27,680 bases of DNA from a virus. Positions 1 to 27,680 of this stretch are shown here, piece after piece (position 1 is the stretch's first letter; the number at the start of each line of letters is the position of its first letter). The DNA lies in the IMG/VR virus record IMGVR_UViG_3300042868_001264, positions 1 to 27,680 of that record. One strand, written 5' to 3'. The notes beneath the pieces are model-generated. The model was not told the origin of the DNA. It was given only the letters and a program-made list of their open reading frames with translations, and did no database searches. The translations under genes and the position numbers were made by a program.

Positions 1-1274
1 GCAGCCTGAACATGATTACCATTTGCGCCAGTAAACATAACAACTTGACCGTCAGTGATAGTTGCACTTGCTTTAACTAATACATAACTTTCTAAACCAA
101 TCTGTTGAGTTACGCCATTAAGCATTCCTAAACTTACAGTATTGCCTGCTGTGTCCCATACCATTTGACCCGTTGCTGGTGTCAATGTACCTGGACTTGT
201 TGTTAGTTGATATGCGTTTGCTGATACGTTACCAGTAACATCTAAACTAATTAACGTACCTACGCTCGTAATGTTAGGTTGACTATTAACAGTAACATTT
301 CCTGCGTAATTAGCAAAGTTAGCATTTGCTACGTTACTAATTATAGGCAATGCGTAGAAACCACCATTGCCATATAACACATTACCTGCATTACCATCAT
401 AGTTTGTAGTTGCAATATTACCAATGCCTGACACGTTAGCCACAGCAACACTATTTGCTGAGTTAGCAATTGTTGCGTTGCCTGCATTATCTGCATATGT
501 TGCGTTTGCTACTGCACCTGAAACATTACTACCTGATACACTGAATGCTGTACCAGCAAAGTTTGCATAGTTTGCGTTTGCTGTGTTTGGTAACGAACCC
601 CATGCGCCATTTCCTAACAACACATTACTTCCACTACCATTTAAGTTGATAGTAGCAATGTTACCTAATCCACTAACGTTGGCTGCGCTTACATTGAATG
701 CGGTACCGGCAAAGTTTGCGTAATTAGCGTTAGCTGCGTTGCCGCCCCCTGCAGGTGCAAACACACCATTGCCATATAATACGTTACTTGAACTACCTGT
801 CAAGTTAATAGTTGCAATGTTACCGATACCTGATACATTACCCACTGCTACACTATTTGCAACAACCGCATATGGTACTTGACCAGTTACGTTTGCCCCA
901 GTCAATGAACTTAATCCTGATCCATTACCTAAGAAGTAATTAGCAACAACGTTACCGTTAACATCTAGTACTTTAGTACTATTATTAAATGTAAGATCAC
1001 TGCTTGCGCCAGCATTACCACTATTGTTATATAATACTTCTGTGTTTGCTCCTGGAACTACAATGTTACCACTGATGTTACCTTGAAAGTTACCAATAAA
1101 GTTTTGCGCTGTTATATTTCCAGAAGCAATAATATTAGTTATTGAGTTACCACCGTCAGTGCCCGCATTTAAGAAGGATGCAACATTACTGTTTCCATAT
1201 GCTGCCGTTGGTCTTACACTAACACCACTACCACTGTATAGTGTTGTTAAGTTATTTGATGATACATTTGCCAT
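1..1274 (-). CDS. Tail-fibre-like repetitive virion protein, C-terminus cut by window edge
   Basis: An open frame starts at the ATG at 1274 (N-terminus MANVSSNNLTTLYSGSG) and stays open to base 1, so the C-terminus lies outside the window. About 424 residues are visible. The translation is rich in Asn, Gly, Ala, Val and Ser, with almost no charged residues. It contains repeated short motifs such as NVSGLGNIATINL (near 810-845, 653-687 and 410-444) and NANYANFAGTAF (near 709-733 and 557-580). This composition and periodicity are typical of trimeric beta-structured phage tail fibres or appendages. A TAAGG Shine-Dalgarno lies about 8 bases before the ATG. The gene follows the adaptor by 11 bases on the same strand, fitting a role at the tail. 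Host receptor binding is an inference from composition; no receptor-binding or chaperone domain is visible in the part present. Confidence 0.7.
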   Translation of the reverse strand, partial: MANVSSNNLTTLYSGSGVSVRPTAAYGNSNVASFLNAGTDGGNSITNIIASGNITAQNFIGNFQGNISGNIVVPGANTEVLYNNSGNAGASSDLTFNNSTKVLDVNGNVVANYFLGNGSGLSSLTGANVTGQVPYAVVANSVAVGNVSGIGNIATINLTGSSSNVLYGNGVFAPAGGGNAANANYANFAGTAFNVSAANVSGLGNIATINLNGSGSNVLLGNGAWGSLPNTANANYANFAGTAFSVSGSNVSGAVANATYADNAGNATIANSANSVAVANVSGIGNIATTNYDGNAGNVLYGNGGFYALPIISNVANANFANYAGNVTVNSQPNITSVGTLISLDVTGNVSANAYQLTTSPGTLTPATGQMVWDTAGNTVSLGMLNGVTQQIGLESYVLVKASATITDGQVVMFTGANGNHVQA

Positions 1275-1285
1275 TTTCTTTTACC

Positions 1286-2500
1286 TTACTTAATGTTATA
1301 TTGACGATACTGTCTTGGTTGCCAAATAGAACTCATGCGGGTATGACCACCACTCCACTTACCTAAATTATTTTGATCTGTTACAACGTTCCAAGCATTA
1401 TCAAATTTTTGTGCGTATACAGCAGCATCTTCACTATTGTGACGTTTAATGTAGTATTCACGTAACGTAGCATATACATAGCCTTCTGGCCATGTTTGCA
1501 ATACAGCATTATTTTGAACAGTTACATCAATTAATGTGATATCTGTAATTGTGCCACCTGCAGGGCTAGAACCTCCAACAACACTAACCTGAATACTAGT
1601 TGAGTTAGTGATTTGTGTTACAGTAGCAGATGTAAAGCCAGTGCCCAAACTACCTGTTCCTGGTGTTGCTGTAATCTTATCGCCTACAGTTAAACCTGAG
1701 GTGTCAGTCATACCTGTAATAGCAATCAACCAAGGACCACTACCACTGATAGGATTAACACTTCCAGTGTCACTAATTAATTGGTCATCAACTGGTGCAA
1801 ACAACAAAGGCCACGCCTTATAATAGTACATGTTGATTAGATCACCTTCAGCTATGTATGGCAAAAATTCGTAATGTTGTCCAACTTCACTGAACTTACC
1901 ACGTATAACTGCAGGTACGTTAACTGGCTGCAAATACAATTGTGCAATCATACCTTGTGTAATAATATCACGATCACCGATACGATCATAAACAATCCAT
2001 GGACCAGTTTGACTAGATTGACTTCCATATGATGGACTTGCAAAAACTAACGCACCACTAACAGTACCTGTATTGTTAGTGCTTAATGTAATGGTGTCTC
2101 CAGTTCCGCCTCCGCCTGTTGCAGTAATAGTAGCACCTACAGCAATACCGGAACCAGTCACTAACATACCAACTGTTAGTATCTGTCCTGGCTGACTAGT
2201 CAATACTACAGTGTTTTGACCACTGGTACCAGTTGCTGTTGCAGTTGTAATGTACTGACTACCTTGTTTAAAGAACAGAATAGGTTTGTTCATATCACCT
2301 GGAATTGGTATGCGACCTTGACTGTCAGCAATACCTATGTTTTCTGGACTGTATGGGTCACATCTTAATGCAGGTAATTCAATGTTACGCATTGACAATT
2401 CTGCCATAAAGATGCATTTTTTAACTTCGCTATCATTTGTTGAGCCAGTGAAGTCTTTGACGAATTCTACTAAATCAGTCGCTGTTGGAATTTGAAACAT
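1286..2500 (-). CDS. Putative head-tail adaptor (neck) protein with two inserted beta modules
   Basis: The 404-residue product begins MFQIPTATDLVEFVKDF and has an early helical stretch with EVKKCIFMAELSMRNIELP. A beta-rich core around residues 165-235 contains VYDRIGDRDIITQGMIAQL and FLPYIAEGDLINMYYYKAW. A helical C-terminus includes EGYVYATLREYYIKRHNSEDAA. Early helix, core and late helix resemble adaptor/neck proteins of SU10-type podoviruses that join the portal to the nozzle. Residues about 80-160 and 245-320 are two low-charge Gly/Thr/Ser/Val segments that interrupt this core and look like inserted beta modules. An AAGGA ribosome binding site precedes the ATG by about 9 bases. The gene sits three bases after the preceding unknown gene, downstream of the capsid gene. 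The assignment rests on gene order and fold-like pattern, so a general virion protein is the alternative. Confidence 0.55.
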   Translation of the reverse strand: MFQIPTATDLVEFVKDFTGSTNDSEVKKCIFMAELSMRNIELPALRCDPYSPENIGIADSQGRIPIPGDMNKPILFFKQGSQYITTATATGTSGQNTVVLTSQPGQILTVGMLVTGSGIAVGATITATGGGGTGDTITLSTNNTGTVSGALVFASPSYGSQSSQTGPWIVYDRIGDRDIITQGMIAQLYLQPVNVPAVIRGKFSEVGQHYEFLPYIAEGDLINMYYYKAWPLLFAPVDDQLISDTGSVNPISGSGPWLIAITGMTDTSGLTVGDKITATPGTGSLGTGFTSATVTQITNSTSIQVSVVGGSSPAGGTITDITLIDVTVQNNAVLQTWPEGYVYATLREYYIKRHNSEDAAVYAQKFDNAWNVVTDQNNLGKWSGGHTRMSSIWQPRQYRQYNIK

Positions 2501-2503
2501 ATT

Positions 2504-3088
2504 TTAATGTCCTTGAAAGTATTTCTTTTCGCCTGTTTTAGTTGGGTAAGGTACAGCAACTGGGATAGGCAATTTACCACCCGGATAGCACACATATTGA
2601 GGATATTCTGTTTCAACCACTCTATAAAATTGTGCTTTTAATGTTCTGTCGTTTTTGATAGCAGTCCATGGCATGCCACCAAAATATTGATCTGATATAC
2701 GAATACTAATAACTTTAGGAAGTTCCATCCATTTGAAACCCAATGTACCATCGGGCATTAATGGAGCTAATGGGTCTGGAATTCCCATTTCTGCGGCATG
2801 ACGATAGTTCTTTACGTCTTCAAGTATTCGCTTAATGTTTAATTGTTCACGTTTAATGTAGAACTTGCCATCTTCACGACCAGTAGTTGTAATGATGTTT
2901 TTGCTTTTACCGGTTTCGGTTCTAGACCAATCGCCCTTCATGGCCCTGTACAAATCGTTGTTTTTTAGTAATCTATCTGCTAGACCACTTTCTTCAGTTA
3001 CAACTCCACCACTATCTTGTCTATAGAAATCATAGTTCTTTTGTGGGTCGTTATCGTCTAGGTATTCTGGTTGGTTATTGTCATTCAT
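2504..3088 (-). CDS. Conserved phage protein of unknown function next to capsid gene
   Basis: The 194-residue product has an acidic, disordered-looking N-terminus (MNDNNQPEYLDDNDPQK). A mixed-charge middle contains YRAMKGDWSRTETGK, and the C-terminus is Pro/Tyr-rich (YPQYVCYPGGKLPIPVAVPY). I recognise no enzyme motif. It is the first gene after the strong terminator behind the major capsid gene and lies directly upstream of the adaptor, so a neck or head-completion role is possible but unproven. There is no Shine-Dalgarno. Instead a CTAAATAC motif ends only five bases before the ATG at 3088. The neighbouring ATG at 3084 is in another frame and opens no comparable gene. Confidence 0.75.
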   Translation of the reverse strand: MNDNNQPEYLDDNDPQKNYDFYRQDSGGVVTEESGLADRLLKNNDLYRAMKGDWSRTETGKSKNIITTTGREDGKFYIKREQLNIKRILEDVKNYRHAAEMGIPDPLAPLMPDGTLGFKWMELPKVISIRISDQYFGGMPWTAIKNDRTLKAQFYRVVETEYPQYVCYPGGKLPIPVAVPYPTKTGEKKYFQGH

Positions 3089-3093
3089 AATAT

Positions 3094-3101
3094 GTATTTA
3101 G
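3094..3101 (-). promoter_or_regulatory. CTAAATAC late-promoter-like motif
   Basis: On the minus strand CTAAATAC lies in the gap between the capsid terminator and the gene starting at 3088. It is a variant of the TATAAATA elements found in other gaps of this window and resembles T4-type late promoter elements. Its position downstream of a strong terminator fits restart of transcription for the neck and fibre genes. It is so close to the ATG that a transcript starting here would have almost no leader, so a translational role is the alternative. Confidence 0.4.
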
Positions 3102-3127
3102 TATTTGTAAAAACGTCATTATCAATG

Positions 3128-3152
3128 AAAAAAGGCTCCGAAGAGCCTTTTT
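3128..3152 (-). terminator. Rho-independent terminator after major capsid gene
   Basis: On the minus strand an A-rich arm with GGCTC, a TTCG tetraloop and a GAGCC arm running into six T residues form a near-perfect stem of about ten base pairs. The UUCG loop with a C-G closing pair is an exceptionally stable hairpin loop. It begins 24 bases after the stop codon of the major capsid gene. The A-tract on the other side would let it work in both directions, although no plus-strand gene approaches it. This should cap the most abundant transcript in the module. Confidence 0.92.
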
Positions 3153-3176
3153 GTGCTTTTACCCTATAATCAATGA

Positions 3177-4349
3177 TTAAGGTGTAACGTCGCCTGCACC
3201 GAAGTTTACACGACTTACTAGGGCTGCTGGGCGTGCGCCTGGCAAACTAGCTTGTGCTGTAGTACCTGCAGTAATGTTATTCAACATACCAACACCTGCT
3301 GGGTTACGTACAATCAATGTACCTTCCATGATGAACTGATCTAAACTAGCGTCAGCGTTACTAAACACTTCGTTGTTAGGACCTAGATCACGCAACGCAC
3401 CCCACTGAACTACATCTTCATTCAAGAAGTAGATAGAGTTCGGTGCTACGCTGTCCATAATCCAAGAATCATAGATTTCGTATGTGTAGTTGAAGTCACC
3501 TTCGTAAGTGCTAATGGTGTCACCACGTGCTGAATCAACACGGTTAATACCACGAGACTGAGGCATGTTATCAGACAAAGATGTACGTAGTGATGTTGGA
3601 GCAACAACAGTACGAATCTTAGCGTTGTAACGCTGTTCAGCAGTAGTTACCAACTGCTTGTATAGAGCAGGCGAGAAGTACTGGTTAGTGAACGTACCAG
3701 AATAGAAGTACGAACCGTTAGCGTAGATACGCAATGCGTTACTGATTTGAGTAGCACTGTCAGTATCTTCGTTGTTACTGAATGTGTCCAAACCACTTAC
3801 AGTACCTGAAGTTGTGTTGAAAGACATTGTACCAGCGAAAGACGCCAATGAACCCATTCTACGACCTGTTTGACCTGCAGGTAGACCACTTGCAGTTCCA
3901 GATTGACCTGCATACTTAGTACCAATTTGGTCAGCACGAACCAACTGAAGTTCAACGTCAAACATCAATTCAATCAATTGCTTGACTTCTTGATATGCTT
4001 GAGGATCTCCACCAGCTTGCATAACTGCACGTGCTGTACCAGAACTTGCAATAACTGTAGAGAAGATTTGAGTATAGTTACCCAAGTTGTAACGACTGTT
4101 ACTTTCTGCTTGTGATGTAGCAACTGTAGCGCCTTCTACTTGCGCTTGTACCCCTGGTGTACGATAAATGTCATCTGTCCATAATGGTAATGTTGAGTTA
4201 ACTTTACGCTTTTTGCTCATACACATGTTCAATACAGGTGTATCGTCTTTAACACGGTTGGACACATCTAAATCTAAGTCTTTAACAACGATATCTGAAC
4301 CATAAGCTGTTGTACCGTTACCAATTTGACTGGTTGTAATTTCTGCCAT
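3177..4349 (-). CDS. Major capsid protein, SU10/DUF5309-like
   Basis: The 390-residue product forms the icosahedral or elongated head shell. Around residues 37-110 it has the sequence style of the SU10 major head protein family (DUF5309): TPVLNMCMSKKRKVNS, then LPLWTDDIYRTPG, an EGA turn, RYNLGNYTQIF and ASSGTARAVMQAGG. A long helix (QEVKQLIELMFDVELQLVRAD) follows. The middle region contains a Gly/Thr/Ser-rich stretch, and the C-terminal part (SWIMDSVAPNSIYFLNED, then MEGTLIVRNPAG) resembles the family's core end. Length is normal for the HK97 fold. A perfect AAGGAG Shine-Dalgarno about 7 bases before the ATG gives the strongest ribosome binding site in the window, and a strong terminator follows, both fitting very high expression. 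The scaffold gene lies directly upstream, as expected. Confidence 0.88.
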   Translation of the reverse strand: MAEITTSQIGNGTTAYGSDIVVKDLDLDVSNRVKDDTPVLNMCMSKKRKVNSTLPLWTDDIYRTPGVQAQVEGATVATSQAESNSRYNLGNYTQIFSTVIASSGTARAVMQAGGDPQAYQEVKQLIELMFDVELQLVRADQIGTKYAGQSGTASGLPAGQTGRRMGSLASFAGTMSFNTTSGTVSGLDTFSNNEDTDSATQISNALRIYANGSYFYSGTFTNQYFSPALYKQLVTTAEQRYNAKIRTVVAPTSLRTSLSDNMPQSRGINRVDSARGDTISTYEGDFNYTYEIYDSWIMDSVAPNSIYFLNEDVVQWGALRDLGPNNEVFSNADASLDQFIMEGTLIVRNPAGVGMLNNITAGTTAQASLPGARPAALVSRVNFGAGDVTP

Positions 4350-4383
4350 TTTATTCTCCTTGAATTTATATATAGGCTATATT

Positions 4384-5544
4384 TTATCTACCACTTCTGA
4401 TTTGCTTTAAACGAGCCATCAGTAAGTTGTCTGCGGCTTTTTTATCACCGCCCTTGGCTTGTTCACGAAGTTTGCCAATATCATCATTCTGACCTCTGTT
4501 TTGACTTGTACTTCCACGGCGTTGTGTTAACGCTGCCATGCTTGAACCTGCGCTCTTAGTAGAGGGTTTATCTCTGTAACGAAGACCATCACGTACTAAT
4601 GAAAGTAAATTCTCATCACTACTGATTAAGTCAATATTTTGAACTCCAGGGATAAGTTCAGTTTTGGCTTGCGGCCATAACTTTGAAACTTTATCACGAA
4701 TTTCATTATACACGTATTCGTTCTTCAATTCTTTATCTTGGAAACTCTTACGAGCTTGTGTTAACCGTTCAGTCACTTGTTGCGCTCTGACTTGTCTGAA
4801 CTCATCTACTGCTGGCTTCAACTGATTTATAACCTGTTGTTGCTGGCGAATATATTGTTCGTTCTGTGCCATACTAGCTTGGATTCTTGCTACACTAGCA
4901 GCATCCCTTGCCTGTGCCAATTGTTGTTGGAATGTTGTTTGATAATTTTGTGTTTTCACAATCTCATCATACGCACCTTGAATTCTTGGCTCAACGGTAA
5001 ACTCCATTGCTAAAGTTAAACCTTCTTGGCGAGCACGAGTTTCAGTCAAGTATTCGTCAAATTCAGCTCTCTGAATTTTGAGTTCTCTTGCTTCTTCGTG
5101 TATTGCTGATCCTTGTCCTAGAATGGCTGCGGCTTTCTTAGCGTCAACTATGACTTCTTTACCGTTTCGCATGAACTTGAACTTAGCGTTCGGGTTATCA
5201 TTTGCGAATTCTAAAAAGTCAATTAGATCGTCTGCTGTAGAATTTGTACTGTCAGTAGTTACCTGTTCATCACTAGGGCTATCTGTTTCCAAATTGTCGC
5301 TTGCTTCTTCATTGATAAAAGTATCATCAACTTCTGGCACTTGATTGTCTGGCGCCACAGGGCTTGATGATTCTGCCGTCTCATCTTGACCTGTTACAGC
5401 CTGTTCTGGTTCCGTTCTAATTTGGTTACGCAATGTGTTTTCACGCATCGCGGTCATTTTAGCGGCAATACTTTCCATACTAGGTACTGTGCTTGATTCA
5501 GTGGCCGCAGCTTGTGGGCTGTTAGGGCTGATTTCGTTTGTCAT
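4384..5544 (-). CDS. Capsid scaffolding protein
   Basis: The 386-residue product should guide capsid assembly inside the prohead and leave before or during DNA packaging. Residues 1-110 are acidic, rich in Ser, Thr, Asp and Glu, and look disordered. A short ordered segment FKFMRNGKEVIVDAKKA follows. A long charged Gln/Ala/Arg-rich helical region from about residue 150 to 270 (for example FQQQLAQARDAASVARIQ and QYIRQQQQVINQLKPA) is probably coiled coil. The C-terminus is basic and ends LLMARLKQIRSGR, as in scaffolds that touch the capsid shell. Its place between portal and major capsid genes is the classical scaffold position. No protease motif is seen. The ribosome binding site is weak (AGAAAG). 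Confidence 0.8.
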   Translation of the reverse strand: MTNEISPNSPQAAATESSTVPSMESIAAKMTAMRENTLRNQIRTEPEQAVTGQDETAESSSPVAPDNQVPEVDDTFINEEASDNLETDSPSDEQVTTDSTNSTADDLIDFLEFANDNPNAKFKFMRNGKEVIVDAKKAAAILGQGSAIHEEARELKIQRAEFDEYLTETRARQEGLTLAMEFTVEPRIQGAYDEIVKTQNYQTTFQQQLAQARDAASVARIQASMAQNEQYIRQQQQVINQLKPAVDEFRQVRAQQVTERLTQARKSFQDKELKNEYVYNEIRDKVSKLWPQAKTELIPGVQNIDLISSDENLLSLVRDGLRYRDKPSTKSAGSSMAALTQRRGSTSQNRGQNDDIGKLREQAKGGDKKAADNLLMARLKQIRSGR

Positions 5545-5563
5545 TTAAATTTTCTTTCTATAT

Positions 5564-5899
5564 TCACTCGGGCACGTTAGTGTTACCAAGTCTGCTTTTC
5601 AAATATACTGCTCTTTTCAGAGAAGTAATGAAACTATCTATGCCAGCAAGTTCGTTACATAACGCAACTCGTTGCATATTGTCGTCTGAAGTATGACTTC
5701 TTATACTAGCTAATTGGTCAGTTACTTCAAACTTATAATGATGTATGAACATAGCCAAATCCCTGTTTTTTAACAAGTTTTCAGCTTGGCTCCCATAATG
5801 TCTAACTCGGTCCTCTTGTGAAGGACTAAGTTTCTTAATACTGTTCAAATCAACTGTAAGTCTGTTGTTATAAAATTCTGTCGTATCATCGTTAATCAT
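5564..5899 (-). CDS. Small conserved phage protein between portal and scaffold
   Basis: The 111-residue product is predicted mostly helical. It has FYNNRLTVDLNSIKKLSPSQ near the start, LLKNRDLAMFIHHYKFEVTD in the middle and IDSFITSLKRAVYLKSRLGN at the end. I recognise no domain. Small helical proteins in this slot are common in aquatic podovirus-like genomes, but I cannot assign a function. A TATAAATA motif lies about 22 bases upstream and a GGAA sequence about 7 bases before the ATG, so it may head its own transcript that includes scaffold and capsid genes. Confidence 0.75.
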   Translation of the reverse strand: MINDDTTEFYNNRLTVDLNSIKKLSPSQEDRVRHYGSQAENLLKNRDLAMFIHHYKFEVTDQLASIRSHTSDDNMQRVALCNELAGIDSFITSLKRAVYLKSRLGNTNVPE

Positions 5900-5920
5900 T
5901 TCTGTTCCATTCTATACAAG

Positions 5921-5928
5921 TATTTATA
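5921..5928 (-). promoter_or_regulatory. TATAAATA late-promoter-like element
   Basis: TATAAATA on the minus strand lies just downstream of the portal stop codon and 22 bases before the next ATG. That leaves room for a short leader carrying a GGAA ribosome binding site. It matches the T4-type late promoter consensus exactly, and the same octamer occurs in two other gaps here (11233-11240 and 13082-13089). It probably boosts the scaffold and capsid genes. Dependence on a phage sigma factor is inferred. Confidence 0.55.
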
Positions 5929-5933
5929 CTTCT

Positions 5934-8219
5934 TTAACTATAGACTTTTGGATTGCCTTGTGCTAATGCCATGTAGTCAAGTTGCGTTTCAGCATCTTGA
6001 CCACTAAACTCACCAAGAATCTGTTGAGCTTTAACATCGTTCAATTGGGCTTGACTTAGATCCTTCTTCTCTTGTGGTGTAGGTTCTTTTGCTTTCATTG
6101 CAGCCTTACCTTGTTCAATCATCTGAATTACTTCATTATCGCTAGGTAAGTAAATATCACAATCTTTAACGCCAAGCACATACAATGTATCAGCAAATGG
6201 CTTTTTAATCTTCTGATAGATTTCTTTAGTTAATGTGCCTGATTGAGCCATACCTTGTGTTGCAGCATACAAATCAGTTTGACATTTTTGAATGATTTGC
6301 AAACGACCCAATGCGTTTTCTTCGCTCATCATACCAAGTGCTAGTTCTAAATGAAGCTGTTTTCTATCGCAAAAGTTCATATCATCCCAAGCCTTATAAT
6401 CTAAGAACTCAGGCATTTTATCTGGGTGATACTTTTGTGCAAGTTTCTTAACACCATAATCATCACCATATTGAATCAATGTTCGCCATACTAACCACAG
6501 TGCCTCACGCAAACCTTCGGCAGCGTTTCTAACTGTGTTGTCTTGTATGATTTGGTTAGGTGTTAATGCAAGTTGCAATTTGACACCACTGTTACCAGCA
6601 GCCATAACTTCAGGATTGAATACATCTTGCGGTGTCGTCATACCAACCATAGCCATTGTATCCTGTTGTATACGGTTCATTGCAACTTCCAAGAATTGTA
6701 AGTTTCCGCTTGGAGGGGGTACTTGGTATACGTCTTTTGCAGGATCAAATTTGCTATCTAAAATGAAGATTGCTGCTTCGCCATCTTGTAGCATTTCAAA
6801 GTCTAAACGATCTGGCTTAACACCTAGTCGTGGGGTAGCTGTCAATAGACCTAATTGTATTTCAGCACGTGCCGCACTAGTGTTGTATTCTTGCATAGGA
6901 ATTACTGATTCTGCAATACTCATACCATAGAAGTTACCTGGTAATGGCTTTGGACACATATTAGCAACCGGAATGAATTCCACTTCTTTTGCTGAGATTA
7001 TGTAACTGCCACTATAGATTAGTTCTACTAATTCTAGTTCGCCATCACCATCAATGTCATACTTGTTCCATACAGTAACGATTGAAACTTGACGACTATC
7101 TGGGTCTGCACTACTAGCTGAACTAACAGGAATGCCCATAACAGGTACACTATCACGTGCGTGAATTGCTAAGTTGTTCAACACTGATCCAGCTTGATAG
7201 GCTCCGTTCATATTGTATTCTGCGTGTTCGCGGAATTGTTCTAAATCAATACCGGGATACAATTCGGTTGCTTCTTGGATCGTCATTGGATCATAGTAAC
7301 CGCAGAAAGGCTGATCTTTCATTTCAGGTACAGTTGGATCACAAATCCAGTAGTGTTGAGCAATAGGTACAAACTTAACGTTAATGCTATAACCAGTTAA
7401 TTTATATTTTGCTAGATAGATTGTGTTGCGATTAATTGCGTCATCAAGTATCGCTTGCTGTTCGTCTAAATTACCTGCAAACATGTTAACGCTATCACCA
7501 ATCATTGAATCCATGTCTGGCTGTTCGTCTGGTTCCATAGACAAGTTTTCCATATGTCTATCAAGCATACTTTGAGCAAATCCAGCTTGTTGGTCGCCCA
7601 TTAGTTGTTGCACTTCAGCCATTACTTTAGCTAAGTCAACATTGATTCTACGCTTGCCTTGACGCAATGTTGTTAATCCGCTATCCATAGCTTGTTGTTC
7701 AAACGCACGTAATTGATCTGTTGTGCCTTGCGTTTCAATATAACGAGTGATAGGCTCACGAATAGGCTTAATCATCATCATGCCGTTTTTGTGCATGTTT
7801 GCATCCATGATCCAACGTTCTAATATAAAGTGTGGATCATTCATTTGATTGACAACTGAACTGACCATATCAGTTGCTTGACGTGCGGCAATTTCGTCAT
7901 CTTCAGTATCAGCTACAAAGTCAAAGTTAATTTCGCCATTTGGCATTAAACCTTTAGCAATAACTGCTGTAGCGTAATCTACAACAGGCTTTACTGATGG
8001 GTGAATATAGTCAATGCCGTTTACAGGTGCTGTTGAATCAGTAACAGCAAGGCAAAGATAATGGTAATCACTTGCTCGGTTGACGGCATTTTTTGTTCCT
8101 AAATAACGCAAATAAGACGCCATTTTGACATCCATCAAATTCTTCATACGAACGAAATTTGCGTTTATTTTTCTATTTTGGTTGATGAATTCAACGGGGA
8201 TATTTTTGATATCTAACAT
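5934..8219 (-). CDS. Portal protein
   Basis: The 761-residue product forms the dodecameric portal at one capsid vertex, through which DNA is packaged and ejected. Early segments read YLRYLGTKNAVNRASDYHYL and HPSVKPVVDYATAVIAKGLM, followed by a helical wing rich in Gln/Met. The core includes PLPGNFYGMSIAESVIPMQE and NTSAARAEIQLGLLTATPR, typical of large SU10/P22-type portals, which are about 700 residues. The C-terminal 150 residues are helical and charged, as expected for a barrel. Residues 388-399 (DIDGDGELELVE) match the canonical EF-hand calcium loop. The gene lies downstream of the terminase large subunit and upstream of the scaffold. The AAGG ribosome site is about 14 bases from the ATG, which is weak. 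Confidence 0.88.
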   Translation of the reverse strand: MLDIKNIPVEFINQNRKINANFVRMKNLMDVKMASYLRYLGTKNAVNRASDYHYLCLAVTDSTAPVNGIDYIHPSVKPVVDYATAVIAKGLMPNGEINFDFVADTEDDEIAARQATDMVSSVVNQMNDPHFILERWIMDANMHKNGMMMIKPIREPITRYIETQGTTDQLRAFEQQAMDSGLTTLRQGKRRINVDLAKVMAEVQQLMGDQQAGFAQSMLDRHMENLSMEPDEQPDMDSMIGDSVNMFAGNLDEQQAILDDAINRNTIYLAKYKLTGYSINVKFVPIAQHYWICDPTVPEMKDQPFCGYYDPMTIQEATELYPGIDLEQFREHAEYNMNGAYQAGSVLNNLAIHARDSVPVMGIPVSSASSADPDSRQVSIVTVWNKYDIDGDGELELVELIYSGSYIISAKEVEFIPVANMCPKPLPGNFYGMSIAESVIPMQEYNTSAARAEIQLGLLTATPRLGVKPDRLDFEMLQDGEAAIFILDSKFDPAKDVYQVPPPSGNLQFLEVAMNRIQQDTMAMVGMTTPQDVFNPEVMAAGNSGVKLQLALTPNQIIQDNTVRNAAEGLREALWLVWRTLIQYGDDYGVKKLAQKYHPDKMPEFLDYKAWDDMNFCDRKQLHLELALGMMSEENALGRLQIIQKCQTDLYAATQGMAQSGTLTKEIYQKIKKPFADTLYVLGVKDCDIYLPSDNEVIQMIEQGKAAMKAKEPTPQEKKDLSQAQLNDVKAQQILGEFSGQDAETQLDYMALAQGNPKVYS

Positions 8220-8242
8220 AGTCGTGGTTTTACCTTAAGTAT

Positions 8243-8270
8243 CTACTATTTAGTCTTTACAAAATAGCAG
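8243..8270 (-). promoter_or_regulatory. Inverted repeat with CTAAATAG motif upstream of portal gene
   Basis: Nine-base arms CTGCTATTT and AAATAGTAG (minus strand, one G-T pair) flank a 10-base loop in the 59-base gap before the portal gene. The right arm overlaps CTAAATAG, a variant of the late-promoter-like octamer found in other gaps. The element could be a promoter, an operator, or an RNA hairpin in the portal leader. There is no T-tract, so it is unlikely to be an intrinsic terminator. Confidence 0.45.
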
Positions 8271-8278
8271 ATTTTTCG

Positions 8279-8518
8279 TCAGTGCAGAAGTACAATACGA
8301 GGTTGATTGTCTATTATATCTGGCAATAAATTACATGCTTGACATTTTTGGTCAACATCTTCGTCTTCCATCTCATAAATTGTATGAGGTTTCTCTGCAA
8401 TCGTCATTATTTTTTCAAACATTTGAGCGTGTTTTTCGCACATGATTGCTGGCGGATTTTCGCCAATTGTAACCAAGTATTTAGATTTTTTTATATCGGG
8501 GAATAGCTCTTTTTCCAT
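8279..8518 (-). CDS. Small Cys/His-containing protein, unknown function
   Basis: The 79-residue product contains AIMCEKHAQMFEKIM in the first half and VDQKCQACNLL in the second. The pattern C-x2-H followed about 30 residues later by C-x2-C could bind one zinc ion. The acidic linker EMEDEDVD lies between. The gene overlaps the 3' end of the terminase large-subunit gene by 28 bases in another frame, suggesting coupled translation. Its position between terminase and portal could mean a role at the packaging machine, but nothing in the sequence proves this. Confidence 0.72.
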   Translation of the reverse strand: MEKELFPDIKKSKYLVTIGENPPAIMCEKHAQMFEKIMTIAEKPHTIYEMEDEDVDQKCQACNLLPDIIDNQPRIVLLH

Positions 8519-10101
8519 GCTGGTTTTGTACTTTCATCTCTTGTAATATATCTATCTCTTTGTGCAGCCATACGTTGCTGTGGAGTTTTATTATCCCATG
8601 GCTCACATATACCTTGTAAACATGCTAATAACGCATATCTAGCACTATCAATACAGTCATCTGGATCACTAAATCTACCTTGTGTATCTACATAATAGTT
8701 TTGTGCTTCACTCAAAAAGTATGTGCAGTTCTCGTTTACCATTAAACTGCCAACTTCTAACATCTGACGCATTTGGTTAATGCCATAACTTTTGTGATTA
8801 GTAACTCTGCCCTGACTATCAGGCGGATTCATAATGGCTTTTTCGTACACATTAAGTTCATAACTTTCAAACAACTCTCTAATACTGTTTGACGACATTG
8901 TATATCGTCCAGTCGTACTAGCATCTGCCGGAAGAACAATTGGGGTTCCATAGACTTCTGGTCTGAGCAAGTGATTGATGTATTGAGTTGGTACGGCTTC
9001 TTCCACACCTTGCACCACAATTTGTTTGTGTAAGTAAGCAGTTCTTTCATATGGTTCCCAATACATTAAACTAATAACAGTTTTGTCGTTAACTAAGCCT
9101 AAGTCAAGTGCGATAACACGTTGAATGTTTGGCATACGTTGAAAATCAATCTCACCTGTTTTGTACGTAGGCCAGTTGTTAAGTTGAAACACAGCACCTT
9201 TACCCATAACAGGTTTACCAGCAATACGTGCTTCACGTTCATGTGGCAAGTAATCTCGTTCTAGTTGTCGTCTTGTTTCGTTTAACAAAAATGGCAAGCC
9301 CCATGGATCGTACTCAGGTACATTATCCCAACTAACACGAATATATTCGTAGCCCTCTTCTTTGTTCCAGAACTTACTAACTAATCCGTTTAAACCCTTT
9401 AATGGTGTAAAAGAACAAAGAACTTTACCTTGTGTTGTAGCAGTACGTGTTACAATTTCACTAAAGAAGTCATCTGGTGGTTGCTCGTCAAACACAGCTA
9501 AGTTTAATTTAAAACCTTGTAACTGTCTTACTTCCTGCGTATAGTTAGCAAACAAGAGGTAACTATTACCCCCGGTGGAATGTTTAATTTCGCAACCAAT
9601 GCAATTAGCTCCGTCATTACGCATAGTAGCAGTAATAATACGGTCTTTCGGGATGGCACCAGATCCCAAGTTCTCAGTAATTTTAACATCTTGTGTACCC
9701 AATAATTCATTTTGTAATACCAGTGCTACCTGACTCCAACCTTCACCTGCAACCATTGCTGTGATAGGACCATTAAATCTGTGTCCTTCCCACCAATCAG
9801 GATATATTCCAGTTAAGTGCATTGCTGTTTCATAACAGGTACTAACAGTTTTACCAATACGGTTAGCTGCCAGAATACCTCTACGTTCGCTAGTTCCAGT
9901 TTTAAAGAATGTTAGTTGATGTTCAAATGGTCTAAAGTATTTCAGTTGATTGTATCTCATATCTTCAGATACAGTTATACTCAGATCCATTAACTTATTC
10001 TTTAATGGACCTGGTATAGTTTTTAAACTGTCAATAGTAAGATTGTGCTTATCAACAGACCAGCGCAATGCTCTAGCCATTAATACGTCTTCGCCAAGCA
10101 T
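8491..10101 (-). CDS. terL: Terminase large subunit (packaging ATPase and nuclease)
   Basis: The 536-residue product pumps DNA into the prohead through the portal and cuts the concatemer. The ATPase domain has a Walker A-like LAANRIGKT at residues 77-85 and a Walker B LAVFDE at 201-206 with catalytic Glu206. A coupling-motif-like CSFTPLKG follows near residue 230. The C-terminal RNase H-like nuclease has Asp333 (VIALDLGLVNDKT), Asp393 (VLPADASTTGRY) and Asp485 (CIDSARYALLA) as the likely metal-binding triad. Length is typical. The ATG at 10101 follows the preceding stop as TAATATG; a second Met at residue 8 is an alternative start. Cys-rich GANCIGCEIKH (165-174) lies in the ATPase domain. Confidence 0.95.
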   Translation of the reverse strand: MLGEDVLMARALRWSVDKHNLTIDSLKTIPGPLKNKLMDLSITVSEDMRYNQLKYFRPFEHQLTFFKTGTSERRGILAANRIGKTVSTCYETAMHLTGIYPDWWEGHRFNGPITAMVAGEGWSQVALVLQNELLGTQDVKITENLGSGAIPKDRIITATMRNDGANCIGCEIKHSTGGNSYLLFANYTQEVRQLQGFKLNLAVFDEQPPDDFFSEIVTRTATTQGKVLCSFTPLKGLNGLVSKFWNKEEGYEYIRVSWDNVPEYDPWGLPFLLNETRRQLERDYLPHEREARIAGKPVMGKGAVFQLNNWPTYKTGEIDFQRMPNIQRVIALDLGLVNDKTVISLMYWEPYERTAYLHKQIVVQGVEEAVPTQYINHLLRPEVYGTPIVLPADASTTGRYTMSSNSIRELFESYELNVYEKAIMNPPDSQGRVTNHKSYGINQMRQMLEVGSLMVNENCTYFLSEAQNYYVDTQGRFSDPDDCIDSARYALLACLQGICEPWDNKTPQQRMAAQRDRYITRDESTKPAWKKSYSPI

Positions 10102-10102
10102 A

Positions 10103-10396
10103 TTAATTCTTTAAATCTTTGCGAATATAATAGATAGCTTCAATTGATTGAGCCAAATCTTTTAATTCAGTTGTTGATAATTTCCACGATTTAGGATCTT
10201 CTAGTAACACATTATCACGCTTATCCAAACCAATCTGTAATCGTTCAGTTAGTAAGCGTAAAATGTGTTCTAGTTGACCAGGAAACTTTTCATTAAAAGC
10301 AACACGATGACTAGCATTAATCTTTTGTAAAATCAATGTGTCATTAACTCTAGTTTGCTCTTGTGCTTGCTTTATTTCATGGTCTCTTGCGTTCAT
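10103..10396 (-). CDS. Small helical protein before terminase large subunit, unknown
   Basis: The product is 97 residues from the ATG at 10396 (MNARDHEIKQAQEQ). I prefer this start because it overlaps the upstream stop as ATGA; extension to 10411 would need a TTG start. The protein is charged and helical, with LEHILRLLTERLQIGLDKRD and LKDLAQSIEAIYYIRKDLKN. I recognise no domain. Tight coupling on both sides, to the unknown gene upstream and the terminase downstream, suggests a packaging-related or head-related role, which is inference only. Confidence 0.75.
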   Translation of the reverse strand: MNARDHEIKQAQEQTRVNDTLILQKINASHRVAFNEKFPGQLEHILRLLTERLQIGLDKRDNVLLEDPKSWKLSTTELKDLAQSIEAIYYIRKDLKN

Positions 10397-11193
10397 TTTG
10401 AAATGTCCCAAGGATTATGTGCAACACCTTCATTCAATGTAACGAATTCACGGTCAACCCATACGTCCCACTGATTGCTTCTGTTAACACGATATGTCTG
10501 CATAGTTGCACGTAATCTTTTACCTTGTGGAGTCAACGTACCATCTTCACGTTGAGCAGTTTGTTCGCCTGTACGTGGATCAAACCATTTAATAACTTCT
10601 GGACGATTACGACCAAATTTGTCAATCTTCTCACCATATGGACGCTCTTGCAAAGGACCTAAGATTTCATAACTGATTGTACCATTCTTGTACTTTCTAA
10701 AAATCATATGACACTTCATATCTTTTGCACGTGCTTCTTCATCTGGATGAGGGAATGTAGGCACATAGAATGTGTTTTGAATATCACTTTGTGGAGGCAA
10801 ACTCTTATCACGTGCTGGGGTTGGCTTGATTGGGTCAATGGGGACAAGTTCAGTTTTGTCAATGTATGGGTTGTCAGATCCTAAAAAGATACTGTCAACT
10901 TCTTCGCCATTAAGAACGTCCATAGCAACTTGATACTTTAATTTGTTAGCACGACCTTTTAAGTTGAGAACAATGCCTCGTTGGTCGTATACAAAACGTT
11001 CAAGTTCTGTTGCTGTTGGGAAGTCAGTCATCAAGCCTTCTAAGTCAAATTCAGCTATAGATACTGACTTTTTAGGTTTAGTTGTTTTAACGATTTCTTC
11101 TACTTTTTCTGCGTATACTTCATCAGTCGTATCAGTAGGTTCAATGGGAGTGTCCCATACGTTATCTTGTGGTTGTGCTTTTTGTTTTTTCAT
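10393..11193 (-). CDS. Conserved phage protein of unknown function upstream of terminase
   Basis: From the ATG at 11193 the product is 266 residues. An upstream TTG at 11208 would add five residues but would consume the AAGG Shine-Dalgarno, so I reject it. The first 45 residues are Lys/Glu/Thr-rich and look disordered. The segment DFPTATELERFVYDQRG (about 57-73) resembles the N-terminus of the adaptor. The C-terminal half is well ordered: MIFRKYKNGTISYEILGPL, then GEKIDKFGRNRPEVIKWFD and SNQWDVWVDREFVTLNEG. I cannot assign a function. An upstream TATAAATA element and a 5' stem-loop suggest this gene starts a transcript leading into the terminase gene. Confidence 0.8.
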   Translation of the reverse strand: MKKQKAQPQDNVWDTPIEPTDTTDEVYAEKVEEIVKTTKPKKSVSIAEFDLEGLMTDFPTATELERFVYDQRGIVLNLKGRANKLKYQVAMDVLNGEEVDSIFLGSDNPYIDKTELVPIDPIKPTPARDKSLPPQSDIQNTFYVPTFPHPDEEARAKDMKCHMIFRKYKNGTISYEILGPLQERPYGEKIDKFGRNRPEVIKWFDPRTGEQTAQREDGTLTPQGKRLRATMQTYRVNRSNQWDVWVDREFVTLNEGVAHNPWDISK

Positions 11194-11212
11194 TTCTTTT
11201 CCTTTCAAACAA

Positions 11213-11229
11213 AGGGCTTATTAGGCCCT
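11213..11229 (-). other. Stem-loop in leader of the 10393-11193 gene
   Basis: On the minus strand AGGGC, a seven-base loop CTAATAA and GCCCT form a five-pair GC-rich stem, followed by TTGTTT. It lies between a TATAAATA element and the AAGGAAAAGAA ribosome binding site. If transcription starts a few bases after the octamer, this hairpin would sit at the extreme 5' end of the mRNA. It could instead be a weak intrinsic terminator for the small-gene cluster upstream. Confidence 0.5.
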
Positions 11230-11232
11230 CAG

Positions 11233-11240
11233 TATTTATA
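11233..11240 (-). promoter_or_regulatory. TATAAATA late-promoter-like element
   Basis: TATAAATA lies on the minus strand just after the stop codon of the 49-residue gene (11242-11391) and 40 bases before the ATG at 11193. This is the most promoter-like spacing of the three exact octamers. It would drive the unknown gene, the small helical gene and terL. Recognition by a phage sigma factor is inferred from similarity to T4-type late promoters. Confidence 0.55.
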
Positions 11241-11241
11241 T

Positions 11242-11391
11242 TCAATAACTGCTAGTGGCACCTAAAGCGCCCTTTTGACCAGCTGGACCTTGTCTACCGG
11301 GCATTGGACGCTTTAGTGGCTTAGCTTTTGGCACTATAGTCTGTTTGACTATAGGCTTTTTAGCAGTTTTTGATTTAGTAGTTTTAGCCAT
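11242..11391 (-). CDS. 49-residue basic protein
   Basis: A short frame from the ATG at 11391 encodes MAKTTKSKTAKKPIVKQTIV followed by a Lys/Pro-rich stretch and a Gly/Gln-rich tail ending GALGATSSY. The N-terminal 28 residues are strongly basic and rich in Lys, Thr and Ala, like a disordered nucleic-acid-binding tail. The stretch GRQGPAGQKGALG looks collagen-like. The start codon overlaps the preceding stop by one base (TAATG), which supports it as a real gene. Function unknown; DNA or capsid binding is a guess from charge. Confidence 0.7.
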   Translation of the reverse strand: MAKTTKSKTAKKPIVKQTIVPKAKPLKRPMPGRQGPAGQKGALGATSSY

Positions 11392-11693
11392 TACTTTTTA
11401 GGTGACTTATACTTACTTGGCAACTTGCTACCATCTGCTGTACTGTTCTTTTTAGGACCAGTATTAGTGTTACTATGAACACCTTCTAGTGCAGGATTTG
11501 TTTTACCAGCTTGACCACGACCACGCATACCTAATGCGTCAGTAATCATGTTGGCAATAGTGGCACGTTCTGAATTCACTGTGGATTTTTCCTTCATGAA
11601 TGTAGTGCGCTTGTCACCAGTAGCCACGTTGCCAGTTGTTGGGCCACGCTTTTGGTTGATCTCTTTGTTACCTTGTGGGTTAGTTGATTTCAT
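11391..11693 (-). CDS. 100-residue basic, low-complexity protein with RGPTTGN motif
   Basis: The product is rich in Lys, Thr, Asn and Gly and probably disordered. KRGPTTGN at residues 15-22 matches GRGPTKGN, which occurs twice in the 123-residue protein at 12037-12408. A helical middle (SERATIANMITDALGMRGRG) precedes a basic tail ending LPSKYKSPKK. AAAGGAAA lies about 6 bases before the ATG. It belongs to the small-gene cluster between the terminase subunits. Function unknown. Confidence 0.75.
   Translation of the reverse strand: MKSTNPQGNKEINQKRGPTTGNVATGDKRTTFMKEKSTVNSERATIANMITDALGMRGRGQAGKTNPALEGVHSNTNTGPKKNSTADGSKLPSKYKSPKK
11630..11655. repeat. RGPTxGN-coding repeat, copy 3
   Basis: The plus-strand sequence around GTTGTTGGGCCACGC resembles two segments at 12048-12070 and 12269-12292, and on the minus strand encodes KRGPTTGN. 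It is the most diverged of the three copies and lies in a different gene. Confidence 0.55.
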
Positions 11694-11704
11694 AATATTT
11701 CCTT

Positions 11705-12040
11705 TTATCCTACTATTAATACTGGTGTGATAAACAATGTAACGGCACTTCCTGCACTTGCAGCGACATATATTGTTTGAAATGCATTAGAATTTAATAC
11801 TTGAATAAATTCAGTTTGTCCTGCACCAATAATTGTTCCTGCAGTTGCCACAGTTAGTACTGTGGTATCTGCGTCAAAACGAACTGGAACCGTTGAACTT
11901 GAGTTTGTAACTTTCAAATACAAAGGTGTCTTTCCACCACCAAGATTGCCAGTGACTTCTGTAATTGTTATATCACCTGTTGCTGGAGTTGAACTAGCCG
12001 CTAGTTCAAATGCAGGTCCTGCTATTTGATATGCTGTCAT
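11705..12040 (-). CDS. Small beta-rich virion-like protein
   Basis: The 111-residue product is low in charge and rich in Thr, Val, Ala and Gly: MTAYQIAGPAFELAASSTP, then TPLYLKVTNSSSTVPVRFD, and a C-terminus YVAASAGSAVTLFITPVLIV. Alternating hydrophobic and small polar residues suggest an all-beta domain such as a head-decoration or small structural protein. It has no signal peptide. It is the only non-basic member of the small-gene cluster between the terminase genes. The start overlaps the previous stop as ATGA. Decoration is a guess from composition. Confidence 0.72.
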   Translation of the reverse strand: MTAYQIAGPAFELAASSTPATGDITITEVTGNLGGGKTPLYLKVTNSSSTVPVRFDADTTVLTVATAGTIIGAGQTEFIQVLNSNAFQTIYVAASAGSAVTLFITPVLIVG

Positions 12041-12408
12041 TGCATGTTACCTTTCGTTGGGCCGCGACCCATATTAATAGAGTCTGCGTTGCCTTTATAG
12101 TTCTGACCCATCTTAGGATCAAATGCACGAGTGCCGCCTGGATTGCGAACTTGTGCGCCACGATTAATGTTGTCACGAACAGATCCTTGTGCAGGTAATG
12201 CAGGAACTGCCGCAGCCATTGGTTTATGTCCTGTCATAGACATACCACTGTGATGACAAGATCCATCGTTACCTTTTGTTGGGCCACGACCTTTGTTAAC
12301 TAGTCTACCATCATTCATATAACCTGTATGTTGATTGACTAATACCTTTGCCGAATTGTTGCGGCTGAAACCATCGCTAGATGTACTAGTTGCTGGATTA
12401 TATTTCAT
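12037..12408 (-). CDS. 123-residue Gly/Asn-rich protein with two GRGPTKGN repeats
   Basis: The product contains GRGPTKGN at residues 40-47 and again at 114-121 at the very C-terminus, with a His/Met-rich stretch CHHSGMSMTGHK (51-62) and an Ala/Pro turn between. It is basic, Gly/Asn-rich and probably disordered. No known domain is recognised. It overlaps both neighbours as ATGA, so the cluster is translated as one coupled unit. The repeated motif is shared with the 100-residue protein downstream. Confidence 0.78.
   Translation of the reverse strand: MKYNPATSTSSDGFSRNNSAKVLVNQHTGYMNDGRLVNKGRGPTKGNDGSCHHSGMSMTGHKPMAAAVPALPAQGSVRDNINRGAQVRNPGGTRAFDPKMGQNYKGNADSINMGRGPTKGNMQ
12048..12070. repeat. 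RGPTxGN-coding repeat, copy 1
   Basis: TTACCTTTCGTTGGGCCGCG on the plus strand, encoding GRGPTKGN at the C-terminus of the 123-residue protein on the minus strand. Nearly identical to 12269-12292. Confidence 0.7.
12269..12292. repeat. RGPTxGN-coding repeat, copy 2
   Basis: TTACCTTTTGTTGGGCCACG on the plus strand, differing from copy 1 at only two of the first 20 positions. It encodes the first GRGPTKGN of the 123-residue protein. Confidence 0.7.
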
Positions 12409-12554
12409 TTTGATTTTCCTTTTGTTTTCTTTGCTGCCTGTCTTTTAGTAGCATAGGCAATCGCTACTGCTTGCTTAGGGGGCTTCCCGGCAGCAATCTC
12501 TTTTTTCACATTTTTTTGAAATGCTGGTTTTGAAGTTGATTTAATTAAAGGCAT
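12405..12554 (-). CDS. 49-residue basic conserved phage protein
   Basis: From the ATG at 12554 the product begins MPLIKSTSKPAFQKNVKKEI and ends in a Lys/Ala-rich tail KRQAAKKTKGKSK. The middle AAGKPPKQAVAIAYATKR is a segment I recognise from small proteins common in aquatic phages, of unknown role. A longer frame starting at a TTG (12593) would overlap the preceding gene by 35 bases and is unlikely. A TAAATA motif rather than a Shine-Dalgarno lies 5 bases before the ATG. Confidence 0.8.
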   Translation of the reverse strand: MPLIKSTSKPAFQKNVKKEIAAGKPPKQAVAIAYATKRQAAKKTKGKSK

Positions 12555-12558
12555 ACTA

Positions 12559-12714
12559 TTATTTAGTCTTTGTTTTTTTAGCCGTTTTAGCACTTTGTTT
12601 AAACGCTTTACTTGTAGGAGCTCCCTTAGTGCCTGGTTTACGCATCTTTTCTCCAGATCCAGCTTTTATGCGTTCTCTTTTAGCATGTATGTTAGCGTAC
12701 AATCCGTCTTTCAT
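12559..12714 (-). CDS. 51-residue basic conserved phage protein
   Basis: A short frame from the ATG at 12714 encodes MKDGLYANIHAKRERIKAGS, then GEKMRKPGTKGAPTSKAFKQ and a Lys/Ala tail ending KKTKTK. The LYANIHAKRERI and GEKMRKPGxKGAP segments are ones I recall from a widespread small protein of aquatic phages with no known function. It lies one base after the stop of the terminase small subunit and 4 bases before the next gene. The end codons ACTAAATAA also form the late-motif-like sequence in front of the next ATG. Confidence 0.82.
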   Translation of the reverse strand: MKDGLYANIHAKRERIKAGSGEKMRKPGTKGAPTSKAFKQSAKTAKKTKTK

Positions 12715-12715
12715 A

Positions 12716-13075
12716 TCAGTCTTTCTTAAATCCTGTAAGTTTGGCTAATGCTTCAGTAAAAGCTAACTGTTTAGCATCTATTGCTTCTTGACTGTCAGTA
12801 ACCTCAATCTTATGTACATGAGTCATTACTTTGTTCAATATCAAATTGTGATATTTCAGTGTTAGCTGAGTATCTTTGTTCTTTCGTGCTTCTAAGAAAT
12901 CTTCCATAAGAATATCTTCATATTTCTTACCCGGGCTTTTCTTGTCAAGAGCATCTAATAGACCGTTAATGCTGACGGAGTTGGTACCGCCCTTTGGACG
13001 ACCACTGCCTGGTCTAGCGCCCCCGCGACCTTTCTTTGGCTTTTCTTCTGCTTCTGTTTCTATTTTCTTTTCCAT
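12716..13075 (-). CDS. terS: Probable terminase small subunit
   Basis: The 119-residue product should recognise phage DNA and start packaging with the large subunit. Residues 16-30 read GRGGARPGSGRPKGG, the AT-hook-like basic segment that often opens phage small terminases and related DNA-binding proteins. The remainder is helical and charged: EDILMEDFLEARKNKDTQL, then LILNKVMTHVHKIEVTDSQE. The gene is upstream of terL as expected, but unusually about 2.6 kb and eight small genes separate the two. A GGAG sequence lies rather far from the ATG (about 13 bases) because TATAAATA sits in between. A general DNA-binding protein is the alternative. Confidence 0.68.
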   Translation of the reverse strand: MEKKIETEAEEKPKKGRGGARPGSGRPKGGTNSVSINGLLDALDKKSPGKKYEDILMEDFLEARKNKDTQLTLKYHNLILNKVMTHVHKIEVTDSQEAIDAKQLAFTEALAKLTGFKKD

Positions 13076-13081
13076 ATTCTG

Positions 13082-13089
13082 TATTTATA
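13082..13089 (-). promoter_or_regulatory. TATAAATA element directly before terS
   Basis: TATAAATA on the minus strand ends six bases before the terS ATG. As a promoter it would give an almost leaderless transcript. The same arrangement, TAAATA followed by 4 to 6 bases and ATG with no close Shine-Dalgarno, occurs before the genes starting at 3088, 12554 and 24636. It may therefore double as a translation-start signal. Confidence 0.45.
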
Positions 13090-13095
13090 ACTCCA

Positions 13096-13109
13096 TTAAA
13101 TAGCTATTT
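13096..13109 (+). promoter_or_regulatory. Palindrome and TTAAATAG motif before plus-strand gene
   Basis: The 47-base divergent gap holds a perfect 12-base palindrome AAATAGCTATTT (13098-13109). On the plus strand TTAAATAG (13096-13103) lies 19 bases before the ATG at 13123, a good distance for a late-type promoter with the AAGGAA ribosome site at 13112-13117. The palindrome could be an operator or simply two back-to-back promoter halves serving the divergent genes. Confidence 0.4.
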
Positions 13110-13122
13110 GTAAGGAAATGAA

Positions 13123-13611
13123 ATGAAATATACTTGGAGACCTGCTACTGGGCATGATGTACCTCACATTGTCAAAATGGCACAAGACCACTTTGAAACT
13201 GAAATAGATACTATCTTTACCCCAGACCCCGTTGCATATAGTCGCAACATTACACTTGCAATAGTCAATCAATTCTATGGTCCTACAACCGAACTAGTAT
13301 CAGTTGCTTCAGACCAAGACAACAATATTGTTGCCTACACTTGGGCCAAGACAGGCGAACGCAGTCCTTGGTCCGATGATGAAATGGTCATTGTTAAAAT
13401 GGCACATCTCTCATTACACTTATCCGCACGAGAACGAGTTGAACTTGTCAAAGACATGTTAGCATTGTGGTCGGCCTTTGCTACTTTGGCGCAGGTCTCA
13501 ATTATCTGTTCTACCACAATGCGTAAAGATCAACAAGCCTTCCTCAAACTACACGAACGAAATGGTTATGACGTTCGTGGTTCCTATGCTTATAAAAAAT
13601 TAAGTGCTTAA
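13123..13611 (+). CDS. GNAT-family acetyltransferase-like protein
   Basis: This is the only convincing plus-strand gene. The 162-residue product opens like a GNAT fold (YTWRPATGHDVPHIVKMAQD, beta strand then helix) and ends like one (FLKLHERNGYDVRGSYAYKK, the strand after the 'neighbour-Gly-Tyr/Phe' turn). The central strand VSVASDQDNNIVAYTWAK also fits. The usual acetyl-CoA loop (Q/R-x2-G-x-G/A) is not clear; ARERVELVKDMLALW takes its place, so catalytic activity is uncertain. An AAGGAA Shine-Dalgarno lies 5 bases before the ATG. It stands alone between divergent terS and the convergent Dps-like gene, like an inserted accessory gene. The substrate is unknown. Confidence 0.65.
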   Translation: MKYTWRPATGHDVPHIVKMAQDHFETEIDTIFTPDPVAYSRNITLAIVNQFYGPTTELVSVASDQDNNIVAYTWAKTGERSPWSDDEMVIVKMAHLSLHLSARERVELVKDMLALWSAFATLAQVSIICSTTMRKDQQAFLKLHERNGYDVRGSYAYKKLSA

Positions 13612-13648
13612 CAAACTCGCCTGCCAATTCGTTGATGCCCCAGTTAGA

Positions 13649-13693
13649 AAGACGCAAAATCTGCTGGGTTCTTGATAGCACTTACGGCGTCTT
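13649..13693. other. Nested inverted repeat between convergent genes
   Basis: Perfect seven-base arms AAGACGC (13649-13655) and GCGTCTT (13687-13693) enclose an inner hairpin TGCT/AGCA (13662-13665 and 13677-13680). It lies at the end of the 80-base gap where the plus-strand GNAT gene and the minus-strand Dps-like gene converge, and overlaps the stop codon of the latter. No T-tract follows on either side, so intrinsic termination is doubtful. The rest of the gap (13612-13648) shows nothing else I can name. Confidence 0.4.
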
Positions 13694-14123
13694 AACTTAA
13701 TGTTGCATCTAGCATCCAAATGCTCTTTGCCAAATCTAATATTTGTTCTTGAGCATAGTTTGCTATTTCTTCATGTCCCTCTTTTTCGGCAACAGTCATT
13801 AATCCTTCGTAACTACCTTTCAATAGTTCCAAATCATCTTTGACTCCATGCAAGAAACCGTCTGCATCTTCTTCAAAAATACCAGTACCGATTTCACTTT
13901 GGTTCAATACATCTTGTATTTCGCAAGGCATGTAATCATCAATACTACGCAATAATTCTGCTAGTTTATCAATCTGCTCTTGTCGTCTTTCGTAGATTTT
14001 CTGTAGCAACTTGTGGTCGCTATAGAAGTTTCTACCTAAGATATTTACATGTGCTACATGACTGCGGTAGTACGCAACAAAGTTATTGTTGAATACTTGT
14101 GTTAGTTGTTCTGATGTTTTCAT
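13692..14123 (-). CDS. Dps/ferritin-like protein
   Basis: The 143-residue product is a four-helix ferritin-like protein of the Dps type, which in bacteria form 12-subunit shells that oxidise and store iron and may bind DNA. Aligned by eye with E. coli Dps, the ferroxidase residues His51, His63, Asp78 and Glu82 become His25, His37, Asp52 and Glu56 with identical spacing; the flanking N-x2-G-x-NF pattern is also kept. Asp67 is replaced by Gln41. The C-terminal helix (ILDLAKSIWMLDATL) matches the Dps end. The Lys-rich N-terminal DNA-binding tail is absent (MKTSEQLTQ). Its ATG overlaps the stop of the upstream virion-type gene as ATGA, so it is expressed with late genes. Whether it stores iron, protects DNA or is packaged is unknown. 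Confidence 0.85.
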   Translation of the reverse strand: MKTSEQLTQVFNNNFVAYYRSHVAHVNILGRNFYSDHKLLQKIYERRQEQIDKLAELLRSIDDYMPCEIQDVLNQSEIGTGIFEEDADGFLHGVKDDLELLKGSYEGLMTVAEKEGHEEIANYAQEQILDLAKSIWMLDATLS

Positions 14124-15955
14124 TTTATTCTATACTTTCCTATAATGTTTAATTGTTGACTGACTAATTCTTTGCTAGCTCTACTAACATCCATATCCAT
14201 TAATTGATTTAATAGACTGTCTTCTAATTTATCTCTGTTTGCCTGTGTCATTTCACTTATGCGTTTTTCTACTGGCGAGATATTCTCAGGTTGCTTTAAT
14301 GTGTTCCACATCTTAGCTTGCTCATCAGTTAGCATTTGACTTACATTACTTGGCGCCTTTTTCTTAGCAATCTGTTTGGTTGCCGTCTTTTCAGCTTTTA
14401 ATGCTTGTTCTAATTCTTTTTCTAATATTCTTGCTCTTGAACTTAACTGACCAAGTTGTGCTTGATATGATTCGCCTTCAGGTGTTCCATACTTGATTCC
14501 ACTTTCTAGACCTTGACCATGTAGTTCGTCACTTTGTCTACCAATCATATCCAATTCTTTACGAATTTCACTACTTGAACGCACACCTTCTACTTTAGGC
14601 GTAGGTTGTGGTTGTGGTCTAGAAAGTGGTGTTCTAGCTTGTGGGGCTAGTGGCTGAGGTTCTACTGGACCGGCAACCTGTTGAGGTCGTGCTTGTCTTT
14701 GAGCAACAATTTCTTGCGTCTTTTGTATTGCCATTTGTTGCGGAGTTGGACCTTGAGGTTGAGTAACAGGTTGTCCACTTGCTTGCGTAGGTAATGGTCT
14801 GCCACCTGGAGCAGTAACTTGTCCACTTGGACTTGCTATCATAGGTGCAACTGGGCCGGGTGCTGGTAACAAGTTTTGTGTTGGTGGCATGTTTGCTTGT
14901 AAACCCATTTGACCTTCACGTTGTAACGCGGCCGCTCTTGCAGGACCAAATCCAGGTTCAAATTGTGTTGCTTGTTGTAATTGACGAGCCGCTAACGCAG
15001 GAGCAGCACGACCCATAGCAGTAATAGGTGCTGGTATACCAGTAGCTAATGTTGCGCCAAGATCAACTAAACCAGTTAATGGATTCTTGCGATATTGACT
15101 ACCAATTTGCTCGCCAACACCTTCAGCAGTTCTACCTGCATAAGGTACTAGCTTCTGTCCTGCAGTATTTTCTGGAGCCATACCATATGCCCAGTTAGCA
15201 ACAGGCTTGTTTTGATACAACGGTGCTGTTGGTACTTCAGTCAATGTACTTGCTGGTCTTTCACCAGCCATAAACTGCTTAACTTGTTCGTGTGGCACAA
15301 ATGTTTCACGCATTGGTGCTAATGCAGTATTAGGGCTTGCTCCTTCTGGGTACGCTAATCCTCTAGCAAAACCCTTACCAAAATTGATAGGAGTTTTAAC
15401 TGCTTCTGCTCCCATTTTAAATGCAGGATTAATTAATGGAGCACCAGCTAATTGTCCAACGCCAAACGCTAACTGACCTGCTGGGCTACTAGGTTGTGGT
15501 CCAGGAGTTAAGTTAGCAAAATAACTCATATCATACGGAGTAACTTGATTATACTCAGGTAGTTGAGGTTCTGGCTGACGTTCATTACCAGCAAGTTGTG
15601 ATTGTACACTACTTAAACGATTGCTAATAGCTTGCGCTGTGCGAGGGGCATTTGCTACTTGGTTAACCAATGACCCAGGTATACCAGCAAGGGCAGGAAT
15701 ACTACTTGCCATTCCACGAGCCGTTTGTAGGGCCATGTCTTTGCTTGCTTCTCTGTCTTGCTGACTTTCAGGTCTACGACCAGCTTGTGGATAAACACCA
15801 AAAGCCGCACCGCCTTCGCCTTCAACTGGCTTAGAACGTGCAGACTTAGGCTTTTCAACACTACCCAAACTACGAGCAGCTTCGTCAATGTCCTTTTCAG
15901 TAGGCTCTTTGTCAAACTGTACTCGTTGTCCGTTAACTTCATAGATAAAAGCCAT
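14120..15955 (-). CDS. Internal virion (ejection)-type protein, 611 residues
   Basis: The N-terminus AFIYEVNGQRVQFDKEPTEK followed by DIDEAARSL is a short beta-strand and helix element of a kind often found at the start of phage internal virion proteins. Residues 70-350 are Ala/Gly/Pro-rich with hydrophobic stretches (MASSIPALAGIPGSLV and LVDLGATLATGIPAPITAMG). Residues 350-470 are Pro/Gln-rich and low complexity. A charged helical C-terminus (SQMLTDEQAKMWNTL to the end) follows. No lysozyme or transglycosylase motif is seen. It is coupled to its neighbours by TAATG upstream and ATGA downstream. A role in crossing the host envelope or condensing DNA inside the capsid is inferred from composition and context. 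Confidence 0.68.
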   Translation of the reverse strand: MAFIYEVNGQRVQFDKEPTEKDIDEAARSLGSVEKPKSARSKPVEGEGGAAFGVYPQAGRRPESQQDREASKDMALQTARGMASSIPALAGIPGSLVNQVANAPRTAQAISNRLSSVQSQLAGNERQPEPQLPEYNQVTPYDMSYFANLTPGPQPSSPAGQLAFGVGQLAGAPLINPAFKMGAEAVKTPINFGKGFARGLAYPEGASPNTALAPMRETFVPHEQVKQFMAGERPASTLTEVPTAPLYQNKPVANWAYGMAPENTAGQKLVPYAGRTAEGVGEQIGSQYRKNPLTGLVDLGATLATGIPAPITAMGRAAPALAARQLQQATQFEPGFGPARAAALQREGQMGLQANMPPTQNLLPAPGPVAPMIASPSGQVTAPGGRPLPTQASGQPVTQPQGPTPQQMAIQKTQEIVAQRQARPQQVAGPVEPQPLAPQARTPLSRPQPQPTPKVEGVRSSSEIRKELDMIGRQSDELHGQGLESGIKYGTPEGESYQAQLGQLSSRARILEKELEQALKAEKTATKQIAKKKAPSNVSQMLTDEQAKMWNTLKQPENISPVEKRISEMTQANRDKLEDSLLNQLMDMDVSRASKELVSQQLNIIGKYRIK

Positions 15956-18021
15956 TATTGAACTCTCTTATACTTGTTACCACTTGAGGTAGTACCAGCT
16001 CCCTCAGATGCTGCGCTTCCAAATGACCAATCGTTTTTACCAGCTTTGTCATACTTCTTCAAAATACTAACCATAGCATCTAATGCGGCTAGACGAGTAG
16101 CAACTGGTTTGCTTGCGTTTGCAAAGTCACCGGCAGCTTGTCTGTAAAGTTGAACATCATAATCAGATTGAGGACCTTCAAAGCGTGGAACATTAGCTAA
16201 TATTGGATAGCTTAATACTTCTAACTTAGCAATTGATTGTGCGCCCTTAGTACTTGCGCCTAACTTGCCAGCTAATACGTCAACACCTGCGCCGATACCA
16301 GATCCAGTGGATCTCTTAATTTCGTCACTAATAGGTTTAATCAAACTGTAACTACTATCTGCAAATGCTTGGTTATTAACGTCTTTTGCTTCAACTTTAC
16401 CACGTGCTTCCGCTGGTGGTTTCTGTTCAGCAACACGCAATTCTTTTCTAGCTTGAATATCTGCTTGGATTGCTTCGTCATTAGCCTTTTTGCGTTGTTC
16501 AAAACTAGCAAAGCTTTCGCCTGGCTGCTGAACGATTGGAGCGGTGCCGCCACCACCGCCTACACGTTGAGGTGTTAACTTTACGCCACCTTGAGGACTT
16601 GCTTGTGCTGTAACTTGTGGTTGAGCTTGTGCAGGTCGTGTTTGAGCAGCCTGAGGCACAGCTTGCCCTTGTGCTGGCATAGCTTGTGGTTGTTGCATTT
16701 GTGATGCAGGCTGAAACTGTGGCTGACCTGCCATTGGAGGTAAGGCTGGTTGTTGAACACCTGTAGTAGCTGCTTGTTTACCTTGTTGTCCTGCGCCTGC
16801 AGCGCCATAAACAGCTTGTACGTTTTGTGCTGGTGTTGACAATCCACTTGTGTCATAACGCTTATTACCAGCTTGGAAATAAGTTGAATTAGTTCTTGGA
16901 TCAGTGAATACTTGCCCAGTAATAACTTGTGGTTGACCATCAGGACCCATAATAGTTTTCTGCATCAATCCACCACCTGATTGTGGTAACATGAATGATT
17001 GTGTTGGCATTGCTGCCGCACTTAAGTTAGCCAATGTTTCTTGGCCAATTGTTTTACCAGTATCGTCAAAACCACGTACAATTGCGCCTTTACTATCACG
17101 CTCAACAGTATACTGTTTACCAGTACTATCAATAGCACTACCCATCTTTAATGAAGGACTTAACAGTTCTTGTTCTTTTTGTGCAAGATCATTTAAGCCT
17201 AAACGAGCATACAATACTGCTTTAACATAACTACCTTCTTTAGTTCGTTCACGCATGTAACGTGACAAATCATTAGGTGTTGCCTGTGCAATCTTTTGTT
17301 CAGCTTCAGCAATATTTCGTTGCTTTAAGTAATCTTCAGCCATTAAACGATTAGCTAATGTTTTACTACCTTCGTTTACGTCTTCTCTAGCCATAATCTG
17401 TGCAAACATATTTCTACGCTTTGCTGGATCAGTTTCGTTTCTTGCTGCTATGATAAAATCATTGTTTTGTTGGTCAACTGTTAAGGGCTGAGTTTGTCTT
17501 TCTACCGTAGGAGTGTATGCTTGACTAGGCTGAGCTTGAGGCTGAGCTTGAGCTTGAGGCTGATCTGGAATAGTAACACTTGCAACTGGGTATTGACTAC
17601 CACCTTGCGCAGGTAAAGTTGCAGGGCCAGCAACTTGAACTGATGGACCAGGCTGTGGCAATTGAGGTTGAGGAATAGCTTGTTGAGCCATTTCAGGGCT
17701 AATAGGACCTTGACTTGGTAGTTGTTCTGGAACTTGAATTTGTTGTGCAGGTTGTGTCGCTGCTTGAGGTGCAACAGGACCAGCAGCTTGCTGACCCATG
17801 CCCATACGCTTTCTTAATTCTTCTTCTGGATTAGTAAACATTTGACCAGTTTGAGTCATTGTGTTTTGTGCTTGATCTACTCTATTAGATAATGCTTGCC
17901 CAGCAATGTCCCCAAAGCCTGCGCCTTCTGGCAAGCCAGCCAGCATCATAGCACGGCGTCTACGTGTTTCTTCGTCGGTTTCGTTACCGTATCCTGAGTA
18001 ATCTGTATATTGGTATGCCAT
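15955..18021 (-). CDS. Internal virion (ejection)-type protein, 688 residues, Gln/Pro-rich
   Basis: The product starts MAYQYTDYSGYGNETDEETR, followed by RRRRAMMLAGLPEGAGFGD. Residues 70-180 and 400-500 are low-complexity Gln/Pro/Ala tracts (for example QPQAQPQAQPSQAY). Between them, residues 185-300 form a helical repeat-like region resembling TPR-type helices (DPAKRRNMFAQIMARED, then SYVKAVLYARLGLNDLAQKE). The C-terminus contains ISDEIKRSTGSGIGAGVDVL and an Ala-rich helix, ending in a Gly/Ser-rich tail. No catalytic motif is recognised. It lies among similar proteins, 10 bases after the 236-residue gene and overlapping the 611-residue gene by one base. Ejection is the best guess; a tail-associated protein is the alternative. 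Confidence 0.65.
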   Translation of the reverse strand: MAYQYTDYSGYGNETDEETRRRRAMMLAGLPEGAGFGDIAGQALSNRVDQAQNTMTQTGQMFTNPEEELRKRMGMGQQAAGPVAPQAATQPAQQIQVPEQLPSQGPISPEMAQQAIPQPQLPQPGPSVQVAGPATLPAQGGSQYPVASVTIPDQPQAQAQPQAQPSQAYTPTVERQTQPLTVDQQNNDFIIAARNETDPAKRRNMFAQIMAREDVNEGSKTLANRLMAEDYLKQRNIAEAEQKIAQATPNDLSRYMRERTKEGSYVKAVLYARLGLNDLAQKEQELLSPSLKMGSAIDSTGKQYTVERDSKGAIVRGFDDTGKTIGQETLANLSAAAMPTQSFMLPQSGGGLMQKTIMGPDGQPQVITGQVFTDPRTNSTYFQAGNKRYDTSGLSTPAQNVQAVYGAAGAGQQGKQAATTGVQQPALPPMAGQPQFQPASQMQQPQAMPAQGQAVPQAAQTRPAQAQPQVTAQASPQGGVKLTPQRVGGGGGTAPIVQQPGESFASFEQRKKANDEAIQADIQARKELRVAEQKPPAEARGKVEAKDVNNQAFADSSYSLIKPISDEIKRSTGSGIGAGVDVLAGKLGASTKGAQSIAKLEVLSYPILANVPRFEGPQSDYDVQLYRQAAGDFANASKPVATRLAALDAMVSILKKYDKAGKNDWSFGSAASEGAGTTSSGNKYKRVQ

Positions 18022-18031
18022 TTCTTAATCC

Positions 18032-18742
18032 TTAAAGTCTTGCGCCAATATTCATGCCAGTTTGTGACTGACCTTGAGTGCCACTAAAGTTAGGATTATA
18101 GCTGCCACTAGGTGTACCAAAGATAACACTAGCATATTGATTATACAATTGTTGTGGTGTCATTGCCGCAGTAATACCTTGACCGGCAGCGCCAATACTT
18201 TGACCTAAGCCACCTTGACCTAAACTAGCTAATGTGCCTGCAGCTTGTGCTCTTTGACCTGCAATTCCTGATTGAATTTGTGCAGCAATCTGTGCTTGTT
18301 GTGCGGCATTAGAACCAGCTAGTTGCTGTCCTGCTAATGCTTGTCTTGCACTTCCTAAGTTACCTGTACCACCGAACTGTGCTTGTTGATTAGCAATGTT
18401 TTGTTGATATTGACTTTGTGCAGGGGCTAATGCTGCTTGAATTTGTGTACGTTCGTAATCAGGATTAAACAAACTTTGTAATCCTGTAACACCACTACGT
18501 AATGCTGACTCACCAGTTTCACCTAATGTTTGACCCGCTTGACTAGCAGTACCAGCTAGATTTTGAGCCGCGTTTGTAACACCACCCAAATTTTGATTGT
18601 ATACATCAGTAGCACCTAGAACAGCATTTTGATATGTGGGAGCAACAGTACCTGTGAAGAACTGAGTCTGTGCAGATATCTGCGCCTTTTGTTCAGGGGT
18701 TAATTCTGGTGTTGTGTATGAACTTGATTTTCCGAAACTCAT
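18032..18742 (-). CDS. Internal virion / DNA-transfer-like protein, 236 residues
   Basis: The product is rich in Ala, Gln and Gly. It begins MSFGKSSSYTTPELTPEQKA and continues with long helical Gln/Ala stretches (ALAPAQSQYQQNIANQQAQF and QALAGQQLAGSNAAQQAQIA). A Gly-rich segment near 170-190 and a short ordered C-terminus (QQLYNQYASVIFGTPSGSYN) follow. This pattern is common in small internal proteins of podoviruses that leave the capsid with the DNA. A TAAGGA ribosome site and an upstream CTAAATAC motif support the start. It lies between the giant modular protein and the 688-residue protein. Confidence 0.7.
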   Translation of the reverse strand: MSFGKSSSYTTPELTPEQKAQISAQTQFFTGTVAPTYQNAVLGATDVYNQNLGGVTNAAQNLAGTASQAGQTLGETGESALRSGVTGLQSLFNPDYERTQIQAALAPAQSQYQQNIANQQAQFGGTGNLGSARQALAGQQLAGSNAAQQAQIAAQIQSGIAGQRAQAAGTLASLGQGGLGQSIGAAGQGITAAMTPQQLYNQYASVIFGTPSGSYNPNFSGTQGQSQTGMNIGARL

Positions 18743-18760
18743 GAGTTTAATCCTTATCTT

Positions 18761-18768
18761 GTATTTAG
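18761..18768 (-). promoter_or_regulatory. CTAAATAC late-promoter-like motif
   Basis: CTAAATAC on the minus strand lies in the 45-base gap after the 1797-residue gene and 18 bases before the next ATG, with TAAGGA between. Same variant as 3094-3101. It could restart transcription of the ejection and Dps-like genes. Confidence 0.4.
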
Positions 18769-18787
18769 TTTTTTAAATTTATGCAAC

Positions 18788-21700
18788 TTAACGTGTTGTG
18801 CCATTTGCTTTAGTTAACAGATCCTGATACTGTTGATATGTCATAAAAGGCTGATATGGTACTGTGTTTCTAGGTTGAGTAGTCGGCGCGGCTGGGGCGA
18901 CAGGACTAACCGGAGCATTTGGAACATAATTAGGATCAGTTAATGATCTTGCATATTCTTCGTAACTCAACATAGGCTTATATGGTACTGTACCAACTAG
19001 TTGTGGAACAATAGGTTGAGTATATGGACCAGGCCCACTAAACTGATTGTACGCAGGGTTAACTGGACTTGCAGGTTGCGTAGTAGCTACTGGTTGTGGT
19101 TGTTGACCTTGAGCAAGACCCAATAATTGATCGTAATTCATCATATTTGTAGCAATATTCTGAATACCAAAAGGTTGTGCAGGTGCATCTGGTGCAGTGT
19201 TGTACAACGCAGGATTGAACGAAGGGCCTGGTTGATATGCATGTCTACCCCAATAGTACTTACTTTGTACATTGTTTGTAGTATTGTAGAAATCAGGAAC
19301 ATCAGTTATATAACCTGGATTTAATCCACCTTTAGCTAAAGGCTGAGGTGTAATAGAAGGCAATACTGGTGGTCTAAAGAACGGTGCGCCAGGTGGCTCT
19401 GTTGGAGTGGGAGGAATCGGAATATACGGTGGTATTTCTGGTTCTTCTTCATCTACAGGAGGTTCTTCTACTGGTGGTTCAGTAACAGGAGGTGTGACAA
19501 CTGGTGGAGTTACAACCGGTGGAGTTACTACTGGTGGAGTTACTACTGGTGGAGTTACAACTGGTGGAGTTACAACTGGAGGTGTGACAACTGGTGGAGT
19601 TACTGGTCCGGGCACAACACCAGTTCCAGGTGTTGGTCCTACTACTGTTCCAGTTCCAGGTGTTGTTCCAGTTCCAGGTGTTGGTCCTACTACTGTTCCA
19701 GTTCCAGGTGTTGTTCCAGTTCCAGGTGTTGTTCCAGTTCCGGGTGTTGTTCCAGTACCAGTTCCAGGTGTTAGTGTAGGCGCAGTTGGTCCTACTACTG
19801 TTCCAGTTCCAGGTGTTAGTGTAGGCGCAGTTGGTCCTACTACTGTTCCAGTTCCAGGTGTAACTGTTTCTGTAGGTATTGTACCAGTTCCAGGTGTTAG
19901 TGTAGGCGCAGTTGGGCCTACTACTGTTCCAGTACCAGGTGTTGTTCCAGTTCCAGTTCCAGGTGTAACCGCTGGTACCGTAGGTGTTACTGGTGCAATA
20001 GGTGCTCCACCTGTAGTATCTACTGGAGTTGCAGGTGTTGTTGGTGTAGTTATAGGAGAACCGACGCCTGGAGTACCTGTGTATGTAATATCAGGACCAA
20101 CACGTTCGTAATTACTGTCAACTGGATATTGAACACCATTAATAGTATCCACCATCCAATCTTTTATTACAGGAGGCGTGACTGGTTCTTCTTTTGTCGG
20201 TGAAGTAGTTCCACCTGTAGCACCTGTAGTAGTTCCACCTGTAGCACCTGTAGTAGTTCCACCTGTAGCACCTGTAGTAGTTCCACCTGTAGTAGTTCCA
20301 CCTGTAGCACCTGTAGTAGTTCCACCTGTAGTTCCACCTGGTATAATAGGAGTTACTGGTGGTGTAGTTACAGGTGGTGTAATTACGGGCAATGATAGAT
20401 CAGTTGACTTAGGAGGCGTTGTATCACTAGGTATTATTGGTGTAACCGGAGTTCTACCAGGACCAGCTATTATTGGTGTAGGTATGAATGGTATTACATC
20501 ACTAGGTGCAGCAGGTTGTGTAGGTGTTACTGGCTGTGTAGCTCCTGGTGTAATAGTAACTGTACCAGCATCAGTAGGATTAGTATATGTACCGTCGCCT
20601 GCGCCTGTACCAGGAGTATATGTAACATCTGTAGTTCCAGTACCTGTACCAGTTGTTCCAGTACCTGTACCAGGTGTTGTTCCCGTTCCAATTACTGTGT
20701 CTGGCCCAGTTCCTGTACCAGCGCCAGTGCCAGTGCCGGGTGCTGGACTTGTTCCTTCGCCAGAAACATTCCCTTGTCCAGGGGATACTGCTTCGCCTTC
20801 TGCGCCAAATGTACCATACTTAGTAACATAACTCTTGTTAGGATCAAATGCCGCATTGCTAGGATCGTCCCAGACATTAGCGCCAACGATTCTAGTAGAT
20901 CCGTCTGGCATAGTCCAACGACCATTACCTTGATATGTCAATCCGTTATTGTATGTTGTTCCTGCAGGAATTCTATAACCATATTGATCTGTGTCTAAGC
21001 TTAGATTAGATCCGCCCACTGCTACTCCTGGAGCACTACGATCAGCTTGACCTGTTGCAGGACCTGCAACATCAGTTGGAGCACCAGGCTGTGGCATTTG
21101 ACTTACAACTGTTCCATTACTATCAACAATATTGCCTGTTGTAGTATCTAAATAGTTACCATTACCAACATCAACTAAATTTGGATTTGCAGGTGCTACG
21201 GGCTGAGTAGGAGTGGTTGGAGTCTCTGGTGTTGTAGGCTCAACTGGCTTAACATAATTTACTGCTTGCTGAATAACTTTATTATAAGTTCCATTTGTAA
21301 AACTAGTATTCAACTGTTCGCCTGTCATTCCACCACTTGCTAATGTATTATTGATCTTTGTAAGGTCAATCTTTTTGTCAAGTAAGTATTGTGCAGTACT
21401 TCTGTTTACGCCATTATCTAATAATTGAGCAAACTGATCTGCCTTACCACTGTTAACAATTGTAGGCATGTCATATGAATTTACGCCGGCACTCATTAGT
21501 TTAGAAGCAGTGTCAATTGTTACCTTGCCAGCATTAACATAATTGCTTGCTTGTGCAATTTGGTTTGCGCTTATTCCAGTTGTTAACAAATCATTAATTT
21601 GCGCTTCTGGGAACTGTGTAGTTGCTAAACTAGTTAATGTACTTGCTGGTACGCCTGTGCTTGCAAGTTCAACTAAATCGCTTGCTGAATAACCACTGTT

Positions 21701-24181
21701 AATTAAATTAGTAACATCGTTTGCTGTGTAACCAGCACTGTTTAACACAGCCGCGTCAGTTCCATTTACTAAACCTGTATTTGCTATAGCTTCTGTAGCT
21801 AATACTGCTGCTGACTGAGTAGGTTGTGTAGGTTGTGTAGGCTGAATAGGTTTTGCAGGTACTACAGTAGTTTGAGTTTTGTATGTAGCAGTAGGATCAG
21901 TACTATTGTTAATTGCGTTAATGTCTAGTTTGCCTAAATTCTTGGCGACATTATCTAAACCAACACCATTATATAATGTGTTGATTTTCTCAATAGACAT
22001 TCCAGCGTCAAGTAACTTTTGTACGCTTGCGCCCTGATTCAATACATTTAACTGAGTTCCAGTGACTCCATTATTCAATAATCGTTGTGCTGTTTCTATT
22101 GTAGTTGAGCCAAGACTTACCATTGAACTGGCTTTACCAATATCATTAGCACTTACACCATTTATTAACAAATCGTTAATTGTGGCTTCTGGGAACTTAG
22201 TAGTTGATAGACTAGTTAATGTACTTGATGTAACACCAGTACTTGCTAGTTCAACTAAGTCAGGAGCTGTATAGCCTGCATTGATTAGGTTCTTAACATC
22301 GTTTGCAGTATATCCACTGTCTGCAAGTACAGCCGCATCACTGCCACTTACCAAACCTGTGTTTAATATAGCTTGTTCGCTAGTTACAGGCGTAGGCGCA
22401 ACTGGTTGTGTTGGTTGTGTAGTTGTAGTTGTTGTAGCTAATGAACTGTTTAACCATGTACCATAATTACCGCTAGTAATCTTACTGTTTAGTGTGTTAC
22501 TGTCAAACTTACCACTGTCTAACGCTGTGTTAACTTTAGCAACATCATAACCACTGGACAACAGTTTACTGGCGTTGTCTACTGTTACGCCCTTATTCAA
22601 TAAGTTATTGTATGCATCTGCTGATCCAGCTTTACCTAAGCCTAAGCCATTAATAGTTTGACCAGCGACACCTTTTTGCAATAGACTTGTAGCTGTATCA
22701 ACACTAACACCGTTCTTAATTGCGGTGTTTGCAAGAGAAAGGTCGTTTACAGTTCTGCCACCAGTTAACAAATCATTAATAGTAGCTTCTGGGAACTTAG
22801 TACCAGCTAAGTTTGTTAAGTCAGTAACTTTAACACCAGCACCAACCATATCACTAATGTCTGATCCAGTATAACCTAACTTAGTTAAATCTTGAACTTG
22901 TTGTTGGGTAACGCCTTGTTGTGAAAGTACGTTTGCTTCATCAATTGTAATTGCGCCACTGTTAACTAAGTCTTTGTACGGTATTGCTTTAAAACTAGCT
23001 GTTTGTTCACTATCCATAGCAACACCAAAGTCTCTGTTGATCGTGTCAGCACCAGGCTTATACACAACACCAGTTTTGGTAAAGTTAGTAACTGCTGAAA
23101 CAGTGTCAGCTATTGATGTAGCTGTTCTGCCGGCTGCTGCCGCGTTCGCTACTGTGTTAGCAACAGTACTATCAACGCCACTAGCCAATAAGTTATCTTT
23201 AATTTGCGCGGCAGATAAACCTTGCTGTCTTAATCTTATCGCATCTTCAGCAACAAAGTTTGCGTCTTCAAATCGTTGCATTAATTCTGGGTTGTTGCCC
23301 GCTACAGTAGCCTGTTCTAATGCATTACCATTGTATACACCTGTTGGAGAACCGGCTCCAATGTTTGCTGCCAAAGTACTTGTTTCTGTACCTTTATAAA
23401 CACTAGACGCGGCATAGCTAGCAGTTGAACTATCTACTCCTTGTCCTTGCAATGCAGTAACAATTTGTTGTTGCGACAAGCCATTAGCCTTAAGGTTGGC
23501 AGCTTCGGCTGCTACAACTGTTGCGTCTAACGCACCTTTTTGAGTTATAGTTTTTGATACTTGACCGCTAGCCATCATGTTATTCATTTTAGCATATGCG
23601 TCACGAGCAACGTTGCCTAAGTATGCACTGGCAGCACCTGTCGCCGCAGCCGCCAACATCTCTTTAACTGAGCCGCCGCGCAATGCAGTATAGCCTGCGC
23701 CAAATGCCGCAGATCCAACCATTGTTTGTGTCAATGCACTAGCGCCAGCTGGAGCTAATGCTTTACCAATGATAGGAGTTAAGTATGTGCTTGCTCCTGC
23801 TAATGCGGCGCTTGTCAATACTTGTTTTAAATCTCCGCCACTAGCTAATGTTACGCCCGCACTTAATGCGGCTGCGCCCACAATACTCGCTGTCGCTGCA
23901 CTTGCTCCTAACCATGTTCCAATTGCAGGGATCAATGTAGGAACAAAGATTGCAATTGCTGGAATGATAATGGGTGCAATTGCTTTTACAATCTTTTTAA
24001 AGCCTTTCCATAAGTCGCTAAAGAAGTTACCAAACTCTGGTAAACCAGTGTCTGGGTTGATCGTTCCACTACCGCCACGATCTTTCAGTAGCTGTGCTTC
24101 TTCAGGTGTAATGTGCGCAAGGATTGTGTCATCGCCGCGGCCATGTTGTTGTAATTGTTGTGCCAAAGCTATAACTGACAT
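18788..24181 (-). CDS. Giant modular virion protein, 1797 residues, putative ejection or tail protein
   Basis: The first 50 residues are soluble (MSVIALAQQLQQHGRGDDTI). Residues 53-92 form a basic then hydrophobic segment (FFSDLWKGFKKIVKAIAPII and onward) that could enter membranes, followed by Ala/Gly-rich hydrophobic sequence to about 200. Short helical repeats follow, then three homologous modules of about 200 residues (about 403-580, 609-765 and 803-972). These share an FPEAxINDLL core and repeated 'GV-x-x-x-x-A-x-x-LL' helices, and Gln/Pro/Thr linkers separate them. Residues 1118-1570 are Gly/Thr/Pro repeats including seven VVTPP copies. A 200-residue Pro/Tyr-rich end contains NVQSKYYWGRHAYQPGPSFN. 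The gene lies three bases after its neighbour. Ejection into or across the host envelope is inferred; a fibre-like role for the repeats is possible. Confidence 0.72.
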   Translation of the reverse strand: MSVIALAQQLQQHGRGDDTILAHITPEEAQLLKDRGGSGTINPDTGLPEFGNFFSDLWKGFKKIVKAIAPIIIPAIAIFVPTLIPAIGTWLGASAATASIVGAAALSAGVTLASGGDLKQVLTSAALAGASTYLTPIIGKALAPAGASALTQTMVGSAAFGAGYTALRGGSVKEMLAAAATGAASAYLGNVARDAYAKMNNMMASGQVSKTITQKGALDATVVAAEAANLKANGLSQQQIVTALQGQGVDSSTASYAASSVYKGTETSTLAANIGAGSPTGVYNGNALEQATVAGNNPELMQRFEDANFVAEDAIRLRQQGLSAAQIKDNLLASGVDSTVANTVANAAAAGRTATSIADTVSAVTNFTKTGVVYKPGADTINRDFGVAMDSEQTASFKAIPYKDLVNSGAITIDEANVLSQQGVTQQQVQDLTKLGYTGSDISDMVGAGVKVTDLTNLAGTKFPEATINDLLTGGRTVNDLSLANTAIKNGVSVDTATSLLQKGVAGQTINGLGLGKAGSADAYNNLLNKGVTVDNASKLLSSGYDVAKVNTALDSGKFDSNTLNSKITSGNYGTWLNSSLATTTTTTQPTQPVAPTPVTSEQAILNTGLVSGSDAAVLADSGYTANDVKNLINAGYTAPDLVELASTGVTSSTLTSLSTTKFPEATINDLLINGVSANDIGKASSMVSLGSTTIETAQRLLNNGVTGTQLNVLNQGASVQKLLDAGMSIEKINTLYNGVGLDNVAKNLGKLDINAINNSTDPTATYKTQTTVVPAKPIQPTQPTQPTQSAAVLATEAIANTGLVNGTDAAVLNSAGYTANDVTNLINSGYSASDLVELASTGVPASTLTSLATTQFPEAQINDLLTTGISANQIAQASNYVNAGKVTIDTASKLMSAGVNSYDMPTIVNSGKADQFAQLLDNGVNRSTAQYLLDKKIDLTKINNTLASGGMTGEQLNTSFTNGTYNKVIQQAVNYVKPVEPTTPETPTTPTQPVAPANPNLVDVGNGNYLDTTTGNIVDSNGTVVSQMPQPGAPTDVAGPATGQADRSAPGVAVGGSNLSLDTDQYGYRIPAGTTYNNGLTYQGNGRWTMPDGSTRIVGANVWDDPSNAAFDPNKSYVTKYGTFGAEGEAVSPGQGNVSGEGTSPAPGTGTGAGTGTGPDTVIGTGTTPGTGTGTTGTGTGTTDVTYTPGTGAGDGTYTNPTDAGTVTITPGATQPVTPTQPAAPSDVIPFIPTPIIAGPGRTPVTPIIPSDTTPPKSTDLSLPVITPPVTTPPVTPIIPGGTTGGTTTGATGGTTTGGTTTGATGGTTTGATGGTTTGATGGTTSPTKEEPVTPPVIKDWMVDTINGVQYPVDSNYERVGPDITYTGTPGVGSPITTPTTPATPVDTTGGAPIAPVTPTVPAVTPGTGTGTTPGTGTVVGPTAPTLTPGTGTIPTETVTPGTGTVVGPTAPTLTPGTGTVVGPTAPTLTPGTGTGTTPGTGTTPGTGTTPGTGTVVGPTPGTGTTPGTGTVVGPTPGTGVVPGPVTPPVVTPPVVTPPVVTPPVVTPPVVTPPVVTPPVVTPPVTEPPVEEPPVDEEEPEIPPYIPIPPTPTEPPGAPFFRPPVLPSITPQPLAKGGLNPGYITDVPDFYNTTNNVQSKYYWGRHAYQPGPSFNPALYNTAPDAPAQPFGIQNIATNMMNYDQLLGLAQGQQPQPVATTQPASPVNPAYNQFSGPGPYTQPIVPQLVGTVPYKPMLSYEEYARSLTDPNYVPNAPVSPVAPAAPTTQPRNTVPYQPFMTYQQYQDLLTKANGTTR
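19491..19612. repeat. Tandem 15-base repeat encoding VVTPP
   Basis: About seven to eight copies of a 15-base unit like ACTGGTGGAGTTACA on the plus strand encode VVTPP repeats on the minus strand, near residues 1523-1564 of the giant protein. Units differ mainly at third codon positions, so the peptide is conserved more than the DNA. Confidence 0.9.
19614..19975. repeat. Imperfect repeats encoding PGTG / VVGPT
   Basis: Plus-strand units such as CCAGTTCCAGGTGTT and GGTCCTACTACTGTT recur in mixed order over about 360 bases. On the minus strand they encode TPGTGT, VVGPT and APTLTPGTG blocks of the giant protein. The irregular arrangement suggests slippage or recombination. Confidence 0.88.
20205..20340. 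repeat. Repeats encoding GGTTTGAT
   Basis: A 24-base unit (plus strand CCTGTAGCACCTGTAGTAGT plus TCCA) recurs about five times, with one or two shortened units. It encodes GGTTTGAT-type Gly/Thr repeats around residues 1281-1326 of the giant protein. Confidence 0.85.
21265..22975. repeat. Three homologous ~200-residue modules in the giant gene
   Basis: Core segments at about 22760-22815, 22165-22225 and 21590-21650 share near-identical wording (plus strand CTTCTGGGAA and ACTAGTTAATGTACTTG in copies 2 and 3) and encode FPEATINDLL or FPEAQINDLL. Copies 2 and 3 also share YTANDVxNLIN and DLVELASTGV. They imply duplication within the gene, with copy 1 most diverged. Confidence 0.8.
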
Positions 24182-24183
24182 TC

Positions 24184-24636
24184 TTATAATCCTTCTAGTT
24201 GAGTAGGAGCAACTGGGCCACTGACTTGTTGTGTTGGTTCTGTAGATTCAGTGACTGAACCTTTTGGTAGTATTTCATCCATCTTGTCTGGTAATGTTTC
24301 TGCAACTTTACCAATAACAACCATACTAGCTAACATCTGCACATCAGCTTTTGCTAGTGACTCTCGTGTCTCTAGTTTCTCTTTAACCATAAAGTCAACA
24401 AACTTACTATACTTCTTTTTGTCATTGATTGCAGCTTCTGCCAAGTTACCAATCTTAACAAACATCTTTGGAGGTATGCCAGATTGCTGTATCATTTCAG
24501 TAATTTTTGTTGTTGCCTCGTCTTTAGTTACAGGATTCTGAACCATGTTCTTTTGCTTGTTCATAGCCTGTTTGTTTTGATTTGCATATTGCTTGCCCAA
24601 CGGAGGCATTTTGAAAGTTACTTTATTTTTGCTCAT
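24184..24636 (-). CDS. Small basic helical protein, unknown function
   Basis: The 150-residue product has a basic, Lys/Asn/Gln-rich N-terminus (MSKNKVTFKMPPLGKQYANQ). A helical middle (IPPKMFVKIGNLAEAAINDK and YSKFVDFMVKEKLETRESLA) follows, then a Pro/Thr/Gln tail ending VAPTQLEGL. The helical part, DVQMLASMVVIGKVAETLPD, looks like a compact bundle. No domain is recognised. It lies between a virion protein gene and the giant modular gene with gaps of 2 to 7 bases. No Shine-Dalgarno is seen; TAAATA precedes the ATG by four bases. A chaperone or minor virion role is possible. Confidence 0.72.
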   Translation of the reverse strand: MSKNKVTFKMPPLGKQYANQNKQAMNKQKNMVQNPVTKDEATTKITEMIQQSGIPPKMFVKIGNLAEAAINDKKKYSKFVDFMVKEKLETRESLAKADVQMLASMVVIGKVAETLPDKMDEILPKGSVTESTEPTQQVSGPVAPTQLEGL

Positions 24637-24643
24637 AGTATAT

Positions 24644-25870
24644 TTATTGTTTAATAACTTGTGCTGTAAAGCTACGCAAGCCTAATGTGAACACGCCAGG
24701 AGTAGCATCGCCCGGATATGATTGAGGATCAATACTTAGTATTGTCAATGTTAAATCATTCGCAGGTGTTGCACCGCCTATGTCCGCGCCACTAATCAAT
24801 AATGTATCTCCTACACTATAATCACTACCGCTACTGTTAATAAAGTTTATTGTTGTGTTTGCTTCAGTGTAGGCACCGCTTGGACCTTCTAATAACTGTA
24901 CGTCAATGTCGGCACCACTACCAATGCCCGTTAATGTGGTTGGGATCACATTAAAGTAATCTGTTGTAACTACTTGGGTAGCACTTGTGCCACTGTATGA
25001 GTAATTGTCTGTTTGGCCATATTCTTGTTCTAACAATCCACCTAACAATGGATCAAATGTAGAAAACTCTATATCTAAAATGTACCAATAGAAACCAAAG
25101 CTAGGCTGATCCAATACAGTTGTAAAGATGTATTCATTGTTGCCACTACTACCAGATGTTGATTCACTATAATGCGTAACTTGTTGACTGACTAACGGGT
25201 CAGTATCTAAGTCAAACAAGAATTCGTTGTCGCCAGCTGTAGTTGATGGAAAACCTATATAACGATTTATTTTAACTTTGATATCCCATTCGCTTGCTGT
25301 GGTTAAATCGTATGTAAAGTCTAAGTTTATCTGTGCGGTAATAAACACTTTATCATCAGGTCCATATACCGTTACACGACCATTACAATCTGTTGAGTTG
25401 TCAGTGTTGCTTAAATCTTTTTCAACCGTACCTCCGCTAACGTAAGCTGGCCAGGTTAAATCGCCAAAGCGATACTGAATAACTAAGCCAGTACTACTAA
25501 CTTCTAACACCGATCGGCTATAGTTATCATCAAAAAAGCTTGGTGTTACGCTATCTATAATAACTGAATCACCTTGAGCAAACGGTACTGGAGATTGGGC
25601 TGACGCATATGTAACATCAAGAATAGTACCTGGATTGTTTGGCACTGTTATGTTTGATATTGCTATAGGCGCAACATACAGTGTAGGGGGTGGCGTAGTT
25701 GTAATGGGAACAGTGAATGGCTCTCTAAATGTTCCTGTTAGATACGCTTTGTTAAAGTCACCAAAGCCTTGAAAGTTCTGTCCTAAGCCTGACGGACCCG
25801 ATAGCAAATAGTTGATTGCATCAACAATGCCTTCTTCATCACTGGTTTCTACTGGATACTTTGCTGTCAT
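24644..25870 (-). CDS. Beta-rich virion protein next to nozzle gene
   Basis: The 408-residue product begins MTAKYPVETSDEEGIVDAIN, then LLSGPSGLGQNFQGFGDFNK, a style seen in aquatic phage structural proteins. Residues 70-150 form a beta module that resembles one in the adjacent nozzle-like protein. The rest is acidic, Ser/Thr/Tyr/Asp-rich and beta-like (FITAQINLDFTYDLTTASEW and FGFYWYILDIEFSTFDPLLG). No enzymatic motif is seen. Its ATG overlaps the preceding stop by one base (TAATG). It probably belongs to the tail or its appendages; the exact place cannot be told. Confidence 0.7.
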   Translation of the reverse strand: MTAKYPVETSDEEGIVDAINYLLSGPSGLGQNFQGFGDFNKAYLTGTFREPFTVPITTTPPPTLYVAPIAISNITVPNNPGTILDVTYASAQSPVPFAQGDSVIIDSVTPSFFDDNYSRSVLEVSSTGLVIQYRFGDLTWPAYVSGGTVEKDLSNTDNSTDCNGRVTVYGPDDKVFITAQINLDFTYDLTTASEWDIKVKINRYIGFPSTTAGDNEFLFDLDTDPLVSQQVTHYSESTSGSSGNNEYIFTTVLDQPSFGFYWYILDIEFSTFDPLLGGLLEQEYGQTDNYSYSGTSATQVVTTDYFNVIPTTLTGIGSGADIDVQLLEGPSGAYTEANTTINFINSSGSDYSVGDTLLISGADIGGATPANDLTLTILSIDPQSYPGDATPGVFTLGLRSFTAQVIKQ

Positions 25871-27680
25871 TATCTGTCATCCTCAACTTGTGTTATTTGC
25901 CAAGTCGTTGCACTGCACATCCAAACACTGTTGTTGCTAGTGTTGCTCAACTCCAAAGTGTTTACCCTAAATGCATTCTGATTAATCTGTGCCCAGGGAT
26001 TGGCGCCGGCTGCCCCATCAGCATCTACTGGAATTGTTACAGGAGTTACTACCGTGGGCGCACTTCCTACTGAGTTAGCACCCTCAATTGTAACTGTGAT
26101 GTTACCTTTGTTCGTACTTGTAGCAGGATCTATTGGGCGTTCGTCATCACTAGTAAAAGGCTCTGCACCGAGGTTAACTACTTCAGGTAATATTCTGTGC
26201 ACCATAAGTTTACCACTGTAGTCTTTGAGCAACTTGATGTTGTCTCTACGGAATACGCTTGCTATGGGTGTGTCATTGATAAAGCTAAAGCCTTGATCTT
26301 TCATTACTAGGCTAGATTCTGCTACGCCACGAGCATAGACCACTGTGCGTGATCCATCGTTTGTAATCCAATCGGGATCATCATATGTCCAGATAGGGCT
26401 TTCGCAACTAAATGTAGCATCACTAATATCTCTTGGGCTGTTCCAGCAATCAATGTCGTAACGATAACTTATCATTTTGTTTGGTACGCCGTCTGTTGCG
26501 TCAAGGTCTGGATAATATATCTCAACCTGACTACGCTGTGTATTAGTTTCCATAAACACACGGTCGTAGTACTGAGGATCTAAGTTATCATAGAACCAAT
26601 TCTTTACACGCTGATTGCCTAGGCCTTTAAAGTCTTGCCCATCAAAGACCCATATGTCTCTAGCGTCAACACCATATACTAATTTGTCAGTGTTAGCCCA
26701 ACAGTTGCTTGACAATAAGCCGCGACCCTGGTTGAACTGACGCACGCCTAAGATTGGCGCACTTGTTGTACTGTAGTTGATAGGACTGAACACAACAGTG
26801 TCCCAATAACTACATAAGAAGAACTGACCATTACAAGGAAACGCATCTAATGCAGGGCCGCGCAATGGTACTTCAAGCTGGTTAGCTACGTTTGTTACTG
26901 TAGGTGTCCATGTTGTTGGGGCATCGTTTAAGCCAAAGCTTTGACTCCATTGTACAGTAACAGGATATATCTCTGTTGTTGTGTCAATGTTTGTTGCGGT
27001 AAGATTGCCCGCAACCAAAATGCTACCAACGTTGGGGGTATTGTACATACGCATAAACTTAGCAAACACACCGCTCCAGTTAGGATTGTAGTTCCAAGTG
27101 TAAAGAGGGGCTATGTCGCCAGATACAAATGGCTGAACAATATCACAAGCAATCTCTACTGTTGTGTCTGTGCTTGCTATTACAGTGTATGTACCATCAT
27201 AGTATCGTGGGTTAACGTCTTGTAATAGTATTTTACTGCTTGTGCCAAACGGTATGTTAGGACTGTCAGGGTTATCAAACGTTATTACACGATTAAGAGG
27301 GTTGGTTGCAACTGTGATGCTTAGTATCTCTAATGGGCTTATGTTGCTGTACGATACCATAATAGCGCCAGCAACATCAGGCCAGAAGAACGGAGGATTT
27401 TGTTCATCGTTTAAGAACAATACATTACCGTTCCAAGCCTCTGTAATGTTAGTTGCTTGATTGTAACCTTCGCTGTCAAAATTGCTATCATTGGGAGTAA
27501 TGTCGTCCCATACTTGCGTACTAGGATTATATGCTAATATTTGTCCAGGATACGTAACTGGGTCAACTGAATCTGCTTGTGTTGCCACAACAAACCAAAA
27601 GTAGCCATCGTTGCGAAAGCCTCCAGTAATGAATGTGGGTGCGCCACTGCCATTGGGCAATGCATCAAGAATTTCTTGAT
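25870..27680 (-). CDS. Nozzle / tail-stabilisation-like protein, N-terminus cut by window edge
   Basis: The frame is open through base 27680 (upstream codons read QEILDALPNGSG), so the start is outside the window and at least 602 residues are visible. A TTG at 27660 could be mistaken for the start. Repeated aromatic beta segments occur (GYFWFVVATQ, then TWNYNPNWSGVFAKFMRMYN and WDTVVFSPINY). The segment YGVDARDIWVFDGQDFKGLG, then QRVKNWFYDNLDPQYYDRVF and SQVEIYYPDLDATDGVPN, resembles the beta-propeller proteins of short tails (T7 gp12 nozzle, P22 gp10 stabilisation type). Residues about 112-186, counted from the TTG, carry the beta module shared with the downstream protein. It should form the tail tip around the DNA channel. 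Confidence 0.7.
   Translation of the reverse strand, partial: QEILDALPNGSGAPTFITGGFRNDGYFWFVVATQADSVDPVTYPGQILAYNPSTQVWDDITPNDSNFDSEGYNQATNITEAWNGNVLFLNDEQNPPFFWPDVAGAIMVSYSNISPLEILSITVATNPLNRVITFDNPDSPNIPFGTSSKILLQDVNPRYYDGTYTVIASTDTTVEIACDIVQPFVSGDIAPLYTWNYNPNWSGVFAKFMRMYNTPNVGSILVAGNLTATNIDTTTEIYPVTVQWSQSFGLNDAPTTWTPTVTNVANQLEVPLRGPALDAFPCNGQFFLCSYWDTVVFSPINYSTTSAPILGVRQFNQGRGLLSSNCWANTDKLVYGVDARDIWVFDGQDFKGLGNQRVKNWFYDNLDPQYYDRVFMETNTQRSQVEIYYPDLDATDGVPNKMISYRYDIDCWNSPRDISDATFSCESPIWTYDDPDWITNDGSRTVVYARGVAESSLVMKDQGFSFINDTPIASVFRRDNIKLLKDYSGKLMVHRILPEVVNLGAEPFTSDDERPIDPATSTNKGNITVTIEGANSVGSAPTVVTPVTIPVDADGAAGANPWAQINQNAFRVNTLELSNTSNNSVWMCSATTWQITQVEDDR

Follow-up and report, generated by a model that had tools for sequence, protein, structure and literature searches.

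It is an open question how short-tailed phages, whose tails are much shorter than the envelope they face, make a channel across it. Ejection proteins are hard to recognise, owing to their fast divergence. The locus described here raises the question of whether a very long protein encoded next to tail genes is one of them. It lies in a 27,680-nucleotide stretch of viral DNA, called the window below (positions 1 to 27,680 of IMG/VR record IMGVR_UViG_3300042868_001264).

The gene and its surroundings

The target gene (18788..24181, minus strand) starts with ATG and encodes 1797 amino acids. The ATG lies 2 nt past the stop of an upstream 150-aa gene and has an AGAAGGA-type ribosome site in front of it. 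Open reading frames on the plus strand within the gene were rejected as mirror artefacts of its repeats. The window is, to judge by its gene content, a fragment of an SU10-like short-tailed phage genome, since its genes include those for a portal (PF23899, 1.8e-44) and a major capsid protein (PF17236, 1.4e-34), both of SU10 type, together with a terminase gene and one for a nozzle/stabilisation-type protein (phrog_3287, 6e-25). In the order of transcription, the nozzle gene (602 aa up to the window edge) is followed by genes of 408, 150, 1797 (the target), 236, 688, 611 and 143 aa. The terminase, portal and capsid genes lie further along, after the 143-aa gene. The genes closest to the target are:

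25870..27678, minus strand: nozzle/stabilisation-type tail protein, cut by the window edge; the phrog_3287 match, with similarity to kuravirus tail proteins
24644..25870, minus strand: 408-aa gene in the tail-tip/needle position, placed by synteny only
24184..24636, minus strand: 150-aa helical gene, homologous to a domain fused before the head motif elsewhere
18032..18742, minus strand: 236-aa gene of a constant family of about 240 aa
15955..18021, minus strand: 688-aa gene, with positional counterparts in SLT, internal virion and released-protein families

In short-tailed phages the ejection genes form a small mosaic cluster, in which one member is small (~200 aa) and best conserved and another carries a movable peptidoglycan hydrolase (PMC8954989). 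Both types have plausible counterparts here. A gene of about 240 aa comes next after the target-type gene in 55 of 57 testable full-length members of the target's family (described below); its products average 247 residues, and across 26 sampled sequences the mean column identity is 67%. Its length, its conservation and its position would suit the role of the small ejection protein, a fit by analogy with homology not proven. Among 42 positional counterparts of the 688-aa gene (a set that includes the window's own), an SLT transglycosylase domain is present in 12; the family "internal virion protein with endolysin domain" is matched by 6 and "released from the phage upon host infection" by 5. 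The 688-type gene would likewise fit, by analogy, the ejection protein with the movable hydrolase. Because the target sits ahead of two genes that fit ejection roles, it can be read as an additional, tether-type component of the same set.

Homology of the 240-aa protein to the kuravirus gp21/gp22-type proteins, UFV-P2 gp61, Venkman gp46 and the DSL-LC04 ejection protein was considered and rejected: the central pattern looks similar, but hhalign comparisons were not significant. Neither phrog_4287 nor phrog_2534 had a match within the window itself.

Several other features of the region were recorded. The 143-aa gene (13692-14123, minus strand) encodes a ferritin-like/Dps-type protein (PF00210, 2.5e-13; phrog_3636, 6.6e-26), and a gene of about this size is found at the equivalent place in many relatives, downstream of the ejection cluster. 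A lone plus-strand ORF of 162 aa (13123-13611) lies inside the otherwise minus-strand gene block; it appears acetyltransferase-like by eye and matched none of the PHROGs. In relatives, the position immediately upstream of the target gene is taken by exchangeable accessory genes (L053:13394-14413, L043:13278-14300, L049:8000-8629, L032:12699-13163). These include a 2OG-Fe(II) oxygenase with DUF6817, a phosphoribosyltransferase and a GNAT acetyltransferase (for L043 by sequence likeness).

Parts of the 1797-residue chain

The original prediction, made from the window alone, described a single chain with a hydrophobic basic segment at residues 53-92, Ala/Gly-rich hydrophobic sequence, three duplicated modules, about 450 residues of low-complexity Pro/Thr/Gly repeats and a separate Pro/Tyr-rich C-terminus. 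Each of these parts was recovered, and the same parts occur in the same order in an independent contig (see below). All parts are encoded on the minus strand:

24026..24181, minus strand: head motif, residues 1-52, GRGDDTILAHITPEEA...GGSGTINPDTGLPEF (positions invariant in five phages)
23906..24025, minus strand: amphipathic basic helix leading into a hydrophobic stretch, residues 53-92 (from hydropathy, helical moment and model)
23567..23905, minus strand: Ala/Gly-rich hydrophobic helices, residues 93-205, with a GG(D/S)(L/V)K(Q/E)(V/M)L..AA repeat present twice
22997..23566, minus strand: pair of small helical repeats, about residues 206-395 (from the model)
22427..22996, minus strand: module 1, about residues 396-585, a predicted solenoid of 13-residue single-helix repeats
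21842..22387, minus strand: module 2, about residues 599-780
21227..21796, minus strand: module 3, about residues 796-985
19331..20791, minus strand: Thr/Pro/Gly low-complexity linker of tandem repeats, residues 1131-1617 (487 aa)
19133..19330, minus strand: conserved C-terminal core of the LNPG...YYWG...TPWG type, residues 1618-1683 (from the profile)
18791..19132, minus strand: Pro/Tyr/Gln-rich tail, residues 1684-1797, shared with L030 among the members seen

A membrane-seeking element is predicted at residues 53-205. The 18-residue helical moment reaches 0.71 at residue 51, and the Kyte-Doolittle 19-mer hydropathy peaks at 2.23 at residue 69 (whole-protein shuffles average 1.77). This peak is unexceptional alone and gains its meaning from the fact that the amphipathic-hydrophobic helices are kept in close relatives. 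Structure prediction for residues 1-130 was of low confidence. Further along the chain the AlphaFold2 model (residues 1-620, 17 sequences) has a pLDDT of about 85-95 over much of residues 206-366 and most of module 1.

The three modules, delimited for comparison at about residues 399-593, 599-778 and 795-994, share 37%, 37% and 45% pairwise identity over 150-166 aligned residues, and their profile found copies in eight other non-redundant proteins, far beyond chance. Module 1 was modelled as a regular solenoid with helices of about 9 residues at a 13-residue spacing. Independently of the model, the autocorrelation of Gly and aliphatic residues shows a 13-residue lag for modules 1 and 3 that exceeds every one of 500 shuffles; the signal in module 2 is weaker. 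A fold search of the head/module model in the PDB gave no significant match. The best structural neighbours of module 1 in VIA-align were TALE-type DNA-binding solenoids, with Z up to 7.7, which is below the informative range for repeat proteins, and an rmsd of 4.3 over 114 residues. TALE/BurrH solenoids resemble module 1 in being superhelices of short helices, but they have two helices per ~34 residues where module 1 has one per 13, and there is no sequence match.

These neighbours bring up an internal virion protein which is not ejected and organises the portal or the packaged DNA, its solenoids contacting DNA or the portal hub. The gene neighbourhood is also compatible with such a protein. 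The TALE-type similarity that would support it is of the uninformative kind just described, however, the modules are net acidic (-2 to -6), and most family members lack them. This explanation is judged improbable.

Thr, Pro and Gly make up 66% of the linker. Its DNA consists of perfect or near-perfect tandem repeats (for example a 24-bp unit at 100%), and it appears to have expanded recently, since some repeat copies are 100% identical. The core which follows the linker, with the pattern LNPGxI....FY.TT...QS.YYWG..P.Q.GPTF....YN...APxTPWG, spans ~65 residues and is the best-conserved part of the whole family. In the window it scores E 3.8e-29 with a profile that includes the window's own sequence. 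Its model has a pLDDT of about 80 and is devoid of regular secondary structure. Searches of the C-terminus against phage records gave no match; nor did the PDB when its sequences were searched with alignments of the 240-aa protein, the head/module region and the C-terminus. No confirmed match to the core was obtained in one-per-species bacterial genomes, and no host is therefore proposed.

A mosaic family defined by its C-terminal core

A direct search of viral contigs with the whole protein returned zero relatives, because most of the chain is private to the target. Relatives were therefore gathered first through the neighbouring nozzle gene (57 contigs), in which the target slot was found at the equivalent place, and then through the C-terminal core. 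The core profile identified a protein ending in the core at 31 of the first-gathered loci, many of the others being cut before it, and a second scan with the core gave 67 loci. In total the family comprises 79 distinct members, 59 full-length and 20 partial. Full-length members measure between 175 and 1797 aa (median 658), and the part ahead of the core takes up 71 to 1632 residues. The shortest is that of L022 and the longest that of the window.

Between residues about 1000 and 1600, BLAST matches of the target to other members vanish. The middles of the members consist of Ala/Gln coils, collagen-like GAS/GAT repeats, or Asn-rich, Pro-Val-Thr, Thr-Glu and Gly-Asp repeats. Sequence comparison indicates that heads, modules and linkers are freely exchanged among members. 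Among the 59 full-length proteins, the head motif is present in 25 and a strongly hydrophobic stretch before the core in 40; 10 have both and 4 have neither. Many motif-bearing members have just Gly/Asp repeats. The membrane-active head of the original prediction thus stands as a predicted property of the target, while in the family it is not fixed.

The window architecture is not unique. In L010, a 1452-aa protein of independent metagenomic origin, head, modules, repeat and core follow one another as in the target, and L068, L076 and L135 show this architecture again with other linkers. The uncharacterised 1447-aa protein A0A6J5P4C2 of an uncultured Caudovirales phage probably has it too. Shorter than the target and known here through matches to two predicted models, it matches the head/module region (E 4.7e-20, 45% identity) and its C-terminal core is 46% identical to the target's. 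These sequences bear on whether the chain is an assembly artefact joining separate genes. Perfect tandem repeats, as in the linker, can cause mis-joins, and one relative (L008, below) is perhaps such a case. The independent contigs with the target's architecture, together with a database protein that matches both of its ends, exclude such an error for the target, and the chance of it is judged negligible. The outcome for the false fusion envisaged in the original prediction is mixed: the parts do occur in other combinations elsewhere, but the fusion itself is real.

A long reach, implied by the original prediction, is not supported as a general requirement: the L022 protein is only 175 aa long, and in L063 (MW202484) there is no such gene, just a 100-aa Gln/Pro/Gly-rich ORF in its place. 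The function is hence replaceable or optional in at least that phage. The statement that no described family has this order holds for the exact order only, for the head is a very common module and the chain is one of 59 full-length mosaic members. In the open-licence literature, no paper with the motif letters was found, none combining ejection protein, disorder and podovirus, and none describing the family hallmark, the tenfold length range or the recurrent head motif. The family was thus not found described, but its kind (mosaic, fast-evolving ejection-cluster proteins) is already known.

Two members have unusual insertions or extensions. In L038:8131-11253, residues about 659-773 resemble a Hint/intein-like domain (PF07591, 3.1e-5, just under the curated cut-off) located within the Pro-rich linker, possibly a self-splicing insert in a virion-cluster protein. 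In L008:7778-11519, the target-slot protein continues through GAT/GAS repeats into a tail-fibre tip (phrog_8763, 3.8e-11), and fibre-type genes come next in place of the 240-aa gene. This may be a natural recombination via the repeats or a chimeric contig mis-joined at them.

The target itself had no meaningful match in PHROGs or Pfam, tape-measure and fibre families included. A fibre-like role has to be weighed nevertheless. In this scenario the protein is a whisker or fibre on the outside of the tail or neck, with the core docking on the nozzle while the repeat shaft and the variable N-terminal half point outward and adapt to the host. The gene adjoins tail genes, and several members have collagen-like GAS/GAT and Pro-rich shafts; L061 matches tail-fibre PHROGs over its repeats, Pfam Collagen matches 1 of 45 members, and L008 runs on into a fibre tip. 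However, the fibre matches fall on low-complexity repeats, and L008, which lacks the 240-aa gene, may be chimeric. Hydrophobic, Gly-zipper-like heads would be unexpected on an exposed fibre, and fibres usually conserve the other terminus, not the C-terminal one conserved here. Elsewhere, moreover, head motif and 150-aa domain are tied to ejection-type proteins. An external appendage is judged unlikely, though it is the main rival of the reading favoured below.

The head motif and the proposed role in DNA ejection

Residues 1-52 of the target form a sharp motif, GRGDDTILAHITPEEAQLLKDRGGSGTINPDTGLPEF, the general form of which is DTxLAHITPEEA...GGSGTINPxTGLPEF. At least 542 motif-related stretches were detected in viral contigs, and by this comparison the target head appears to be borrowed from a widespread phage head module. 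The motif is found in three protein settings. The first comprises proteins of about 330-420 aa that join it to a different domain. For example, gp46 of the cultured phage Venkman starts with the motif and its fused domain matches the "DNA ejection protein" family phrog_4287 (5.7e-11). In the second (620-1114 aa, for example DSL-LC04), a domain of ~130 aa precedes the motif and an amphipathic-hydrophobic stretch follows it; the gene after the DSL-LC04 motif protein matches phrog_4287. The third setting is the LNPG-core family. Two bridging proteins, L124 and L131, contain the fused 130-type domain, the motif and the LNPG core in one chain.

The domain fused in front of the motif in L124, L131 and DSL-LC04 is related to the separate 150-aa protein of the window (hhalign probability 92%, hmmsearch E 3.1e-7, with a fused-domain profile of 37 sequences that were not de-duplicated). 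In DSL-LC04, Venkman, ctz7E20 and ctah5458 the N-terminal ~50 residues of the head-motif proteins are 57-74% identical to the target's, and their genes are likewise located between those for tail proteins and large downstream proteins. Unlike the target, these four proteins lack the LNPG core and the modules, and the DSL-LC04 protein differs further in the fused 150-type domain and in a C-terminus unlike the target's.

The DSL-LC04 protein bears the annotation "tail tape measure", and tape-measure PHROGs are matched by its C-terminal segment, so that the shared head could mark the target as the tape-measure protein of a long tail. The target lacks that segment and any tape-measure match, though, and the window has an SU10-type portal and capsid and a nozzle. 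No tail-tube gene was matched among the 20 proteins scanned in the window, itself a fragment, and relatives with the same tail genes vary tenfold in length. A tape-measure role is considered very improbable.

In L167:4976-7056 and L210:5938-8871 two consecutive genes each open with the DTxLAHITPEEA...NPxTGLPEF motif, which suggests a shared signal and not the fold of one protein. Head-motif proteins can also end in DSIPAMLSDGEFVFTAKAV (L003:13500-13818, L145, L146 and others), a segment also present in tape-measure proteins from several PHROGs. Similar to the head motif (DT.LAHITPEEA), it may represent the same signal.

On balance, the target probably belongs, as a tether-type component, to the DNA-ejection proteins of an SU10-like short-tailed phage. 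The gene itself, its position, the family with its mosaicism and the head and C-terminal homologies are observed; virion location, ejection, partner and membrane insertion we infer from gene order, conservation and predicted features. Anchoring would fall to the C-terminal core, an irregular peptide rich in aromatic residues, which probably takes up its fold against an invariant component of the virion; the ~240-aa product encoded next door or the tail channel is the likeliest candidate. At the other end, the head with its motif, amphipathic helix and Ala/Gly helices would be the active part, working with the separate 150-aa protein, leaving the virion through the tail and inserting into the host envelope. 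Head and anchor would be joined by the solenoids and the Thr/Pro/Gly repeat, as low-complexity chain and short helices could pass a narrow channel unfolded and then span distance.

The gene lies in a late cluster with ejection-type genes, following the nozzle and tip-position genes and preceding the 240-aa gene and a gene with SLT-bearing, internal-virion-type and released-type counterparts. Its head motif also opens Venkman gp46 and the DSL-LC04 protein, with their links to phrog_4287, and in other phages head and 150-aa protein are a single protein. The conserved ends, the exchangeable middle and the helices kept in close relatives agree with this role. Other observations point against it. 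Matches to phrog_4287 are sparse, Venkman's being the only one among 34 short-type motif proteins, with 3 of 18 in the genes next to the second type. Homology of the 240-aa protein to known ejection proteins is not proven, 19 of 59 full-length members lack the strongly hydrophobic stretch, L063 lacks the gene, and the collagen-like middles of some relatives are commoner in fibres. The ejected tether of the original prediction is accordingly retained as the best reading of a chain with head, flexible middle and C-terminus in an ejection-like cluster, but is not confirmed as stated.

Known ejection systems offer a partial parallel. In SU10, gp20-24 are encoded after the nozzle (gp17) and the needle (gp18), and they exit the particle with the DNA (PMC9509320). 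Like the target, the genes for gp20-24 of this Kuravirus come after nozzle and needle genes and beside a transglycosylase-bearing protein, and the portal and capsid genes of the two phages are of the same type. Unlike the target, gp20-24 have no LNPG core; no sequence similarity was found, and the target's location in the virion is a presumed one. The ejection proteins of T7 (gp14/gp15/gp16) and P22 (gp7/gp20/gp16) are also encoded by clustered, fast-evolving, mosaic late genes, with membrane-seeking members and, as in the target cluster, a movable peptidoglycan hydrolase (PMC8954989). They have no detectable homology to the target and lack long Thr/Pro/Gly repeats. Compared with these sets, the target would be one component more, encoded next to a neighbour of gp14 size (240 aa).

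A broader picture can be offered tentatively, with more doubt than confidence. Many SU10-like phages may carry an extra ejection tether, its core fixed to the ejection complex and its exchangeable heads thrown into the host envelope on linkers of almost nothing to ~1500 residues. The DTxLAHITPEEA...GGSGTINPxTGLPEF motif would then be a general loading or ejection signal of unrelated ejection proteins.

The 65-residue C-terminal core and the neighbouring 240-aa gene form a hallmark that tags a family with a tenfold length range at one locus, and this range offers a ready-made series in which to ask whether reach is set by linker length. The head motif starts several otherwise unrelated proteins of the neighbourhood, sometimes two neighbouring genes. 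As a candidate signal for ejection or virion loading it can be tested, and it would aid the annotation of many dark phage genes.
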